Below, piece by piece: positions 1 to 64,000 of a stretch of DNA of 64,000 bases (positions are counted from its first letter, which is position 1; each line of letters starts with the position of its first letter). A program made the position numbers and the translations under genes. The DNA lies in the NCBI GenBank assembly GCA_016190445.1, contig JACPQL010000044.1, positions 1 through 64,000 on the forward strand, read 5' to 3'. The notes under the pieces are model-generated. The model did not search any database. It saw only the letters and a list, made by a program, of their open reading frames with translations, and was not told the DNA's origin. The stretch is from Chloroflexota bacterium (GTDB lineage: Bacteria; Chloroflexota; Dehalococcoidia; Lucifugimonadales; JACPQL01).

Positions 1-162
1 CGAGGCGTCCATCGCAGCACCCGGGAACTGGAGCAGGCCATCCTTGATTACGTCCAGGCGACCAATGCCCAACCTAAGCCCTTCCAATGGACGAAAACGG
101 CTGACCAGATACTCACCACCTTAGCCCAATTTTGTGAGCGACCTCTTGACTCAGGACACTAG
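1..162 (+). CDS. IS630-family transposase, C-terminal fragment
   Basis: The window opens inside a reading frame that ends at a TAG at 160-162. The 53 visible residues include PFQWTKTADQIL and a final LDSGH, which match the C-terminal end of IS630/Tc1-type DDE transposases (WTK-AD-I motif near the end). The catalytic DDE residues lie upstream of the window. The stop codon is the first TAG of the inverted repeat of the adjoining MITE (159-311), so the transposase end and the MITE are directly linked. The family call rests on the C-terminal motif only. Confidence 0.75.
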   Translation, partial: RGVHRSTRELEQAILDYVQATNAQPKPFQWTKTADQILTTLAQFCERPLDSGH

Positions 163-311
163 AGGCTGTTCGGAATACCTCACCCCCTGTATCCCCCTCT
201 CCTTTGGCAAAGGAGAGGGGGAAAAGAATGAATCTGGGGGACACCCCAGACCCCGGCAGGGGGCAAGCCCCCTGCACCCCCAGCATGTCCACACGGCCAA
301 ACAGCCTCTAG
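159..311. mobile_element. IS630-type MITE, copy A1
   Basis: A 153-bp element with near-perfect 15-bp terminal inverted repeats: CTAGAGGCTGTTCGG at 159-173 and its complement CCAAACAGCCTCTAG at 297-311 (one mismatch). Both ends contain CTAG, consistent with TA target duplication as in IS630/Tc1 elements. The interior has a hairpin CCCCCTCTCC/GGAGAGGGGG and a second hairpin around 256-276. The left TAG is the stop of the transposase and the right one, read on the minus strand, is the stop of the aminotransferase. Confidence 0.75.
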
Positions 312-1225
312 CCACGCATCCCGGCGAACCGCAGCGCCTGGTCTACGATGTCCAGCCCCACCCGCTCGCTGTAGGCGGCAAGGAGATGCCTGGTCACGGG
401 GCCCGGTATCTCATCGCCTATGTGCCGACCATCCACCTGGCTCACCGGGCTGATGCCAGGACTGGTGCGAGTGAAAAAGACCTCGTCGGCGGTGTACAGA
501 TCGTAGGGCTGGAGGTCCTCCTCGGCCAGCGGTATCCCTAGCTGGCGCGCCAGGGTCATCACGAAGCCGCGAGTGATGCCCTGGAGGACGCTGCGGTCAG
601 TGGGCGTCTTGAGCACGCCACCCGATACCAGGAAGACGTTGTAGCCCCTGCCCTCGGTGACGTTGCCATCCCGGTCCAGGAGGAGGGGCATACCCTGCGG
701 GTCCACGTCCCTGGCCTCCAGGTCGGCCAGGACGAAGTTCAGCCGGCTCTGGTGCTTCACCTTGGGCTCCACCACGTCGCTGGTGTAGCTGCGCGTCCTG
801 ACGATGATGGCGTGGGCGCCCTCCACGTACAGGCGGGCGAACACCTCGAAGGCCACAGGCTCGACGTTCACGCAGACCGTGGGGGAGGCAACCTTGTGGA
901 TGTCGCCGCCATGGGTGGTCCCCCTGGTGACAAACTGGGTGATCCTGAAGTCGCCCACCTCCGCCCTGTAATGTTCATTACGGCGCACCGCGTCGTAGCT
1001 GATCTCCGTCATCTCCTGGAGCGACAGCCCGGGGTCAAGGCGGAGGTACTTGAGAGACCTGTACAACCTATCAACGTGCTCCCCCAGAAGGAAAGGCTTG
1101 CCGTTGAACGTCCGCGCCATGTCGAACACCACGTCGCTCATGGTGAACCCGCGGTCGTGTGGATGGATCATGACACGGCTGAACGGTACCCACTCCCCGT
1201 TGAAGTATGCCATGTAATCACGCAT
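308..1225 (-). CDS. Class IV (branched-chain/D-amino acid type) aminotransferase
   Basis: A fold-type IV PLP-dependent aminotransferase of 305 residues, close to the usual length of branched-chain aminotransferases. The Schiff-base lysine is probably Lys157 in the motif PKVKHQSRLNF, followed by the phosphate-binding TEGRGYNVF segment and the LQGITR motif near the C terminus. I chose ATG at 1225 because GGGAGGGG lies 5 nt upstream; an 18-residue in-frame extension exists but has no such site. Substrate cannot be read from sequence: a branched-chain, D-alanine or (R)-amine type are all possible. The stop TAG lies within the MITE end at 308-311. Confidence 0.85.
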   Translation of the reverse strand: MRDYMAYFNGEWVPFSRVMIHPHDRGFTMSDVVFDMARTFNGKPFLLGEHVDRLYRSLKYLRLDPGLSLQEMTEISYDAVRRNEHYRAEVGDFRITQFVTRGTTHGGDIHKVASPTVCVNVEPVAFEVFARLYVEGAHAIIVRTRSYTSDVVEPKVKHQSRLNFVLADLEARDVDPQGMPLLLDRDGNVTEGRGYNVFLVSGGVLKTPTDRSVLQGITRGFVMTLARQLGIPLAEEDLQPYDLYTADEVFFTRTSPGISPVSQVDGRHIGDEIPGPVTRHLLAAYSERVGLDIVDQALRFAGMRG

Positions 1226-1397
1226 GTTGCCCCTCCCTAGCCCTCGGTGCGAGACCACTAACACCTCTAGCGTAGCCACACGTCGGGGGGACAGTCAAGC
1301 GACAAGGGGCTGTCTGGGCCTTTTAATGCCTCAAGAAACACACATCCCATGTTGCACGGGTCCGCCTCAACCCGTCAACACTTGAGGCACTTGGCAC

Positions 1398-2288
1398 TCA
1401 TTCGCGGCACCTCAGACCCTTCACGCTCACTATGCCTAACTCTCTGTCATGCGATCTGCCCGATTCAAAGCTTGTGAAACCTGCTCGTATGATGTCCGTC
1501 CTTGTGGCGTCATGATAGACGCTGAGAATCCCCGTCAACAGAAACTGCAATCCCAGATGCTCCTCGTCCTCTTTGTGCTTTACCAGAACATACCGTGCAG
1601 ATTGAATGCTTTCAGCATCTGGCTCAGGCCTTGCCTTGAACACTGTGAACGCATCTATCACGACGGTCTGGCCAACTAAACTATCAAACGACTGATGCTC
1701 CCCACAATCCTTAATGCCGTTGAAGATGTCGTCCGCCCACGTTTCCACCGAACCATCTTCTCTAGAGAAACCAAACAAAGAGATATTTGGCCCTCGGACC
1801 CATTCTTCCTTCACGTTTTTGTAACGGCATAACCGCACAACGTTGGACAGAGCCTCGAGTTCTTTCGGGAGTTCCTGCCTATACAGTGTCTTCTTCACAG
1901 AGATCACCGCAACAACGCCTTCCGGAGGTACAACTACAAACTCCTCGAATTGCACATACATAGGGAAGTGCGCAACATCGTAAACAATAACGTCCAGTTG
2001 TGGAGAGTGTTCATCACCGGAGGGTAGTCTACCCTTGTTGCCGGATCCGACCTTGGTTGCAGGCCTCAAAACAAAGCCTGAGAAAGCCTTAAGTTCTCTA
2101 GGCAGATGTTTGTCTAGGAAAGACCGAAGGAGACTCTCAACATATCGCCCTTCTTCTCCTGAGTGCGTTGAACCCTTTCGGTCTTTCGCAGGCAAGAGGG
2201 TTTCGACATTCCGATAGGCATCCAGCAATGCCTTGGCTTCTGCTCTGAAGAACCGCCTGACCGGTTTACCGCTGTGAGGGTATGGCAT
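1398..2288 (-). CDS. DUF6602-like predicted nuclease-fold protein
   Basis: A 296-residue cytoplasmic protein resembling the DUF6602 family, found in accessory regions. The central segment PQLDVIVYD (about residue 98) followed by PPEGVVAVISVKKTL (about residues 120-135) has the D-(x)n-(E)xK arrangement of PD-(D/E)XK-type nucleases, so a nuclease-like fold is plausible; activity is not shown. Base composition is clearly lower in GC than its neighbours and the gene stands alone between repeat-free gaps, which suggests horizontal acquisition. The family assignment is from memory of the N-terminal and central motifs, so moderately sure. Confidence 0.6.
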   Translation of the reverse strand: MPYPHSGKPVRRFFRAEAKALLDAYRNVETLLPAKDRKGSTHSGEEGRYVESLLRSFLDKHLPRELKAFSGFVLRPATKVGSGNKGRLPSGDEHSPQLDVIVYDVAHFPMYVQFEEFVVVPPEGVVAVISVKKTLYRQELPKELEALSNVVRLCRYKNVKEEWVRGPNISLFGFSREDGSVETWADDIFNGIKDCGEHQSFDSLVGQTVVIDAFTVFKARPEPDAESIQSARYVLVKHKEDEEHLGLQFLLTGILSVYHDATRTDIIRAGFTSFESGRSHDRELGIVSVKGLRCRE

Positions 2289-2445
2289 CAGGTTGTCGCT
2301 CTCGCTAGTTCTATGTAAGGCCTATCGGAGCAAGTAACCAAGTTGGGATATACGTTGAGCCTACCTAACGCACACCTTGCCAAATAGTCACGTCCACGCC
2401 CACACCTCGCTCACGGGCGCCTCGCACAGCCCAGTCGCCTCTCAC

Positions 2446-3855
2446 TCACCCCCCCACCTCTGGCCGCCGGGTATGCCAGTCGGTGGCCTGCTCGTAGGCG
2501 TGGGCCAGCCGCAGCACCACGTCGTCGGCGAAGGGGCGCCCCGCGATCTGGAGCCCCAGGGGCAGGCCGTCCCTGCTGAAGCCGCACGGCACCGAGATGG
2601 CGGGAGCGCCGCAATCGTTAAAGGGGCGCGTGTACCGGCTGAGCTCGCCATAGGACGCCACGTCCTTCGTATCTATGCGGGGTGCCGGCACGGGGCATGA
2701 TGGAGTCACCAGCAGGTCCACCTGCTGGAAGGCTTTTGCCACGTCCCGGCAGAACACTGTGCGCGCCCTCTGGCAGAGCATGTACTCCGAGGGGCGCACC
2801 AGTGTGGCCAGGTCCAGCCGGGTCACCGCCGTCTTGCCATACAGCTCCCGGTAGCGTGGGTAATAAGGCCGATGGGCCGCGACCGCCTCGGAGAAGGATA
2901 TGACCGGGTGGAAGCGGCTCACCTGGCCTATGGTGGGGACGGAGACCTCCTCAACGGAGCAGCCCAGCCCCTCCAGGACCCTCAGCGCCTGCCGGAAGGC
3001 GGCGTCCACGTCGGGGTCGTTCTTGTAGGCGCCCAGCTCTCGGATGAGGCCCAGGCGCAATCCCTTGATCTCACCGTTCAGGCCAGCGCGGTAGTCGGGG
3101 ACGCGCCTTCGGGCCACGGTGGTGGAGAGGTCGTGAGGGTCAGGGCCCACCATGGCCTGGAGCAGGATGACGGCGTCCTCCACGGTGCGGGTCATGGGGC
3201 CCACGTGGTCCATTGTCCAGGAGAGGGGCATGACCCCCATGCGGCTCACCAGCCCGAAGGTCTGCTTGAACCCCACGATGCCGCACAGGCAAGCCGGGAT
3301 GCGCACCGAGCCGCCAGTGTCGGTGCCCAGGGCCGCCATGGCCGTGCCCGCGGCAACGGCGGCGCCGGAGCCGCTGCTGGAGCCGCCCGTCAGGTGCGCG
3401 GCGTTCCAGGGATTGCGTGCCGGACCGAAGCAGGAATCGGTGCCCGTGCCCCCCATGGCAAACTCCTGGAGGTGGGTCTTCCCCAGGATGATCGCTCCGG
3501 CCTTCTTGAGCCTGGTCACCACCGTGGCGTCGTAGTCGGGAACGTGGTCCGCCAGCACCCTGGAGCCGCAGGTGGTGAGAACACCCTTCGTCCAGATGAG
3601 GTCCTTCAGGCTGACAGGGATGCCTTGCAGGGCACCCCGGCGCCGCCTTCGGGCCGCACCCCCATCGTTCCGGCGCGCCTCCGCCACCGCGGAGTCGGCC
3701 ATGATGGTGATGTAGGAGTTGAGACGAGGGTTGAGCCTCTGGGCCCGCTCAAGGAGGGCCCCTGCCAGCTCCCCGGAAGAGATCTCCCGCCGCTCCATCA
3801 GGCGGGACGCCTCGGCCACCGTCATGAAGGCAAACTCTGCCGATGGCGCGGCCAC
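2446..3855 (-). CDS. Amidase signature family protein (GatA-like)
   Basis: A 469-residue amidase-signature enzyme that hydrolyses or transfers an amide. The catalytic triad is visible: Lys84 in GIPVSLKDL, the cis-Ser in TGGSSSGSG (159-161), and the nucleophile Ser183 in GTDTGGSVRIP. It starts 4 nt after a small GatC-like gene on the same strand, so the two are co-transcribed. No gatB is nearby, and no glutamine-amidotransferase partner is seen, so it may be a stand-alone amidase or the A subunit of an Asp/Glu-tRNA amidotransferase whose B subunit lies elsewhere. The alternate strand reading frame here is a shadow. Confidence 0.88.
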   Translation of the reverse strand: MAAPSAEFAFMTVAEASRLMERREISSGELAGALLERAQRLNPRLNSYITIMADSAVAEARRNDGGAARRRRRGALQGIPVSLKDLIWTKGVLTTCGSRVLADHVPDYDATVVTRLKKAGAIILGKTHLQEFAMGGTGTDSCFGPARNPWNAAHLTGGSSSGSGAAVAAGTAMAALGTDTGGSVRIPACLCGIVGFKQTFGLVSRMGVMPLSWTMDHVGPMTRTVEDAVILLQAMVGPDPHDLSTTVARRRVPDYRAGLNGEIKGLRLGLIRELGAYKNDPDVDAAFRQALRVLEGLGCSVEEVSVPTIGQVSRFHPVISFSEAVAAHRPYYPRYRELYGKTAVTRLDLATLVRPSEYMLCQRARTVFCRDVAKAFQQVDLLVTPSCPVPAPRIDTKDVASYGELSRYTRPFNDCGAPAISVPCGFSRDGLPLGLQIAGRPFADDVVLRLAHAYEQATDWHTRRPEVGG

Positions 3856-3859
3856 GGCC

Positions 3860-4066
3860 CTACTCCTGCACCGGCGACTGGAGGGGCTGAAAGATGAAGG
3901 CCGGCTCCACCTCGGTCAGGTCCATCTCCCTCTCCATGGCGTCCAGGTCGTCCAGGACCGTCTGGAGTTGAGGGACCAACTCATCGGCTCGCTGGTCAGA
4001 GAGATCCAGCCCAGCGAGCAGGGCCGCCTGCTGGATGCTGTCGCGGGTCACCTTGTGCTGAGACAT
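3860..4066 (-). CDS. GatC-like amidotransferase subunit
   Basis: A 68-residue protein with the GatC pattern: an N-terminal helix beginning MSQHKVTRDSIQQAA, an LDLSDQRADEL turn, and a DLTEVEPAF segment equivalent to the 'D-L-VEP' motif that wraps the A subunit. ATG at 4066 is preceded by GGAAGGAGG at a 6-nt spacing; the ATG two codons upstream touches the ribosome site and is unlikely. It directly precedes the amidase gene. It is shorter than typical GatC (about 95 residues). Confidence 0.75.
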   Translation of the reverse strand: MSQHKVTRDSIQQAALLAGLDLSDQRADELVPQLQTVLDDLDAMEREMDLTEVEPAFIFQPLQSPVQE

Positions 4067-4117
4067 GGGCATCCTCCTTCCCTGTTGGGTCAGGCCCAGT
4101 GATGGCACTCTTCGCAC

Positions 4118-4304
4118 ACATCCTGGCTTTGTTGACATCCCTCCGTGCGCATCCCCTCCGCACCCCAACCCTCATCCCCTTGGTCCCCTTCTCCCTTGGC
4201 AAGGGAGAAGGGGAGATTACAATTCCCTGGGGACACCCCAGACCCCGGCAGGGGGCGAAGCCCCCTGCACCCCCAAGACGTCTAGCAGAGCCAAGTAACA
4301 TCTA
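4118..4304. mobile_element. IS630-type MITE, copy A4
   Basis: Shares with copy A1 the block CCCCAGACCCCGGCAGGGGG, the hairpin GGGGGCGAAGCCCCC, and a Cys-Thr-rich pyrimidine hairpin CCCCTTCTCCC/GGGAGAAGGGG near 4187-4216. The right end, read on the minus strand, begins TAGATGTTACTTGG and aligns with TAGAGGCTGTTTGG of copy A1. That TAG (4302-4304) is the stop codon of pyruvate kinase. The left end is degenerate, so its boundary is approximate. Confidence 0.55.
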
Positions 4305-5729
4305 CGGCGGGCCCTCCGGTGCTCCGGCCAGGTAGTCCTTCAGGTTCAGGACCTGGATGGTGCTGGTGGTACCTGAGACTCCGGTGAGAAAGCCGTGGAC
4401 TATGGTCACCGTGTCCACGGGCGAGACCTGGCCGGAGTCCACCGCAGCCTTGACCACCATGGAGACCAGCCTTGGAATGTCTCTCTCCGCTGGGATCACA
4501 GAGACAGGCACCAGGCCCCACCCAAGGCACACCCTTCTCAGAATGGCCTCGTCGTGGGAGAACACAAGAATGTCGGTGCTTGGCCGGAAGCGGGAGACCT
4601 CGAATGCGGCCCTGCCGGTGCTGGTGACCACCATGGGATGCGAGTCCAGCGACTTGACCAGAGAGGCCGCCGCGCCCGCGATGGCCTGGGTCCGGTCCCG
4701 GGCAGGCAAGGGCTTGTAGTAGGGGTATATCTTCTCCGACTCTTCGATGGTGGCGCGGGCCACCCTCACCGCCTCCACCGGGTACTCGCCGATGGCGGTC
4801 TCGTCGGACAGAAGGATGGCATCGCAACCATCCAGGACGGCGGTGCAGATGTCGGAGACCTCAGCCCTGGTGGGCACCGGGGTGACCATCATTGAGCGGA
4901 GCATCTGGGTAGCGATGATGGAGGGCCTGCCCACGTCGTTGGCCTTGGCCACGATCTGCTTCTGTACCACCGGCAGCGTGGCCATGGGGAGCTCCACTCC
5001 CAGGTCCCCCCGGGCCACCATGACTGCCTCCGCCTCCTTCACTATGGCATCCAGGTTCTCAATGGCCTCAGGTCTCTCCAGCTTTGCCACTATGGGTATC
5101 TCCCCACCGCACTGGCCCACGTAGTCCCTCACCTCCCGCACCTCGTCGGCCCTGCGCACGAAGGAGATGGCCAGCCAGTCCACCTCATGCTCCACCCCAA
5201 ACCTTATAGCCGCTCGCTCACGCTCCGTAACAAGAGGCTGGTCCAGGTCCACTCCCGGCACGTTGACCCCCTTGAGAGAGGAGACAATGCCGCCTCGGGT
5301 CACCCTGGTCCTCACCGCCGGGCCGGGAGCTTCGGTCACCTCCAGGCTGATGGTGCCGTCAGCTATGAAGACCCGGCTGCCTGGCCGGAGGCGGCGCATC
5401 ACCTCCGGGTGGGGGAAAGGGAGGGCGTCTCGCCGGTGGGAGCTGGGCTCGGGGACCAGGTCTATGGTCTCCCCCACGTTGATCCTGAAGTTGCCCCTGA
5501 CCCGGCCCAGACGGAGCTTGGCGCCGCCCAGGTCCTCCATGATGGCCACGAAGCGCCCCCCGTCCTGGCGGAGACGGCGAAGGACGTCTATGACCTCCCC
5601 GTGCTCTTGGAGGGTCCCGTGGGAGACGTTGAGGCGGGCCGCGTCCATGCCCGCCTCAACAAGCTGCTCCAGGACGGCCGGGTCCTGGGAGGCGGGGCCT
5701 ATGGTGGCAATGATCTTGGTCTTGCGCAA
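4302..5729 (-). CDS. pyk: Pyruvate kinase
   Basis: Converts phosphoenolpyruvate and ADP to pyruvate and ATP, last step of glycolysis. The 475-residue protein begins with KTKIIATIGPAS, has the B domain near residues 70-160, the Mg/PEP-binding MVARGDLGVELP segment, and the RPSIIATQMLRSM active-site motif. A TTG at 5729 is taken as start because GGAG lies 7 nt upstream and KTKIIATIGPAS then follows two residues later; an ATG 42 nt upstream lacks a site and lies in a repeat. The C-terminal domain is complete. The stop codon sits in MITE A4 and the ribosome site abuts MITE A2. Confidence 0.95.
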   Translation of the reverse strand: MRKTKIIATIGPASQDPAVLEQLVEAGMDAARLNVSHGTLQEHGEVIDVLRRLRQDGGRFVAIMEDLGGAKLRLGRVRGNFRINVGETIDLVPEPSSHRRDALPFPHPEVMRRLRPGSRVFIADGTISLEVTEAPGPAVRTRVTRGGIVSSLKGVNVPGVDLDQPLVTERERAAIRFGVEHEVDWLAISFVRRADEVREVRDYVGQCGGEIPIVAKLERPEAIENLDAIVKEAEAVMVARGDLGVELPMATLPVVQKQIVAKANDVGRPSIIATQMLRSMMVTPVPTRAEVSDICTAVLDGCDAILLSDETAIGEYPVEAVRVARATIEESEKIYPYYKPLPARDRTQAIAGAAASLVKSLDSHPMVVTSTGRAAFEVSRFRPSTDILVFSHDEAILRRVCLGWGLVPVSVIPAERDIPRLVSMVVKAAVDSGQVSPVDTVTIVHGFLTGVSGTTSTIQVLNLKDYLAGAPEGPP

Positions 5730-5740
5730 GGGCTCACTCC

Positions 5741-5843
5741 TAGTAGGCCGCTGCAAAACTCCGTTTCGCAACGGGGTCTCCCCACCACCAGAGGGGCGGG
5801 GGTATCTGCCACAAAAGTCCGGGGACCTTTGCAGCAGTCTCTA
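5741..5843. mobile_element. IS630-type MITE, copy A2 (short)
   Basis: About 103 bp between two CTAG sites. The left end reads TAGTAGGCCGCTGCAAAAC; the right end on the minus strand reads TAGAGACTGCTGCAAAGG, sharing GCTGCAAA at the same offset. It lacks the long GC hairpin of copy A1. The right TAG is the stop of the DUF4387 gene; immediately left of the element on the minus strand, TAGGAG is the Shine-Dalgarno of pyruvate kinase. Confidence 0.5.
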
Positions 5844-6152
5844 GTCAGGCACCTCCAGGTCAACAAGGGGGGCATACTGCTGGCCGCCGTAGACGTCGCT
5901 GTCCCCCAGGTCACCCGAGGCGATGGGACGCGGAATGCTGATCTTGATGGCCAGGGCATTGTCCACGTGGTACAGGTCCACGTCCTCCTCACTGACATTG
6001 TACAACCTGGCCATGAGCGCCTTGCTCAGCACCCCCGAGTCCCGCGCTCGCCGGTAGAGGTCCGGGTCATCAAACATGATGTCAAAGGTGAGGGCGAAAG
6101 GGCCGGCGTTCTTGCTGCGTATGAGCTTGGTCATCTCAAAGAGCTTGGCCAC
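5841..6152 (-). CDS. DUF4387 domain protein
   Basis: A 103-residue soluble protein matching DUF4387, with the typical opening LFEMTKLIRSKNAGPF, FDIMFDDPDLY and the central YNVSEEDV/NALAIKISIPRP segments. DUF4387 proteins are regularly encoded next to AtuA-like (DUF1446) proteins, as here, with a 2-nt gap. In some bacteria the two are a fused or paired acyl-CoA-linked hydratase-like unit, but the reaction is not established. The stop TAG belongs to the end of MITE A2. Confidence 0.85.
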   Translation of the reverse strand: MAKLFEMTKLIRSKNAGPFALTFDIMFDDPDLYRRARDSGVLSKALMARLYNVSEEDVDLYHVDNALAIKISIPRPIASGDLGDSDVYGGQQYAPLVDLEVPD

Positions 6153-6154
6153 GG

Positions 6155-7528
6155 CTACACCTCCACCATCTCCATGGGAAACATCTCATATGGGGTGTCC
6201 GGCTCCACCACGTGGTTCAGGTTGAACCGGTACACCGCGCCCCTGTCCAGCACCGGGGGGCTATATGGGAAGGCCAGGCCGCTGATGAGGCCGTGCCACT
6301 CTGGCACGGGGAAGTGGAGGGCCAGGTGGTGGGCCGAGTCGGCGATGGCCCGGGCCAACTCCGCCGAGGAGGCCGTGATCTCGATGAACAGGCACACCTC
6401 ATGGGCGGGGGTCTTGACCGGCTCCAGGGGCCCCATGGTGCCGTTGAGGCCGTACACCCGGAAGCCCACCCGGTAGTCGTCGTCCATCTCCAGACCTCCG
6501 AAGGCGTCGCGGATGCGGCCCGCCAGGCGCTCCCTCATGCGGGCGAGCCAGTCGTCCAACTGGCGGATGATGATGGGGTCCCGGACGCCGCCGATGACCA
6601 CGCTCTGGTACCCCACCAGCTCCGCACCCTCCAGCTTCACAGTGTACCTCTTGGCGGGGACGAACTGGCTGCCCCGCACCCGGACGGCGCGGTCGCTCAC
6701 TGCCTCGTAGCGGGCCTTGGAGGTGTCCAGAGTGCCCGAGGACTCCACAAGGTAGAATGGGTCGGCGTTCTCGTAGAGAGTGTGGGAGGCCACGCTCTGG
6801 GGCGTGCACCAGTACTCCGGGTTGGGTGGCTCCACCACGAAGTGATCCTGGCGGACCCACGCCATCATGCAGTCGGGCGACTTGCGCACGGCCACCGAGG
6901 CCGCGCCGCACTCCAGGATCTTGGCGGCGTGCCACACGGGGCCCGGAGAGAACCCCTTGCGCACGGGCAGCGCCGCGAATATGGAGGTGTCGCTGGAGCG
7001 GCCCGCCAGCACCATGTCGGCCCCCTCGTCTAGGACGGCCCTGGCGAAGGGCTCAGCACCCATCATGCCCACGATGTGGGCGCTCCGGTCTATTATCTCC
7101 TCGCTGACGGACGGCGCGGGCCTGAGCGGCTTGATCCTCCCCTCCCGGAGCCTGCGCTTCAGGTACTCCTTGTCCTGCTCCGAGTGGATCACGGCCATGC
7201 GGAAGTGGAGCCCCTCATCGTAGGCTATCTCCTCCACGATCTCCCGCGTCCAGGCCAGGTTCAGGTCGCCACCGGCGGTGCCTGCCGAGCCTACGATGGC
7301 GGGCACCGCCTGGGAGCGGGCGGCCAGCAGCATGAGGCGCAGGTCGCGCTTGACCGCCGCCTTGGGGAACTGGCAGCCACCCCGGCCAAGGGCGTCGGGG
7401 CCGGGGTCGGAGGAGCCGGCGTCGCACCCCAGGAAATGGGGCTCCCATTCCATAGCCCGCGAGAGGGACGATTCCAGATACCCGGACCCTAACATGCCGC
7501 TGGGGGCCAGCACCCGAATCTCGTCCAC
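6155..7528 (-). CDS. AtuA-like (DUF1446) acyclic terpene utilisation family protein
   Basis: A 457-residue protein of the DUF1446/AtuA family. Family features visible are VLAPSGMLGSGY at the N terminus, GCDAGSSDPGP (about residues 34-44), IVGSAGTAGGD (about 79-89) and GADMVLAGRSSDTSIFA (about 168-184). AtuA of Pseudomonas is needed for citronellol/geraniol catabolism; family members occur broadly in organic-acid degradation clusters. It forms a two-gene operon with DUF4387. Neighbouring MmgE/PrpD, TcuA-like and MR/MLE genes support a role in catabolism of a branched or alicyclic carboxylate, which is an inference. Confidence 0.88.
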   Translation of the reverse strand: MDEIRVLAPSGMLGSGYLESSLSRAMEWEPHFLGCDAGSSDPGPDALGRGGCQFPKAAVKRDLRLMLLAARSQAVPAIVGSAGTAGGDLNLAWTREIVEEIAYDEGLHFRMAVIHSEQDKEYLKRRLREGRIKPLRPAPSVSEEIIDRSAHIVGMMGAEPFARAVLDEGADMVLAGRSSDTSIFAALPVRKGFSPGPVWHAAKILECGAASVAVRKSPDCMMAWVRQDHFVVEPPNPEYWCTPQSVASHTLYENADPFYLVESSGTLDTSKARYEAVSDRAVRVRGSQFVPAKRYTVKLEGAELVGYQSVVIGGVRDPIIIRQLDDWLARMRERLAGRIRDAFGGLEMDDDYRVGFRVYGLNGTMGPLEPVKTPAHEVCLFIEITASSAELARAIADSAHHLALHFPVPEWHGLISGLAFPYSPPVLDRGAVYRFNLNHVVEPDTPYEMFPMEMVEV

Positions 7529-7633
7529 GCCACACCTCCTCTTTTGCGTGTTCTGCGTGCGGGGTCCCAGTCGCCTGCCTTCTGCGTAGCGCCTTCAAGC
7601 CCTCGCCGCCGCAGCACCGACAGCCAACCGCGC

Positions 7634-7757
7634 TAGTACCAGGTTGCAAAAAAGCGCGTCATAATCGCCCGCTCGTGGTGAGCCTGTCGAACCATACGAG
7701 CGGGCGAGAGTTCCCGCTCATGTCCTTCGACAGGGCTCAGGATGAGCGGGAACTTCA
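7634..7757. repeat. Dispersed palindromic repeat R1 with MITE-like left end
   Basis: Starts TAGTACCAGGTTGCAAAAAAG and continues with the palindrome CGCTCGTGGTGAGCCTGTCG / TTCGACAGGGCTCAGGATGAG. A near-identical copy of the whole block lies at 12698-12815, and the palindromic core recurs at 15144-15211, 40187-40292 and inside 49726-49925. It occupies most of the 415-bp gap between 7529 and 7944; apart from a weak TAAAAT at 7905-7910, I see nothing else there. Confidence 0.8.
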
Positions 7758-7944
7758 GGCACCCCCTTGTGTACGCTGACTTACGAAAGCAAGTACTAGA
7801 CAGGGTTCACCCTACGCCCCGCCTCTCCTACAGCGGAGCATACGCCCCCCCTAGAGGGTGTGCAAGGGCCAGGTGGTCTTGTTTCCTCTGGCGACCCCGT
7901 AGGCTAAAATGGGCGCGGCCCAAAACTCCCCAGGAGGCAAAGCG

Positions 7945-9123
7945 ATGAAGATCACACGCGTCAGCACGCTGCTCCTGTCGGCTACGCTACCCCAGGAGCG
8001 GCGGTGGCGTAGCGACCTGGGCACCATGGTGAAGGCCGACATAGCCCTGGTGCAGGTGGAGACCGACGAGGGTATCAGCGGCTTGGGCGCCGCCCAGGGG
8101 TCGCCAGAGGTGATCAAGGCCATGGTGGAGGACGAACTCCAGCCTCTCCTCCTGGGGGAGGACCCCACCTGGACGGAGCGGCTATGGGCGAAGATGTACA
8201 ACGGCTCGCGCTTCGAGCCCAGCCTGGCTCGGGGGTATAGCCTGCAGGGCCACGGTCGCCGCGGGGACATGATGGCCGCCATCGCCGGGGTTGACATCGC
8301 CCTGTGGGACATCTTTGGCAAGGTGCTGGGGCAGCCCATATACAAGCTGCTGGGGGCCGCCAGGGACCGGATACGGGGCTACGCCAGCGGCGGCTGGGCC
8401 CCGGGGGAACAGGCCGGGGAGGAGATAGCGGGCTACATAGCCAAGGGGTTCACCGCCGCCAAGATGCGAGCTGAGGGGATGGACGGCTTCTCCATCCCCA
8501 AGTCCATCCGCCGCATCGCCGCAGCGCGGAAGGCCATAGGGCCTGAGGTGGAGCTGTTCGTGGACGCCCACGGCTCCCTGAACCCCTCTACCGCCATCCG
8601 GCTGGCGAAGCGTATGGAGGAGTACGACGTAGGCTGGTTCGAGGAGCCGGTCTCTCCAGACTACCACTCCGGTATGGCGGAAGTGAGGGCGGCCACCAGT
8701 GTTCCCATCGCCACCGGCGAGAGGGAGACCACCCGCTTCGAGTTCCGTGACCTCCTGGAGAAACGGGCGGTGGACATCATCCAGCCGGACATCGCCATAT
8801 CCGGCGGCTTCACGGAGACAAGACGCATCGCCGCCATGGCCTCCGCCTACGGCGTGAGGTTCGCCCCCCACGTCTGGGGCTCGGGTGTGCTCTTCGCCGC
8901 CAGCATCCACATTGCGCTGTCAGCGCCCAACTGCCACATCTTCGAGGTGAGCCAGGCCCGCTACGGGCCCCTGGTCTACGAGATCTTCACCGAGCCCTTC
9001 GACATCAGGGAGGGCCACGTGTACGCCCCCAAGGGCCCCGGCCTGGGGTTCGAGTTGCGCCCGGACGTGGAGAAGCGCTTCGCCTACGTGCCCGGCCCTG
9101 CCTACGTATACACCAGCGCGTAG
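7945..9123 (+). CDS. Mandelate racemase/muconate lactonizing enzyme family protein
   Basis: An enolase-superfamily enzyme of 392 residues that would abstract an alpha-proton from a carboxylate, giving dehydration, racemisation or cycloisomerisation. Visible are the KMRAEG lysine region (about residue 173), the three metal ligands in LFVDAHGS, WFEEPVSPD and TGERETTRFEF, and DIIQPDIAISGG. ATG at 7945 follows AGGAGG by 7 nt. Residues point to an acid sugar dehydratase or racemase type, but the exact substrate cannot be called. SAR202-like genomes carry many such paralogues. Confidence 0.9.
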   Translation: MKITRVSTLLLSATLPQERRWRSDLGTMVKADIALVQVETDEGISGLGAAQGSPEVIKAMVEDELQPLLLGEDPTWTERLWAKMYNGSRFEPSLARGYSLQGHGRRGDMMAAIAGVDIALWDIFGKVLGQPIYKLLGAARDRIRGYASGGWAPGEQAGEEIAGYIAKGFTAAKMRAEGMDGFSIPKSIRRIAAARKAIGPEVELFVDAHGSLNPSTAIRLAKRMEEYDVGWFEEPVSPDYHSGMAEVRAATSVPIATGERETTRFEFRDLLEKRAVDIIQPDIAISGGFTETRRIAAMASAYGVRFAPHVWGSGVLFAASIHIALSAPNCHIFEVSQARYGPLVYEIFTEPFDIREGHVYAPKGPGLGFELRPDVEKRFAYVPGPAYVYTSA

Positions 9124-9268
9124 CAGGGTGTCCGAGAGGGGCTACGCCGCCACGGGCCCGATGGGCTTCTCGATGGTCGGCTCCGGCGCAGCGGAGGCTG
9201 GCGGGCCCGCGCAGACGGTGGCCGTGGGTTCGAGTCCACGGCGGCCCACCACAGTCGCGCTAGCCCTA

Positions 9269-9297
9269 TTGATATTCCTACCAGTGCCGTCTACAAT
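9269..9297 (+). promoter_or_regulatory. Sigma70-type promoter of the mazEF-like operon
   Basis: TTGATA (9269-9274) and TACAAT (9292-9297), each five of six to consensus, are separated by exactly 17 bp. Transcription would begin around 9304, just before the antitoxin gene. Confidence 0.7.
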
Positions 9298-9307
9298 ACC
9301 GTAGACG
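9288..9307. promoter_or_regulatory. Palindromic operator over the -10 box
   Basis: Perfect 7-bp inverted repeat CGTCTAC (9288-9294) and GTAGACG (9301-9307) with a 6-bp spacer that contains most of the -10 box. This is the expected position for autorepression by a ribbon-helix-helix antitoxin. Seen directly; function inferred. Confidence 0.6.
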
Positions 9308-9331
9308 ATGCAGTGGACAGGAGACGCGACG

Positions 9332-9583
9332 ATGCCTACAACCACCGTTAGGGTGACACCTGAGACCCGTGCGGTCATACAGGAGCTGGCCAGAGAGTCG
9401 AATCAGTCCATGCAGACGCTCATCGCCAGGGCTGTGGAGCAGTACAGGCGCCAATTGGTGCTTCAACATGCCAACGACGTGTACGCAGCACTCCGGGCCC
9501 AACCTGAGGTATGGGCAGCAGAGCAAGAGGAGCGGCGCATCTGGGAGGGCACCCTCGCCGATGACCTGGAGGGCAACGAGTGA
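9332..9583 (+). CDS. Ribbon-helix-helix antitoxin (MazE-type partner)
   Basis: An 83-residue protein beginning MPTTTVRVTPETRAVIQELA, a ribbon-helix-helix DNA-binding strand and helix, followed by an acidic C-terminal tail (EEERRIWEGTLADDLEG) suited to bind the toxin. ATG at 9332 has GGAG 8 nt upstream; an in-frame ATG at 9308 lies in the operator and is less likely. Overlaps the toxin start by 4 nt. Expected to neutralise the toxin and repress the operon through the palindrome at 9288-9307. Confidence 0.8.
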   Translation: MPTTTVRVTPETRAVIQELARESNQSMQTLIARAVEQYRRQLVLQHANDVYAALRAQPEVWAAEQEERRIWEGTLADDLEGNE

Positions 9584-9927
9584 CTTCACCGCTCCCGTCC
9601 CGCGGGCAAATTTGGGAGGTGAATCTGAACCCGACGCGAGGACACGAACAGGCGGGTAGACGCCCGGCTTTGGTGGTGTCCGTTGATCGCTTCAACCACG
9701 GGCCGGCCGGGCTCGTTGTGGTCTTGCCTATCACCACCACGGCCAGGGGCATACCATTTCACGTGCCTCTCGGTTCGCCGGAAGGTGGGGTGAGGCGGCC
9801 AAGCTTCATCAAGTGCGAGGACGTCCGGTCAATAGCACGAGAACGACTCATAGCCCCGTGGGGCTCGGTCTCGGCGAGCACCATGAACATGGTGGAAGAC
9901 CGCTTGAGGATCTTGCTTGACCTGTGA
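9580..9927 (+). CDS. MazF/PemK-family mRNA interferase toxin
   Basis: A 115-residue endoribonuclease-type toxin. Family features: RGQIWEVNLNPTRGHEQAGRRP at the N terminus (Arg/Gly-rich catalytic loop), PALVVSVD, VVLPITTT, and KCEDVRSIARERL with the conserved Asp-Arg-(S/T) segment. The start is GTG at 9580 overlapping the antitoxin stop as GTGA, so translation is coupled. Length is normal for MazF. The loop motif suggests activity is intact. Confidence 0.92.
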   Translation: MTSPLPSRGQIWEVNLNPTRGHEQAGRRPALVVSVDRFNHGPAGLVVVLPITTTARGIPFHVPLGSPEGGVRRPSFIKCEDVRSIARERLIAPWGSVSASTMNMVEDRLRILLDL

Positions 9928-9944
9928 CTGATGTAGGGCGTGAT

Positions 9945-10703
9945 TCAATTGAGAGACCCCCTGCTTTGTAAGCAGAAGGTCAGGAGTGCGGGTCCCCCTG
10001 TCTCCGAGTTCTTGGGGATAAGGTAGGTGCGGGGGAGGCTACAGAAGGCCGTGTCATGGTACAGAATCCGTAGCTGGACTCCAAGCACCCTCGAAAGGTC
10101 TTCAGGGGGATGTTCGCTGATGCTGATATATGGGGAGCGGTTCCGCAGAAACTGTTTTACCTCGGTCTTCGGCCAATACAAGTAGTCACGGTATCTTGAG
10201 AAGGTCCGGTCCGTTTCTCTTCTTCGCTGCTCCTCTGTCTTATGAAAAGCAGCTTCATCCTCCATCGCTGGAGCCCAGGAAACGGATAGGTCGATGTCGC
10301 CGAGGGATTCGGCATTGGTGGTGTAGCTGCCGAAGACGCCAATCCAATGCACCTTCCAGAGCCAATACGCTTCGCAGCGTACTTCGTCTGCCCGCTCAAG
10401 CAACCCGCGAACCAGCCGCTCGGCTGTGGATCGCTTGAGGGGTTTCATGGCGGTCGCTGCCTGGAGAGACATGCCGGTCGCGGTGGGCTTCCACCAGTCC
10501 CCTCCGGGAGTGGACCGCTCAACGTAGCCCGCATCCTCTATCTGCTCAAGAATGAGACGGGCTTCACTCTCGCTCGTCTTGATGTACCCCGCCACAAACG
10601 CGGAGCCTGCCTCATGCCCAGGGGTTCCAGCAATTGCGCGCAGGACCGCCCTGGCCTGGAGGGCTGGGACCCCGGCTATTAGCTGGCCACGTGCGATCCT
10701 CAT
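9945..10703 (-). CDS. Winged-helix plus MNT-type nucleotidyltransferase domain protein
   Basis: A 252-residue protein with an N-terminal winged-helix-like part (about 15-85, with two-strand wing ERSTPGGDWW) and a nucleotidyltransferase signature GVFGSYTTNAESLGDIDLS (about 122-140), i.e. GS followed by D-x-D. Stand-alone minimal nucleotidyltransferases are often antitoxins or resistance enzymes; no HEPN partner is visible here. It is convergent with the mazEF-like pair and lies between it and a broken tRNA, so an accessory islet is likely. Start ATG at 10703 has only a distant GGAG. Confidence 0.6.
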   Translation of the reverse strand: MRIARGQLIAGVPALQARAVLRAIAGTPGHEAGSAFVAGYIKTSESEARLILEQIEDAGYVERSTPGGDWWKPTATGMSLQAATAMKPLKRSTAERLVRGLLERADEVRCEAYWLWKVHWIGVFGSYTTNAESLGDIDLSVSWAPAMEDEAAFHKTEEQRRRETDRTFSRYRDYLYWPKTEVKQFLRNRSPYISISEHPPEDLSRVLGVQLRILYHDTAFCSLPRTYLIPKNSETGGPALLTFCLQSRGSLN

Positions 10704-10765
10704 AGCAAGCTCTTGGATCTCCTTTAGGGCCGGGCTCCCATGATACCAGTGTCACAACAGCCGTG

Positions 10766-10814
10766 CCTCAATGGCATTGAGGAGGTCAGGGGTTCGAATC
10801 CCCTCACTCCACCA
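10766..10814 (+). pseudogene. tRNA-Ala(GGC) 3' part (possible att site)
   Basis: An anticodon stem CCTCA/TGAGG (10766-10770, 10778-10782) encloses a 7-nt loop ATGGCAT with anticodon GGC, followed by variable loop AGGTC, T-arm AGGGG-TTCGAAT-CCCCT and an acceptor strand ending in CCA at 10814. No D-arm or 5' acceptor strand precedes it and the 3' acceptor strand is 6 rather than 7 nt. This is what an integrative element leaves at its far end after recombining into a tRNA 3' half. No intact tRNA-Ala is in the window. Confidence 0.65.
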
Positions 10815-10936
10815 AATCACATGCTGCTATTCTAACAGTTGCCTTAGCCCGGCCACCAGCTCAGGCAGCAGAAAGTTCGAGTGGTGTCCACGGAGGCCCA
10901 CTGGCAGTGACTCGAACTCTGCCAGGCTGCATACCC

Positions 10937-10965
10937 TTGGACGCTCGCCCTCTTTGCGCTACACT
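10937..10965 (+). promoter_or_regulatory. Probable promoter of the ThDP-enzyme gene
   Basis: TTGGAC (10937-10942) and TACACT (10960-10965) with 17-bp spacing, 31 bp before the start codon. Moderate match to sigma70 consensus. Confidence 0.45.
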
Positions 10966-10996
10966 GGCGCGAGCAGGCCAGGAAGGAAGTGCACCT

Positions 10997-12700
10997 ATGC
11001 CCAGGCTGTCGGCGGGTCAGGCGATGGTGGAGGCGCTGCGCGCCGAGGACGTGCGCTACATCTTCGGCGTGGTGGGTTCCTCATACTTGGACATCCTGGA
11101 CGCCATGTACGGGCGCCAGGACATCCGGTTCGTGGGGTGCCGCCACGAGCAGGGCGCCGGGTTCATGGCGCTGGGCTACGCCAGGGCCAGCGGCCAGGCG
11201 GGCGTATGCATCGCCCAGAACGGCCCCGGCGTGACCAACCTCGTGACCAACGCCGCCGCGGCTCTCCTCTGCCACACGCCCATGGTCATCCTGGGAGGCG
11301 CCCCCATGATGGCGCAGACGTACAAGGACTCCTATCAGGAGCTTGACCAGATGGGCGTCTTCCGCCCCGTCTGCAAGGAGGCGCTCCAGGTCAACCGGCC
11401 GGAGCGGGCGCCGGAGATACTCCGCCACGCCTTCCGGATCGCCACCTCGGGCAAGATGGGGCCGGTGTACGTGGACCTGCCCAGAGACCTGCTTGGCGCG
11501 AAGGAGCTGGAGGTGCAGTTGCCTCCCCCTTCGGCCTACCGCCCTGACCAGCGCCCCGAAGGGGACAGCCAGCGGGTGCGGGAGGCGGCGGCCCTCCTCC
11601 GCGCCGCCCGCTCGCCGGTGGTTCTGGCGGGCGGGGGAGTGGTGTGGAGCCTAGCCCACCAGGAGACGTGCAGGCTGGCGGAGGTGCTGGGGGCACCCAT
11701 CGTCACATCCTATGAGCGCAACGACGCCGTCCCCAACAGCCACCCCATGTACGTGGGCGCCCTGGGCCGCGCCGGGGCGCCGGAGGCGCTGGAGGCGATT
11801 CGGCAAGCGGACGTGGTGCTGGCCCTGGGGACCCGCCTGGGCCACTTCACCACCTTCTACGAGTACCGCTACGTCCCGGAGAGCGCCCGCATCATCCAGG
11901 TGGAGATAGACCAAAAGGAGCTGGGCCGTCACTACCCGCTGGCGGTGGGCATTCTGGGCGACGCAGGGGCGGTGGCCCGCGCCCTGCTCCGCAGCCTGGA
12001 GGAGGCCGTTGCTCCCGCCATCCGGCAGGCCCGGGCCAGCGCAGTGGCCAGGCTGCGAGAGAAGCGACGCCAGCGCCTGGAGGCGGAGGCGCGGCTGGAG
12101 GGCCTGCCCATGAAGCCCCAGCGGGTGTACGCGGAGCTGCGCCGGGTCCTGCCTCCAGACACCGCCGTGGTGTTCGATGCCGGGGGCTGCCCCGCCCTGG
12201 GCTACGACCGCATCGAGTTTTCCGGGCCTCGCACCATGTTCGCCACGCTGGACCTGGGGTGCATCGGCTCGGCTTTTCCCGAGGCCATTGGCGTGAAGAT
12301 GGCGCGCCCCGACCAGCCGGTGCTCAGCATCAACGGCGATGGCGGCTTCTTCATGAACGCCCAGGAGCTGGAGACGGCGGTCCGCTGGAAGGTGCCGGTG
12401 GTGACCATCGTGATGAACAACGGCTCCTGGGGCTCGGAGAAAGCGTACCAGAGGTTCCTCTACGGCGAGCGGTACGTGGAGGCGGACATCGGCAACCCCC
12501 GCTACGACAAGCTCGCCGAGCTGTGTGGAGGCCGGGGGTTCTACGTCGAGCGCCCGGAAGAGGTGGGCCCGGCGGTGCGGGAGGCCCTGGCGCTGGAGGT
12601 GCCATCGGTCATCGAGATGCCGGTGGACCCCAACGAGCTGCCCTACCCGGCCCGCGTGGCGGACGTGTTCCAGGCGGCGGGCAAAAAGACCACACCGTAG
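10997..12700 (+). CDS. Thiamine-diphosphate enzyme, acetolactate-synthase-like
   Basis: A 567-residue three-domain ThDP enzyme. The catalytic glutamate is Glu51 in CRHEQGAGFMA; the ThDP/Mg motif is GDG at 447-449 and ends with NN about 26 residues later. ATG at 10997 follows GGAAGGAAG by 7 nt and has its own promoter. The fold is shared by acetolactate synthase, oxalyl-CoA decarboxylase and sulfoacetaldehyde acetyltransferase. No regulatory small subunit (ilvN) is adjacent, so a catabolic role is more likely than isoleucine-valine synthesis. The TAG stop is the first codon of repeat R2. Confidence 0.88.
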   Translation: MPRLSAGQAMVEALRAEDVRYIFGVVGSSYLDILDAMYGRQDIRFVGCRHEQGAGFMALGYARASGQAGVCIAQNGPGVTNLVTNAAAALLCHTPMVILGGAPMMAQTYKDSYQELDQMGVFRPVCKEALQVNRPERAPEILRHAFRIATSGKMGPVYVDLPRDLLGAKELEVQLPPPSAYRPDQRPEGDSQRVREAAALLRAARSPVVLAGGGVVWSLAHQETCRLAEVLGAPIVTSYERNDAVPNSHPMYVGALGRAGAPEALEAIRQADVVLALGTRLGHFTTFYEYRYVPESARIIQVEIDQKELGRHYPLAVGILGDAGAVARALLRSLEEAVAPAIRQARASAVARLREKRRQRLEAEARLEGLPMKPQRVYAELRRVLPPDTAVVFDAGGCPALGYDRIEFSGPRTMFATLDLGCIGSAFPEAIGVKMARPDQPVLSINGDGGFFMNAQELETAVRWKVPVVTIVMNNGSWGSEKAYQRFLYGERYVEADIGNPRYDKLAELCGGRGFYVERPEEVGPAVREALALEVPSVIEMPVDPNELPYPARVADVFQAAGKKTTP

Positions 12701-12815
12701 TACCTGGTTGCGAAAAAGCGCGTCATCATCCGCCGCTCGTGGTGAGCTTGTCGAACCATACGAGCGGCGGAAAGTTCCCGCTGATGTCCTTCGACAAGGC
12801 TCAGGACGAATAACA
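12698..12815. repeat. Dispersed palindromic repeat R2 with MITE-like left end
   Basis: Begins TAGTACCTGGTTGCGAAAAAG and aligns over its length with R1 at 7634-7757, including the palindrome CGCTCGTGGTGAGCTTGTCG / TTCGACAAGGCTCAGGACGA. The first TAG is the stop codon of the ThDP enzyme. The 'TAG..GGTTGC..AAAA' start resembles the ends of the IS630-type MITEs, suggesting R1 and R2 are members with a different interior. Confidence 0.75.
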
Positions 12816-12956
12816 GATATGGCTAAACATAAGCCTGTTGCCCGTCTGCCCCATTATGGCAGATTTTTGGGCAGGGCGCGCGGGCCCGCTCAGACAGGAG
12901 GGCACGCGTGGACGCCAGATAGGATTTCGCGCCATAAGTCCCAAGGCGGCGCTGGG

Positions 12957-13058
12957 ATGGCCGGTGAGGCTCCACCCACGGAGGAGGAGGCGCGTGCCCT
13001 GAGGCACTACCTGCGCTTCCTGCGCTGGGACCGGGACCACCCCGCTGATCCACCATGA
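12957..13058 (+). CDS. Short hypothetical protein upstream of an interrupted membrane gene
   Basis: A possible 33-residue protein, acidic at the N terminus and rich in Arg/Asp toward the end (HYLRFLRWDRDHPAD). Its TGA at 13056-13058 is 9 nt before the ATG of the next small gene and overlaps that gene's AGGAGGGG ribosome site, which argues that the two are an operon. No family recognised and no strong ribosome site of its own, so confidence is low. Confidence 0.3.
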   Translation: MAGEAPPTEEEARALRHYLRFLRWDRDHPADPP

Positions 13059-13141
13059 GGAGGGGCCATGGACTGGGCATTGAGCACCGCCATCTCTGTC
13101 CTCGTTGCTGCGTTGGTCGGTTCTGCTCGATTTTAGTTGAT

Positions 13142-14074
13142 TCACGGTTTGCCGCCTGTCCGAATCTCTTGGCGGTGGTAGCCACGGTGGACAACGGCAG
13201 CCCAGTTCGTAAAGGGAAACTGCACCTTTGCCATCTCCCCTGGCGTCTTGCCGTGCAGGGCTTCGTGGGGTCGGAAGAAGTTGTAATTGACAAGCCACCC
13301 GCCCATGACCAGCTTGGCCGTCTCGATGTTCTGCATCCCGCGCATGACCTTCGTACGCTGCTTGATGGTCCCGTGGAAGCGTTCAATCAGGTTGTTGTTT
13401 ATTTCGTCTCTGATGCCACGGGAACGGATGTGAACGGTGTCAGCGCCGAACACTCTGTCTACGGCGTCGGGATAGGCTGCAAGGCCGTCTGAGACGATGA
13501 ACCGTGGCGGGAGCATCGCCACCTTCTGAGCACGGACGAGCACCGCTACGGCATCCTCCATCGTCCGGCTCACCGACAGGTGCGAGGCCAGCAGGAAGCG
13601 GGTCTCGTCGTCTATCACGTCCCAAAACCAGGCGTTCTTGCCGTCAATCTCCAGCACCGTCTCGTCTACCGCCCACACCTTGCTGGCGTGGACACAGGCG
13701 TGATTGGCCTCCCACTGAGCAGCCTTGGTGAACCGGACAATCCACTCGTACACCGTGGAGTCCGATGGAAGCTTGCCGTAGAGTTGGTCAAGCTGGCGCC
13801 GGATGGCGTTCAGCGACAAGCCCTCATAGAAGCTCTGGAGGGCCGTAGCGATTTGGTCCGGCGGGAAGTGCATGTGCGGAAGGGCCTGATTCCCCGCGAA
13901 CTTCCGGCGACAGTCCTTGCACCAGTAGTATTGGACACTCCCGTGCATACCGTATTTGACGACGTTGGTAGAGCCGCAATACTTGCAGGCTATGGTCACG
14001 GTCTCGGTGCGGGTTACGTCGTGAACCTCTAACACCTGTTTGAGATGATGCTTATGGTGGGTATGTTCGTCCAT
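13142..14074 (-). CDS. IS6-like DDE transposase with N-terminal zinc ribbon
   Basis: A 310-residue transposase. Residues about 30-63 form a zinc ribbon with CKYCGS and WCKDCRRKF; a helix-turn-helix region follows (LSLNAIRRQLDQLYG). The DDE catalytic core shows WAVDETVLEI, FIVSDGLAAYP and NNNLIERFHGTIKQR, matching the IS6/IS240-type (DDE_Tnp_IS240) core, with the C-terminal VNYNFFRPHEAL motif. ATG at 14074 is 1 nt after the TAA of the passenger gene and has GAGGAG 8 nt upstream inside that gene, so the two are coupled. All catalytic residues are present. Confidence 0.92.
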   Translation of the reverse strand: MDEHTHHKHHLKQVLEVHDVTRTETVTIACKYCGSTNVVKYGMHGSVQYYWCKDCRRKFAGNQALPHMHFPPDQIATALQSFYEGLSLNAIRRQLDQLYGKLPSDSTVYEWIVRFTKAAQWEANHACVHASKVWAVDETVLEIDGKNAWFWDVIDDETRFLLASHLSVSRTMEDAVAVLVRAQKVAMLPPRFIVSDGLAAYPDAVDRVFGADTVHIRSRGIRDEINNNLIERFHGTIKQRTKVMRGMQNIETAKLVMGGWLVNYNFFRPHEALHGKTPGEMAKVQFPFTNWAAVVHRGYHRQEIRTGGKP

Positions 14075-14075
14075 G

Positions 14076-14729
14076 TTAGTGGCTCCTCACTCTATGCGGC
14101 GCCTCCTCAAACTTTGCCCAATCGCCACCCTCTCTTAACACCAACGTGTACATCTGAACGAATGGCCGCTTCAACTTTGGCTCAGAGAGCACAGTTATGG
14201 TGCAATGTAGGCACGAACCCACTGGGGCGAGTGCCCCGATTGTTTCCGTAGCAGTAAAGACGTTCAGAGATTCCATGCCATCATTTCGGCCATGCGCTTG
14301 AACAAGGTCAAGTTCAGCTTCGCCGTCTGCCTTCAACGAAATGTTCGGCGCGTCCCTTGCACCCCGCCACTTCCCACGAAATGCCAACTGCCCTCTATCT
14401 GTTCGTGCAAGGTGAACACGCACCTCAAAATCCGCCGTATGCTCACCCGTATTCGTGATTGTGAACCAAGCCTTGTGGCCTTCACGGTGCGGCACCACTG
14501 CCACTGACGGGCGTAAATCCGAGAGTTTCTGGCGCTGACGATACTCCGAGTACCATCCCCATGCAACAAGGAAACTGAAAACGCTGAAACTAACGACACC
14601 AGCCCACCGCCAAGGGGGATGTATCCCGCCGACTTCACTTACTTGCGCAGCATCCAGAGACCATGATGCGATGGTAAACGCGTAGCTTATCATCGCACCC
14701 ACCACGCGGGACATCGCCTGTTTGCCCAT
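14076..14729 (-). CDS. IS passenger: membrane-anchored hypothetical protein
   Basis: A 217-residue protein encoded inside the IS and transcribed ahead of the transposase. It has two predicted N-terminal TM helices (about residues 8-27 and 41-60, the second followed by EYRQRQK) and a C-terminal soluble domain of beta-rich appearance (AWFTITNTGEHTADFEVRV). GC is lower than host genes. I do not recognise a family. Its stop overlaps the ribosome site of the transposase, so the gene belongs to the IS rather than to the host. Role unknown; immunity, regulation or host benefit are all open. Confidence 0.7.
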   Translation of the reverse strand: MGKQAMSRVVGAMISYAFTIASWSLDAAQVSEVGGIHPPWRWAGVVSFSVFSFLVAWGWYSEYRQRQKLSDLRPSVAVVPHREGHKAWFTITNTGEHTADFEVRVHLARTDRGQLAFRGKWRGARDAPNISLKADGEAELDLVQAHGRNDGMESLNVFTATETIGALAPVGSCLHCTITVLSEPKLKRPFVQMYTLVLREGGDWAKFEEAPHRVRSH

Positions 14730-15143
14730 GCACCTCGCCCCGGAAGGGATGGACTCATGCTACGCCACCTCCTCCCTGCTGTCCACCACATCCGAGCAGA
14801 ACCCGTTGGTCTGGCTGATGGTCAGGCGTAGAATGTCGTCCCGGGAGTCCACGCTGCCACCGCCATCACGACCCGGCTCTCCCTCCATCGCGTCCACTCT
14901 GGAGCAGCCCGCCCAGAGCAGCGCGCAGACCCGGGGGAACATCGCGGGGCTGACTGGGCAGCACGGGGATGCTATGGCACTCGTCGCTGAAATTCTCCCG
15001 CGCGCCTTTCTGTGGGGGATCGGCGTGGCGCTAGGCGTTCTAGTGGTGGAGTCAACTTTCGGCACAATCCTGGTCTGGCTGTGGCTGCAAATACTACTCC
15101 CCTAGTCCATTATATGGACGGCGGCCCTCCTCAGCTATACAAT

Positions 15144-15211
15144 GCTTCGACAAGCTCAGGACGAGCGTACCATTCTGCCACTCATGGTTCGACAGGCTCA
15201 CCATGAGCGGC
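15144..15211. repeat. Dispersed palindromic repeat R3
   Basis: GCTTCGACAAGCTCAGGACG followed about 40 bp later by GGTTCGACAGGCTCACCATG; same palindromic core as R1 and R2 in opposite order. It lies between the interrupted membrane gene and the TcuA-like gene. Confidence 0.7.
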
Positions 15212-15252
15212 TATTTCGGGATAGCTTGTAGGTCGTTGCCAAAGGAGCGCCG

Positions 15253-16719
15253 GTGTACGACGTGATTGTGGTAGGGTCTGGGAACGCAGCGCTGACCGCG
15301 GCCCTGGCGGCGCGCCAGGCGAGGGCGCGGGTGCTGGTGCTTGAGAAGGCACCCCAGGAGGAGCGCGGTGGCAACAGCAAGTTCACCGGCGGCATCGTGC
15401 GCTTCGCCTACATGGGCCTGGAGGATATCCTGCCCATAGTGCCCGGCCTGACCGAGGCGGAGGTGGCCCGCCTGGATGTGGCACCCTATCCTGCCGAGGC
15501 CTTCTACACCGACGTCATGCACCTGAGCCAGGACCAGGCAGACCCGGAGCTGACCCGCAGCATGGTGGACCGCTCCTATGCGACGGTCCGCTGGATGCAG
15601 GGCCTGGGCGTCCAGTTCGAGCTGTACGACAAGTCCATCAACTTCGGCGGGCGCCGCTCGTTTCCGGCGGGGGCGGTGGTGCAGTTCTGGGGCGGCGGCC
15701 CGGCGCTGATGCGTTCGCTCTTCCACGCCGCCGAAGGGCACGGCGTGGACATCGTCTACAGCGCGGCGGTCACCGGCCTCCTAGCAGGTGCCGGCGGGCG
15801 TGCGTGCGGCGTACGAGTGCAGACCCCAGAGGGCGCCGAGGAGATTGGCGCGGGCTCGGTGGTGCTGGGTTCGGGCGGGTTCGAGGCCAGCCCGGAGATG
15901 CGGGTGCGCTATCTGGGCCCGGAGTGGACGCTGGCCAAGGTCAGGGGCACACGGCACAACACGGGGGAGCTGATAGATAGATGCCTGGAACTGGGCGCGC
16001 AGCCCGCGGGCCACTGGTCTGGATGCCACGCTGTCCCGGTGGACGCGCACTCCCCCGATGTGGGCGACCCCAAGCTGGGCGACCTCACCACGCGGGTCTC
16101 GTACCCCTTCGGCATCATGGTGAACATCGAGGGGCGCCGCTTCACCGACGAGGGCTCGGACTTCAAGCTGTACAGCTATGCCCGCATGGGCCACGCCATC
16201 CTGCGCCAGCCCCGGGGCATCGCCTACCAACTCTTCGACCAGCAGACAGCGGAGCTGCTGGAGCCGCGCTACCATTCGGGCTCGGCTCCGGTCACCGCCA
16301 ACACCCTGGACGAGCTGGCCGCAAGGCTGGGAGTGGACAGGGAGACCCTGGTCAGCACCGTGGCCGAGTTCAATGCTGCCGTCCACGAGGGCACTTTTAA
16401 TCCCGCCGTCAAGGACGGCAAGGGTACCCGCGACATCCATCCACCCAAGTCCAACTGGGCCCTGCGCCTGGAAAAGCCCCCATTCCTGGCCTACGCGGTG
16501 AGCTGCGGCATCACCTTCACCTATGGGGGCATACTCACCGACCAGGAAGGCAGGGTGGTGGACACGGCGGCGCGGCCTATCCCGGGGCTCTATGCCACGG
16601 GCGAGATCACTGGCGGCATCTTCTACCACAACTACCCCGGCGGCTGTGGCCTCACCCTGGGGGCCGTCTTCGGCAGAGCAGCAGGGACAGTCGCCGCCAG
16701 GGAGGCGTTGGCAAGCTAG
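15253..16719 (+). CDS. FAD-dependent tricarballylate dehydrogenase-like flavoprotein
   Basis: A 488-residue flavoprotein of the fumarate reductase/TcuA family, which oxidises tricarballylate to cis-aconitate in Salmonella. FAD-binding GSGNAALTAALAA at the N terminus is followed by GGNSKFTGGIVRFAY (about 40-55), and near the C terminus TFTYGGILTD and GLYATGEITGGIFYHNYPGG complete the FAD fold. GTG start at 15253 follows AAGGAG by 5 nt. No tcuB or tcuC is adjacent; the related MmgE/PrpD gene follows, so the pair may act on a polycarboxylate. Substrate is inferred. The stop TAG is the start of MITE A5. Confidence 0.85.
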   Translation: MYDVIVVGSGNAALTAALAARQARARVLVLEKAPQEERGGNSKFTGGIVRFAYMGLEDILPIVPGLTEAEVARLDVAPYPAEAFYTDVMHLSQDQADPELTRSMVDRSYATVRWMQGLGVQFELYDKSINFGGRRSFPAGAVVQFWGGGPALMRSLFHAAEGHGVDIVYSAAVTGLLAGAGGRACGVRVQTPEGAEEIGAGSVVLGSGGFEASPEMRVRYLGPEWTLAKVRGTRHNTGELIDRCLELGAQPAGHWSGCHAVPVDAHSPDVGDPKLGDLTTRVSYPFGIMVNIEGRRFTDEGSDFKLYSYARMGHAILRQPRGIAYQLFDQQTAELLEPRYHSGSAPVTANTLDELAARLGVDRETLVSTVAEFNAAVHEGTFNPAVKDGKGTRDIHPPKSNWALRLEKPPFLAYAVSCGITFTYGGILTDQEGRVVDTAARPIPGLYATGEITGGIFYHNYPGGCGLTLGAVFGRAAGTVAAREALAS

Positions 16720-16921
16720 AGGCTCTTTGGAAGTCCCATCCTGGGGGAGTCCAGAGGAGGTGCATCCCCGGAGCTTGTCCTGAGCCCCGATGCAATCGGG
16801 GCCGAAGGAGCGGGGGCCTGGGGGTGTCCTCCCAAATACCTTTTCATCCCCCTCTCCCGCCTCCGGTGGGAGAGGGGGACACAGGCCCCGTCCTGAGCTT
16901 GCCGAAGGAGGGTGAGGGTTC
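16717..16921. mobile_element. IS630-type MITE, copy A5
   Basis: Left end CTAGAGGCTCTTTGG resembles A1; interior contains GGGGGCCTGGGGGTGTCCTC and the pyrimidine hairpin CCCCCTCTCCC/GGGAGAGGGGG (16849-16878). The right end is diverged and lies at the TTG start of the next gene. The first TAG is the stop of the TcuA-like gene. Confidence 0.5.
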
Positions 16922-18334
16922 TTGGACAGCCACACACGCACACTGGCCCGGTGGACCGTCACTACCAAGTTCGAGGCCATACCGCCGCCCGTCATTGACC
17001 GGCTCAAGTGGCTGGTCCTGGACTCGCTGGGGTGCGCCATCTTCGGCTCCCGGCTCCCCTGGTCCCGCCTGGCCCTGGAGGCGGTGCTGGGCCTGGATGA
17101 CACGCGCCGGTGCACTATCTGGGGCACCGAAGTCCGCACCGCCTGCACCAACGCCGCCCTCCTCAACGGCGCATTCACTCAGGGCTTCGAGCTGGACGAC
17201 ATCCACACCCTGGGCTTCCAGCATTGCGGCGCCGTGGTACTCCCTGCGGCCCTGGGTATCTCCGAGGACCGTCGGGACGTGGACGGCAGGCGGTTCCTGG
17301 CTGGGGTAGTCTGCGGCTACGAGACGGTGCTGCGGGTCGGACGTTGCATGGGCCCGGGCCACATGCTGCGAGGGTGGCACCCCGCCGGCACCAACTCCCC
17401 CTTCGCCGCCGCAGCCGCCGTGGGCAACATCCTGGGCCTGGACGAGGAGCGTATGCTCAACGCCCTGGGGCTGGCGGGCAACCGCGGAGCGGGCCTGGAG
17501 GCGGCCAGGGTGGCCTCCATGGACAAGCGGATGCTGGAGGCCAACGGCTCCATGGCAGGGCTCTACTCCGCCCTGCTGGCGGAGCGGGGCTTCACCGGGG
17601 CCGCCGACATCTTCGAGGCCGAGAAGGGATTTTGCCGCACCTTCGCCTGGGGCACGGGGGAGTACGACCTGGCAGAGCTGACCCGGGGACTGGGCGAGCG
17701 GTACGACATCCTGACAGTGGAGCTGAAGAGGTACGCCGCCAACGCCAGCACCCACACCGCCATCGAGGCCGCCAGGCAGCTCCGCGAAAGCCACCACCCG
17801 GACCCCAGTCAGATTGAGAGTGTCCGGGTGCGGGTCTCCACCCTGACCTACGAGCACACCAACCCAGTGTACCGCCCTGAGAGCGTCACTTACGCCCAGT
17901 TCTGCATCCCCTACGGCGTGGCGGCCATGCTGGTGGAGGGCGACATGTTCGTGGAGCAGTGCACCGAGGCGAAGACACGCGACCCGAAGCTTGTCGCCCT
18001 GGCCCGCCGGGTGGAGGTGAGCCCCTCGGCGGAGATTGACGCCCTGGACCCATACCGCAGGCGCCGCGCCGAGATGGATGTCCACCTGAGGGACGGCCAG
18101 GTGCTGCGCGCCACCGTGGACCACCGCCCTGGAAGCACCCACCTTCCGCTGAGCACGGAGCAGATCATCGCCAAGTTCCATCGCCTGGCTGAAGGCGTCA
18201 TACCCAGGCCGCAAGCTGTCCGCATCGTGGATATGGTCGGGGAGCTGGACAAACTCGGGGACGTCTCCCTGCTGGCACGAGAGATGGCCGTCGGCCCGGC
18301 CTCCCGTGACCCACGTCCTCACAGTGGGATATAA
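16922..18334 (+). CDS. MmgE/PrpD family protein
   Basis: A 470-residue member of the MmgE/PrpD family, which includes 2-methylcitrate dehydratase and cis-aconitate decarboxylase. Motifs include the N-terminal VLDSLGCAIFGS, ALLNGAFTQGFELDDIH (about residues 78-94), HPAGTNSPFAAAAAVG (about 156-171) and SVTYAQFCIPYGVA. TTG at 16922 has GGAGGGTGAGGG a few nt upstream. The adjacent TcuA-like flavoprotein makes methylcitrate- or aconitate-type substrates plausible, but the family also includes proteins of unknown function. Confidence 0.9.
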   Translation: MDSHTRTLARWTVTTKFEAIPPPVIDRLKWLVLDSLGCAIFGSRLPWSRLALEAVLGLDDTRRCTIWGTEVRTACTNAALLNGAFTQGFELDDIHTLGFQHCGAVVLPAALGISEDRRDVDGRRFLAGVVCGYETVLRVGRCMGPGHMLRGWHPAGTNSPFAAAAAVGNILGLDEERMLNALGLAGNRGAGLEAARVASMDKRMLEANGSMAGLYSALLAERGFTGAADIFEAEKGFCRTFAWGTGEYDLAELTRGLGERYDILTVELKRYAANASTHTAIEAARQLRESHHPDPSQIESVRVRVSTLTYEHTNPVYRPESVTYAQFCIPYGVAAMLVEGDMFVEQCTEAKTRDPKLVALARRVEVSPSAEIDALDPYRRRRAEMDVHLRDGQVLRATVDHRPGSTHLPLSTEQIIAKFHRLAEGVIPRPQAVRIVDMVGELDKLGDVSLLAREMAVGPASRDPRPHSGI

Positions 18335-18335
18335 T
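18306..18335 (+). promoter_or_regulatory. Promoter of the LysR gene
   Basis: GTGACC (18306-18311) and a perfect TATAAT (18330-18335), 18-bp spacing, sit in the last codons of the MmgE/PrpD gene and precede the regulator. Confidence 0.5.
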
Positions 18336-18394
18336 GCAGACCGCTTGTTGGCGGCTAATCAATCGAGGACATCTATGGCCGCGGAGGTGCAGCC

Positions 18395-19321
18395 TTGGAA
18401 CTGGCACAGCTTGAGGCATTCCGCATGGTGGTGCAGTGTCGCAGCTTCAGCAAGGCCGCCGAGGCGCTTAACCTGACCCAGCCCTCCATGAGCGCCCGAA
18501 TCATCACCCTGGAGCGGGAGCTGGGCGAGCCCCTTTTCCACCGCACGGGACGAGGCGTGCGCGTCACGGACGCAGGCCGGGCCTTTCTGCCCTACGTAGA
18601 GAGGTCCCTGGCCACACTACGCAGCGGCAAGGAGGCGATGGAGGCCTCCCGCTCTGCCTCTCTCGGCAAGCTGTATATAGGCGCCGCCAGGGCGGTGTGC
18701 GCCTATGTCCTGCCCAACATAGTGGAGACTTTCCGTGAGCGGTACCCCGGCATTGACGTGGCCATCAAGACGGGGCGCTCCTCTCACGTGCTGGAGATGG
18801 TGCTCTCGGAGGAGGTGCAGGTGGGTGTTTGCCGCACCCTGGTGCACCCGGACGTGGAGTCCCGCCACCTGTATGACGAGCAGGTGGTGCTGGTGACCCA
18901 CCCCCAGCACAGGTTTGCCCGCGTGGGGGAGGCCAGCATCTATGACGTGGCCACCGAGCCTCTCATCCTGTACGACAAGGAGTCCAGCTACTTCGTGCTC
19001 ATCAACCGGGTGTGCCGCGAGGCGGGCATAGTCCCCAAGGTGCAGATGGACCTGGACAGCATCGAGGCTACCAAGAGAATGATCGAGCAGGGCCTGGGGC
19101 TGAGCTTCCTGCCCCTCAACTCCCTGCACCGGGAGCTGGAGATGGGCACCCTGGCACATGTCCGCCTGAAAGAGGGACACCGGGTGATTCTACCCACCTC
19201 GGCGGTGGTGCGACGCGCCAACTCTCAAGGCGCCATCGTGACTGTTTTCCTTGGGCTGCTGGATGAACTCTTCCCCCGGGCTGCTGAGCAGAACAAAGGC
19301 GGCAGCCAGCTATCCACCTAG
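18395..19321 (+). CDS. LysR-family transcriptional regulator
   Basis: A 308-residue LysR regulator. The N-terminal winged helix shows FRMVVQCRSFSKAAEALNLTQPSMSARI (about 10-37), the classic HTH; a ligand-binding substrate domain follows from about 90. TTG at 18395 has GGAGGTGCAG upstream. It lies next to the MmgE/PrpD and TcuA-like genes on the same strand, so it is the likely regulator of that catabolic block; its ligand is unknown. It converges with pabC over 12 bp. Confidence 0.9.
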   Translation: MELAQLEAFRMVVQCRSFSKAAEALNLTQPSMSARIITLERELGEPLFHRTGRGVRVTDAGRAFLPYVERSLATLRSGKEAMEASRSASLGKLYIGAARAVCAYVLPNIVETFRERYPGIDVAIKTGRSSHVLEMVLSEEVQVGVCRTLVHPDVESRHLYDEQVVLVTHPQHRFARVGEASIYDVATEPLILYDKESSYFVLINRVCREAGIVPKVQMDLDSIEATKRMIEQGLGLSFLPLNSLHRELEMGTLAHVRLKEGHRVILPTSAVVRRANSQGAIVTVFLGLLDELFPRAAEQNKGGSQLST

Positions 19322-20197
19322 CGTCTTGGCCACCAGCTCCCAGTAGGCCCGCGTCAATCGGGCCGTCACAGGGCCAGGTGCACCGTCGCCTACGGGGTGG
19401 CCGTCCACCGACGTCACGGGCACTGGCCCGCTTACCACGTTGGTGAGCACGACCTCCCTCGCCCTGTACACCTCCTCCGGCTGGATAGACTGTTCCCGTG
19501 CCGCCATGCCAAGGCTGCGTGCCACCTCCAGCAGGGTCTTGCGAGCTATGCCAGGAAGGGCTCCATCCTCCTGGCGTGGGGTGGCCAGTGCGTCGTCTAT
19601 CACCACGAACACATTGCTGGAGGAGGCACAGGCTACCGTTCCAGTGGTGTTGAGCAGCAGGGCATCGTCCGCGCCGCGGCGGCGCACCTCCAGGCGGGCC
19701 ACCACCCCCTCCACGTAGGCCAGCGACTTTACTCGCGTTATGGGTGAGTGCTCGTTGCGGCAGATGGGCGAGAGGGCCAGGCTCCGCCCAGGTAGCGGCA
19801 GAGAACTGGGCGGCCCCTGCCATGGAGTGACGCGCACAATAAGGGTGGGCCTCGTCCCCGGGCGCACGTCCAGGCCCCGCCCGTGGTCGCTACCGCGAGT
19901 CACTGTCAGCCGCACCACCGACCGCTCGCGCCCGTTGCGGCGCAGGGTCTCGCGGACTGCCGCCTCAAGTGTCCGCGAGGGCGGCAGGGGCAGCCGCAGA
20001 AGGGCGGCGCCCCCGCGCAGGCGGGCCAGGTGGTCGGGAAGCCGGAAGACGCGGTCCCCAAAGGCCACCATGGTCTCGAAGAGGCCATCGGCAAGGGTGA
20101 GGCCGCGGTCCAGCACCGAGACGCTGGCCTCTCCCTCCGGCAGAAGCCTGCCGTTCACGTACACTGTGGGGGCTATCTCATGCATGGGCTTCAGCAT
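19310..20197 (-). CDS. pabC: Class IV aminotransferase, probable aminodeoxychorismate lyase
   Basis: A 295-residue PLP-dependent fold-type IV protein. The lysine is in VKSLAYVEGVVARLE and the phosphate-binding GTVACASSSNVFVV follows. It is immediately downstream of pabB on the same strand, so it most likely makes p-aminobenzoate from aminodeoxychorismate for folate. No ribosome site is clear; I kept the ATG at 20197, with ATG at 20185 as alternative. A D-amino acid or branched-chain transaminase is less likely given the neighbour. Confidence 0.75.
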   Translation of the reverse strand: MLKPMHEIAPTVYVNGRLLPEGEASVSVLDRGLTLADGLFETMVAFGDRVFRLPDHLARLRGGAALLRLPLPPSRTLEAAVRETLRRNGRERSVVRLTVTRGSDHGRGLDVRPGTRPTLIVRVTPWQGPPSSLPLPGRSLALSPICRNEHSPITRVKSLAYVEGVVARLEVRRRGADDALLLNTTGTVACASSSNVFVVIDDALATPRQEDGALPGIARKTLLEVARSLGMAAREQSIQPEEVYRAREVVLTNVVSGPVPVTSVDGHPVGDGAPGPVTARLTRAYWELVAKTLGG

Positions 20198-20227
20198 ACG
20201 GGAACGGCCACGGCCCAGGGCCGCCCG

Positions 20228-21712
20228 CTAGAATGCGGCACCAAGGGCACGGCGCAGCCCTTCGCCCTTGTGCAGTGTCTCCTGGTACTCCGACTCAGGG
20301 TCGGAGTCAGCCACGATGCCGCCTCCCACCTGGAGGTAGAGCCGGTCCCGGGCCACCACGATGGTGCGGATGGCTATGCTGGTGTTCATGTCTCCGGTGA
20401 ATGAGATATAGCCGACGGCGCCACAGTACACACCGCGTCGGACGGGCTCCAGCTCCTCTATGATCTCCATGGCCCTCACCTTGGGCGCGCCGGTCACCGA
20501 GCCGCCGGGGAAGCAGGCTCGCAGCAGGTCAACGGCGTCCAGCCCATAGCGCAGGGTCCCAGCCACGGTGGACACCAGGTGCCACACCGTGGGGTGCTGC
20601 TCCACAGAGAAGAGGGCTGGCACCTTCACCGACCCCACGCAACACACCCTGCCGAGGTCGTTTCGCAGCAGGTCCACTATCATCACGTTCTCGGCGCGCT
20701 CCTTTTCGCTGGAGAGCAGCTCGGAGGTCAGGCGCTCCTCCTCCTGCGGAGTCCGGCCACGGGGCCGGGTGCCCTTGATGGGGCGCGTCTCCACAGACCG
20801 TCCCTCCAGGCGCAGGAACTCCTCCGGCGAGGCGCTGAGCACAGTGGCCTCCGGAAAGCCCAGGTACGCCGCGAAGGGCGCCGGGTTGCACTGGCGTAGC
20901 CGCAGGTAGAGGGGCCACGGGTCGCCGCCGAAGGCCGCTTCGAACCGCTGCGACAGGTTGACCTGGTACACGTCGCCGGCGGCCAGGTACTCCTTGATGC
21001 GACGCACCGCCGCCATGTATTCCTGGCGGGTGAAGTTGGAGCGGAGGCGCGGTCCTTCACACGAAGGACGCGGCCCTACCCTGGCATCCGCTATCCCTGC
21101 GCCGTCGGGGGAGCGAGAAGAGCCCAGCCTGCGCAGCACCTCCCGGGCTCGGATCTCCGCACGCCCGGGCGAGCCGTCCGGCAGGCCAGTGGAGACCAGG
21201 TAGGCCTGCCCCGTGTCGCCGTCGTGGGCCACCACCCAGTCGTACAGGCCCATGCACAGCTCCGGGAGCCCGGTGTCATCCCTGGCCAGTGACGGGAGCC
21301 GCTCTATGTGGCGGCCCAGGTCGTATGACAGGTACCCGACTGCACCACCCTGGAGCGGCGGCAGTCCCGGCACCCTGGCCAGCGAGCAGCGGCGCACCAG
21401 CCCCTGGAGCACCGTCCACGGGTCTCCCTCCACCTCCTCGCAGGCGCCATCCTGCTCAAGCGTCACCCGACGCCCCCGGCTGCGCACCACCAGGAAGGGG
21501 TCCGCCACCAGGTATGAGTACCTGCCGCCGGTGGCGCCGGGCGCGGCACCACCCAGCAGCGCGGGGTACGGCACATCGCTGAACGCCGGGAACACGTCGG
21601 CCAGGCCAGGCCAATGGCCCAACTCGTAAACGACAGGCGCGGCCACCGACCGCGTCCTTCGAAGGAAGGACTGTGCACGGGATGCGATGGGTGCTGCTAC
21701 GTGGCGGGACAC
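20228..21712 (-). CDS. pabB: Aminodeoxychorismate synthase component I
   Basis: A 494-residue chorismate-binding enzyme that aminates chorismate to aminodeoxychorismate. The C-terminal domain is complete: GSVTGAPKVRAMEI, GYISFTGDMNTSIAIRT and the final GGGIVADSDPESEYQET motifs. The N-terminal part carries PFLVVRSRG and YDLGRHIE segments. Its partner pabA (glutaminase) is not in the window; pabC follows by 30 nt. TrpE is an alternative reading, but the pabC neighbour favours PabB. Confidence 0.85.
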   Translation of the reverse strand: MSRHVAAPIASRAQSFLRRTRSVAAPVVYELGHWPGLADVFPAFSDVPYPALLGGAAPGATGGRYSYLVADPFLVVRSRGRRVTLEQDGACEEVEGDPWTVLQGLVRRCSLARVPGLPPLQGGAVGYLSYDLGRHIERLPSLARDDTGLPELCMGLYDWVVAHDGDTGQAYLVSTGLPDGSPGRAEIRAREVLRRLGSSRSPDGAGIADARVGPRPSCEGPRLRSNFTRQEYMAAVRRIKEYLAAGDVYQVNLSQRFEAAFGGDPWPLYLRLRQCNPAPFAAYLGFPEATVLSASPEEFLRLEGRSVETRPIKGTRPRGRTPQEEERLTSELLSSEKERAENVMIVDLLRNDLGRVCCVGSVKVPALFSVEQHPTVWHLVSTVAGTLRYGLDAVDLLRACFPGGSVTGAPKVRAMEIIEELEPVRRGVYCGAVGYISFTGDMNTSIAIRTIVVARDRLYLQVGGGIVADSDPESEYQETLHKGEGLRRALGAAF

Positions 21713-21895
21713 GGCGCTCCAAGAAGTGGGAGTGTGTACCGCACATTATACACAGGGAGTGGCGACGGCAATGCTGCCACTCCCTGTCAAGGTGGGGGTG
21801 TCCCCCACCTTAGTCCTCCCCCGTCCACGGGGGAGGAACAACTCACAAGCCCTGAGCCGCTCGAAAAGGGAGCAACCACGTTGTGAGCAGGTGCT

Positions 21896-22130
21896 AGCAG
21901 GCTGCTGAAAAAGGGGTGTCCAGAGGGGCAAAGCCCCTTTGGCGGGGGTCTGGGGGTGTCCCCCAGGCGTGCTGTGCCCGCTACCGCGCTCCACGGAACG
22001 GCTACTGGTTTGTGCCGATACTTGCGCTGGAGAGCGCGGGTGCCCCGACGTGTCGGGGCGAGCCCTGCCTCCCCGCTCCCTTGCCAAGGGAGCGGGGAAC
22101 CAAAGGGGTGAGGGTCCCTGTGCCTGCCTA
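21896..22130. mobile_element. IS630-type MITE, copy A6 (long)
   Basis: Begins GCTAGCAGGCTGCTGAAAAA and contains CCAGAGGGGCAAAGCCCCTTTGGCGGGGGTCTGGGGGTGTCCC-type sequence (family interior) and the palindrome CGCTCCCTTGCCAAGGGAGCG near 22074-22096. The right end read on the minus strand starts TAGGCAGGC; that TAG is the stop of the coiled-coil gene. The 21713-22127 interval holds only this and spacer. Confidence 0.45.
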
Positions 22131-22595
22131 CCCCGCCTGGCGGAGGGCGTACAGTATCTTCTCGTGGGGTGAGAGGGCGGAGAGGTCGGGCCCGGAGCGG
22201 GCCGGGGCCCCCGCGGGCACCCGCTGGCTGGCGGCCTGCGTCTCCATGCGGGCGCGGATGCGCTCCACCATCTGTCGCGCCCTCGCCAGAGAGGCGTCCA
22301 CCTCCTCCACCGACTCTCCACTCACCAACTCCTGGGGTACGTCAGGGGCGGAAACCAGGACCGCGGCCCGATAGCTGGCGACGGCGGCGGACAGCCGCTC
22401 CCTGAGCTCTCCCAGCGAGGCCCTCAGCTCCCGCTCCGAGCCGTCTGCCTGGTGCAGCCTCCCCTCCAACTCGGCCACTCGGGCCTGGAGGTCCTCCTGG
22501 GGCTGGGCCGCCTCAGTGCCGGCGGCAGGGTCTTCTGTCCCACCCTCTCCCTGGACCATCTGCTCCTCTTCCATCACCGCCGTCTCCTCGGCCAT
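22128..22595 (-). CDS. Coiled-coil acidic protein, phage scaffold-like
   Basis: A 155-residue protein, acidic at the N terminus (MAEETAVMEEEQ), with long Glu/Arg heptad-like helices (about residues 37-75 and 90-120) and a conserved-looking C-terminal tail RSGPDLSALSPHEKILYALR. ATG at 22595 has GAGGAGG 5 nt upstream. Phage head cassettes often place such a coiled-coil scaffold after the portal; here the portal lies on the same strand 8.7 kb away across the iron operon. The scaffold reading is inferred from context and composition, not from a recognised domain. Confidence 0.45.
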   Translation of the reverse strand: MAEETAVMEEEQMVQGEGGTEDPAAGTEAAQPQEDLQARVAELEGRLHQADGSERELRASLGELRERLSAAVASYRAAVLVSAPDVPQELVSGESVEEVDASLARARQMVERIRARMETQAASQRVPAGAPARSGPDLSALSPHEKILYALRQAG

Positions 22596-22727
22596 GGGCG
22601 CCTCCTCAAGACTCTTGCCGCCATTCCGCGTAAGCGTTGGGCGCGGCACGGGGCTATGAGAACACATGTGCGATGCAGAGAGCAAGGGGCCGGTGTCGCT
22701 CCTCAAAATAGTGATTGCCCCCCCCGT

Positions 22728-22782
22728 AGGGCATCCCGACAGGTCGGGACGACCTACACGTTGAATCGCTGTTTTCGGGTGT
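22728..22782. repeat. Dispersed repeat D, copy 1
   Basis: GTAGGGCATCCCGACAGGTCGGGAC... matches the block at 44950-45004 over about 55 bp with few mismatches (both contain a CCCGACAGGTCGGG-type palindrome and 'TTCAATCGC.GTTTT'). It lies in the gap before the iron operon; the rest of 22596-22959 holds a TACACT (22935-22940) but no good -35. Confidence 0.6.
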
Positions 22783-22959
22783 CGCTGATGTGCGTGCATC
22801 ACTCCCTGGTGAATTTGTAAGGGGATTCACAAACAACGATGTGCGGGTGTAATATTCCGTGTCGTGCGCACACAATCTTGGAGACGTATCACGCGACAAC
22901 CTGGTGACGCTGGCACAACACCACGCGGTTCGTCTACACTCTATATCGAGAGGAGATGG

Positions 22960-23976
22960 ATGAGACTGTTCTTCCGAGTACCAACTGTGTCCGCCCTGCT
23001 GGCAGCGGTAGCCATGACGCTGGTGCTGGTGGGCTGCGGTGGCGCAGCGGCCAAGGAGACCATCACCGTCTATTCGGGCCGCAGCAAGGAGCTGGTGGAG
23101 CCCATCATCCAGCAGTTCCAGGATGCCACGAACATAGAGGTCAAGGTCCGCTACGGCGGGACGTCGGAGCTGGCCGCCACTATCCTGGAGGAGGGCAAGA
23201 ACACCCCGGCGGACGTGTTCTGGGCCCAGGACCCCGCAGGGCTGGGAGCGGTGTCGCCTCGCCTCACGCGACTCCCGGACAGTCTTCTCAGCCAGGCGGA
23301 TCCTCGCTTCCGCTCCAGTGAGGGCAGGTGGGTGGGCATCTCTGGGCGTGCCAGGGTGGTCGTCTACAACACGCAGCGGGTGAAGGAGCAGGACCTCCCA
23401 ACCGACATCTCTGGCTTCACCGACTCCAGTTGGAAGGGGCGCATCGGCTGGGCACCCACCAACGGCTCTTTCCAGGCCATGGTCACCGCCATGAGAAAGC
23501 AGTGGGGGGAGGAGAAGACCAGGCAGTGGCTCCTGGGCATCAAGGCCAACGAGCCCAAGGCGTATCGAGATAACACCTCCATCGTCAACGCGGTGGGCAC
23601 TGGCGAGATTGACGTCGGCTTCCCCAACCACTACTACCTGTTCCGCTTCCTCCAGGAGAAGGGGGAGTCCTTCCCTGCCCGGAACTATTACCTCCAGAGC
23701 GGCGGCCCCGGGGGCGTGATCCTGGTGGCCGGCGCGGGAGTCCTGGAGACCTCCAAACACAAAGATGCTGCTCAGCGCTTCGTGCAGTTCCTGCTCTCCC
23801 CCGTGGCGCAGCAGTACTTCGCCTCCCAGACCTTTGAGTACCCGGTGGTGGAGGGGGTCAGGACCCACCGGCTGCTGAAGCCCCTCTCCGATATCCAGAG
23901 CCCCAGCATTGACCTGAGCGACATGACTGACCTGGAGGGGACGTTGAAGCTGCTCCGGGACGTGGGGGTGCTTTAG
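22960..23976 (+). CDS. Ferric-iron ABC transporter, substrate-binding lipoprotein
   Basis: A 338-residue FbpA/FutA-type periplasmic-type binding protein, first gene of the iron operon. An N-terminal lipobox (LVLVGC at about residues 21-26) predicts a lipoprotein. TVYSGRSKELVEPIIQQFQ, then TSELAATILEEGKNTPADVF and VFWAQDPAG match the family. Iron-binding tyrosines are expected in the NHYYLF and RNYYLQSGG segments. ATG at 22960 lies 4 nt after GAGGAG, an ATG 4 nt upstream is out of frame. Binds Fe(III) for delivery to the permease. Confidence 0.88.
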   Translation: MRLFFRVPTVSALLAAVAMTLVLVGCGGAAAKETITVYSGRSKELVEPIIQQFQDATNIEVKVRYGGTSELAATILEEGKNTPADVFWAQDPAGLGAVSPRLTRLPDSLLSQADPRFRSSEGRWVGISGRARVVVYNTQRVKEQDLPTDISGFTDSSWKGRIGWAPTNGSFQAMVTAMRKQWGEEKTRQWLLGIKANEPKAYRDNTSIVNAVGTGEIDVGFPNHYYLFRFLQEKGESFPARNYYLQSGGPGGVILVAGAGVLETSKHKDAAQRFVQFLLSPVAQQYFASQTFEYPVVEGVRTHRLLKPLSDIQSPSIDLSDMTDLEGTLKLLRDVGVL

Positions 23977-23982
23977 GCAACC

Positions 23983-25614
23983 ATGGTGGATGTTTCCGTG
24001 GATAGGGCTACGCCCCGGGCGCGGCGGGTGGGCCGGGCGGCCACCGTGCCCCTGCCTCCTGCCCTGGTATGGGTGCCGGCGGCGATGGTGGCGGCTGCCA
24101 TGCTGCTGCCGCTGGCCTATCTTCTAGTCCGGACCCTGGGGGCCGGTGGTGAGGCCCTGGACCTCCTTCTACGCGGGCGCACCCTGGCGGTCCTGGTGCG
24201 CACCGTCCTGCTGGCGCTGGCGGTGACGGGCGCGTCGGCGGTGGTGGCCGTGCCCCTGGCCTGGCTGACGGTGCGCACTGACCTGCCCTTGAGGCGCGTG
24301 TGGTCGGTGCTGACGGTGCTGCCCATGGTGATCCCCTCCTATGTGTGGGGGTTCATCCTGGTGGCCGCCTTCGGGCCCAGGGGAATGCTACAGCAGATGC
24401 TGGCTGGCCCCTTTGGAGTAGAGCGGCTGCCCGAACTCTACGGCTTTACGGGGGCGATGCTGGCCCTGGTCCCCGTGACCTACCCGTACATCCTCCTGAG
24501 CGTGCGGGCGGCCCTGTGGGGCATGGACCCGGCGGTGGAGGAGGCCTCCCGCAGCCTGGGCCACGGCGGAAGGTCTACTTTCTTCCGGGTGGTCTTGCCG
24601 CAGCTCAGGCCGGCGGTCGCCGCCGGGGGCCTGCTGGCGGCGCTCTACACCCTGAGCGACTTCGGCGCAGTCTCCCTTCTCCGGTTCGAGTCCTTTACCC
24701 AGCAGATCTACGTCCAATACCAGGCCTCCTTCGATCGCACCATGGCGGCCCTCTTCTCCCTGGTGCTGGTGGGCCTTACGGTGACGCTACTGGTGGCGGA
24801 GGCGCGGGCCCGAGGCCGGGCGCGGTACTATCGCAGCAGCGGCGGTGCCGTGCGGCCACCCCACCAGGTACGCCTGGGCCCGTGGCGCTGGCCCGCTCTG
24901 GGTTTCTTCGGGCTGGTGGTCTTCTTCGGCCTGATGGTGCCCATCTCCGTGCTGGCCTTCTGGCTGGCGCGGGGCGTCGCCGCCGGGGAGCCCCTGCGAC
25001 TGGTGTGGAGCGCGGCCCTGCGCTCCGTGTACGCCTCGGGGCTGGCGGCCCTGGTCACCGTGGCGGCAGCCCTGCCGGTGGCCATCCTGGCTGTCCGGTA
25101 CCGGGGACGCTGGAGCGGCATACCGGAGCGGGTCGCCTACATCGGCTTTGCACTGCCGGGCATCGTCGTCGCCCTGACCCTGGTGTTCTTCGGCGCCCGC
25201 TACGCCACCCCTGTGTACCAGACCCTGGGCCTGCTGGTCTTCGCCTACATGGTGCTGTTCCTGCCTCAGGCAGTGGGGGCGGCCCGCGCCTCGCTCCTTC
25301 AGGCAAGCCCCCGCATGGAGGAGGCGGCCCGTGGCCTGGGGAGCCCCTTCCTGCGGGTACTGGCCCGAATCACGGTCCCTCTCGTCAGACCGGGGCTGCT
25401 GGCAGGAGCGGCCCTGGTGTTCCTGACGGCGATGAAGGAGCTGCCCGCTACCCTCGTCCTGAGTCCCATCGGCTTCAGCACCCTGGCCACCGAGGTCTGG
25501 AGCGCCGCCTCCGAGGGGTTCTTCGCCCGTGCGGCGGCGCCAGCCCTTCTTTTGATTCTGGTCTCGGCGGGCCCTGTGGCGATGCTCACCCGTCGGCAGG
25601 GGTGGCACAGATGA
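23983..25614 (+). CDS. Ferric-iron ABC transporter permease (FbpB-type)
   Basis: A 543-residue permease with duplicated six-helix halves, as in FbpB/SfuB. TM helices alternate with two inner-membrane EAA loops: EEASRSLGHGGRSTFF (about residue 186) and EEAARGLGSPFLRVLARI (about residue 447). Six nt separate it from the binding protein and its last 4 nt overlap the ATPase start (ATGA). Moves Fe(III) across the membrane. Confidence 0.9.
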   Translation: MVDVSVDRATPRARRVGRAATVPLPPALVWVPAAMVAAAMLLPLAYLLVRTLGAGGEALDLLLRGRTLAVLVRTVLLALAVTGASAVVAVPLAWLTVRTDLPLRRVWSVLTVLPMVIPSYVWGFILVAAFGPRGMLQQMLAGPFGVERLPELYGFTGAMLALVPVTYPYILLSVRAALWGMDPAVEEASRSLGHGGRSTFFRVVLPQLRPAVAAGGLLAALYTLSDFGAVSLLRFESFTQQIYVQYQASFDRTMAALFSLVLVGLTVTLLVAEARARGRARYYRSSGGAVRPPHQVRLGPWRWPALGFFGLVVFFGLMVPISVLAFWLARGVAAGEPLRLVWSAALRSVYASGLAALVTVAAALPVAILAVRYRGRWSGIPERVAYIGFALPGIVVALTLVFFGARYATPVYQTLGLLVFAYMVLFLPQAVGAARASLLQASPRMEEAARGLGSPFLRVLARITVPLVRPGLLAGAALVFLTAMKELPATLVLSPIGFSTLATEVWSAASEGFFARAAAPALLLILVSAGPVAMLTRRQGWHR

Positions 25615-26714
25615 AAGGCGCCTCTTTCGGTTGCACTGGCATCAGCAAGGGGTTCAGTGGAGTGCGCGCCGTGGAGCACGTCAGCCTGGACGTGGAGCCC
25701 GGCGAGACCCTGGCGCTGGTGGGCCCCAGCGGGTGCGGCAAGACTACCTTGCTGCGCATCATCTCGGGCTTTGAGGCGCCCGATGAAGGCGTGGTGGCCC
25801 TGGGTGGCCAGGTGCTCACGGGGCCGGGTGTATGGGTCCCGCCCGAGGCGAGGCGGGTGAGCTTGGTCTTCCAGGACTACGCCCTCTTCCCCCACATGAC
25901 ACTGGCCCAGAACGTGGCCTTCGGGCTGAAGGGGTGGAGTCGGCGGGAGCAGGAGCGCCGCGTGAAGGAGTGCATGGCCCTGGCCCGACTGGAGCACCTG
26001 ATGGGCCGGTACCCTCACGAGCTCTCCGGGGGCGAACAGCAGCGCGCGGCCCTGGCAAGGGCGCTGGCCCCCCAGCCTATGTTGTTGCTCTTGGACGAGC
26101 CCTTCTCCAACCTAGACGCCAACCTGCGCACCCAGGTGCGGGAGGAGCTGCGGGAGATCCTCAGCGAAGCGGCGGTCACATCGGTGTTCGTGACCCACCA
26201 CCAGGAGGAGGCCCTGTTTATGGGGCACCGAGTGGCGGTGATGAGAGAGGGGTGCATCGAGCAGGCGGACACCCCGGAGGGGATCTTCCACCGCCCCGCC
26301 ACCAAGTTTGTGGCGAAGTTCATGGCTATCGCCGACTTCTTGCCCGCGGTGCGTACTCCCGATGGGCTGCGAACAGAGGCTGGCCCGCCGCCGCCTGGCA
26401 CCCCCGCACCCGAGGGCGATGCCCTGGAGGTGATGGTGCGCCCCGATGACGTCATCATCCGGCCATCGCCGGAGGGGCAAGGGCGCATCGTGGGCCGCGT
26501 CTTCCAGGGCTTCTTCTACCTCTATACGGTGGCCCTGCCGTCCGGGGCGGTGGTGCACAGCCTGGCCTCCCACACTCAGACCTATGTGCCAGGCACTCGC
26601 GTGGATGTCTCCCTGGAGGCTGGCCATCCCCTCCTCTGTTTCGCCAACGGGCGGGCAGTCGTGCCCAAAGGGTCCGAAATTGCCCCAGGGTCGGTTTGGG
26701 TCAAGTCATCTTGA
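25611..26714 (+). CDS. Ferric-iron ABC transporter ATPase (FbpC-type)
   Basis: A 367-residue ABC ATPase energising the iron importer. Walker A GPSGCGKTT (about 37-45), signature [16 protein letters not shown] (about 141), Walker B LLLLDEPFSNLD and switch His in FVTHHQEE. The C-terminal TOBE-like part starts around residue 270. ATG at 25611 overlaps the permease stop, and the next gene begins after an 11-bp tandem repeat, so it is co-translated. Confidence 0.92.
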   Translation: MKGASFGCTGISKGFSGVRAVEHVSLDVEPGETLALVGPSGCGKTTLLRIISGFEAPDEGVVALGGQVLTGPGVWVPPEARRVSLVFQDYALFPHMTLAQNVAFGLKGWSRREQERRVKECMALARLEHLMGRYPHELSGGEQQRAALARALAPQPMLLLLDEPFSNLDANLRTQVREELREILSEAAVTSVFVTHHQEEALFMGHRVAVMREGCIEQADTPEGIFHRPATKFVAKFMAIADFLPAVRTPDGLRTEAGPPPPGTPAPEGDALEVMVRPDDVIIRPSPEGQGRIVGRVFQGFFYLYTVALPSGAVVHSLASHTQTYVPGTRVDVSLEAGHPLLCFANGRAVVPKGSEIAPGSVWVKSS

Positions 26715-26732
26715 CGACTTGTTGACGACTTG
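26711..26732. repeat. Perfect 11-bp tandem repeat at the ATPase stop
   Basis: TTGACGACTTG occurs twice in tandem (26711-26721 and 26722-26732) across the stop codon of the ATPase gene and just before the ribosome site of the mini-ORF. Could be replication slippage or a binding site. Confidence 0.6.
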
Positions 26733-26746
26733 CCAGGAGGTGAGAA

Positions 26747-26815
26747 ATGGGCGCGGCCCTTGTGATAACGGCGCGGGAGGCCGTGGAGGTCTCTCTGGTG
26801 CTGACTATCTCTTGA
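26747..26815 (+). CDS. 22-residue FTR1 N-terminal mini-ORF
   Basis: A 22-codon reading frame encoding MGAALVITAREAVEVSLVLTIS. It is preceded by CAGGAGGTGAGAA, a strong ribosome site, and its product is clearly homologous to the start of the following FTR1 protein (MGEALVITLREGIEAALVVG), including the R-E of the REGIEA metal motif. Its stop (TGAGGAGG) overlaps the ribosome site of FTR1, so translation is likely coupled. It may be a leftover of an FTR1 duplication or a real leader peptide; sequence alone cannot decide. Confidence 0.6.
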   Translation: MGAALVITAREAVEVSLVLTIS

Positions 26816-26828
26816 GGAGGCAACTCTG

Positions 26829-28100
26829 ATGGGAGAAGCACTGGTCATCACCCTGAGAGAGGGGATCGAGGCAGCCCTGGTCGTGGGCATCATCCTGGCC
26901 TATTTGGCCAAGACGGGCAGGCTGGCCCTGCGCCGCTACGTCTACCGGGGCCTAGTGGCTGCCATAGTGGCCAGCTTGGCCCTCGCCGCCTTCTTCCAGA
27001 TTAGGGGCATAGACCCGGAGAACGAGTACTTGGAGGGCGCCCTTCTCACCGTGGGCGGGCTGTTCGTGGCCAGTATGGTGGTCTGGGTGTGGCGCACCTC
27101 CCGGGAACTGCGCCGCCGTATGGAGACGCGGCTGGAGACGCTGGTAGCAGGAACGCCGGGCCGCGGCCCTGGACTGGGCCTGTTCCTGTTCACCTTCTTC
27201 ATGGTCTTCCGGGAGGGTGCTGAAACCGTCCTCTTCCTCATGGCGGCGACCCTGGGCCGCTTCGACCTGTTGACCCTGACGGGCGGCGCCTTTGGCCTGG
27301 GCCTGGCGGTACTGTTCGCCATCCTGCTGGTCCGAGGCACCCTGCGTATCAACCTGGGCCGTTTCTTTGCGATCACCACTATCGTGCTCCTGGTGCTGGC
27401 GGCCAAGCTGCTGGCCGGCGGCATTCACGAGTTCGCCGAGGTGGGTGCATTGCCCATGTCGGCCACAGTGATGCAGGTCCTGGGATACTTCGTGCGAGAC
27501 AGGTCGTCCATCATAATCCTTATGGCCTTGCTGGCATTGCCGCTCCTGCTTGTCCTCTGGGACTCGGGCACCCAAGCCCCAGCCCCAGCGGAGACTGCTA
27601 CGGGCGCTGAGCGGAGGAAGCTCCTGGCCGCCCGGCGACATAACCTGGTGTGGCGAGTGGCCCTCTCTGCGGTGGCGCTGGTAGTTTTGCTGGCCATGGG
27701 CTCCACTGCCCTGGCCCGCGGTCCCTACGACCCCCAGCCCGTTGAGGTGACCCCAGTGCAGGGGGAGGTCCACATCCCTCTGGCTTCTCTGGAAGTGGGC
27801 AAGCTGCATAAGTACATGTATACCAGCAGCGACGGCGTCGCCACCGTGCGCTTCCTGGTGGCACGCCTGGAGGACGGCTCGGTGCCCACGGCCCTGGACG
27901 CCTGTGCCATCTGCGGCACCATGGGCTACATGCAGGATGGCGACCACGCCGTGTGCAAGCGGTGCAATGCCCCCATCTACATGCCTACCCTGGGCTTCGG
28001 AGGAGGCTGCAACCCTCTGCCCCTGGCCTCCACCGTGGAAGGCGGCGATGTAATCATCTCCCAGGCAGAGCTGGCCAAGGCAGTGGCCGTTTTCAAGTAA
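26829..28100 (+). CDS. FTR1-family iron permease fused to DUF2318
   Basis: A 423-residue protein combining an FTR1/EfeU-type iron permease with a C-terminal DUF2318 domain. REGIEA (R10-E11) and REGAET (from R128) are the two iron-translocation motifs; seven TM helices span about residues 1-280. The C-terminal part has CAIC (359-362) and CKRC (376-379), the DUF2318 cluster/metal motif, plus GGGCNP. In Campylobacter and other bacteria FTR1, P19, DUF2318, two permeases and an ATPase form one operon; here FTR1 and DUF2318 are fused and P19 is absent. Probably handles Fe(II)/Fe(III) at the membrane. Confidence 0.88.
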   Translation: MGEALVITLREGIEAALVVGIILAYLAKTGRLALRRYVYRGLVAAIVASLALAAFFQIRGIDPENEYLEGALLTVGGLFVASMVVWVWRTSRELRRRMETRLETLVAGTPGRGPGLGLFLFTFFMVFREGAETVLFLMAATLGRFDLLTLTGGAFGLGLAVLFAILLVRGTLRINLGRFFAITTIVLLVLAAKLLAGGIHEFAEVGALPMSATVMQVLGYFVRDRSSIIILMALLALPLLLVLWDSGTQAPAPAETATGAERRKLLAARRHNLVWRVALSAVALVVLLAMGSTALARGPYDPQPVEVTPVQGEVHIPLASLEVGKLHKYMYTSSDGVATVRFLVARLEDGSVPTALDACAICGTMGYMQDGDHAVCKRCNAPIYMPTLGFGGGCNPLPLASTVEGGDVIISQAELAKAVAVFK

Positions 28101-28112
28101 GGCAAGTAAGGT

Positions 28113-29441
28113 ATGCTCTTTCGGATATTGAGGGAGGCCCTGGGCCGACGCCGTCGTCGGGTGGTGCTGGCCCTGCTGGCCATCCTGCTAGCGGCGGCGC
28201 TGACCACCTCCCTGTTGGGCCTGTCCACCAGCGTGCTGGAGCGCATGAGCCAGGAGCTCCGCGCCTATGGCGCCAATATCCTGGTCACTCCGCGCTCCGA
28301 GGAGATACGCCTGGAGATCGGAGGCATCAGCTATACCCCACCGGGCGAGCAGCCCTTGCTGGACGAGACCGAGCTCTCCAAGCTCAAGACCATCTTTTGG
28401 CGCAACAACATCGTGGGGTTTGCCCCGTTCTTGAACCTGGTGGCCTCCGTGAAGGGGGAGCCGGTGGTGGTGACCGGCACCTGGTTCGAGCGCCAACTCA
28501 CGCTGGCCCGGGGCACCCGGCTTACCACCAACGTGGGCCAGAGCGCCACGGCCCGGGCAGCCCAGGAGTTCACGGCCGGGGTCAAGGGCATCTCCCCCTG
28601 GTGGCAGGTAGAGGGCCAGTGGCCCATGGAGGGTAGCGATGGGCAAGCTCTGGTAGGCTCGGCCCTGGCCCGAAAGCTGTCCATCCGGCACGGGGACACG
28701 CTGACCGTGGAGTCGGGTGGCCGCTCGCACACTTTGGAGGTATCGGGCATACTACATACGGGCGGGCTCGAGGAACAGCAGGTCTTCGTCTCCCTGGCGG
28801 TGGCTCAGGAACTGGCCGGGGTGCAGCGGGGAGCCTCGCGGGTGCTGGTCAGCGCTCTGGTGCTCCCCGAGGAGAAGCTGGCTAAGGACCTGCGGGGCAA
28901 GTCTCCCGAAGAGATGACCCCCGAACAGTACGAGGTATGGTACTGTAGCCCGATCATGGGCGCAGTGCTCAAGCAGATTGAGGAGGCGCTGCCCGGCGGC
29001 CAAGCTCGCCCCATCCTTCAGGTATCTGAGGCAGAGGCCAACTTCGCCAGCAGGATACAGCTTATGGCCCTCATCATCACCGTAGTGGCGCTGGCCGCCT
29101 CAAGCCTGGCCGTGATGACCACCATGACCACGCTGGTGCTGGAGCGCCGGCGGGAGATCGCTATCATGAAGGCCATCGGCGCTGATAATACCCAGGTGGC
29201 TGTTCTTTTCCTGGCCGAGGCGGGTGCCCTGGGCCTGCTTGGAGGCGTGCTGGGGTTCGGTCTCGGCATAGCCCTGGCCCGAGAGCTGGGTGTGTGGGTC
29301 TTTGGCCGGGCGCTACCAGTGGGGGCGGAGCTGTTGCCTCTGGTGTTGATACTCTCCCTGTCGGTCGCCCTGCTGGGCAGCCTTGGCCCGCTGCGGCAGG
29401 CCATGCGCACCCCACCCATCTACGCGCTACGGGGAAACTGA
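28113..29441 (+). CDS. FtsX/MacB-like permease 1 of the FTR1 operon
   Basis: A 442-residue integral membrane protein with an N-terminal TM (about 18-40), a large extracytoplasmic MacB-PCD-like domain and three C-terminal TM helices (about 320-430) of FtsX/MacB type. The C-terminal ERRREIAIMKAIGADNTQVAVLF motif is typical. It follows FTR1-DUF2318 with a 12-nt gap and pairs with the next permease and ATPase. In FTR1-P19 operons such pairs are of unknown substrate but are conserved with iron uptake. Confidence 0.85.
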   Translation: MLFRILREALGRRRRRVVLALLAILLAAALTTSLLGLSTSVLERMSQELRAYGANILVTPRSEEIRLEIGGISYTPPGEQPLLDETELSKLKTIFWRNNIVGFAPFLNLVASVKGEPVVVTGTWFERQLTLARGTRLTTNVGQSATARAAQEFTAGVKGISPWWQVEGQWPMEGSDGQALVGSALARKLSIRHGDTLTVESGGRSHTLEVSGILHTGGLEEQQVFVSLAVAQELAGVQRGASRVLVSALVLPEEKLAKDLRGKSPEEMTPEQYEVWYCSPIMGAVLKQIEEALPGGQARPILQVSEAEANFASRIQLMALIITVVALAASSLAVMTTMTTLVLERRREIAIMKAIGADNTQVAVLFLAEAGALGLLGGVLGFGLGIALARELGVWVFGRALPVGAELLPLVLILSLSVALLGSLGPLRQAMRTPPIYALRGN

Positions 29442-29442
29442 A

Positions 29443-30594
29443 ATGCTGCTGCGAGTGGTGCTTAAGTCTCTGGGCCGCCGGCGCCTGCGCGTGGGCGTGG
29501 CCGTCCTGGCCGTTGCTCTGGGAGGGCTGCTAGTGTCCTCCCTGGCCCTCCTCTCCTTGAGCGTGGGGCAACAGTCCCGGCAGGAGTTGCAAGCCTACGG
29601 GGCCAACTTGCTCCTGGTGCCGGAGACAGTTAGCGCACCAGTGGGGCTAGGTAGTCTGGGGATGGGCACTGTAACGGAGCAAGCTCAGCTACCCTCGTCC
29701 GCACTGGCATACCTGCAACAGAGGTCGCAGCCGGTGGTAGCCTATGCGCCCTTCGTCTATGGGGTGGTCCGGCTGCCCGACAACTCGCGCAGCGTTGTAG
29801 TAGCGGGGACTGAGTGGGATGGGGCCAGAACGCTTAGCCCTTGGTGGCAGGTAAAGGGAAGCTGGCCCCAGGGCCCAGAACAGGTGTTGGTAGGCGTCGA
29901 AGCCGTCAAAAGGTTGGGCCTGGCCCCAGGGGATGAGATAACCCTGACCGGCACCAAAGGCCCTGCTGTTTTCCGGGTGGCGGGTGTGCTGAATACGGGT
30001 GGCTCCGAGGACAGCCAGGTGGTCATGTCTTTAGGGCAGGCCCAGGCTCTCCTGGGCCGAACAGGCGTGGACCTGGTGCTGCTTCGCGCCCAGGCGGGTG
30101 GCCCAGCCCTGGAGCCTCTGGCCAAGGAACTTGAGGTCGCCATACCCGGGGCACAGGCTCGGGTCGTCCGCCAGGTAGCCTCGGCGGAGCGCACTGTGGT
30201 GGCCAAGGTACAGGGGCTCATGGCCCTGGTAGCCCTCCTGGTGCTGGCTGCCGCCAGCCTGGCCGTATTCAGCACTATGGCAACCACGGTCATGGAGCGC
30301 ACACCAGAGGTGGGGTTGATGAAGGCCCTGGGAGCCGGCCCAGGGCGCATAGGGCTGCTCTTCACCCTGGAAGCGGTCTTCATCGGGGCTGCTGGTGGTC
30401 TCGTGGGTGCTGTAGTGGGCCTGGGAGTAGCCCAGGCTGTTGGGCGCAGCGTCTTCGGGTCCTATGTTCCCATTTCCCCCTGGGCCTTCCCATTGACAGT
30501 GACCGTGGCCTTAGGGGTCTCCCTGCTGGCCAGCCTGATGCCCATACGCCGGGCGGTGAGGATCGAGGCCGCCCGCATTCTGAGGGGGGAATAG
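29443..30594 (+). CDS. FtsX/MacB-like permease 2 of the FTR1 operon
   Basis: A 383-residue paralogue of the preceding permease: N-terminal TM (about 15-40), periplasmic domain, and C-terminal FtsX-type region with MERTPEVGLMKALGAGPGRIGLLF. ATG at 29443 follows the upstream stop by a single nucleotide. The two permeases probably form a heterodimer with the following ATPase. Alternative upstream start at 29383 would lengthen it into the preceding gene and is rejected. Confidence 0.85.
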   Translation: MLLRVVLKSLGRRRLRVGVAVLAVALGGLLVSSLALLSLSVGQQSRQELQAYGANLLLVPETVSAPVGLGSLGMGTVTEQAQLPSSALAYLQQRSQPVVAYAPFVYGVVRLPDNSRSVVVAGTEWDGARTLSPWWQVKGSWPQGPEQVLVGVEAVKRLGLAPGDEITLTGTKGPAVFRVAGVLNTGGSEDSQVVMSLGQAQALLGRTGVDLVLLRAQAGGPALEPLAKELEVAIPGAQARVVRQVASAERTVVAKVQGLMALVALLVLAAASLAVFSTMATTVMERTPEVGLMKALGAGPGRIGLLFTLEAVFIGAAGGLVGAVVGLGVAQAVGRSVFGSYVPISPWAFPLTVTVALGVSLLASLMPIRRAVRIEAARILRGE

Positions 30595-30597
30595 GTT

Positions 30598-31272
30598 ATG
30601 GCGCCCATCATTGTCGCCCAGGACCTTACCAAATACTACAACGGGCAGACCTGCGCCCTGGACCACGTGAACCTGACGGTGGCCCCTGGCGAGTGGCTGG
30701 CCATCATGGGGCCTTCGGGCTCGGGCAAGACCACTCTGCTCAACCTGATTGGCTGTCTGGACGTACCCAACGAGGGCAAACTGTGGGTGGCCGGCACCGA
30801 GGTCACCCATCTGGCAGGCCGGGAGCTCACCCGCTTTCGCCGGGAGACGGTTGGCCTTATCTTCCAGCAGTTCTACTTGGTATCCTACCTGACAGCCCTG
30901 GAGAACGTGATGCTGGCCCAGTACTTCCACAGCATGGCAGATGAGGCCGAGGCCAGGCGGGCACTGGAGGAGGTGGGACTGGGTCACCGGCTCCACCATC
31001 TCCCCTCGCAGCTCTCGGGAGGCGAGCAGCAGCGGGTGTCCATTGCCCGCGCCCTGATAAATGAGCCCAAGCTACTGCTCGCCGATGAGCCTACCGGCAA
31101 CCTGGACAAAGCCAACGAGGACATGGTGCTGGAGCTGTTCCGGAAGCTCCACGCCAGGGGTCACACCATCGTCATGGTGACCCACGACCCCAAGGTGGCT
31201 GGCCTGGCCGGGCGCACCATCCACTTGGACCACGGCAAAGTGGTGGAGGCTGTTCCCGCGCCCTCCGCCTAA
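30598..31272 (+). CDS. LolD/MacB-type ABC ATPase of the FTR1 operon
   Basis: A 224-residue ABC ATPase of the lipoprotein/macrolide exporter class. Walker [10 protein letters not shown] (about 38-46), signature [16 protein letters not shown] and Walker [13 protein letters not shown], switch His in MVTHDPKV. It is last in the operon, 3 nt after the permease, and converges on the phage portal gene with a hairpin terminator between. Confidence 0.92.
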
Positions 31273-31288
31273 TGGAACAGCGTGATAG

Positions 31289-31329
31289 CGCCCGCCACCA
31301 CCAGTGGTCCCACTGGTACCTGGCGGGCG
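31289..31329. terminator. Hairpin between convergent operon and portal gene
   Basis: Perfect 9-bp stem CGCCCGCCA (31289-31297) with TGGCGGGCG (31321-31329) enclosing an inner 6-bp stem CCAGTG/CACTGG. There is no long T-run on either strand, so it may stop transcription from both sides through structure alone. Seen in sequence; the function is inferred. Confidence 0.5.
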
Positions 31330-31332
31330 TTG

Positions 31333-32661
31333 TCATTGATGTGACGTAGCTCTCCCCTCCTCCTCCAGCCATTGCTTCCACTCCGCCTCCGGGTCCTCCA
31401 CCCCCAGGTTGGCCATGGCCCGACGCCGGCTGTGGATACCCGCCTCCACCAGGACACGCTCCTCCTCCGCCAGGCGGCCCCTGTCCTGGGGCAGGAGCGG
31501 CCCCCATACGATGCGCTGTCGCACCGGCAGGTACCTTTCGCCCGTGTGCTGCTCCAGGATGCGCAGCGCCAGCTCGTTGCGGCGCCGGTAGGCGGCGGTG
31601 CGGATGAGCCGCTTGCGTCGCACCCGCTGGAGAAGGGGGTGCATCTCCATCTCCAGCGCCACTCCCGACAGGCTGCGAGGGTTGTCCCCGAAGCTGGTGC
31701 GGGGCGCCTCCGAAAGGTCGTGCAGCGCCCGGTAGATGACCTCGATGAAGTCCACGTGGAGCTTGATGCCCCCGCCCTGGAGCAGGTCCAGCAGATAGGC
31801 CCGCGCCCTCTCCGGCAGCTCCCACACCGCGCCGGGCTGCACCGCTATGTCCCTGGCCTCCTCCACACCCTCCAGCACGGCGATGGGGTTGCCCGAAAGC
31901 TCAAGTATCATGGAGAGCTGGCTGATGGCCCGGTTCAGCTCCCGGGCGGGCTCCATCAGGGGCGGGATGTCGCTCACGCCCCAGAACCTCTTGGGCTCCC
32001 GCAGGTTCGGGAACACCACGAAGGGGACCACCCCGTAAGGGTTGGGGCCTTCCCGGTGCAGCCCCTGGTCCACCCACAGCTCGAACCTGTCCTGAGTCCA
32101 CACCTCGGTGACGGCGGTCTCCTTTGCCCTCTGCCCCGGCACTGGCGGGCGGACCCCGTACAGTGCTGCGGCCTCCTCGGAGGAGAGCTGGTAGCGGGAG
32201 GCGATGCGCCACACCCTAGAGACGTCGTCCCCCACCCACCAGGCGTAGAGGCCCTGCACGTCGGGCGCCGAGATGCGCACCCGCTGCTCCTCCGGGTCCC
32301 ACGTCACCTTGTAGGCGCCGTCCCCCAGGATGGCCGCGTCCAGCTCCGTGTCGAAGTCCAGTTGCTCCAGGTGGTCCTCCTCCTGGATGCGGCGCAGCGC
32401 CTCCTCCGCCCGTCTGGCGCGTGCCTCCGCCTCCGCCGATGCCTCCACAGGCTCCACGGCGAAGGTCATCCCTGCCATCAGGTAGGAGGTGGCCTTGTCA
32501 ACAAAGGCCTTGGCATAGTTGAAGGTCAGGTGGCGCTCCCGTCGCCTGGGCGTGCCCACCCACTGCTGGCCGCCGTAGAAGTCCAGGTTCTCCCTGTACC
32601 TTCTCAGCCGGTCCGGGTCCATCCTGGCTATCCTCTGCACGATGGTCTCCGTCATGGTCAT
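31333..32661 (-). CDS. Phage portal protein (SPP1 Gp6-like)
   Basis: A 442-residue portal-like protein. Features of the family include RYRENLDFYGGQQW at the N terminus, VDKATSYLMAGMTF, the long central part with FGDNPRSLSGVALEMEMHPLLQRV and an acidic C-terminal helix. The portal forms the dodecameric ring for DNA packaging at a phage head vertex. It lies downstream of the terminase gene on the same strand, separated by a Cys-rich gene and a MITE. No capsid or protease gene follows; the iron operon is next. ATG at 32661 has AAGGAGG upstream. Confidence 0.85.
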   Translation of the reverse strand: MTMTETIVQRIARMDPDRLRRYRENLDFYGGQQWVGTPRRRERHLTFNYAKAFVDKATSYLMAGMTFAVEPVEASAEAEARARRAEEALRRIQEEDHLEQLDFDTELDAAILGDGAYKVTWDPEEQRVRISAPDVQGLYAWWVGDDVSRVWRIASRYQLSSEEAAALYGVRPPVPGQRAKETAVTEVWTQDRFELWVDQGLHREGPNPYGVVPFVVFPNLREPKRFWGVSDIPPLMEPARELNRAISQLSMILELSGNPIAVLEGVEEARDIAVQPGAVWELPERARAYLLDLLQGGGIKLHVDFIEVIYRALHDLSEAPRTSFGDNPRSLSGVALEMEMHPLLQRVRRKRLIRTAAYRRRNELALRILEQHTGERYLPVRQRIVWGPLLPQDRGRLAEEERVLVEAGIHSRRRAMANLGVEDPEAEWKQWLEEEGRATSHQ

Positions 32662-32672
32662 GGCTTCCTCCT

Positions 32673-32832
32673 TAGACCCTCACCCCCTGTGTCCCCCTCT
32701 CCCACGGCGTGGGAGAGGGGGAGGAGAATGAGTCTGGGGGGCACCCCCAGGCCCCCGGCCCTTCGGCTGTGCTCAGGGCAAGCTTCGGGGCTTTGCCCCT
32801 TCTGCACACCCCTTGTTACCCAACATCTGCTA
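32673..32832. mobile_element. IS630-type MITE, copy A7
   Basis: 160-bp element whose right end on the minus strand begins TAGCAGATGTTGGG and whose left end is TTAGACCCTC, with CCCCCTCTCCC/GGGAGAGGGGG hairpin near 32692-32722. Interior has CCCCCAGGCCCCCGGCCC and a repeat like R. The TAG at 32830 is the stop codon of the Cys-rich gene, and TAAGGAGG at the left end is the ribosome site of the portal gene. Confidence 0.55.
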
Positions 32833-33183
32833 CTGGCCGTTCACGCTATGACGAGCTTCGGTGGCTGTTCCCTGAGGTGAGGCATCCTCGCCTGTGGCAA
32901 GGATACGCTGGATGGTGCGAGTGCTGACCCCGAAGCGGCGAGCAAGCTGGACCACCGACGCTCCCGTCCTTCCACGGAAGGACAGCACCTCCCTGTCCCG
33001 CTCTCGCCGCTGCTCCCTGTAGAAGCCCCCAGGGTCGTCGTACTTGCAACGAGGCAGGGGGCAACCCAGGCAGGATGGCGACACCTCGCAGCCGTCGTCC
33101 CGGTAGGTGAAGTACTCCGGCAGCGCGTCCACCAGTGGCTCGTGCCGCCTGCGATTGGTCCTTCCGTGGAAGGACTGGCTCAT
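32830..33183 (-). CDS. Cys-rich protein with C-terminal HTH
   Basis: A 117-residue protein with a cysteine cluster CEVSPSCLGCPLPRC (about residues 32-46; spacing C-x5-C-x2-C-x4-C) followed by KYDDPGG and then a resolvase-like helix-turn-helix VVQLARRFGVSTRTIQRIL (about 76-94). The cysteines could bind zinc or an Fe-S cluster. It sits between terminase and portal genes and is likely part of the same cassette. No database family recognised. The stop is at a MITE end. Confidence 0.5.
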   Translation of the reverse strand: MSQSFHGRTNRRRHEPLVDALPEYFTYRDDGCEVSPSCLGCPLPRCKYDDPGGFYREQRRERDREVLSFRGRTGASVVQLARRFGVSTRTIQRILATGEDASPQGTATEARHSVNGQ

Positions 33184-33201
33184 GCCTCTCCTCCCGCTGC
33201 A

Positions 33202-34587
33202 CTACTCCGCCACTCGCCCCCGGGCGCTGCGGGGCAGGTAGCCTGATCCCTCCACCAGCAGGGCAAGGCTCATCACGAAGTCGTCGTGGCCCCTGGAGGG
33301 CGGCACCCCAAAGTCCATGGTCCGGTTGGCCCGGAACCTTTGCTCTGTCTGCGACACCTGTCGCCATAGCTCCCGGTGCTCCGGGGAGCTGTCGGGGGCG
33401 TACATCTTGAGGCGTCCGCCATTGATGGCCGAGAGCAGGTTGAACCCCAGGCGCGACTTGCTCGCCGCAGTGAAGGTGAAGGGCGACAGTGTGGCGCGCC
33501 CCAGGGCACGCTCCAGGAGCGACGCCATCCCCTGGCCCAGGCCCGTGGCGTCCACCACCACCCGGCGGCAGTGCCAGACGCTCTTCAGCAGGTCCGCAAG
33601 CTGAGGGTAGAGGGTGGCGTGGTCCACGCCCGTCCACCAGTAGTGCTGCACCACCCGGACTGCGGGCTCCCGGAAAACGGCGTCGCAGGCGGAGAAGTCC
33701 AGCTCCCCTACCGTCACCACCGTGGAGTCGCGCCGACTCTCTTCGCGCCCCAGGCTACCTTCCTCCTCATTGGCGTATCCTCCCGCCAGGTCAATGCCTG
33801 CCACATACACCTGCCCCGCCCGCGGCGAGAGCAGGCGAGGGTGGTGCCCCTGGAGCTGGGCCCGCTGAGTGGCGCTGAGAAGCCCGCCGCCTCCGTTCAC
33901 CGTCTCCAGGAGGTACTGGGTGCGGAAGAGAGGGTGGTCCTCCCCCAGGCGCTGGCGCTCCTGCTCCACGTACTGCCCGTACAGAGGATTGAGGCGGGCC
34001 ACCTCCTGCCAGTCGAAGCTGAAATGGCGCTTCACCCCGTCGCGGCGCTCCAGCTCCAGGTTGGCCTGCTTCATCTCTTCCAGCAGCGCGTCCTGGCGCC
34101 ACGGGGTGCCATACAGCACCGTGGTCACGTTGGAGGAGGCCCCCATGGGGCGGAACTCCTTGTAGAACTTCTCCTTCTCCACGTCCTGGGCCTCGTCCAC
34201 CTCCAGCAGGTGATGGGCCGTGGCCCCCACCACGTTGGCCGTGGGCTCTGCGCTGAAGAAGAGCTGTCGCGCCCGCCCCACGCAGACCGTGTAGCCGCCC
34301 CTGGTGTGCCAGAGGTCACCATAGCCAGCATCCCGCAGCCGGTCGGTCAGGCGCTGGATGCTGGTGCGCACCTGAGGGGTGAAGGTGGGTGCGCACTTCA
34401 CCAGGTTGCCTCCGGAGCGCATGGCCAGGGTGAGCAGAAGCAGCTCAAGCTGGGCGCTCAGCTCGTTCTTGCCTCCCTGGCGCGCGATCTCCACGGTGAA
34501 GGTGAGGCCACGACGGCGCAGCACGCTCTCCAGCACTGCGTGCCCTATCTCCACCTGGTAAGGGCGAAGGATGTGGGCGATGGCCAT
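33202..34587 (-). CDS. Phage terminase large subunit
   Basis: A 461-residue DNA-packaging ATPase/nuclease. ATPase motifs: Walker-A-like EIARQGGKNE (about 34-43), Walker B HLLEVDEAQD (about 126-135). The nuclease domain has VAGIDLAGGYANEE, RRVVVDATGLGQG and GHDDFVMSLALL acidic residues. It packages DNA with the portal. ATG at 34587 has TAGGAATAGAG upstream; the upstream stretch contains another TA-flanked repeat. It starts a same-strand series with the Cys-rich and portal genes. Confidence 0.88.
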   Translation of the reverse strand: MAIAHILRPYQVEIGHAVLESVLRRRGLTFTVEIARQGGKNELSAQLELLLLTLAMRSGGNLVKCAPTFTPQVRTSIQRLTDRLRDAGYGDLWHTRGGYTVCVGRARQLFFSAEPTANVVGATAHHLLEVDEAQDVEKEKFYKEFRPMGASSNVTTVLYGTPWRQDALLEEMKQANLELERRDGVKRHFSFDWQEVARLNPLYGQYVEQERQRLGEDHPLFRTQYLLETVNGGGGLLSATQRAQLQGHHPRLLSPRAGQVYVAGIDLAGGYANEEEGSLGREESRRDSTVVTVGELDFSACDAVFREPAVRVVQHYWWTGVDHATLYPQLADLLKSVWHCRRVVVDATGLGQGMASLLERALGRATLSPFTFTAASKSRLGFNLLSAINGGRLKMYAPDSSPEHRELWRQVSQTEQRFRANRTMDFGVPPSRGHDDFVMSLALLVEGSGYLPRSARGRVAE

Positions 34588-34661
34588 TCTCTATTCCTAC
34601 AAGTTGTTCGGAGGCTGTTTTTCAACCCCCGCCTGAAGGCGGGGCCCCGACAAGTCGGGGC

Positions 34662-34870
34662 TGCCCCCCTATGGTCATTGACCAATTACAGCGACATTGG
34701 TGTCGCTTCCTTGGCGGATACCTCATCCCCCTTGCCCCCTTCTCCTGCTGGAGAAGGGGGGAGAAAAGGTATCTGGGGGACACCCCCAGACCCCCGGCAG
34801 GGAACCCAGGTTCCCTGCACCCTCCTCGAGGTGACGGTCACTCTATTTTGCTAATGACCATCAGGGGGCA
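34662..34870. mobile_element. Repeat element B1 with inverted ends and nested MITE sequence
   Basis: Ends TGCCCCCCTATGGTCATT (34662-34679) and AATGACCATCAGGGGGCA (34853-34870) are inverted repeats with one indel/mismatch. A similar element (B2) occurs at 49726-49925 with 'TGATGGTTATTGACAAAATA'-type ends. B1 holds a family-A block inside (CCCCAGACCCCCGGCAGGG near 34783-34801), so it is nested. It fills most of the 34588-34951 gap; upstream a GGCGGGGCCCCGACAAGTCG hairpin is present. Confidence 0.6.
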
Positions 34871-34892
34871 GTGCCTTCGCTAGACCCCCGTA

Positions 34893-34915
34893 GGGCAGGT
34901 TTCCGAACCTGCCCG
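34893..34915. repeat. 23-bp palindromic repeat P1
   Basis: GGGCAGGTTTCCGAACCTGC plus CCG: a 23-bp near-palindrome that is repeated exactly at 36074-36096. The two copies bracket the four small genes 34952-35965. Confidence 0.75.
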
Positions 34916-34951
34916 CCCACGACGGCCAAAGGGCCGTTCTTGAAACTAGCG

Positions 34952-35179
34952 CTAGTCCAGCAGCCTCATCACCACCTGGACCACCAGGGCTCCCACCACC
35001 AGAAAGAGCAGGCCGTTGAGCCGCTGCTTCAGCTCCTCCACCTGCTGCTCCAGACCGCGCATCCGCTCCTCCAGCAGGGCGTCGAAGGCCGAGGCGGGGG
35101 AGACGTCCACCCTGGGCGTGGCCTCCCGCCGTCGCTGGGCCAGGTTGCGGATAGCCTCCTTCAGCTTCTTAGACCCCAT
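34952..35179 (-). CDS. Small coiled-coil protein with C-terminal TM
   Basis: A 75-residue protein: basic N terminus (MGSKKLKEAIRNLAQRRR), a coiled coil LEQQVEELKQRLNGL (about 42-56) and a final TM helix FLVVGALVVQVVMRLL. ATG at 35179 has GGAGG upstream and overlaps the preceding stop (35169). Resembles phage XhlA-type or cassette accessory proteins by layout only. Function unknown. Confidence 0.6.
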   Translation of the reverse strand: MGSKKLKEAIRNLAQRRREATPRVDVSPASAFDALLEERMRGLEQQVEELKQRLNGLLFLVVGALVVQVVMRLLD

Positions 35180-35507
35180 TCCCGAAGGCCTCCAGTTGGA
35201 AGGCGCCGCCAATGTCCCTGAGCACGGCGGCTATGTTCCCCGCCAGGTCGTCCTGGGCCTGGGGCGAGAGCCTGTATCGTGTGGCGACCGCCTGCACCAG
35301 CAGCCGCACCCCCTTGAGCAGGAGGTCGGTCTTCTCCGGCTCTTCCTGGGCCAGCCGGGCGATGCGGACCCGCAGCAGGGCGATCTCATCGTCCAGCCCC
35401 TGCACCTGCCTGGCACGGGCCAGCCGCATTCGCTCCGCCCGGGATAGGGTTTCCCCGTAGAACGACTCCTCCGCTGGGGCGCTGCCCAGGCTACTAGGAG
35501 AGGTCAT
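35169..35507 (-). CDS. Hypothetical phage-cassette protein
   Basis: A 112-residue alpha-helical protein with SRAERMRLARARQVQGLDDEIALLRVRIARL (a helical region around residues 22-54) and LLLKGVRLLVQAVATRY. It overlaps both neighbours, so translation is coupled. Helical proteins of this size next to terminase genes are often small terminase subunits or packaging accessories; that is an inference. Confidence 0.6.
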   Translation of the reverse strand: MTSPSSLGSAPAEESFYGETLSRAERMRLARARQVQGLDDEIALLRVRIARLAQEEPEKTDLLLKGVRLLVQAVATRYRLSPQAQDDLAGNIAAVLRDIGGAFQLEAFGNGV

Positions 35508-35649
35508 GCTTCTCCCCTGCCAGGGTCTCCAGGAGCGCCGGCACCGCCTCCTGGGGCACCTGTTCCACCGCGTTCACCAGCGCCAGCAGGATGCAGTAGG
35601 CCGCCACCTGCCACCGCTCCTCCCGTATCGCCTTGCTGAGAGTTGCCAC
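35494..35649 (-). CDS. 51-residue hypothetical protein in the phage cassette
   Basis: GTG at 35649 opens a 51-codon frame MATLSKAIREERWQVAAYC..., ending TAG at 35494. Overlaps the next gene by 14 nt, has GGAGG about 10 nt upstream, and lies in line with 35169-35507 and 35654-35965. An amphipathic helix is likely. Too short for a family call. Confidence 0.55.
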   Translation of the reverse strand: MATLSKAIREERWQVAAYCILLALVNAVEQVPQEAVPALLETLAGEKHDLS

Positions 35650-35653
35650 TTTC

Positions 35654-35965
35654 CTATCGCCTCCGCAGGGCGCTGCGCAGCACCAGGGCGGTGATGAGCA
35701 AGGAGGCAGCCAGGGGCACAGTGGCCGACGCCGCCAAGGGACGGGGCGCCACGAGCAGAAGCCTGCCGCCTGACGACAGGTACGGCAGGAGCCCGAGGTA
35801 CACGGTGCTCAGCAGCAGCGCCAGGTTCACCAGGGCCAGGGCCGCCGCCGCCCACCGGTAGCGCCGGCCCGCCGCCCGGTACCGGGCGAAGTAGACCGCG
35901 TTGAAGCCGCTGGACAGCACCGTCAGGCCTCGCTGCGCCAGGGCCGCCAGCTCCAGGGCCGACAT
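35654..35965 (-). CDS. Three-TM membrane protein of the phage cassette
   Basis: A 103-residue membrane protein with three hydrophobic segments (about 1-20, 35-55 and 75-97) and a charged end ALRRR. ATG at 35965 with GGGAGGG upstream is chosen; a TTG at 36004 would add 13 residues. Just upstream lies the second copy of palindrome P1. Could be a holin-like protein, but no family was recognised. Confidence 0.55.
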   Translation of the reverse strand: MSALELAALAQRGLTVLSSGFNAVYFARYRAAGRRYRWAAAALALVNLALLLSTVYLGLLPYLSSGGRLLLVAPRPLAASATVPLAASLLITALVLRSALRRR

Positions 35966-36073
35966 CGGCACACCGCCCTCCCAGATGTAGAACATGCGTT
36001 CCAATAGTAGGTGGCGAGCCTCTCCCTGTCAAGGAGGCAGTGGCGCGGGGATAGTCGGGGGAAGGCACTTGCA

Positions 36074-36096
36074 GGGCAGGTTTCCGAACCTGCCCG
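36074..36096. repeat. 23-bp palindromic repeat P2
   Basis: Exact copy of the 34893-34915 palindrome, GGGCAGGTTTCCGAACCTGC then CCG. It lies between the restriction enzyme gene stop and the last membrane-protein start. Confidence 0.75.
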
Positions 36097-36167
36097 CGCG
36101 GGACGGTCGGATTATCCCACCATGTCGGGCCTATACCGGAGTTCTGGGGGTTTCACCCAGGCGCCGC

Positions 36168-39100
36168 TTACGCCCGCTGAGAGGTCACACGTGCCGCCAG
36201 CAGCTCCGCCACTAGGCGGTCTATGCGCCCGGCCACCCCGTCCTCCTGGAGCGCCCTGCGGATGAGCTGCCTTGCCCTGACAAAGTGGGTGCCCTCCTTG
36301 AGCGGTACCGCCGCGGCCACCTCCCCAGCGTGGGCAGCGGCCCTGGCAAGCTCCTGGTGCAGAGGGCTGGAGGCCTCATAGCGAGGGATGGGAAGGGAAA
36401 GCAGCACCTTATCGAAGTCTCTGGGACCCCACTGGCCGCGGCTCTGGAGGTGCTCGGCCATCTTCCTTGCAGTCTCGCTGTTCAGGATGGCGACCAGATA
36501 GCGGCCTTCACCTTCGCTCCCGACACTGGACCAGTAGAGCTTGTGATCCACGATGCCTTGACTGTCAGACAGAATGGCGGCAGCCGGGAGGGTGCCAGCC
36601 TTGCTGTATACCACCCTCAGGGTCGCGATAGGAAACTGCGCTGTGAGCTTGCTCCAGTAGTCGATCTGCTGGGCAAAGGTGAGGCCTCCCCTGCCATGCT
36701 CAGCCCAGAGCCGTTCTGCCTGCCCCAACCAGCTCGCCAGGTGGAGGTAGCCCGCCTTCTGAGCGGCCGGGGCGTCCAGGAGGCGATTGCCGCCCTGCTC
36801 CAAGGGGATGACCGCCAGCACCGGCTCCAGAAGCCGAAAGGGTGCCACGGACTCGCCCTGGTAGAGGGGCCGCAGGAACTCCTCCTCCACGTTGCCGCGC
36901 AGCGCAGGCAGATGCTTCCACGGAGGTTTCTCCTGGCTGGTACGGCGGCTCTCCACTACAGGGGCTGCCGGGTTGCCACCCAGGGCACCGAGTGGGGCAG
37001 GCTGGACCACACAGAGCACACGGGGAACTATGGTGGCACCTTGACGGAACAGGTCACGATATGGCGAGCCTGCGGCTTCCTCGTCTGAGACCGGCGGCCA
37101 CGGTTGCTTTCTCCACACCAGGGCCGCCTCCGCCTCTGCCGGAGAAGCGTCGCGTCTGGGCAGTGTGCCGGAGGCGGCAAGCACCGTGGCTGGGAGCGCC
37201 TTCCCCGGCGCCGCACCCGGCCGCCCAAACAGTACGCAGGAAGGGACCTGGAACAGGGGCTGTACGTCGTCGCTGAAGGCCCACCCCTCGGTGAACTGCA
37301 CAATGGCGAAGATCTGCCCCACCCCCCTGCTGGTGCCGTAGGTCCCGGAGCGGAAGCCCTGGAACTGTCTCCGGGACATGGCGGCGTAGGGCATGACGAA
37401 GGCGATGACGCCCGTGGGCTTCAGGTAAAGCTCCACACAGCGCACGAAGAAGTAGCCGGACAGGTCCTGATGGGTGGCCACCTTCCCTCCGGCCCAAAGG
37501 CCGCGGCGCTGGCACTCTTCCCGGAACCGCTGCTGAGTGTCCCGGTCCATGTAGCGGTAGGAGAGCCACGGAGGGTTGCCAATCACCACGTCCGCCCGCT
37601 GCTCTGCCTGGGAGAGCCACACCGGGCGCACCAGGTTGCGGGCCACGAATCCCCAGATGTGGTCGCGTCCCTCACCGTGCAGCCTGCGCAGCGTCTCGTA
37701 GGTCTCGGCCAGCTTCTCGACAGTGCCAGTATCCAGGTGATAGGTGCGCTCCAGCCAGGTGCTGAGACCATCGGGCGGGGCAGCCTGTCCGCTGAGTTCC
37801 AGCATGCGCCCGATCACCGCATCGAAGAGAGTGGGATCGCGGGCCACTTCAAAGGGAAACTCAAGGAGCAAGCCGCTATCGGGGACTTCAATGAGGACCT
37901 CGCGCTCTGCCAGGAACCCCTGGGTATTCCACTGGAGGGAGTCGCCCATGTACACGGGAACGGCCATGTGGGCTGGCTTGTGACGTAGCCGCTCCTCTCC
38001 CAGGGCGAGAAGAAAGGTGACCCGTGCGACCTGGACCGCCACCGGGTGGACGTCCACCCCAAACACCTGGCGGCAGGCCCGCTCTATACCCTCCCTGGTC
38101 TCGAGCCCAGCCGCCTCTGCGGCGGCGAGGAGGCGGCGCACCGCGTGGAAGAGGAACGTTCCTGAGCCACAGGCTGGGTCAAGTACTCGCTGCTCCAGGG
38201 GACGGTCAATGGTGCGGGCGCAGATGCGCTGGGCCAGCCAGTCAGGCGTGTAGTACTCACCCAGGTCGTGGCGTTGTTCTGGGTCTATTAGAGACTCGTA
38301 CAGTCCTTTCAGTACGTCTGCTTGGACGTCCCGTAGCCGGAACCGACCCGCCTGCAAAGCGATGCGGCGCACCAGGTCGTTCCCCCGGGTGGTTGCAAGC
38401 AGCCAGTCGAAAAAGTCCGGCTCCACCGCCCCGCCAATCCCGGCCTCGCGGAATGGGCGTCCGGCAAGCAGGTCGGCAGGCTCAGGCACGTCAACGCCCA
38501 GGACGTGGGTGGCCATGGTCTTGACGATGATGGAAAGGTAGGTGTGCTGGAAGAAGAGCGGGTCAGCGTCCACCGGGGAGCCATAGACCCGCTCCAGGAG
38601 CCGCGCCCACAGCTCACGCTTCAAGCGCACGTCGGGGCGGCCGCCTATCTCCTGCCACAGCGTGGTCAGTTCCTCTCTGGCCACGTGCCAGGCCAGACTC
38701 TCGCGTCCCAGCTCCCGTCGCACAGTCTCGGGCGTGGGTTCCAGGTCCGCGCTGACGGCTACAGCCGAGCTGAGCCAAGCAAGAAGGTCTCTGGGTTTGT
38801 CCACAGATGCTGCGAAGGAAGGGAACTGGCGAAGCTTGCCAGCCCGCAATTCGTAAGGGATGAATACGGCGCCATCCGTGGCGATGCCCACGAAGTGCTC
38901 GCCCGTCTCAGCCTCTCTCTGGGACAGGTAGTCGGGCAGTTTCCCTTCGGCGTCGCGCCTCTCCCGCCGGAGGTCCGACTTGAATTCAAAGACAGTTCGT
39001 CCGAGCAGGGCGTCAATTCGCCCGTGCACCTCAGGGACAGCGCGCTCGAAGTCCACCTCGGTGCTCTTGGCATCCAGGCCGTCCACGAGCAACTGGTACA

Positions 39101-39182
39101 CAAGCACCCGCACCTTCTCGTGTCCCGGCCGCGAGGCCAGTTCGCTGACGATCTCCCACAGACGCTCTGTAGATAGTGGCAT
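36168..39182 (-). CDS. Type IIG-like restriction enzyme / N6-adenine methyltransferase
   Basis: A 1,004-residue single-polypeptide restriction-modification enzyme of Eco57I type. The N terminus has a PD-(D/E)XK-like nuclease segment (GRIDALLGRTVFEFKSD, about 53-69). The methyltransferase domain has motif I DPACGSGTFLF (about 338-348) and motif IV GNPPW. The rest is the target recognition region. ATG at 39182 is chosen because AGGA is 8 nt upstream; GTG at 39188 is the alternative. No separate R, S or M genes flank it. The specificity cannot be read from sequence. Confidence 0.85.
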   Translation of the reverse strand: MPLSTERLWEIVSELASRPGHEKVRVLVYQLLVDGLDAKSTEVDFERAVPEVHGRIDALLGRTVFEFKSDLRRERRDAEGKLPDYLSQREAETGEHFVGIATDGAVFIPYELRAGKLRQFPSFAASVDKPRDLLAWLSSAVAVSADLEPTPETVRRELGRESLAWHVAREELTTLWQEIGGRPDVRLKRELWARLLERVYGSPVDADPLFFQHTYLSIIVKTMATHVLGVDVPEPADLLAGRPFREAGIGGAVEPDFFDWLLATTRGNDLVRRIALQAGRFRLRDVQADVLKGLYESLIDPEQRHDLGEYYTPDWLAQRICARTIDRPLEQRVLDPACGSGTFLFHAVRRLLAAAEAAGLETREGIERACRQVFGVDVHPVAVQVARVTFLLALGEERLRHKPAHMAVPVYMGDSLQWNTQGFLAEREVLIEVPDSGLLLEFPFEVARDPTLFDAVIGRMLELSGQAAPPDGLSTWLERTYHLDTGTVEKLAETYETLRRLHGEGRDHIWGFVARNLVRPVWLSQAEQRADVVIGNPPWLSYRYMDRDTQQRFREECQRRGLWAGGKVATHQDLSGYFFVRCVELYLKPTGVIAFVMPYAAMSRRQFQGFRSGTYGTSRGVGQIFAIVQFTEGWAFSDDVQPLFQVPSCVLFGRPGAAPGKALPATVLAASGTLPRRDASPAEAEAALVWRKQPWPPVSDEEAAGSPYRDLFRQGATIVPRVLCVVQPAPLGALGGNPAAPVVESRRTSQEKPPWKHLPALRGNVEEEFLRPLYQGESVAPFRLLEPVLAVIPLEQGGNRLLDAPAAQKAGYLHLASWLGQAERLWAEHGRGGLTFAQQIDYWSKLTAQFPIATLRVVYSKAGTLPAAAILSDSQGIVDHKLYWSSVGSEGEGRYLVAILNSETARKMAEHLQSRGQWGPRDFDKVLLSLPIPRYEASSPLHQELARAAAHAGEVAAAVPLKEGTHFVRARQLIRRALQEDGVAGRIDRLVAELLAARVTSQRA

Positions 39183-39192
39183 CGTCACCGTC

Positions 39193-39777
39193 CTACGGGC
39201 CTGCCCGCTTTAGCCGAAGCTCGTTGCGCGCCTCCACCGAGGCGGGGTGGATGAGGTGTCCCTCCCTCAGCATCCTTGCCAGCTCACGCTCCAGGCAGGC
39301 CAGCACGGCGGCGTCCAGGTCACGGAGCGCAAGGGCGTGAAGCTGGCGCGCTGTGGGAGAGCGCCGTCCCTTCTCGGGGTCCAGCTTGTCGGCAAGGAAG
39401 ACCACCTTCCCAAGAGCGGAGAGCCCGGGCCGGGCTGTGCTGTGCCAGCGGATGGCATCCAGCACCTCCGGATCGGTGACGGCCCCCTCCCGGCGCAGTA
39501 GCTCCGCCGCCACCGGGCCATGAAGGAGCAGCGGGACCTCCGCCTCAACATCGTCCACCGCCAGCCCCAGCTCTCGCGCCAGGGCAACAAGCTCCTCTGT
39601 GGGAAATGCGCGGGCCACGTCGTGGGCGGCAGCGGCCACATCCGCCAGGTCCGGGTCTACTCCACTGGCCTGGGCCAGCTCCCTGGCTATGGCGCGTGAC
39701 CGCTGTGTGTGGGAGCGCAGCCCTGCGGGCAACGCCTCCAGCCGGGCCGCCAGCTTGGGAGACAGGTCAACAGTCAT
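39193..39777 (-). CDS. HD-domain hydrolase, YqeK-like
   Basis: A 194-residue HD-superfamily protein similar to YqeK (diadenosine tetraphosphatase, symmetrical). Metal ligands: SHTQRS (first His), AAAHD (HD) and RWHSTARPG (His), then FLADKLDPEK with the final Asp. ATG at 39777 is chosen because the N-terminal extension of 25 residues overlaps the HIT gene. Predicted to cut Ap4A; other metal-phosphohydrolase roles are possible. Confidence 0.8.
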   Translation of the reverse strand: MTVDLSPKLAARLEALPAGLRSHTQRSRAIARELAQASGVDPDLADVAAAAHDVARAFPTEELVALARELGLAVDDVEAEVPLLLHGPVAAELLRREGAVTDPEVLDAIRWHSTARPGLSALGKVVFLADKLDPEKGRRSPTARQLHALALRDLDAAVLACLERELARMLREGHLIHPASVEARNELRLKRAGP

Positions 39778-39796
39778 GGTGGGCGCCTGGCCGGGC

Positions 39797-40141
39797 TCAG
39801 CCCATGGCCCCCAGCCGCCTGCCAGCCAGCAGGTGCAGGTGGAGGTGGGCAAGCTCCTGTCCTGAGTCCGGCCCTTGGTTGATCACCAGGCGGTAGCCGC
39901 TTCGGGTCACTCCCTCCTGCTTGGCCATCTCCCTGGCCACGATGAGCAGATGGCCCAGGATGGCCTCTTTCCCGAGGTCCATGTCGGCCAGGCTGGTGAG
40001 GTGCTCCTTGGGAATGATGAGCAGGTGCTTGGGGGCCTTGGGCCTTATGTCCCGGACGACAAACACCCTGTCGTCCTGGAAGAGCAGGGGCGTGTCTATC
40101 TCCCCTCGCCCGATGCGGCAGAAGATGCAGTCGTCCGCCAT
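39797..40141 (-). CDS. HIT-family (Hint-like) nucleotide hydrolase
   Basis: A 114-residue histidine triad protein with CIFCRIGRGEIDT at the start, the strand HLLIIPKEHLTSL and the triad HLHLHLLAGR near the end. Small Hint/PKCI-type proteins hydrolyse adenosine phosphoramidates. ATG at 40141 has GGAGGAGATC upstream. It precedes the YqeK-like gene on the same strand. Confidence 0.92.
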   Translation of the reverse strand: MADDCIFCRIGRGEIDTPLLFQDDRVFVVRDIRPKAPKHLLIIPKEHLTSLADMDLGKEAILGHLLIVAREMAKQEGVTRSGYRLVINQGPDSGQELAHLHLHLLAGRRLGAMG

Positions 40142-40186
40142 GATCTCCTCCGGCAGCCCTGGGCGAGGGCTCCAGCTCGCCCTTCG

Positions 40187-40292
40187 ACCCTTCGGCGGTG
40201 CTCAGGGCAGGCAAGCTCAGGGTGAGCGGTTTCTTTCCTCCGCTCGTGGTGAGCCTGTCGAACCATGAGCGGCCCTTTCGGGGTGGCCTCTA
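40187..40292. repeat. Dispersed palindromic repeat R4
   Basis: Contains CCTTCGGCGGTGCTCAGGGC and the core CTCGTGGTGAGCCTGTCGAACC. The right end, read on the minus strand, starts TAGAGGCCACC; that TAG (40290-40292) is the stop codon of the acyl-CoA dehydrogenase gene. Confidence 0.65.
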
Positions 40293-41423
40293 CGCGCCCA
40301 TCTCCTGGGCGACCAGCTCCCGGTGGAAGTCGGGGTCGCCGAAGGAGAGCTCCCAGGCCTTGGCCCGCCGGGTGAACAACTGTAGGTCGTGCTCCATGGT
40401 GAAGCCGATGGCGCCGTGGCTCTGGTGGGCCAGGGAGGAGACGCGGGCGCTGGCGGCGGAGCACCATGCCTTGGCCATGGCCACCTCCAGCCCTGCCTTG
40501 TCTCCCTGGGCCAGCTTCCACGCTGCCTGGTACATGATGTACCGCGAGCCCTCCACGTCCGTCGCCATATCGGCGCAGTGGTGCTGGATGGCCTGGAAGC
40601 TGCCGATGGGCCGCCCAAACTGGACCCTTTGCTTGGCGTACTCCACCGTCATCTCCAGCACCCGGTCCATGTTGCCCACTAGCTGCGCGCAGAGGGCCAC
40701 CGCCGCCCAGTCGCGCATCCTCTCCACGATGGCCCATCCCCCGTCCACCTGGCCCAGCACACTATTCCTGGGGACAGCCACGTTCTCCAGGGCCACCTCG
40801 CACTGCCGGTCCGAGGCGATGGTCTTCAGCACCCTGCGCTTCAGGCCACGCGCGTCTCCCGGGACGATAAACACGGTGACGCCCTCCTCAGGGCCACCGC
40901 CGGTCCCGGTGCGTGCCGCCACCAGCAGGTAGTCCGACACGTGGGCGTCGGGCACAAACAGCTTGGTGCCGTTGAGCACATATTCCCCTGCCCGTGCCTG
41001 CGCCTGGAGCTGGATACCAGAGGCCTCAAAGGTTGCCGATGGCTCTGCGATGGCGGCGGTGCAGATGATCTGGCCTTGCGCTATCTTGGGCAAGAGGTCT
41101 CGCTTCTGCTCCGCGGTGCCGAACTCCGCCAGCGGCAGCCCTCCCAGCACCACCGTGGGCAGGAAAGGCCCCGGCAGCAACGCCCGGCCCATCTCCTCCA
41201 GGAGCACCGCCAGGTCCACGAAGCCCGCCCCCATTCCGCCGTGCTCCTCCGGCACCATCAGCCCCAGCCACCCCAGCTCAGCCATCTTGGCCCAGAGTTC
41301 TGGGCTGTAGCCCCGCTCGTCCTTCTCCGTGGCCCGCACGAAGGAGGTGGGACACTCCCGCTCCAGGAACTCTCGGGCACTGTTCTTCAACATCTGCTGG
41401 CTTTCACTCAGACCCAGGTCCAT
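40290..41423 (-). CDS. Acyl-CoA dehydrogenase
   Basis: A 377-residue flavoenzyme of the acyl-CoA dehydrogenase family, oxidising a saturated acyl-CoA. Seen are the FAD-binding ICTAAIAEPSATFEASG, LNGTKLFVPDA, and the C-terminal QRVQFGRPIGSFQAIQHHCADM and YVMYQAAWKLAQG-like segments with HQSHGAIGFTMEHDLQLF. ATG at 41423 has AAGGAG six nt before it, abutting MITE A9. Substrate class is not clear; alone in its block. Confidence 0.9.
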   Translation of the reverse strand: MDLGLSESQQMLKNSAREFLERECPTSFVRATEKDERGYSPELWAKMAELGWLGLMVPEEHGGMGAGFVDLAVLLEEMGRALLPGPFLPTVVLGGLPLAEFGTAEQKRDLLPKIAQGQIICTAAIAEPSATFEASGIQLQAQARAGEYVLNGTKLFVPDAHVSDYLLVAARTGTGGGPEEGVTVFIVPGDARGLKRRVLKTIASDRQCEVALENVAVPRNSVLGQVDGGWAIVERMRDWAAVALCAQLVGNMDRVLEMTVEYAKQRVQFGRPIGSFQAIQHHCADMATDVEGSRYIMYQAAWKLAQGDKAGLEVAMAKAWCSAASARVSSLAHQSHGAIGFTMEHDLQLFTRRAKAWELSFGDPDFHRELVAQEMGA

Positions 41424-41433
41424 TGGAGTCTCC

Positions 41434-41582
41434 TTAGCAGGGTGTTGGAAAACACCCCCAAACCCCCTCAAGGGGGTTCAAGGTATCCCCTTCGGGGATG
41501 AACTTTTATCAGGGGGACACCCCCTGAAACCCCCGGCAGGGGGGCGAAGCCCCTCTGCACACCCCTCTTTCAGCAGCCTGTC
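41434..41582. mobile_element. IS630-type MITE, copy A9
   Basis: Left end TTAGCAGGGTGTTGGAAAAC and right end on the minus strand CTGACAGGCTGCTGAAAGAG form imperfect inverted repeats. Interior has CCCCTGAAACCCCCGGCAGG and GGGGGGCGAAGCCCC. Read on the minus strand, CTAAGGAG at the left end is the Shine-Dalgarno of the acyl-CoA dehydrogenase. Confidence 0.6.
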
Positions 41583-41650
41583 AGGCGCAGTCCAACCACC
41601 GGTAGCCACAGCGCGGGGCCGGTGTCAGGCGGATGGGCGCGGCTTGTGCC

Positions 41651-41893
41651 CTAGTGACCGCTCACGGCCAGGCAGGTCACAGTGCGCACTATGCCGCTGA
41701 CGGTATGGATCTTGCCGGTCACCAGGTCGCCCACCGAGTTGAGATCGTCCGCCTCGAGCACAGCGATAATGTCGTAGGGTCCGGTGACTACATCTACCGA
41801 GGCAACGCCTTTCACCCGGTTCAGGGCCATCACGACATCCCTGGTCTTGCCCACCGCCGTCTCTATGAGCACGAAAGCCTTGGTCGTTGCCAT
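41651..41893 (-). CDS. Stand-alone Lrp/AsnC ligand-binding (RAM) domain protein
   Basis: An 80-residue protein with the alpha-beta ligand-binding fold of Lrp/AsnC: AFVLIETAVGKTRDVVMALN, GVASVDVVTGPYDIIAVLEADDL and KIHTVSGIVRTVTCLAV. There is no DNA-binding domain. Such stand-alone domains bind amino acids or assemble; role in this context is unknown. It is divergent from rsmG. Confidence 0.88.
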   Translation of the reverse strand: MATTKAFVLIETAVGKTRDVVMALNRVKGVASVDVVTGPYDIIAVLEADDLNSVGDLVTGKIHTVSGIVRTVTCLAVSGH

Positions 41894-42002
41894 GGTCCCA
41901 CCTCACGGCACAGCTTTGGGAGAGGCGAGGTCATTCTATGACGCCCTTCCTAAGGTGTCAACGCGCGGGCCTGGCAGCGTCAGCCTTATGTCGCTACGGG
42001 CA

Positions 42003-42011
42003 TGGTATAAT
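42003..42011 (+). promoter_or_regulatory. Extended -10 promoter element of rsmG
   Basis: TGGTATAAT: a perfect TATAAT (42006-42011) with TG one base upstream at 42003-42004. No good -35 is present; extended -10 promoters can do without. It lies 28 bp before the GTG start. Confidence 0.55.
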
Positions 42012-42039
42012 CGCCCCAGTCGTTACTACTGGAGGTGTG

Positions 42040-42759
42040 GTGGAGGTCTTACGCGAAGGAGCACGCCGCCTGGGGGTGGAGCTATCGCCAGCGCAGCTAG
42101 AGCAGTTCCAGCGGTACTATGCCGAGCTGGACGACTGGAACCGGCGCATCAACCTGACCTCTATTACCGGCCTGGTGGAGGTCCAGCGAGGCCACTTCCT
42201 GGACTCCCTCACCGTGGCCAATGTGCTCCCAGATGCGGTGAAGACGGAGGGGCGCCTTATTGACATCGGCTCCGGCGCAGGTTTCCCGGGCCTGCCCCTC
42301 AAGATCGCGTTCCCCGGCATGACAGTGGCGCTGGTGGAGTCCGTCGCCAAGAAGGCCCGCTTCCTGCTCCATCTGGTGAGCGTGTTGGAGCTGGAGGGCG
42401 TATTCGTCCACAGCGAGCGGGCCGAGGTGCTGGCCCACCAGGAGGGCCTGCGCGAGTCCTTCGACGTGGCCGTGTCGCGGGCGGTGGTGGCAGCCGTGCC
42501 CGCGCTGCTGGAGCTGATGCTGCCTTTCTGCAAGGAGGGCGGCTTGGTGGTGGCCCAGAAGAAGGGAGAAAGGCTAGAGCAGGAGCTGGCAAGCAGCCGG
42601 CGAGCCCTGGCCCTGCTGGGAGGCGCGCTTCAGGAGGTGCGTCCCGTGGCGGTGCCAGGCCTCTCCGACGGCCGGGTGCTGGTGGTGGTGAACAAGGCAG
42701 CGGCCACACCTACCGGCTATCCCCGGCGCCCCGGAATGCCGGTCAAGCGCCCGCTGTAG
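42040..42759 (+). CDS. rsmG: 16S rRNA (guanine-N7)-methyltransferase RsmG
   Basis: A 239-residue SAM methyltransferase modifying G527 of 16S rRNA. Motif I LIDIGSGAGFPGLPLKIA, and NLTSITGLVEVQRGHFLDSL near the N terminus match RsmG; VALVESVAKKARFL is the acidic loop region. GTG at 42040 follows GGAGG with a 4-nt gap; GTG at 42037 is too close. It has its own extended -10 promoter and is followed by a membrane-protein gene. Confidence 0.9.
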   Translation: MEVLREGARRLGVELSPAQLEQFQRYYAELDDWNRRINLTSITGLVEVQRGHFLDSLTVANVLPDAVKTEGRLIDIGSGAGFPGLPLKIAFPGMTVALVESVAKKARFLLHLVSVLELEGVFVHSERAEVLAHQEGLRESFDVAVSRAVVAAVPALLELMLPFCKEGGLVVAQKKGERLEQELASSRRALALLGGALQEVRPVAVPGLSDGRVLVVVNKAAATPTGYPRRPGMPVKRPL

Positions 42760-42791
42760 ATGGTTGCCAAATTGGTAGATGAGGTGAAATC

Positions 42792-43841
42792 GTGACGGAG
42801 CGTGACCGACCCCAAGGGGGAGCGACCGGGCTCGCCCTGGGACGCCGGGTGCTCTCGCTGCCCACACTGGTCTCTTTCGCCGTGGCAGTCGCCCTGGTGG
42901 CGTTCCTGCTGACCCGCTTCCGGGTTGACCTCTCCTCCACCTGGGATACCGTCCGTCAGAGCAACCTCGCCTTGTACCTGCTGGCTGTCGCCGTCCACTA
43001 CCTCACCTTCGTCTTCCGGGGGGCCCGGTGGCGTCTCCTCCTGGCCAACGCGAAGGACGGGCCCGCTGAAAGCCCGGCCGCCCGTGTGTCCGCCCTGCAC
43101 TGCGGCCAACTGATTCTGCTGAGCTGGTTCGTCAACTGCATCTCCTGGTTCCGAGTGGGGGACGCCTACAGGGGCTACGCCTACACCGAGGACACCGGCT
43201 CCCCCTTCTCCCGCACCATGGGCACCATACTGGCCGAGCGGGTCCTGGACGTGGTCATGGTGGTCATCCTGGTCTCCCTGGCCGCCCTGGTCCTGTACCT
43301 TGAGGGAACGGGCCCCGCGCCCATCTTTCTGGCGATGGCCCTGGCCATGCTGGCGGTGTCGGTGGCAGCGCTGGTGGCCATGCGGCTTGTCCGGGCGCGG
43401 CTGGCCCACCTCCTGCCGGAGCGGCTGGAGCGGGCCTACCACCGCTTTCACCAGGGGACCATGGGCAGCTTTCGCCGCCTCCACTGGGTGTTCCTCCTGG
43501 GTGCGCTGGCCTGGGTGTGCGAGGTGGGGCGGCTCTACCTGGTGGTGCAGGCGGTGGGCCTGCCCGTGGGGGTGGGGCTGCTCCTCTTTGTTCCCCTGGC
43601 CAACGCCCTCCTCACCACCATCCCTCTGACCCCTGGCGGCCTGGGCATAGTGGAGACCGGCATCACCGGCCTCCTCATGCTGGCCCTGGGGCGGGAGGAG
43701 GCGGTGGCGGTGGCCCTGGTGGACCGGTCCATCAGCTACCTGAGCATCGTAGTGGTGGGCGGCGCCCTCTTCGCTGCGCGCCATCTCTCCCGTGCCCGCC
43801 GCTCCCGCGGACGCCCCTACCCCGTGACCGGGGCGGAGTAG
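42792..43841 (+). CDS. Flippase-like (LPG synthase TM/UPF0104) membrane protein
   Basis: A 349-residue polytopic membrane protein of the lysylphosphatidylglycerol synthase TM / UPF0104 family (AglD-like). About eight TM helices, with the family motif FVNCISWFRVGDAYRGYAY near residue 112 and VFLLGALAWVCEVGRLYLVVQAVGL, TTIPLTPGGLGIVETGI near the end. GTG start at 42792 has GAGGTGAAATC upstream. The substrate (lipid-linked glycan or phospholipid) is not known. Confidence 0.82.
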   Translation: MTERDRPQGGATGLALGRRVLSLPTLVSFAVAVALVAFLLTRFRVDLSSTWDTVRQSNLALYLLAVAVHYLTFVFRGARWRLLLANAKDGPAESPAARVSALHCGQLILLSWFVNCISWFRVGDAYRGYAYTEDTGSPFSRTMGTILAERVLDVVMVVILVSLAALVLYLEGTGPAPIFLAMALAMLAVSVAALVAMRLVRARLAHLLPERLERAYHRFHQGTMGSFRRLHWVFLLGALAWVCEVGRLYLVVQAVGLPVGVGLLLFVPLANALLTTIPLTPGGLGIVETGITGLLMLALGREEAVAVALVDRSISYLSIVVVGGALFAARHLSRARRSRGRPYPVTGAE

Positions 43842-43916
43842 GACTATACCGCGCTTGAGGTTGGTCAAGCTCGGCATGCCACCCTCAGAGGCCCACAGGA
43901 CGGGCCATTTCACGGA

Positions 43917-44876
43917 CTAGTGTCGCGGGAGCCCCCCTCCCCCCAGCAGCGCCTCCACCTCCGCTCGCGTCGGCATGGCCTCCTGGGCGCCGGGCCTGGT
44001 CACCGCCAGCGCCCCCGCCGCCATGGCCCACCTTAGCGCCTCCTGCATCGGCCTCCCCTCCGCCAGGGCCACCGCCAGCCCCGCGTTGAAGGCGTCGCCG
44101 GCGCCCACGGTGTCCACGGCCCGCACCGGGTAGGCGGGCAAAATCCCTTCGCCGTGGCGGTCCGCCCACGCCGCCCCCTTCTCCCCCAGCTTCACCACCG
44201 CCGCGGGAGCGCCGCCCAGTCGCAGGTCACGCGCCGCCGCCCGCGCCTCCTGTAGCCCAGTCACCGGGAGGCCCACCAGTGGCTCCGCCTCCGTCTCGTT
44301 GGGCGTCATCACGTGGAGGTACCGCCACATCTCCAGTGGGAAGGGCCGGGCCGGGGCCGGGTCCAACACCACCCAGCACCCCCTGGCGTGGGCCTGGCGC
44401 GCCACCTCCAGGGAGACCTGCGGCGGCACCTCCAGTTGCAGCATCAGGGCGTGCGCCCCCTCCATGGCCGCCACTGCGCGCGCCGCGTCCTCGGGTCCGG
44501 TGGCCCAGTTGGCGCCAGGGACCTGGATGATGCGGTTCTGGCCCGTGGTCTCCTCCACGTCCAGAATGGCCACGCCCGAGGCGTGCTCGGTGTCCTCCGC
44601 CACGCCGCTCACGTCCACCCCGGCGCGGGCCATCGAATCCAGGAGCTCGTGGCCAAATGCGTCGGCACCCACCCGGCCCACCATGCGGCACAGCGCACCC
44701 AGCCGGGCGCAGGCCACTGCCTGGTTGGCCCCCTTGCCGCCCGGGGTGATGAAGTAGCGCGAGCCCACCACCGTCTCCCCGGTCTCCGGCAGCCGGGGCG
44801 CCACGGCAAAGATGTCCATGTTTATGCCACCCAGCACCACGATGGTGGGCCTCTCCCCCGACCCGGCCTGTCTCAT
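43917..44876 (-). CDS. Ribokinase-family (PfkB) carbohydrate kinase
   Basis: A 319-residue PfkB-family kinase, most like ribokinase. Seen are GGINMDIFAVAPRLPETGETVVG, GGKGANQAVACARLGA near residue 47, and VDTVGAGDAFNAGLAVALAEG with the catalytic Asp (GAGDAF) near residue 253. ATG at 44876 follows GAGGAGG by 5 nt. No ribose transporter flanks it; the substrate is inferred. Confidence 0.9.
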   Translation of the reverse strand: MRQAGSGERPTIVVLGGINMDIFAVAPRLPETGETVVGSRYFITPGGKGANQAVACARLGALCRMVGRVGADAFGHELLDSMARAGVDVSGVAEDTEHASGVAILDVEETTGQNRIIQVPGANWATGPEDAARAVAAMEGAHALMLQLEVPPQVSLEVARQAHARGCWVVLDPAPARPFPLEMWRYLHVMTPNETEAEPLVGLPVTGLQEARAAARDLRLGGAPAAVVKLGEKGAAWADRHGEGILPAYPVRAVDTVGAGDAFNAGLAVALAEGRPMQEALRWAMAAGALAVTRPGAQEAMPTRAEVEALLGGGGLPRH

Positions 44877-44949
44877 AAGGGCCTCCTCTTTCTACCAGGG
44901 CCGGAGGCATTATAGCGTCCGTCCTTTGCCATTGCTGCCCCAGCTCACC

Positions 44950-45004
44950 GTAGGGCATCACGACAGGTCGGGACGATCTACAGATTCAATCGCCGTTTTG
45001 GCCC
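44950..45004. repeat. Dispersed repeat D, copy 2
   Basis: GTAGGGCATCACGACAGGTCGGGAC-type sequence matching 22728-22782 over about 55 bp. It lies just before the promoter of the FAD/Fe-S oxidoreductase. Confidence 0.6.
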
Positions 45005-45014
45005 CCCCTTGCCG

Positions 45015-45043
45015 TTGCTGCCTGGGGGTGGCTACGCTAGACT
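45015..45043 (+). promoter_or_regulatory. Probable promoter of the FAD/Fe-S oxidoreductase
   Basis: TTGCTG (45015-45020) and TAGACT (45038-45043) with 17-bp spacing, 36 bp before the start codon. Confidence 0.4.
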
Positions 45044-45078
45044 CTACGACCCAGACCCGAGTACACCCAGGAGACAGG

Positions 45079-47964
45079 ATGAGCGCGCAGGATACCCCCG
45101 AGCTTGAGCGCGAGCTAAGACGCCACCTGGAAGGCGAGGTGCACTTCGACCGCATGTACCGGCTGCTGTACGCCACCGATGCCTCCATCTACCAGATGGA
45201 GCCGGTAGGCGTTGTGCTTCCCCGCCACCGCGACGACGTGGTGGCCGTGGTGAAGACGGCGGCCCGCTACGGCGTGGCCATCCTTCCCCGGGGCGCCGGC
45301 ACCAGCCTGGCGGGCCAGGCGGTGAACCACGCCATCGTCCTGGACCTCTCCAAGTATATGTGCGGCGTGGTGGAGGTGCTGCCGGAGGAGCGTGTCGCCA
45401 GGGTCCAGCCAGGCATCGTGGTGGACGCCTTGAACCGCCACGTGCGCCCTCACAGCCTCCAGTACGCCCCGGACCCCACCACCAGCAACCGCGCCACGGT
45501 GGGCGGAGGCATCGGCAACAACTCCTGTGGCTCCCACTCCGTCATCTACGGCAAGACCCTGGACCATGTGAAGGGGCTGGAGGTTGTCCTGGCCAGTGGA
45601 GACGTAGTCCACCTGGGGCTTCTCTCGGCCCCGGAGCTGGAGCGAAAGCTGGCCCTGGACACCCCGGAGGGCCACGCCTACCGGGAGGTGCGCCGCATCG
45701 CCCACGAGCAACGAGATGAAATCGTGGGCCGCTACCCCAAAATCATGCGGCGCGTCTCCGGCTATAACCTGGACAGCTTCCTGGACGACGCCCCCTTCGA
45801 CTTGGCCCGCATGGTGGTGGGCTCCGAGGGCACTCTGGCGGTGGTCACCGAGGCCACGGTGGGCCTGGTGCCCGTCCCACGGATGAAGGCCCTGGCGGTG
45901 GTCCACTTCCAGGACGTCATCCGGGCCATGGAGGCCACCATGCCCATCCTGGAGCACCGGCCCTCGGCCGTGGAGCTGGTGGACCGGATGGTTCTGGAGC
46001 GCACCCGCCAGTCGGCGGGGTTCGCCCGGCGGCTCACCTTCGTCGAAGGCGACCCTGGCGCCCTGCTCCTGGTAGAGTTCTACGGCGAGAGCGAGTCGGA
46101 GCTACGGGGCAAGCTGGAGGCGCTTCGCCAGGACATGGAGCGCCGTCGCCTGGCCTCCACCACACTCGCCATGACAGACCCCGCCCAGCAGGCCAACGTC
46201 TGGGCGGTGCGTCGGGCAGGCCAGGGCCTGCTCATGAGCGTCAAGGGCGACGCCAAGCCCCTCGCCTTCGTGGAGGACGCCGCGGTGCCTCCGGAGCGGC
46301 TGCCCGAGTACGTGGCCCGCTTCCAGGATGTCCTCCGCCGCCACAACACCGAGGCTGGCTTCTACGCCCACGCCAGCGTCGGGTGCCTCCACATCCGCCC
46401 CATGGTGGACCTCAAGACCCAGCAGGGCCTGGAGACCCTGGTCTCCATCTCCCGGGAGGTCTCCGACCTGGTGCTGGAACTGGGCGGCTCCCTCAGCGGC
46501 GAGCACGGCGACGGCATCGTCCGGGGCGTGTGGACGGAGAAGATGTTCGGCGCCGCGCTGACCGATGCCTTCCGCCAGGTGAAGCGCGCCTTCGATCCCC
46601 AGGGCATCATGAACCCCGGCAAGATCGTGGACACGCCCCCACTCACCGAGAACCTGCGCATCGGGCCCACCTACCGGGCCATGGACCTGGACACGCACCT
46701 GGACTTCTCCGCCGACGGGGGCTACGCCGGGGCCGCGGAGCTGTGCAGCGGGCTGGGGGCCTGCCGCAAGATGGAAGGTGCCATGTGCCCCTCCTACATG
46801 ACCACCAAGGAGGAGGAGCACACCACCCGCGCCAGGGCCAACGCCCTGCGCGCAGTCCTCTCCGGCGCCCTTCCTCCCACCGAGCTTGCTGGCAACCGAC
46901 TGTACAGGGTGCTGGACCTCTGCCTGGAGTGCAAGGCGTGCAAGGCAGAGTGCCCCGCCGGGGTGGACATGGCCAAGCTCAAGTATGAGTTCCTGGCCCG
47001 CTACTACCAGGCCAACGGCACTCCTCTGCGGGCCTGGCTCTTCGCCCACATCGCCACCTGGGGCCGCCTGGGCTGTGCCCTGGCCCCAGTGTCCAACTGG
47101 GCGGTCGGCAATCCACTGTCCCGCTGGGCCATGGAGAGACTATTGGGTATTGACCGGCGGCGGCACCTGCCGCTCTGTGTCCGGCCCACCTTCCAGTCCT
47201 GGTCCCGCCGTCACCGGGCAGAGGTAGCTTCACCCCTCCGAGGCGAGGTGGTCCTGTTCGACGACACCTTCATGGACTACCACTACCCCCAGGTTGGCGT
47301 GGCGGCCACCAGGCTCTTGGAGGCACTGGGCTTCCGGGTGGTGGTGGTGAAGAAAGGGTGCTGCGGGCGTCCCATGATATCCAAGGGACTGCTGAAGAGG
47401 GCCAGGGACAACGCCCAACACAACGTTGACCTGCTCTACCCCTACGCTACACGCGGGGTACCCATTGTGGGGTGCGAGCCCAGTTGCCTGCTGACGTTGC
47501 GGGACGAGTACCCCGACCTCCTGCACGACGACAAGGCGCGGGTGGTGGCCAGCCAGGCGCTGATGATGGAGGAGTTGCTGATGAAGGTGGCAGGGGAGCA
47601 GAACATGGCCCAGGTCTTTCGGGAGACCCCCAGGGACATCCTGTACCACGCCCACTGCCACCAGAGGGCGCTGGTGGGCGCCGAGCCCGCCATCCAAGCG
47701 CTGCGGCTGGTTCCGGGCCACAGGGTGGAGCTGGTGGACGCAGGGTGCTGCGGCTTGGCGGGCGCCTTCGGCTACGAGAGGGAGCACTACGACGTCTCCT
47801 ACGCTGTAGGCGCCCAGCGCCTTTTCCCAGCCCTCCAGGCGCCGGAAAAGGCGGGGTGCACCGTCGCCGTCTCCGGCGCCTCCTGCCGCCAGCAGGTCGA
47901 GCACTTCACCGGCCGCCGGGCCCGCCACTGGGTGGAACTTCTGGCCGACGCGCTGGCTGAATAG
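45079..47964 (+). CDS. Fused FAD-linked oxidase and 4Fe-4S (CCG) oxidoreductase
   Basis: A 961-residue protein similar to YdiJ/D-lactate or glycolate dehydrogenase fusions. The N-terminal half is an FAD-binding PCMH domain (GVAILPRGAGTSLAGQAV; GNNSCGSHSVIYGK) and FAD-linked oxidase C-terminal domain (SLSGEHGDGIVRG). The second half has two 4Fe-4S motifs (CSGLGACRKMEGAMCPSY; CLECKACKAECPAGVDM) and two CCG motifs (KKGCCGRPM; DAGCCGLAGAFGYE). ATG at 45079 follows AGGAGACAGG. Likely oxidises a 2-hydroxy acid and passes electrons to a quinone or other acceptor. Confidence 0.9.
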   Translation: MSAQDTPELERELRRHLEGEVHFDRMYRLLYATDASIYQMEPVGVVLPRHRDDVVAVVKTAARYGVAILPRGAGTSLAGQAVNHAIVLDLSKYMCGVVEVLPEERVARVQPGIVVDALNRHVRPHSLQYAPDPTTSNRATVGGGIGNNSCGSHSVIYGKTLDHVKGLEVVLASGDVVHLGLLSAPELERKLALDTPEGHAYREVRRIAHEQRDEIVGRYPKIMRRVSGYNLDSFLDDAPFDLARMVVGSEGTLAVVTEATVGLVPVPRMKALAVVHFQDVIRAMEATMPILEHRPSAVELVDRMVLERTRQSAGFARRLTFVEGDPGALLLVEFYGESESELRGKLEALRQDMERRRLASTTLAMTDPAQQANVWAVRRAGQGLLMSVKGDAKPLAFVEDAAVPPERLPEYVARFQDVLRRHNTEAGFYAHASVGCLHIRPMVDLKTQQGLETLVSISREVSDLVLELGGSLSGEHGDGIVRGVWTEKMFGAALTDAFRQVKRAFDPQGIMNPGKIVDTPPLTENLRIGPTYRAMDLDTHLDFSADGGYAGAAELCSGLGACRKMEGAMCPSYMTTKEEEHTTRARANALRAVLSGALPPTELAGNRLYRVLDLCLECKACKAECPAGVDMAKLKYEFLARYYQANGTPLRAWLFAHIATWGRLGCALAPVSNWAVGNPLSRWAMERLLGIDRRRHLPLCVRPTFQSWSRRHRAEVASPLRGEVVLFDDTFMDYHYPQVGVAATRLLEALGFRVVVVKKGCCGRPMISKGLLKRARDNAQHNVDLLYPYATRGVPIVGCEPSCLLTLRDEYPDLLHDDKARVVASQALMMEELLMKVAGEQNMAQVFRETPRDILYHAHCHQRALVGAEPAIQALRLVPGHRVELVDAGCCGLAGAFGYEREHYDVSYAVGAQRLFPALQAPEKAGCTVAVSGASCRQQVEHFTGRRARHWVELLADALAE

Positions 47965-47980
47965 CACGTGGCTAACTAAA

Positions 47981-48010
47981 AGGAAGGAGGCCCCATGGGG
48001 CCCCCTTCCT
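47981..48010 (-). terminator. Hairpin terminator after the first barrel gene
   Basis: AGGAAGGAGGCCCC / GGGGCCCCCTTCCT is a 14-bp stem with one mismatch. On the minus strand it follows the stop of the first barrel gene and is followed by TTTT; it may also stop the plus-strand oxidoreductase. Confidence 0.65.
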
Positions 48011-48038
48011 ACCAAAGGCCGCCGTAGCTGTGCTGGGC

Positions 48039-48329
48039 CTAGACCAGGACCTCCTGGATCTGGGCCTCGGTGCGCGTGACGTGGCCCAAGAACTCCTTGC
48101 GGAGTTTCTGGCGCTCGGTGGTATCCAGAATCCGCTGTAGGGCGCCAAGGTCCTTGACAGCGATCATTATGGTGCGCTCCGGCCAGCCCATAAGGGCGTC
48201 GCCGTACACGTGGAACTCCGTGACGCCGGGCTGGCTCGTCCAAAACCGCTTTGCCGTTTCGGTCAAAAAGCGGTCAAGCTCATCCGATTTGCCGGGAGCC
48301 GGGTCGCAGCGAACGGTGAAGTAAACCAT
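48039..48329 (-). CDS. Dimeric alpha/beta-barrel small protein, copy 1
   Basis: A 96-residue protein with the ferredoxin-like alpha-beta layout of dimeric alpha-beta-barrel (ABM/NIPSNAP-like) proteins: MVYFTVRCDPAPGK, FWTSQPGVTEFHVYGDALMGWPER, LRKEFLGHVTRTEAQIQ. It is about 70 % identical to a second copy at 48926-49216, in the same orientation. A long leader and a promoter precede each copy. The role is unknown; no catalytic residues are recognised. Confidence 0.75.
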   Translation of the reverse strand: MVYFTVRCDPAPGKSDELDRFLTETAKRFWTSQPGVTEFHVYGDALMGWPERTIMIAVKDLGALQRILDTTERQKLRKEFLGHVTRTEAQIQEVLV

Positions 48330-48738
48330 CGCTCCTCCTCTCCTCTTTCCCCTTCACCTCAATCTGACCCAACTACGGCGGCCCTTGGTTTGGTCCCGAG
48401 GCAACTCACCCACGCCTCTAGCTGACCACTATGCTCGCCTGGGCTAGCGACATCCGTAGCCGCATAGGCGCTTTGCCCGCCCACAACTACGGAGCTACAC
48501 TAGGTGCTAGGCCCCAGGTCGTCCCCCTCTCCTGCCAGGCATCCGCTTTGACCCGCGGAACCGCGGCAAGCAGGGCCTCACCCGCCCGAGCCAGGAGAAG
48601 CCTCGCGTTAGTCTCCCGAACCAGGCCATCTCCACCCCACCTCCCCGCCGGCAAAAGCGAGAAACACTCACCCTCCGCGCCTGCATCAACCTTTTCGCTC
48701 AGCGCCTTACGGAACATCGCAAATATCTGACGAATTCC

Positions 48739-48767
48739 TTTGTACCACAGGGGTAAAGGAGTGTCAA
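48739..48767 (-). promoter_or_regulatory. Promoter of barrel gene copy 1, upstream of a ~400-nt leader
   Basis: On the minus strand TTGACA (48767-48762), 17-bp spacer, TACAAA (48744-48739). The gene starts about 400 nt downstream. The intervening leader (48330-48738) is duplicated, in part, before copy 2. Within it, ATGRCCTGGTTCGGGAGACT-type sequence with GGAGGTG upstream begins at 48629 in this copy and at 49459 in the other. Confidence 0.6.
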
Positions 48768-48850
48768 CATTGTGACAGAGAGAACGGGCAGGCCTGCCCT
48801 CCACCCTGCGGAGCAACGGACCGGCGCACTGGCGGGAGTCGTGTGAGGCC

Positions 48851-48888
48851 AAGCAAGAAGGAGGCCCAATGTGGCCTCCTTCTTGCTT
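48851..48888. terminator. 16-bp perfect hairpin at the end of barrel copy 2
   Basis: AAGCAAGAAGGAGGCC (48851-48866) and GGCCTCCTTCTTGCTT (48873-48888) pair over 16 bp around a 6-nt loop. It is placed like the 47981-48010 hairpin, after the second copy on the minus strand; there is no T-run. Confidence 0.6.
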
Positions 48889-48925
48889 GCTTGCCAAAGA
48901 AAGGCCGCCGTAGCTGTTGCTGTGC

Positions 48926-49216
48926 CTAGACTATTAGCTCCTGGATCTGCGCCTCTGTGCGCGAGACGTAGCCCAGGAACTCCTTGCGGACTCTCTGACG
49001 TCCCTCGCTGTCTAGGACCTTCTGTAGGCTGGCCATGTCCCGGACGCCGATCGTTATGGTGCGCTCGGGCCAGCCCAAGAGCTTGTCACCGTACACGTGG
49101 TACTCCGCGACGCCGGCCTGGCTCGTCCAGAACTGCTTCCCCGCGCCCGTCAAGAGGCGATCCAACTCCTCTACTTTGCCAGGAGCCGGGTCGCAGCGGA
49201 CAGTGTAGTAAACCAT
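48926..49216 (-). CDS. Dimeric alpha/beta-barrel small protein, copy 2
   Basis: A 96-residue paralogue of 48039-48329: MVYYTVRCDPAPGK, FWTSQAGVAEYHVYGDKLLGWPER, VRKEFLGYVSRTEAQIQELIV. Amino-acid differences are mostly conservative, and the flanking leader and hairpin are duplicated as well, so a tandem segmental duplication with subsequent divergence is indicated. Function unknown. Confidence 0.75.
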   Translation of the reverse strand: MVYYTVRCDPAPGKVEELDRLLTGAGKQFWTSQAGVAEYHVYGDKLLGWPERTITIGVRDMASLQKVLDSEGRQRVRKEFLGYVSRTEAQIQELIV

Positions 49217-49567
49217 CTCTCCTCCTCCTCTTCTCTCGTCACTTCAACCTGATCCAGCTACGGTAGCCTTTGCTTTGGCCCCGAGGCCACTCACCCGCGC
49301 CTCTAGTTGACCGCCATGCTCACCCAGTCTAGCAGCAAGCAGACTCACCTAACCGCTTCTACGTTTTCGGCGTCTGCTTTGACCTGCGTAGCCGCGGCAC
49401 ACGGCACCTCACCCGCCCGAGCCAGGAGAAGCCTCGGCTAGTCTCCCGAACCAGGTCATCTCCACCTCACCTCCCCCACCTGTCAAAACGAAAAACGCCA
49501 TCCCCGGCGTCTCTGCCAACCCATTCAGTCAGCGCCCTACGGAACGCTGCGAATACCTGACGAATTC

Positions 49568-49597
49568 TTTGTACCACAGGGGGTAAAGGCGTGTCAA
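49568..49597 (-). promoter_or_regulatory. Promoter of barrel gene copy 2, upstream of a ~350-nt leader
   Basis: On the minus strand TTGACA (49597-49592) and TACAAA (49573-49568), 18-bp spacer, one base longer than in copy 1; the surrounding sequence (CTTTACCCC.TGTGG) is conserved between copies. The leader covers 49217-49567. Nothing else is visible in it. Confidence 0.55.
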
Positions 49598-49627
49598 CAT
49601 TGTGACAGATATAACGGAATGCCTGCC

Positions 49628-49666
49628 CGCCACTGGGTGGGGCTCATGGCGGAGGCGGTGGGGTGA
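49628..49666 (+). pseudogene. Remnant of the C terminus of a FAD/Fe-S oxidoreductase
   Basis: Codons RHWVGLMAEAVG then TGA. They match the last residues of the oxidoreductase at 45079-47964 (RHWVELLADALAE then TAG). Only about 12 residues remain, so this is a weak but position-consistent trace that the duplication once included the oxidoreductase end. Confidence 0.35.
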
Positions 49667-49725
49667 CGCTGTGGAAATGCACCGCGTGGGATGCTTGAAG
49701 CTATGCCGAACTGCTCCAAGGCACC

Positions 49726-49925
49726 GCCCCCTGAAGGTGATCAACTAAATAGAGTGACATTTTCATGGTCTCTGATAGTTCTCACCCGCTCATCGGACTT
49801 GTCGAACCATATGATCGGGCAAGAATCGCCGCCGCTCGTATCCTTCGACGGGCTCAGGACGAGCGGCGGCGGGCACTGGAAACCGTGTCAACATATTTTG
49901 TCAATAACCATCAGGCGGGGGGGGC
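49726..49925. mobile_element. Repeat element B2
   Basis: Left end GCCCCCTGAAGGTGATCAAC (49726) and right end, read on the minus strand, CCTGATGGTTATTGACAAAA, form diverged inverted repeats like those of B1; 'AAATAGAGTGAC' follows on both. The interior carries the R-type palindrome (CCTTCGACGGGCTCAGGACG). The rest of 49217-50135 holds the copy-2 leader and no gene I can support. Confidence 0.5.
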
Positions 49926-50135
49926 CAGGAAAGAGTTTCGGAACAGCCTCCTGTCACCGGCAATCTTGCCCTTTCCGGTTTCTCGATCCGATCTATTGCG
50001 CATGGCACAGAGGAGGGACTGAAGACAAGGGCGATGCTGGAGTGTCGAGGTGGCGCCTCTCTGTTCTGTTGTTCGGCGTGTTCCCCTCTCGTCCACGCAC
50101 TGTCTAAAGTGTAAACTCTCCCCGGGAGGCACTGA

Positions 50136-50555
50136 GTGAGCACGTCCTGGGCGGCTGACCTGTGGAGGCTCTGGTTGAAGCTACCCTACAAGTGGAGAAG
50201 AAACATTCTCCTATGGGGTGCGACGTTCCTTGTGGTTCGCATCGCCATATCGGTCTGGGATATCGGGATTGTCCTTGTGTGGTTCTTGCTCATCGCGGCT
50301 CTCGCCACCGGATTGGCAGAGCGAGGAGTCCCTTTCCTCCAACGGCTCGGACGGTGGGCCGATCAGCAAGCCTGGAGTGTCATCCGCGGCATGGTCGTCT
50401 CGGGGCTCTTGCCCCCAACATGGGACCGTTTCACCATCTGGTTCCGCGATCGCTCTCTGTTTAACTTCCTGGTGTTCCTCGTGCCGGTGTTCTTGATGGG
50501 CATCATATGGCTTAGGTTTATGACCCCATTTCTACGCAGCAAGGGGTCAGACTGA
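50136..50555 (+). CDS. Hypothetical membrane protein
   Basis: A 139-residue protein with basic N terminus (WLKLPYKWRRN), two closely spaced TM segments (about 24-60) and a third near the C terminus (about 112-132). GTG at 50136 has GGGAGGCACTGA upstream. No family recognised. It lies just before the convergent MetE-core genes; the adjacent sequence is repeat-rich and lower in GC. Confidence 0.5.
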   Translation: MSTSWAADLWRLWLKLPYKWRRNILLWGATFLVVRIAISVWDIGIVLVWFLLIAALATGLAERGVPFLQRLGRWADQQAWSVIRGMVVSGLLPPTWDRFTIWFRDRSLFNFLVFLVPVFLMGIIWLRFMTPFLRSKGSD

Positions 50556-50563
50556 CACAACCC

Positions 50564-51538
50564 CTACCCTCCCCCCAACTCCCCCCGCACCCTGCCCACC
50601 GCCGCCATCATGTTCCGCAGCTTCCCCACCGTCTCCTCCTCCGTGCGCGTCTTCAGGCCACAGTCCGGATCAATGAATAGACGCTCCGGCCGGAACACCT
50701 CCAGCCCCCTGCGGATGCCTGCCACTATCTCCTCCACCGGCTCCACCCGGTGGTCGTGTACGTCCAGCACCCCCATGGAGACGTACTTGTCCGTGGGATG
50801 CCCCCGGAATAGCTCCAGGAGGGCATATCCCGCGTTGGCCATCTCCAGGTCCAGCATGTCCACCGGCAGGGCGGTGAGCTGGTCGAACACCTTGGCGAAG
50901 TCGCCGTAGCACATGTGGGTAACGGTGAAGGCGCCCAGCCCCTTGGTCACTACACCCAGGGCCCGCGACGCCAGATCCATCTCCTCTGGCCGGGTGGACA
51001 CGGCGGGCTCGTCTATCTGAATATATTTGGCCCCTGCCCTCTCCAGGTCCCTGGCCTCCTCCCGCACCAGCCGGGCCAGGTCCATGATGAACTCCTCCCG
51101 GGTGTTGTAGTACTCGTTGAAGGACCAGTCGGCGATGGTGTAGGGGCCAGTGAGCATCCCCTTTACCGGCCTTTTGGTGAGGGCCTGGGTATGCTTCCAC
51201 CACTCCACGGTGATGGCGGAGCGGCGCCCCACGGGGCCCACGGCCACCGGCTTGCGGTAGTACCGGTTGCCGTAGGAGCGCACCAGCCCGCTGATGGCAA
51301 ACCCCTCCATGTGCTCCGAGAAATAGGTCACCATGTCGCCCCGGTACATCTCTCCGTCCACCAGCAGGTCCATGTCCAGCTCCTCCTGGATACGGACCCA
51401 ATGGGCCACCGCCTTCAGCTCCAGCTCCTGTAGCTCCCCAGGCGATATCTTGCCCTGGGCCAGCGCCGTGCGGGCCCGGGTGATGTAGTCCGGCTTGGGG
51501 AAGCTCCCCACCGATGTGGTCGGCAGCACACTCCTCAT
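50564..51538 (-). CDS. MetE-core (B12-independent methionine synthase-like) protein 1
   Basis: A 324-residue protein equivalent to the C-terminal catalytic half of MetE. The zinc ligands are all present: His208 and Cys210 in THMCYGD, Glu232 in DLEMANAG, Cys293 in DPDCGLKTR. It lacks the MetE N-terminal half. Core-MetE families (MesA-MesD) use other methyl donors than methyltetrahydrofolate-glutamate; which one applies here is not clear. Overlaps the partner gene by 4 nt (ATGA), so they are co-translated. Confidence 0.85.
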   Translation of the reverse strand: MRSVLPTTSVGSFPKPDYITRARTALAQGKISPGELQELELKAVAHWVRIQEELDMDLLVDGEMYRGDMVTYFSEHMEGFAISGLVRSYGNRYYRKPVAVGPVGRRSAITVEWWKHTQALTKRPVKGMLTGPYTIADWSFNEYYNTREEFIMDLARLVREEARDLERAGAKYIQIDEPAVSTRPEEMDLASRALGVVTKGLGAFTVTHMCYGDFAKVFDQLTALPVDMLDLEMANAGYALLELFRGHPTDKYVSMGVLDVHDHRVEPVEEIVAGIRRGLEVFRPERLFIDPDCGLKTRTEEETVGKLRNMMAAVGRVRGELGGG

Positions 51539-52509
51539 GCCAGCACCTCCCTGGCCCGCCGCGCCGCCTCGGAGAGCCGCTTCAGCTTCTTCACCGCGTT
51601 CTCCCTGGGAAGGTAATCCAGCCCGCAGCTAGGGCTCAGGTGTACCCGGTCCAGCGACACGTGCCTGGCCGCCCGGCGGATGCACTCCACCAACTCCTCT
51701 ACCGGCTCGATGCGCGTGTTCCGCCCGTCCATGATCCCTAGCCCCAGCTCCTTCTCTGGAGGGAAGTGGTTCAGCACCCCCCAGTTGGCCGGCCCCCAGA
51801 CAAAGTCCAGGCCGAACACCTGGTAGGGGAGGCGGAAGAGGTCAGGCGCCACGCTGGCGACGTCGCCGAACCAGGTGTAAATGGCGGTGCGGGTAGTGAG
51901 GCCCCTGGTGACGGTATGGGACACCTCCTCCAGCAGGGCCATGTCTTCCTTCCACTTCACGATGGCGGGCTCGTCAAACTGGATGAGGGGCGCGCCAGCC
52001 TCCTGAAGGGCCAGTGCCTCTTTGTTGAGGACCTGGGCCAGCTCTCGCGCCAGCGAGGCCACGTCCCCATAGCACCCGGACTGGGAGAGACGGGCCAGGG
52101 TGCAGGGTCCAGTGATCACAGCCTTCACCGGCCTGGGGCTGCTGGCGACGGCGAGCCGGTAGTCCTCCACGGCAATGGGCCCCTGCCACTCCAGCTTCCC
52201 CTCCGGCACCGGCTGCCGGTAGTAGGTGTTGGTGTCGAAGTAACGGATGAGGCCGTGGATGGCGAAGCCCTTGATGCCGCGAGCGAAATAGGTCTGGCCG
52301 TCCTCCCAGTGGACCTGGCCGTCGGTGACCATCTCCAGGCCCGCCTCCACCTGCTGCTGGATAACCTCTTTAGTGGTCTCGTCCTCAATGCGCCGTAGCT
52401 CCTGACCGTCTATTTGCCCCGCATCGAGGCGGTGGATAGCCGCCCGGAGGCTGGGGGCCTTCGCGGGAGGGCCTATCTTGGGATAGCTTCCCACTGCAGT
52501 GACGAGCAA
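51535..52509 (-). CDS. MetE-core protein 2, zinc site degenerate
   Basis: A 324-residue paralogue of the downstream gene, same length. The usual His-x-Cys is replaced: the segment reads YTWFGDV (about residues 211-217), so both zinc ligands there are missing, though SPSCGLDYL (Cys295) remains. It may act as a regulatory or structural partner of the intact copy, or bind a different substrate. TTG at 52509 has AAAGGAG 7 nt upstream. First gene of the pair. Confidence 0.8.
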   Translation of the reverse strand: MLVTAVGSYPKIGPPAKAPSLRAAIHRLDAGQIDGQELRRIEDETTKEVIQQQVEAGLEMVTDGQVHWEDGQTYFARGIKGFAIHGLIRYFDTNTYYRQPVPEGKLEWQGPIAVEDYRLAVASSPRPVKAVITGPCTLARLSQSGCYGDVASLARELAQVLNKEALALQEAGAPLIQFDEPAIVKWKEDMALLEEVSHTVTRGLTTRTAIYTWFGDVASVAPDLFRLPYQVFGLDFVWGPANWGVLNHFPPEKELGLGIMDGRNTRIEPVEELVECIRRAARHVSLDRVHLSPSCGLDYLPRENAVKKLKRLSEAARRAREVLA

Positions 52510-52718
52510 AGGGGGACTCCTTTCAAAGCGCTCGGATGTCAGGATTCCGTAACATTCTACCCGACGCCGTGGCCAAGGGGCAACACGGAGGGACTTGCGC
52601 ATCCTGCAATGTCATCCTGAGACCGCCTTTGGTGGGTGACGACCCCCGGGCAGCCCCGTCCTCTCGCTAAGGGTGACATGCAGAGGTTAGGGAAACAAAA
52701 GCTCAGCAATACCTGTGG

Positions 52719-52747
52719 TGTCATTCTGAGTGAAGCGAAGAATCTGG
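52719..52747. repeat. Dispersed repeat C1
   Basis: TGTCATTCTGAGTGAAGCGA plus AGAATCTGG; same repeat as 54496-54581, which also has an inverted copy. The 52510-52847 gap holds this, other short repeats and no gene. Confidence 0.7.
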
Positions 52748-52847
52748 GCCCGCTAGCAGGAATTGGACGGCTTCTTGAGGAGCGATAAGCCGGACAATAC
52801 CTAGGGAACGCCTCTGGCATACGGATGCTTTTTGAGGGAAAGGTGCT

Positions 52848-53342
52848 ATGAAGCGTCTTGAAAGGTCGGCATCGCTTTGGTGGAGTGGCTACGGGGGAAG
52901 AGAGGCAGGCCAAGGAGAGAGGTGGGGTGTGCAAACCCGTAGCCCAGGAGAAAGGCCACGTCTGACCGCCCTGGAAGGGCAGGTCCTGAGCCTGCTTTGG
53001 GACGGCCTCACCAACGAGGAGATCGCCGAGAGGCTCTACCTGAGCCCCAACACGGTGCGGGAGTATGTGAGCAGGCTGCTGGAGAAGTACGGCGTGTCCA
53101 ACCGGACGGCGCTAGCAGGTTGCTGGAAAAAGGGGTGTCCAGAGGGGCGAAGCCCCTTTGGCGGGGGTCCCGACTTGTCGGGATACAATTTTTACCCCCT
53201 TCCTGGCCAGGAAGGGGGATGGTCGAAGGAGTTTTTCATCACCCTGCTAGTTCCAAAGAGTACAGCACGATGTTTGTTCCCGGACAAACCAACCAGGCTC
53301 AAATGCAGTATGATGGCGGAACTACCAGGAATGTTTCGATAA
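52848..53342 (+). pseudogene. LuxR-type HTH protein disrupted by a MITE
   Basis: The frame from 52848 encodes a LuxR/GerE helix-turn-helix (LTALEGQVLSLLWDGLTNEEI, then NTVREYVSRLLEKYGV, about residues 39-85) and then runs into the MITE at 53113. After NRTALA the sequence turns to repeat-encoded residues until a stop at 53342, so the original C terminus is lost. The N terminus is short and no sensor domain precedes the HTH. The start is uncertain. Confidence 0.6.
53113..53249. mobile_element. IS630-type MITE, copy A10
   Basis: CTAGCAGGTTGCTGGAAAAA at 53112 and the complement of CTAGCAGGGTGATGAAAAAC at 53231-53250 form 20-bp inverted repeats with 4 mismatches, TA duplicated at both ends. Interior: CCAGAGGGGCGAAGCCCCTT and the palindrome CCCCCTTCCTGG/CCAGGAAGGGGG. 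This is the cleanest copy. It interrupts the luxR-type gene. Confidence 0.8.
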
Positions 53343-53581
53343 CCTGGACTCCGACCAAGTGGCACAGTTTTGGCGAAACCCAGAACTATGGCACGCCCAA
53401 CAAAGGCGACCATGTCCCGGGAGATACAACGAACAAGATCCACGGAGACAGCGTCAAGTACCGCGATTCCTCCTACAATTGGCAGTGGGCATCCATGACC
53501 AGCCACGACGACGGAGGGCACGGTGACGTTGATTTGATCTACCTTGGGTTCAAGATTTGGGACACCCGGTGCAGTGAGTAA
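53270..53581 (+). CDS. Hypothetical protein, N terminus possibly lost
   Basis: A 103-residue frame rich in Trp, Thr, Asn and Gly (VSITWTPTKWHSFGETQNYG; WQWASMTSHDDGGHG), resembling a secreted beta-rich protein. It begins 21 bp after a MITE and has no signal peptide or convincing ribosome site, so an original N terminus may have been removed. GC is lower than in the core genes. Confidence 0.4.
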   Translation: MFVPGQTNQAQMQYDGGTTRNVSITWTPTKWHSFGETQNYGTPNKGDHVPGDTTNKIHGDSVKYRDSSYNWQWASMTSHDDGGHGDVDLIYLGFKIWDTRCSE

Positions 53582-53646
53582 TACGGGTCGCTACCATTGG
53601 ATATGGCGCAGAACCCAGCCAAGTGAATACGACAGAGAGGAATCGT

Positions 53647-54147
53647 ATGAAAACACGCATGATGCTCGGTTTGACCTTTCTGGGTTCTGTAGCAGTTGGA
53701 GTAACGATGCTGGCATTTACTCTCTCCATCGGACCCCAAAACGAAACTACGAAGGAGATCGGCGCGATTTTCGATCCCGCAAACAGCCAGATTGCGTCCG
53801 CATCGTTTGTTCCAGCGGTCTCCAGAGCGCAGGTCGTTGCCCGGACACGTCAGAAACTGCCACTGCATTTCGAATCCATCGATCCGAATACCTTCCAGAT
53901 ACAAGCGACGGTTGCCCGGTATTCGGGCAGGCACGAGCGCACTGGTGAGTTGGTGGCAGGCCGTGAGGTGTGGGTCGCCGTCGTGGACGACTTGCCCATT
54001 TGTGTTGTATCAGGTCCACAAGCCGCTGATCGGCTAGCGAGGGGGCAACGTCCGGCGTGCCAACTCACTGTTGTATACGATGCGCAAACAGGTGAACAGA
54101 TAGACGGCGCAGTCAACGGACGTTGGGAGATGCCTACCGGCAAGTAA
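53647..54147 (+). CDS. Membrane-anchored or secreted hypothetical protein
   Basis: A 166-residue protein with a signal-anchor-like N terminus MKTRMMLGLTFLGSVAVGVTM and an extracytoplasmic domain with one WVAVVDDLPICVV strand and a cysteine in ACQLTVVYDAQTGEQI (a PepSY-like end is possible). ATG at 53647 has AGAGGAATCGT before it. Follows the hypothetical at 53270 by 65 bp. Confidence 0.55.
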   Translation: MKTRMMLGLTFLGSVAVGVTMLAFTLSIGPQNETTKEIGAIFDPANSQIASASFVPAVSRAQVVARTRQKLPLHFESIDPNTFQIQATVARYSGRHERTGELVAGREVWVAVVDDLPICVVSGPQAADRLARGQRPACQLTVVYDAQTGEQIDGAVNGRWEMPTGK

Positions 54148-54460
54148 ACAACAGACGGCGTGTGACAAGAGGGAGAAGGCGAACCAAGCTGGTGGCATTC
54201 CAGAGACGCCCCTGAGCGGGCATCTCTCCATTTTCACGCAAGAACTGGGCTGCAACGACCTCCGACAGCCCTTCTACAGCCCCGGCCTCCTGCTGTGCCG
54301 CCTCCTTGACCTTGCCGCCGAACCCACAGTTCATGTCTAACTTTACGATAGGCCGTGCAGCACCCTTCGCCAGATCCTTAGTCAAAGAAGCGATGTTATG
54401 GGTTCGCCAGGCATAGAAGGCAGTTACTATTACTAGACCTACTGAGCCATGCATAGCCAT
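54134..54460 (-). CDS. Hypothetical membrane protein
   Basis: A possible 108-residue protein with one TM helix near the start (VGLVIVTAFYAWRTHNIASL) and a basic soluble part. The N-terminal extension beyond 54460 consists of repeat C and is ignored; ATG choice is unsure. Converges with 53647-54147 by 14 bp. No strong ribosome site. Confidence 0.35.
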   Translation of the reverse strand: MAMHGSVGLVIVTAFYAWRTHNIASLTKDLAKGAARPIVKLDMNCGFGGKVKEAAQQEAGAVEGLSEVVAAQFLRENGEMPAQGRLWNATSLVRLLPLVTRRLLFTCR

Positions 54461-54495
54461 GTAAACGTTTCCAGCGGTCAGCCGGGATTGATGGG

Positions 54496-54581
54496 TGTCA
54501 TTCTGAGCGAAGCGAAGAATCTGGCGGGATTGGGGACAGCCTCGCCCCAGATTCTTCGTCGCTGCGCTCCTCAGAATGACA
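54496..54581. repeat. Dispersed repeat C2, inverted pair
   Basis: TGTCATTCTGAGCGAAGCGA at 54496 and, 50 bp on, its inverted copy (TCGTCGCTGCGCTCCTCAGA then ATGACA). Such repeats are common in several bacterial phyla. It fills part of 54461-54733. Confidence 0.75.
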
Positions 54582-54733
54582 GCGCATATGTTTAGCTCAC
54601 CGTTCAAGGCTCTGTAATGTAGAGGCAGCCATTACTGCCCCAGAATTCCCATTGGGCCAACTGACTATCTCCATCATGAGCCTCCAAAGATGGGGTGAGT
54701 TCGAGCAACCTTGAGCCGGAACGGGGCGAAGCC

Positions 54734-57700
54734 TCACGCCGCGCTCCCCTCCAGGCGCACGGCGGTGGAGCTGCCCAGCATCTCCCCCAAGCGTCGGTGC
54801 AGCTCGTCGCAGTAGGAGGTGGTGATGATGGGCATCTCCAGTCGCCACCGCTTTCCCTGGCTTGAGATCACCAGGTCCACCCCGTCACGGCCAGGGAACT
54901 CCAGCAGCACCTGGAGGACCTCCCGCAGCAAGTAGCGGTCGTCCTCTGGCCGGTCCGTCTCCGCCAGGTTGATGAGGAGCTTGCGCGGCGCGCCGTTCTT
55001 TTGGGGAGGTGGCGGGGACGGACGCGCGGCGGGCTTCTTCTCCTCACTCCACTCCCGGGCGCGGGGCGCCTCGGCCACGGGGGCGGCGGCGGGGGCAGGC
55101 TCCTCACCGTGCGGTTGCTCTTCTCCAAGGGGATACAGCGTAACCTCGTCGCAGGCGATGCTCACCTCGTCATCCCGCACGCGCACCTTCCCCACCACCC
55201 GCAGGATGTTGCCCACCTGCCACAGCTCCTGCGCCTTCTCGTAAACGTCCGGCCAGGCCACCACCTCTATGCTGCCGCCGAACAACTCCATGACGCCGGT
55301 GGCGAAGGCACGCCCCTCACGGGTCTTCCCCGTCCGGACAGAGGAGAGCTGGCCTGCCAGGTGGACCTGCTCTCCCTTCCTCTCCGCGTCTATCTGGTCG
55401 CGGGAGAGAATGTCCTGATTGGAGGCCCGGAGGGCCAGGGCACTCATGGGGTTGTCCGAAAGCCACACGCCCAGCAACTCCTTCTCCCAGGCCAGCTTCT
55501 CACGTATCGTAACGGGCTCAGCGGGCCGCAGCTCCAGGGTGCCCATGGGGGTGGGCACCGACTGGCCGAACAGGTTGAACATGGTGGACTGGCCCGACTG
55601 GCGAAGTTCGGCCTCCTTGTGGGTCGCCGACAGAAGGCGGTCCACGCTGGCCAGGAGGGCGCTCCGATGGCCCAGGGCATCCAGCGTGCCCACCTTGATG
55701 AGACTCTCCAGGGTACGGCGGTTCAGGCCCTTCAGGTCGGCGCGGCGGCAAAAGTCCTCCAGCGAGGCGAAGGGCCCCCCGGCGCGGCGCTCCCCCACCA
55801 GCGGCTGCACCGCCGCCGGTCCCACGTTCTTCACCGCTCCCAGCCCGAAGCGCACGGCAGGGGTGCCGTCCGGGGCGCGGTCCATGGAGAACTCCACCTC
55901 GCTGGAGTTCACGTCCGGAGGCAACACTCTGATGCCCAGCCTGCGACACTCGTCCACGGCCACCGCCACCTTCTCCATGTTGCCCCGGTGAGAGTTGAGC
56001 ACCGACGTCATGTACTCCAGGGGGTAGTTGGCCTTGAAGTAGGCCGTCCAGTAGGCGATGACGGCGTAGGAGACGCTATGGGCCTTGTTGAAGGCGTAGC
56101 CGGCGAAGGGCTCGATCAAGTCGAACACCTGCGTTGCCAACTCCGCAGCATGGCCACGCTTAACTGCCCCCTGGATGAACCGCTCCCGCTCCTTGGCCAT
56201 AAGCTCGGCTATCTTCTTGCCCATGGCCTTGCGGACTATGTCGGCCTCTCCCAGGGTGTAACCGGCGAAGGCCTGGAGGATGAGGAGGACCTGGTCCTGG
56301 TAGACAATGATGCCGTAGGTCTCCTCCAAAATCGCCTTGAGAGCGGGATGCGGGTAGCGCACCGGCACCTGCCCGTGTTTGGCCTGGATGAAGGTGGTGA
56401 TCTGCTCCATGGGCCCTGGCCGGTACAGGGCGATCATGGCGGACACGTCCCCCAGGGAGGAGGGCCTTAGCTCCTTGATGTAGCGGCGCATCCCGCCGCT
56501 CTCCAACTGGAAGATGCCCGTGGTCTCGCCGGAGCTAAGCAGGTCGAAGGTGCGCCTGTCGTTCAGGGGCAGGCGGTCCAGTTCCAACTGAATGTCTCGA
56601 GTGCGGGCCACGGTGTCCCGGGCCCGCGCCAGTATGGTCAAGTTGGCCAGCCCCAGGAAGTCCATCTTGAGCAGCCCAAGTTGCGCGATGGGCTCCATGG
56701 AGAACTGGGTCATTGGCGTGCCCTGGTCGTCGCCGCGGATTGGCCGCTGGAGGGGTACGTACTCTGTCAGTGGGTCCTGGGAGATGACCACGCCGGCGGC
56801 GTGTGTGCTGGCATGGCGCACCACACCCTCCAGCTTCCGGGCGGTGTCTACGAGGTTGCGCAGTATGGTGTCTTCCTCGTACACCTGGGCCAGCTCCGGG
56901 GTCGCCTGGATGGCCTCGTCTATGGTGATGCCCAGCTTGAAGGGGATGAGGCGGGCCACCCGGTCCACGTCGGCGTACGGGAGAGCCAGGGCCCGGCCCA
57001 CGTCCCGCACCGCGGCCTTGGCACCCAGCGTGCCGAAACTGATGATCTGGGCTACGTGGTCCCTGCCGTACTTCTCCGCCACGTACTGGATCACCTCGTC
57101 GCGGCGGTCGTCCTGGAAGTCCATGTCAATGTCCGGCATCTCCTTGCGTTCCACGTTTAGGAACCGCTCGAAGACCAGACGGTACTCCAGGGGGTTGATG
57201 TTGGTGACTCCCAGGCAATAGAGCGCCAGGCTGGAGGCGGCGCTGCCCCGCACTCCCATCAGGATGCCCCTCTCCCTGACGAAGGCGGCGATGTTCCACA
57301 CCACCAGGAAGTAGTTGGCGAACCGAGTCTTGTGGATGACCTCTAGCTCGTACTCCAGGCGCTTGCGGGCCTCCGGCTGGTCCGGCCCAAACCGCCTCTC
57401 TAGCCCCTCCCAGCAAAGGCGGTCCAGGAACGCCTCCGGCTCCTCGCCGGTGGGTGGCTGGTACCGGGGAAGGTGGACGGTGGCGAAGTCCAGCTCTACG
57501 TGGCACTCGGCTGCTATTCGCCCGGTGTTCTCGATGGCCTCCGGCACGTCTGCGAATAGCTCCGCCATCTCCGCCGGGCTCTTCAGGTAGTAGGAGTCGT
57601 CGGACATCCGCAGGCGCTTCTCGTCATTCACGTTGGTGTTGGTCTGAATGCACACCAGCACGTCCTGGAGGGGGGCGTCCTCCCTGTCCACGTAGTGAAG

Positions 57701-58309
57701 GTCGTTGGTGGCCACCAGGGGCAGCTTCAGCTCCCTGGACAGATCCAGCAGCTCCCGGTTCAGCCGGTCCAGCTCCGGCATGTTGCCGTGCCGCTGTAGC
57801 TCCACGTAGTAGGAGGATGGGAAGGTCGAAGCGTACCAGCGAGCGACCTGTGCCGCCTCCTGGCGCCTTCCATCCAGGAGCAGGCGGGGCACCTCGGCGC
57901 TGGGGCAGCCGGAGAGCACCACCAGCCCCTGGGCGTGCTGGGCCAGCAGCTCCCTGTCTGCACGGGGCCTCTGGTAGAACCCCTCCAGGTGCGCCTTGGT
58001 CACGACCTGGAGCAGGTTCCGGTACCCGGTGTTGTCGCGGGCCAGCACCGTCAGGTGATGGGGGGACCTGTCCTGAGGGCGCTTGCTGTGGCGGCTTTCG
58101 GGGGCCATGTAAAGCTCGCAACCCAGGATGGGCTTGATGCCCGCCTCCTTGCAGGCCCGATAGAACTCCACCACACCGTACATCCCGCCGTGGTCGGTGA
58201 TGGCCAGCGCCTCCATGCCAAGCTCCCGGGCGCGTTGCACCAGGGACTGGGTCCGGCTGAGGCCGTCCAGCAGGCTGTACTCGGTATGGACGTGGAGGTG
58301 GGTGAACAC
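54734..58309 (-). CDS. dnaE: DNA polymerase III alpha subunit
   Basis: A 1,191-residue replicative polymerase. The N-terminal PHP domain starts FTHLHVHTEYSLLDG; the polymerase core has PDIDMDFQDDRRDEV (catalytic Asp pair) and QLESGGMRRYIKELRPS; the C-terminal part carries an OB-fold (LAGQLSSVRTGKTREG). GTG at 58309 gives the expected start with GGAGA 8 nt upstream; a 40-residue upstream extension is unlike DnaE. No other replisome genes are nearby. Confidence 0.95.
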   Translation of the reverse strand: MFTHLHVHTEYSLLDGLSRTQSLVQRARELGMEALAITDHGGMYGVVEFYRACKEAGIKPILGCELYMAPESRHSKRPQDRSPHHLTVLARDNTGYRNLLQVVTKAHLEGFYQRPRADRELLAQHAQGLVVLSGCPSAEVPRLLLDGRRQEAAQVARWYASTFPSSYYVELQRHGNMPELDRLNRELLDLSRELKLPLVATNDLHYVDREDAPLQDVLVCIQTNTNVNDEKRLRMSDDSYYLKSPAEMAELFADVPEAIENTGRIAAECHVELDFATVHLPRYQPPTGEEPEAFLDRLCWEGLERRFGPDQPEARKRLEYELEVIHKTRFANYFLVVWNIAAFVRERGILMGVRGSAASSLALYCLGVTNINPLEYRLVFERFLNVERKEMPDIDMDFQDDRRDEVIQYVAEKYGRDHVAQIISFGTLGAKAAVRDVGRALALPYADVDRVARLIPFKLGITIDEAIQATPELAQVYEEDTILRNLVDTARKLEGVVRHASTHAAGVVISQDPLTEYVPLQRPIRGDDQGTPMTQFSMEPIAQLGLLKMDFLGLANLTILARARDTVARTRDIQLELDRLPLNDRRTFDLLSSGETTGIFQLESGGMRRYIKELRPSSLGDVSAMIALYRPGPMEQITTFIQAKHGQVPVRYPHPALKAILEETYGIIVYQDQVLLILQAFAGYTLGEADIVRKAMGKKIAELMAKERERFIQGAVKRGHAAELATQVFDLIEPFAGYAFNKAHSVSYAVIAYWTAYFKANYPLEYMTSVLNSHRGNMEKVAVAVDECRRLGIRVLPPDVNSSEVEFSMDRAPDGTPAVRFGLGAVKNVGPAAVQPLVGERRAGGPFASLEDFCRRADLKGLNRRTLESLIKVGTLDALGHRSALLASVDRLLSATHKEAELRQSGQSTMFNLFGQSVPTPMGTLELRPAEPVTIREKLAWEKELLGVWLSDNPMSALALRASNQDILSRDQIDAERKGEQVHLAGQLSSVRTGKTREGRAFATGVMELFGGSIEVVAWPDVYEKAQELWQVGNILRVVGKVRVRDDEVSIACDEVTLYPLGEEQPHGEEPAPAAAPVAEAPRAREWSEEKKPAARPSPPPPQKNGAPRKLLINLAETDRPEDDRYLLREVLQVLLEFPGRDGVDLVISSQGKRWRLEMPIITTSYCDELHRRLGEMLGSSTAVRLEGSAA

Positions 58310-58481
58310 AGGGCTGTCTCCGGGAAGAGTGGCGTTGCCATTATAGAGGCGGTACCCTTTCGGGGCGCAAGGTGCCGAGGCACCGGTTTCTGCAAGACCC
58401 ACAACATCTTGGGTTGCGCACCAGTCCATCCACAGCAGCTAGCCCATTCCTGCGGGTGTGCTTGTGGCGTTGCCGCCTTCG

Positions 58482-58510
58482 TTGACAGGGTATATCCCCT
58501 TTGCTACGCT
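58482..58510 (+). promoter_or_regulatory. Promoter of the NAD(P)-binding protein gene
   Basis: Consensus TTGACA (58482-58487), 17-bp spacer, TACGCT (58505-58510). The gene begins 36 bp downstream. Confidence 0.6.
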
Positions 58511-58546
58511 GCCGCTGTGATGGGAGCGCAGTCGGAGGGTAGTGGA

Positions 58547-59500
58547 ATGGTCCTGGTCACCGGAGCCACCGGCTTCGTGGGCCGACAGGTGGTGCGGGTG
58601 CTGCGGGCCCATGGCAGGCCCGTGCGGGCCCTGGTGCATACCTCCGTCCGAGCAAGCGTCCTGGCCCAGACGGGGGCCACCTCGGCCCCCGGCAGTGTGC
58701 TGGACCTGCCCTCCCTTCGGGCCGCCGCCCGGGGAGCGGAGGCCGTGGTGCACCTGGTGGCTATCATCCGGGAACGCCCACGCAGGGGCCTCACCTTTCA
58801 GGCAGTGAACTACCAGGGGACCCGGAATGTGGTCCAGGCGGCGCGGGAGTCTGGCGTCCGGCGGCTGGTCCACATGAGCGCCCTCGGGGCCCAGGACAAC
58901 CTGCGCTATCCCTACCTGCGCTCCAAGTGGCAGGGGGAGCGAGCGGTGATGGAAGGGGGCATCCCCTACACCATCCTGCGCCCCTCCATCCTGTTTGGCG
59001 AGGGGGACGAGTTCCTGAATTCCCTGGCTGCGGTGGCCAGGGCGCTGCCCGTAGTACCCGTCATAGGCAGCGGGCGCACCCGGTTCCAGCCCATCAGCGT
59101 CGAGGACGTGGCGGAGTGTGTGGCCCGGGCCCTGGACAGTCCTGCACTGGAGGGGCAGATAGTGGAGTTTGGGGGGCCCCACCACCTGACTTACGACGAC
59201 CTCATGGACATCGTGGTCCGCACCCTGCGGGTCCGACGGGCCAAGCTCCACGTGCCCGTGGGCGCCATGCGGCCTGCGATCGCCGTCATGTCGGCCCTCC
59301 TGCCCCGGCCACCCATCACCGGCCACGAGCTTGACATGGTGGCCGTGGACAACGTGGCGGAGCTGGACTCCACGCGGCGCCACTTTGACCTGGAGCCACG
59401 CCCCGTGGAGGGCAACATAGACTACGTGCGGCGATTGACCCTGGCCGATAGCTGGAAGATACTGCTGGGCCGCATGTCACCCCACGTGCGTGACCATTAG
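58547..59500 (+). CDS. NAD(P)-binding Rossmann protein, NDUFA9/SDR-like
   Basis: A 317-residue atypical short-chain dehydrogenase with VLVTGATGFVGRQVVRVLRA at the start and VHMSALGAQDNLRYPYLRSKWQGER, similar to complex-I NDUFA9-type proteins. ATG at 58547 has GGAGGGTAGTGGA upstream. The role is unclear; nucleotide-sugar or quinone chemistry are both possible. The stop TAG is the first bases of MITE A11. A paralogue follows fabF. Confidence 0.8.
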   Translation: MVLVTGATGFVGRQVVRVLRAHGRPVRALVHTSVRASVLAQTGATSAPGSVLDLPSLRAAARGAEAVVHLVAIIRERPRRGLTFQAVNYQGTRNVVQAARESGVRRLVHMSALGAQDNLRYPYLRSKWQGERAVMEGGIPYTILRPSILFGEGDEFLNSLAAVARALPVVPVIGSGRTRFQPISVEDVAECVARALDSPALEGQIVEFGGPHHLTYDDLMDIVVRTLRVRRAKLHVPVGAMRPAIAVMSALLPRPPITGHELDMVAVDNVAELDSTRRHFDLEPRPVEGNIDYVRRLTLADSWKILLGRMSPHVRDH

Positions 59501-59668
59501 CAGGCTGCGGGAAAAGGGGTGTGCAAAGGGGCTTCTCCCCGAAGCTTGCCCTGAGCACAGCCGAAGGGCCGGGGGTCTGGGGGTGTCCCCCAGATACAAT
59601 TTCCTCCCCCTTCCTGGCCAGGAAGGGGGAAGGGGGGATGGTCGAAAGGGTTTTTCAGCAACCTGTTA
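59498..59668. mobile_element. IS630-type MITE, copy A11
   Basis: Left end TAGCAGGCTGCGGGAAAAGG and right end, minus strand, TAACAGGTTGCTGAAAAACC, inverted with few mismatches. The interior holds GGGTCTGGGGGTGTCCCCCA and CCCCCTTCCTGG/CCAGGAAGGGGG as in copy A10, plus an R-type palindrome. The left TAG is the stop of the Rossmann protein and TTAGGAG at the right end is the ribosome site of folC. Confidence 0.7.
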
Positions 59669-59677
59669 GGAGACTCC

Positions 59678-61057
59678 GTGGACTACAGTGAGGCCCTGCA
59701 CCGGGTGCTGAGCCTGGCCGACTACGAGCGCATGGCGGGCCGGGCCGCCCCGGCGCAGAAGGTTGACCTCTCCCGCATGGAGGAGCTGGTGCGCCGGATG
59801 GGCCACCCGGAGCGGTGCGCCCCCGTGGTGCACATCGCGGGCACCAAGGGCAAGGGGAGCGTGGCCGCCATGGTCACCTCGGTCCTCACCGCCGCCGGCT
59901 ACCGGGCGGGCCTCTTCACCTCGCCCCACCTCCACATCATGCGCGAGCGGGTCCGCATAGGCCGCGAGCTGGTGAGCGAGAGGGAGTTCGCGGAACTGGT
60001 TGAGTCGCTGTGGCCGGTGCTGGAAGCCCTGGGGCCAGTGGGGAGCACGTCGCGCCCCACCACCTTCGAGCTTCTCACTGCCATGGCCTTCACCCACTTC
60101 CAGCGCCGCGCCGTGGACGTCCAGGTGCTGGAGGTTGGCCTGGGGGGGCGGCTCGACTCCACCAACGTGGCCCGCGGCGACGTGTGCGTCATCACCTCGC
60201 TGAGCCTGGACCACACGGAGGTGCTGGGCGACAGTCTGGAGGAGATCGCCGCAGAGAAGGCGGGCATCGTCAAGGCAGGCTCCGTGGTGGTCAGCGCGCC
60301 CCAGGATGAGGTCGCGGCCGCCGTTATCCAGGAGACGTGCCACCGCCTGGGGGCTACGCTGCATGTGGCCGGGCGCGACGCAACCTGGCAGCGCGGCCTC
60401 TCCAGCCTGGAGGGGCAGACCCTCCGGGTGCGGACATCCCGGGCCGCCTACGACTTTTGGATGCCCCTGCTGGGAGGACACCAGTTGGAGAACGCCGCCA
60501 TCGCCGTGCTGGCCCTGGAGGCACTGGAACAGCGAGGCTTCGCCATCGGGCCAAAGGAGGTCGCACAGGGAATGGCCCTGGTGGAGTGGCCAGCACGCCT
60601 GGAGGTGGTAGGCCGCCGTCCCCTGGTGGTGGTGGACGGGGCCCACAACGCTTACTCTATGGGACGGCTGGTGCAGTCGGTGCGCGAGTATTTCACTTAC
60701 CGGCGGGTGATCACAGTGTTTGGCTGTTCCGCCAACAAAGACCTGGAGGGGATGGCGACGGAGCTGGCATCGCTGGGGGGGCGGATGGTAGTCACCGGCT
60801 CCCGCCACCCGCGGGCCACGCCCACGGAGCGCCTGGCCGCCGCGTTCCAGCGGCTGGGGGTGGCGGTGCAGGAGGTGGAGGAGGTGATGCAGGCGGTGCA
60901 GGTCGCCAGGGCCCTGGCATCGCCTGACGACCTGGTGCTTGCGACGGGGTCGCTTTTTGTGGCTGCCGAGGCCATCCAGAGTTTGCGGGGCATAGCGGGG
61001 GAGCGATACCCTGAGATGGAGCCGCCCAGGGCCGGTACCCCAGCCCACGGAGTGTAA
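59678..61057 (+). CDS. folC: Folylpolyglutamate synthase/dihydrofolate synthase
   Basis: A 459-residue Mur-ligase-family enzyme adding glutamate to (dihydro)folate. P-loop HIAGTKGKGSVAAMV (about 49-63), LFTSPHLHIMRERV, GLGGRLDSTN and the AHNAYSMGRLV segment with the catalytic region are visible. GTG at 59678 has AGGAG upstream at the MITE end. It is 2 nt upstream of fabF. pabB and pabC on the other side of the window contribute to the same folate pathway. Confidence 0.92.
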   Translation: MDYSEALHRVLSLADYERMAGRAAPAQKVDLSRMEELVRRMGHPERCAPVVHIAGTKGKGSVAAMVTSVLTAAGYRAGLFTSPHLHIMRERVRIGRELVSEREFAELVESLWPVLEALGPVGSTSRPTTFELLTAMAFTHFQRRAVDVQVLEVGLGGRLDSTNVARGDVCVITSLSLDHTEVLGDSLEEIAAEKAGIVKAGSVVVSAPQDEVAAAVIQETCHRLGATLHVAGRDATWQRGLSSLEGQTLRVRTSRAAYDFWMPLLGGHQLENAAIAVLALEALEQRGFAIGPKEVAQGMALVEWPARLEVVGRRPLVVVDGAHNAYSMGRLVQSVREYFTYRRVITVFGCSANKDLEGMATELASLGGRMVVTGSRHPRATPTERLAAAFQRLGVAVQEVEEVMQAVQVARALASPDDLVLATGSLFVAAEAIQSLRGIAGERYPEMEPPRAGTPAHGV

Positions 61058-61059
61058 GT

Positions 61060-62313
61060 ATGCAGCATGAGAGAAGGCGCGTGGTAATAACAGGCATGGG
61101 GGCCATGACCCCCCTGGGCCAGACGGCGGAGGCCTTCTGGGAGGGTCTGGTCTCGGGGCGCTCCGGCATCGGGCCCATGACTTTGTGCGACCCCACCGGC
61201 TACCCGTGCCGCATCTCGGGGGAGGTGCGTGGCTTCGACCCGGACAACCACATGGACCGTCGAGAAGCCCGGCGAATGGCCCGCTTCAGCCAGCTCGCCG
61301 TGGCCGCCGCAGGCCAGGCCCTCAAGAGCGCCAACCTGGACGTGACCAAGCTGGACGCCGAGCGGGTGGGCGTGCTTCTGGGCAACGGCAACGGCGGCTT
61401 CCCCACTACCGAAGAGGCGGTGCGGGTGCTGGTGGAGAAGGGTGGCATGCGCATCACCCCCTTCTTCTTTCCGATGGTCCTGCCCAACATGGCCGCCTCC
61501 AACGTGGGCCGCCTCTGCGGCGCCAGGGGGTACAACAACACGGTCATCACCGCCTGCGCCGCCGGGACCCAGGCCATCGGCGACGCGTCGGAGGTCATCC
61601 GGCGCGGCGTCGCCGACGTAATCATCTCCGGCGGTACCGAGGCGGGAATAAGCCAGCTCGGCCTGGCCGGGTTCTGCGTCATGCGGGCCCTCTCCAGTGC
61701 CAGGAACGAGGAGCCGGAGAAGGCCAGCCGCCCCTTCGATGCAGACCGCGACGGCTTCGTTCCCTCCGAGGGCGCGGCCATTCTGGTGCTGGAGGGGCTG
61801 GACCACGCGCTTCGCCGCGGTGCGCCCATCCTGACCGAGGTCCTGGGCTACGGCGCCTCGTCGGACGCGGGCCACCAGGTGCAGCCCGACGAGGACGGCG
61901 CAGGTGCAGCCCGGGCCATCCGGTGGGCGCTCCAGGACGCGGGGGTGACGCCGGAGGGTGTGGACTACATCAACGCCCACGGCACCTCCACCCCTCTCAA
62001 CGATGTCTCGGAGACCAGGGCCATCAAGCTGGCCTTCGGGGAGCGCGCCTACAAGGTGCCGGTAAGCGCCACCAAGTCCATGATAGGCCACTCCCTGGGC
62101 GCGGCGGGAGCCCTGGAGGCGGTGGCCTGCGTCCAGACCATCGCGACTGGCACCATCCACCCCACCATCAACTACCAGCGCCCCGACCCGGAGTGCGACC
62201 TGGACTACGTGCCCAACCAGGCAAGGCGCGCCGACGTGCGGGTGGTGCTCTCCAACAGCTTCGGCTTCGGGGGCCAGAACGCCTGTCTCGTCTTCGGGCG
62301 GTACGGGCGTTGA
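61060..62313 (+). CDS. fabF: Beta-ketoacyl-ACP synthase II
   Basis: A 417-residue condensing enzyme extending fatty acids. The catalytic Cys is in VITACAAGTQAIGDA (about 164-178), His residues in YINAHGTSTPLND and SMIGHSLGAAGALEA. It begins 2 nt after folC and overlaps the next gene (TTGA). There is no acpP or fabD beside it. A polyketide-type or housekeeping role cannot be separated. Confidence 0.93.
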   Translation: MQHERRRVVITGMGAMTPLGQTAEAFWEGLVSGRSGIGPMTLCDPTGYPCRISGEVRGFDPDNHMDRREARRMARFSQLAVAAAGQALKSANLDVTKLDAERVGVLLGNGNGGFPTTEEAVRVLVEKGGMRITPFFFPMVLPNMAASNVGRLCGARGYNNTVITACAAGTQAIGDASEVIRRGVADVIISGGTEAGISQLGLAGFCVMRALSSARNEEPEKASRPFDADRDGFVPSEGAAILVLEGLDHALRRGAPILTEVLGYGASSDAGHQVQPDEDGAGAARAIRWALQDAGVTPEGVDYINAHGTSTPLNDVSETRAIKLAFGERAYKVPVSATKSMIGHSLGAAGALEAVACVQTIATGTIHPTINYQRPDPECDLDYVPNQARRADVRVVLSNSFGFGGQNACLVFGRYGR

Positions 62314-63212
62314 ACGTCGTCACCGGCGCCTTTGGCTACACCGGGCGGTATATAACTCAGCACCTTCTGGAGCTTGGAGAGCCCGTTGTGGCCCTCACCG
62401 GACACCCGCAGCGCCCCAGCCCCTTCGGACCCCGGGTACAGGCCATCCCCTACTCCTTTGACGACCCCCAGAAAATGGCCCGCAGCCTGAAGGGCGCATC
62501 CGTCCTCTACAACACCTACTGGGTCCGCTTTCCCCGCGACCACATGACCTACCAGCAGGCCGTGGCTAACTCCCGCGCTCTGCTACAGGCCACCGCCGAG
62601 GCCGGCATCCGCCGGATTGTCCACATCAGCATCACCAACGCCTCGCCCGAGTCACCCCTGCCTTACTTCCGCGGCAAGGGACAGGTGGAGGAGGCCGTCG
62701 TCCGATCGGGCCTCTCTTACGCCATCCTCCGGCCCACCGTCGTCTTCGGGCGGGAGGACATCCTCATAAACAACATCGCCTGGCTCCTGCGCCGGTCCCC
62801 CGTCTTCGGCCTTCCTGGCAGGGGCGACTACCCCATTCAGCCCGTGAGTGTGGAGGACGTGGCGGGCCTGGCGGTGAGAGCAGGCCACCTTGAGGAGAAC
62901 CTGGTCATGGACTGCGTGGGGCCGGAGACCTTCGCCTTCCGCGACCTGGTGGCCCTCGTCGCCCGCGCAGTGGGGAGCCGGGCCAGGGTGGTCTCCCTTC
63001 ACCCACGCCTGGCATACCTGGCCGCCTGGGCACTGGGCCCTCTAATGCGCGACGTGGTGCTCACCTGGGACGAGGTGCGCGGCCTGATGGCCGGGCTGCT
63101 GGTCTCCCGGGACTCGCCCACAGGGCAGACCCCTTTCAGCCAGTGGCTGGCCCAGAATGCGGAGACCCTGGGCACACGGTACGCCTCCGAGCTGGCACGC
63201 CACTTCAGGTGA
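62310..63212 (+). CDS. NAD(P)-binding Rossmann protein (NDUFA9/NmrA-like)
   Basis: A 300-residue Rossmann-fold protein starting LNVVTGAFGYTGRYITQHL from a TTG overlapping the fabF stop (TTGA), so translation is coupled. RIVHISITNASPESPLPYFRGKGQVEEAV and LRPTVVFGREDILINNIAWLLRR resemble NDUFA9/NmrA-type proteins. It is a second such gene around folC-fabF. The function is unknown. Confidence 0.75.
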   Translation: MNVVTGAFGYTGRYITQHLLELGEPVVALTGHPQRPSPFGPRVQAIPYSFDDPQKMARSLKGASVLYNTYWVRFPRDHMTYQQAVANSRALLQATAEAGIRRIVHISITNASPESPLPYFRGKGQVEEAVVRSGLSYAILRPTVVFGREDILINNIAWLLRRSPVFGLPGRGDYPIQPVSVEDVAGLAVRAGHLEENLVMDCVGPETFAFRDLVALVARAVGSRARVVSLHPRLAYLAAWALGPLMRDVVLTWDEVRGLMAGLLVSRDSPTGQTPFSQWLAQNAETLGTRYASELARHFR

Positions 63213-63300
63213 CTGCTCGTGACACCAGAATTGGAACATCACCGACACCGGCTGGAGGGCAACGAGCTTGACGCCGTGCTCGTTTAGCCGCCGGAGCGGG

Positions 63301-63828
63301 TCACGCCAAGCCTTCGGCCTTCATCTCTTCGTGCATCTTGGCGATCTGTTCTCGGTCAAACCGTGGTTTGAGGCTACCTACGATCTCGATCAGTTGGCTT
63401 CGCTGTAGTGGATCAAGGAGGTGGTTAACGTAGTGAAGGGTGGCGGCTAACTCGAGTTCGTACGCAGGCCTCTCTGCGAAGAGCTGTGAAACTCTTTGAA
63501 CTTCGTTCTTGTATGCGGCCACGGGTTTGCCCCACGCGGCTTCAGGTTCGTCTGCGGGTTTCACATGGAACCCATAACCCTCCGGATCTGGCGAGATGTT
63601 CACATAGCCTGTTACCTTCAGCAGCACCAAATCATCGTCGAGTTCTTCCGAGTAGGGCCCATAATGGTGCATCCGAAAGCCGTAGCCTGTTGGCACATGA
63701 AAGGCCTCCTGGAGAAAGTACACCATCTTCTGAAGCTTGATCTTCCCCGCATCCTGGAGAGTGCGAACCAGGTGAAACAGAAGGGCAAGCCGTAGAGTGC
63801 GCGTGTCTGGGTCGGAATTGCTTCTCAT
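63301..63828 (-). CDS. YwgA/DUF4065 (Panacea)-like protein
   Basis: A 175-residue protein with KLQKMVYFLQEAFHV and YGPYSEELDDDLVLL, which recall the YwgA/Panacea (DUF4065) type; Panacea proteins are antitoxins in some systems. ATG at 63828 has GGAGG upstream. The upstream partial gene ends 21 bp before, so they form an operon; the partner could be a toxin but is cut by the window. Confidence 0.6.
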   Translation of the reverse strand: MRSNSDPDTRTLRLALLFHLVRTLQDAGKIKLQKMVYFLQEAFHVPTGYGFRMHHYGPYSEELDDDLVLLKVTGYVNISPDPEGYGFHVKPADEPEAAWGKPVAAYKNEVQRVSQLFAERPAYELELAATLHYVNHLLDPLQRSQLIEIVGSLKPRFDREQIAKMHEEMKAEGLA

Positions 63829-63848
63829 GGTCTGAGTGCCTCCGCTTT

Positions 63849-64000
63849 CTACTTCATGAAGTCGCGGCAATACGCTTCCACTTCGCTCTGCAGAGCGTCA
63901 TCGCCGCGGACGTCTGCATACAGCCGCACCTGTCCGATTTCCTCAAGACCGCGAAGAGCGCGCGATTCGCGCTCGAAAGATCTCCAGGAAGGTGGATTGC
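63849..64000 (-). CDS. Partial hypothetical protein at the window edge
   Basis: The last 49 codons of a minus-strand gene (ALRGLEEIGQVRLYADVRGD, ending CRDFMK then TAG at 63849). The start lies outside the window. No family recognised. Directly upstream of the YwgA-like gene. Confidence 0.5.
   Translation of the reverse strand, partial: NPPSWRSFERESRALRGLEEIGQVRLYADVRGDDALQSEVEAYCRDFMK

Follow-up and report, generated by a model that had tools for sequence, protein, structure and literature searches.

A passenger-carrying IS6-type insertion element of Dehalococcoidia and a related group with exchangeable membrane-protein genes

Insertion sequences are taught as elements that encode only a transposase, and passenger genes in them as rare accidents. 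We know of few mobile cargo carriers in Chloroflexota. In a 64,000-nt stretch of contig JACPQL010000044.1 from a Chloroflexota bacterium (the window), a gene for a putative membrane protein lies next to a transposase gene between inverted repeats. An earlier note on this DNA, made from the sequence alone, had described the locus as a complete insertion sequence whose ends are IS6-like and which encodes a zinc-ribbon DDE transposase together with a membrane protein as passenger. The locus raises the questions of whether the membrane-protein gene is truly part of the element, and what it does there.

The inverted repeats and target-site duplication that the earlier note had reported were both found to be exact (Table 1), and at 22 bp the repeat arms are 77% complementary. 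When the element and one copy of the duplication were removed in silico, the flanks formed a continuous ORF of 114 aa, with its ATG preceded by GGAGGGGCC. Its product is small, with hydrophobic segments near both ends. The restoration of this ORF independently supports 13119 and 14803 as the true ends. A chance scan for an exact duplication together with at least 10/12 matching GG-ends (80-1300 bp) gave one match in 816 kb, and this match itself adjoins a full element with the same duplication; thus the ends and the duplication are not due to chance. The window element is a real, recent IS6-type insertion that entered a small ORF as one unit. There was no second copy of the exact unit in its own genome, and its joint mobility is therefore read from the ends and the duplication. 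A dispersed, REP-like 19-bp repeat, TTCGACAAGCTCAGGACGA, occurs at window positions 12737-12755, 15146-15164, 16888-16906 and 49844-49862, with copies near the insertion; none would be expected by chance.

Table 1. Features of the window element, and homologues of its passenger in other genomes
Feature	Location	Strand	Remarks
Complete insertion element	13119..14803 (1,685 bp)	genes on -	exact inverted repeats and target-site duplication; ORF restored on joining flanks
Target-site duplication, left copy	13111..13118		CGTTGGTC; exact 8 bp
Target-site duplication, right copy	14804..14811		CGTTGGTC; exact 8 bp
Terminal inverted repeat, transposase 3' side	13119..13129	+	GGTTCTGCTCG; exact 11 bp
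Terminal inverted repeat, passenger 5' side	14793..14803	-	GGTTCTGCTCG; exact 11 bp
IS6-family DDE transposase	13142..14074	-	310 aa; N-terminal zinc ribbon; begins 1 nt after passenger stop
Passenger gene (in the swappable slot)	14076..14729	-	217 aa; predicted N-terminal TM segment(s) and beta-rich soluble domain
Promoter-like site reading into passenger	14757..14785	-	TGGACA, 17 nt, TAGCAT; -35 at nt 19 from tip
Interrupted ORF, 5' part	13068..13118	+	ATG at 13068; flanks joined in silico
Interrupted ORF, 3' part	14812..15105	+	stop at 15105; flanks joined in silico
Solo homologue L134	genome G400		250 aa
Solo homologue L136	genome G390		241 aa
Solo homologue L137	genome G284		248 aa
Solo homologue L138	genome G182		245 aa
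Homologue L122	G391:C17, 166-501		frameshifted at run of seven G

The transposase scored 136.4 bits against the NCBIfam IS6 model NF033587 (cut-off 125) and 78.3 bits against Pfam DDE_Tnp_IS240. Its catalytic residues are D137, D196 and E231, with K238 seven residues after the glutamate, and its zinc ribbon consists of CxxC motifs at 30 and 52; the motif pair is present in 33 of 39 related transposases. The model score, the DDE triad followed by K/R, the 8-bp duplication and the GG-starting repeats are all traits of the IS6 family in the broad, ISfinder sense. The layout of a single gene in about 0.8 kb, which is typical of the family though not universal, is not found here, with two genes in 1,685 bp. 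In the strict IS6/IS26 family of Harmer and Hall (2019) the transposase is short and has no extra N-terminal domain, and the window transposase falls outside it in both length and zinc ribbon; these authors propose separating the long members from IS6/IS26 (PMC6807381). The N-terminal CxxC zinc finger that marks IS6 clade h is present, and a non-transposase gene lies within the repeats and duplication, as is required of a transporter IS (tIS). The transposase had no match on plasmids and one short match in viral contigs. On these sequence features we place the window element in the long, zinc-ribbon branch of the IS6 family, as an IS with a passenger. The earlier description of the element is thus borne out by the repeats and duplication, the NF033587 score, the CxxC pairs and, for the passenger, the TM prediction.

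The passenger has one clear TM segment at residues 39-61 (estimated dG -0.5) and a marginal one at 5-25 (dG 2.0), as estimated with our own implementation of the Hessa scale and cross-checked by Kyte-Doolittle. AlphaFold2 predicted two N-terminal helices and about eight strands at low confidence (pLDDT 58). Of the two TM helices that had been claimed, the one at 39-61 is therefore certain and the other plausible. The passenger was also said to be translated ahead of the transposase and coupled to it. Its position is as claimed, and the gap of 1 nt between its stop codon and the transposase ATG makes translational coupling plausible. No family in Pfam, NCBIfam, PHROGs or PADLOC (at E 0.01) matched the passenger, in agreement with the earlier view that it is of an unrecognised kind. 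Foldseek with its model gave no match at E below 0.001, and searches of 98 relatives, genome contigs, plasmids and IMG/VR gave no homologue. The window passenger is a real protein with one or two TM helices and a beta-rich domain.

The nearest relative of the window element lies in the same genome (L003/L118, 363-2135). This sister element (1,773 bp) shares the 11-bp ends of the window element, is flanked by an exact duplication of its own (ACTTCAAG) and encodes a transposase 63% identical to that of the window element. Its slot gene (a slot gene lies between the transposase and one of the ends) encodes a membrane protein of 238 aa. The layout is similar, a TM segment followed by a soluble domain, but in sequence this protein is unrelated to the passenger of the window element (z -0.3). 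The idea that copies would always contain the same two genes thus fails at the nearest relative. Related transposases were found in 34 of 393 genomes in a class-wide search, and in a sample of the phylum every genome with a match (11) was of this same Dehalococcoidia-type class. In the fetched flanks we delimited 39 elements (1.3-4.5 kb, all from Dehalococcoidia-type Chloroflexota) by an exact 8-bp duplication and at least 8/10 matching ends. The sample consists of well-assembled single copies with intact duplications in draft genomes, with ORFs called mechanically and TM segments predicted with simple scales.

In 29 of these 39 elements the transposase is separated from one end by a gene of the same orientation. 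These slot genes usually start at a distance of 40-130 nt from the tip. They often abut the transposase start or overlap it by 4 nt, and in many elements the gap between the two genes is -4 to +4 nt. At least one TM segment was predicted for the transposase-adjacent slot gene in 25/29 elements (26/29 when the first gene of the slot is counted), and a repeat with Kyte-Doolittle gave 25/29. For the most part the slot proteins show no relationship among themselves. The soluble exceptions include HNH genes (L114) and L106. The membrane passenger had been regarded as an oddity, and it is not an isolated one, as most related elements of the class carry an upstream membrane-protein gene. The earlier reading was also to be abandoned if copies lacking the membrane gene were the rule; such copies exist as a part of the group, with 10 of the 39 elements having no upstream gene, the transposase first, and intact ends and duplications. 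In the leader of one element (L068, 2984-4473), a terminator-like hairpin and a T run directly precede the transposase start codon. Stem-loops occur at the same place in several transposase-first or long-leader elements, and they are possible attenuators that limit read-through.

The distance of the window's promoter-like site from the tip recurs in related elements. A promoter-like pair is at a fixed place, either with -35 at about nt 19 and -10 ending at about nt 47 or with -35 at about nt 8 and -10 ending at about nt 36, in 30 of the 39 near ends against 3.8 expected from shuffles; these places were chosen after a free-position scan, and the score threshold of 7/12 is lenient. The free-position scan itself gave a weaker signal (11/39 at 9/12). 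The far end has a promoter-like site in 15 of the 16 elements with an inward ORF there and in 5 of the 23 without one (p 1e-5). In several elements, e.g. L075, L078, L082 and L060, the -10 box ends about 6 nt before the passenger ATG, suggesting that the passenger messages may be leaderless or nearly so.

The closest pairs on the transposase tree come from the same genome and carry unrelated passengers. In L075/L078 the transposases are 91% identical and the passengers (446 and 331 aa) are unrelated (z 1.5); the same is true of L073/L077 (95%; 184 and 217 aa; z -1.0) and L076/L082 (82%; 152 and 205 aa; z 0.9). The edges of the replaced segments lie close to the ORF boundaries. In L075/L078, the clearest pair, DNA homology covers nt 1-45 (84% identity), a stretch that takes in the start codon of the passenger (nt 43), and resumes 2 nt before the transposase ATG to continue to the far end (86% identity). 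Homology resumes 4 nt before the transposase ATG in L073/L077, and exactly at one transposase ATG in L076/L082 (nt 513 of L076 and nt 657 of L082), where the longest transposase frame of L082 starts at 632 rather than 657. Conversely, passenger segments are shared (z 14-19) in L070/L076, L076/L083 and L082/L087, pairs whose backbones are only 49-57% identical, and one cargo family is downstream of the transposase in L070 and upstream in L093 (40% identity). Unrelated passengers on near-identical backbones and shared passengers on distant ones indicate that passenger and backbone histories are uncoupled. We considered a single, fast-diverging family of slot genes and rejected it, because backbones 91-95% identical carry passengers without detectable similarity, and because the sister passenger also scores as unrelated to that of the window despite its similar layout. 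When the sources of two passengers were sought in 70 genomes, there was no match for that of L078 and only a partial one (residues 334-415) for that of L075. The similarity of the L075 passenger to a 2TM domain of conflict systems in Pfam is below the threshold (E 3.5e-4; 21.1 bits, cut-off 24.3) and is only a hint. No passenger pairs close enough for dN/dS were found.

In these elements the ends and the transposase stay constant; what lies in the slot, behind the promoter-bearing end and ahead of the transposase, is replaced as a whole gene by unrelated ones, nearly always for membrane proteins. We propose that the end promoter drives first the passenger and then the transposase as one coupled operon. 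The passenger would be cargo that comes from, or is exchanged with, orphan chromosomal membrane-protein genes, and not a transposition factor. We consider this combination of element anatomy, coupled end-promoter operon and exchangeable cargo to be probable.

The main rival is that the upstream membrane protein is an accessory or regulator of transposition, whose coupled, co-translational insertion into the membrane restrains or localises the transposase. Any membrane protein would then serve, and its sequence would be free to drift or be replaced. The constant position of the slot and its tight or overlapping junctions fit such a role, as does the fact that the TM property is kept and the sequence is not, with few soluble exceptions. 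However, the transposase-first elements retain intact ends and duplications, and membrane genes also occupy a downstream slot, on the other strand. Moreover, a 462-bp element with matching ends and duplication (L023, 1472-1933) has no transposase and encodes only a 105-aa protein with two TM segments; judged by its sequence, it is a passenger-only mobile cassette. For the group as a whole, we regard a transposition-regulator role of the slot as possible but unlikely.

Homologues of the window passenger, which exist without any transposase, also speak against the accessory role. They were reached by a class-wide search and then a three-sequence profile, and the solo homologues are distant from the window passenger, with roughly 16-31% identity. 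The homologues have in common an S-W motif in the N-terminal helix, a subsequent TM helix, and P-x-I/V-x-V and N-x-G motifs in the beta domain. One further weak match (L140, E 0.005) was kept out of the conclusions. The frameshift of L122 at its run of seven G may be phase-variable or a sequencing error. No related transposase was present in the fetched loci of the five homologues (Table 1). The four solo homologues have no repeats or duplications of the window type around them, so we rejected the notion that they are transposase-less elements. The neighbours of the homologues are ordinary genes. Their occurrence is sporadic (3/30 genomes of one family). The occurrence of a membrane gene outside the ends of an IS in relatives was to count against the earlier reading, and this did come about in part, as distant homologues that are solo genes. 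It indicates that the passenger family lives independently of transposition, and exchangeable cargo is, for this reason, a better reading of the window passenger than a transposition factor.

Among models of the solo homologues, the best (pLDDT 61) shows about ten strands with two to three helices. In Foldseek this low-confidence model matched KirBac/Kir channels, with E 1.8e-4 at best and a TM-score of about 0.3, and also a viral protein, uncharacterised, from Haloarcula hispanica pleomorphic virus 4 (E 2.2e-6, TM-score 0.47). The layout resembles that of KirBac, two TM helices and an Ig-like beta-sandwich, within the limits set by the pLDDT and the low TM-scores. Neither the window passenger nor the solo homologues have a pore loop or a TVGYG-like selectivity filter. 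Given the low TM-scores, the pLDDT and the missing motif, we do not call the family a potassium channel.

Neutral hitch-hiking would explain the passengers as genes captured at random beside a duplicated end and kept for a short time, with the membrane bias reflecting small or tolerated genes. High turnover and the absence of a recognisable function agree with this, and so does GC content, which is lower in the passenger than in the transposase in the pairs compared. Random capture, however, would bring mostly soluble proteins: TM segments were predicted in only 27 of 130 ORFs of similar size that flank the elements, against the 25 of 29 slot genes (Fisher p 5e-11, a value that is indicative, because the elements are related by descent and were treated as independent). 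The slot ORFs are also intact, up to 446 aa long, correctly oriented and just behind the end promoter, and we consider hitch-hiking improbable. That the 217-aa ORF is an accident, either not a coding sequence or a piece of host DNA caught between two repeats that are unrelated, would suit its lack of a database family and of a close homologue, but is hardly credible given profile homologues in five other genomes with matching topology and conserved motifs, the exact duplication and the restored target ORF.

If the passengers are indeed cargo, they may act at the cell membrane and so help the host or the element to persist; this is a guess. Among such roles, exclusion or defence directed at other mobile DNA or at phages, or else addiction, seems the most likely, though we hold this tentatively and it may well be wrong. 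Such roles would suit the hypervariable small membrane proteins, the sporadic solo homologues and the occasional methyltransferase/HNH co-cargo. For the window passenger, a membrane-acting exclusion or defence-type role is our leading guess. The co-cargo is found in larger related elements with the same type of ends, which carry genes for a DNA methyltransferase and HNH/endonuclease VII-like proteins (L107, 1349-3372; L111, 5969-6934; L114, 2277-6734). PADLOC and Pfam matches to PtuB, Cas9 and IscB among the other cargo were rejected as identities, as only HNH domains are shared. One cargo protein of the group matches DUF2283. In L073 (3816-4321), two small minus-strand genes lie downstream of the transposase; the pair resembles toxin-antitoxin-like DUF4258/DUF2283 neighbours.

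Three loci have two elements head to tail, with one 8-bp sequence before, between and after them: L104 (3446-7048, GGATTGGC), L060 (2150-5061, GCAAGAAG) and L023 (1464-3878, CAATCACG). The single sequence around and between the elements indicates that the second was inserted exactly at the target duplication of the first. These pairs suggest that existing copies are targeted, and insertion at existing copies could be a route by which cargo is gained.

Classic IS6/IS26 elements share with the window element a DDE transposase with K/R after the E, the 8-bp duplication, the GG tip and an end promoter ahead of the transposase. They differ in being about 800 bp long, with one gene and no zinc ribbon, and they mobilise genes through pseudo-compound structures, whereas the window group would do so through an internal slot. 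The clade h or clade VII elements of Clostridia (ISCpe7, ISCbo1 etc.) are alike in their zinc-finger DDE transposase, GG tips and, where seen, 8-bp duplications, but they are about 1.23-1.35 kb long and no passenger is mentioned in the passages that describe them (PMC7986276, PMC6807381). The single IS6 member noted as having a passenger, a hypothetical protein, is ISDsp3 of Dehalococcoides sp. BAV1, with an 8-bp duplication (2021 review of the IS6 family, PMC7986276). It is 1,456 bp long and encodes a transposase of 319 aa that is outside all clades and has no intact zinc finger (as given in the entry in PMC6807381). As the only IS6 passenger carrier in the papers searched, ISDsp3, which ISfinder lists in the IS6 family, is the closest recorded relative of the window element. 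The two come from the same bacterial class, are assigned to IS6 and have an 8-bp duplication and one passenger gene; by its published description in these passages, ISDsp3 differs in lacking an intact zinc finger and in being reported as a lone case. In the same passages (PMC7986276, PMC6807381) there is no mention of a bias towards membrane proteins, of swapping, of a slot at the promoter end or of a passenger-only cassette. The earlier statement that IS6 elements are normally single-gene thus holds for the classic short IS6/IS26 elements, but a passenger-bearing member of the same class was already on record (PMC7986276).

Transporter ISs and mobile insertion cassettes are similar to the window group in having an IS backbone with passengers and, as a derivative, a passenger-only form without transposase. 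In the window group, unlike in these, the slot gene nearly always encodes a membrane protein, lies behind an end promoter and undergoes exchange at the ORF boundaries or close to them. In the literature searched we found no lineage in which a slot for a membrane gene is the rule and its content is exchanged, ISDsp3 being the sole IS6 passenger carrier.

Our results suggest that very small transposons in Dehalococcoidia act as exchangeable carriers of membrane genes. One IS6-type lineage appears to keep a dedicated expression slot at its end, which almost always holds a membrane-protein gene, and this gene is swapped whole between copies of the same genome that are otherwise nearly identical. 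The elements might even be minimal gene-capture platforms, in which ends with promoters at a fixed distance and a constant transposase backbone frame a slot that exchanges complete, mostly membrane-protein ORFs; we put this forward as an open proposal that falls a little short of an even chance. Such exchange can be likened to the cassette exchange of integrons, with the slot inside a single IS of 1.5-2.5 kb. If the arrangement is general, three questions become open to test: by what means an element of 1.5 kb exchanges an ORF with such precision, which selective force fills the slot with membrane proteins, and whether Chloroflexota have in these elements an overlooked store of small membrane effectors, for example against phages. 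If the platform reading is true, a constant backbone would spread hypervariable membrane effectors through Dehalococcoidia.
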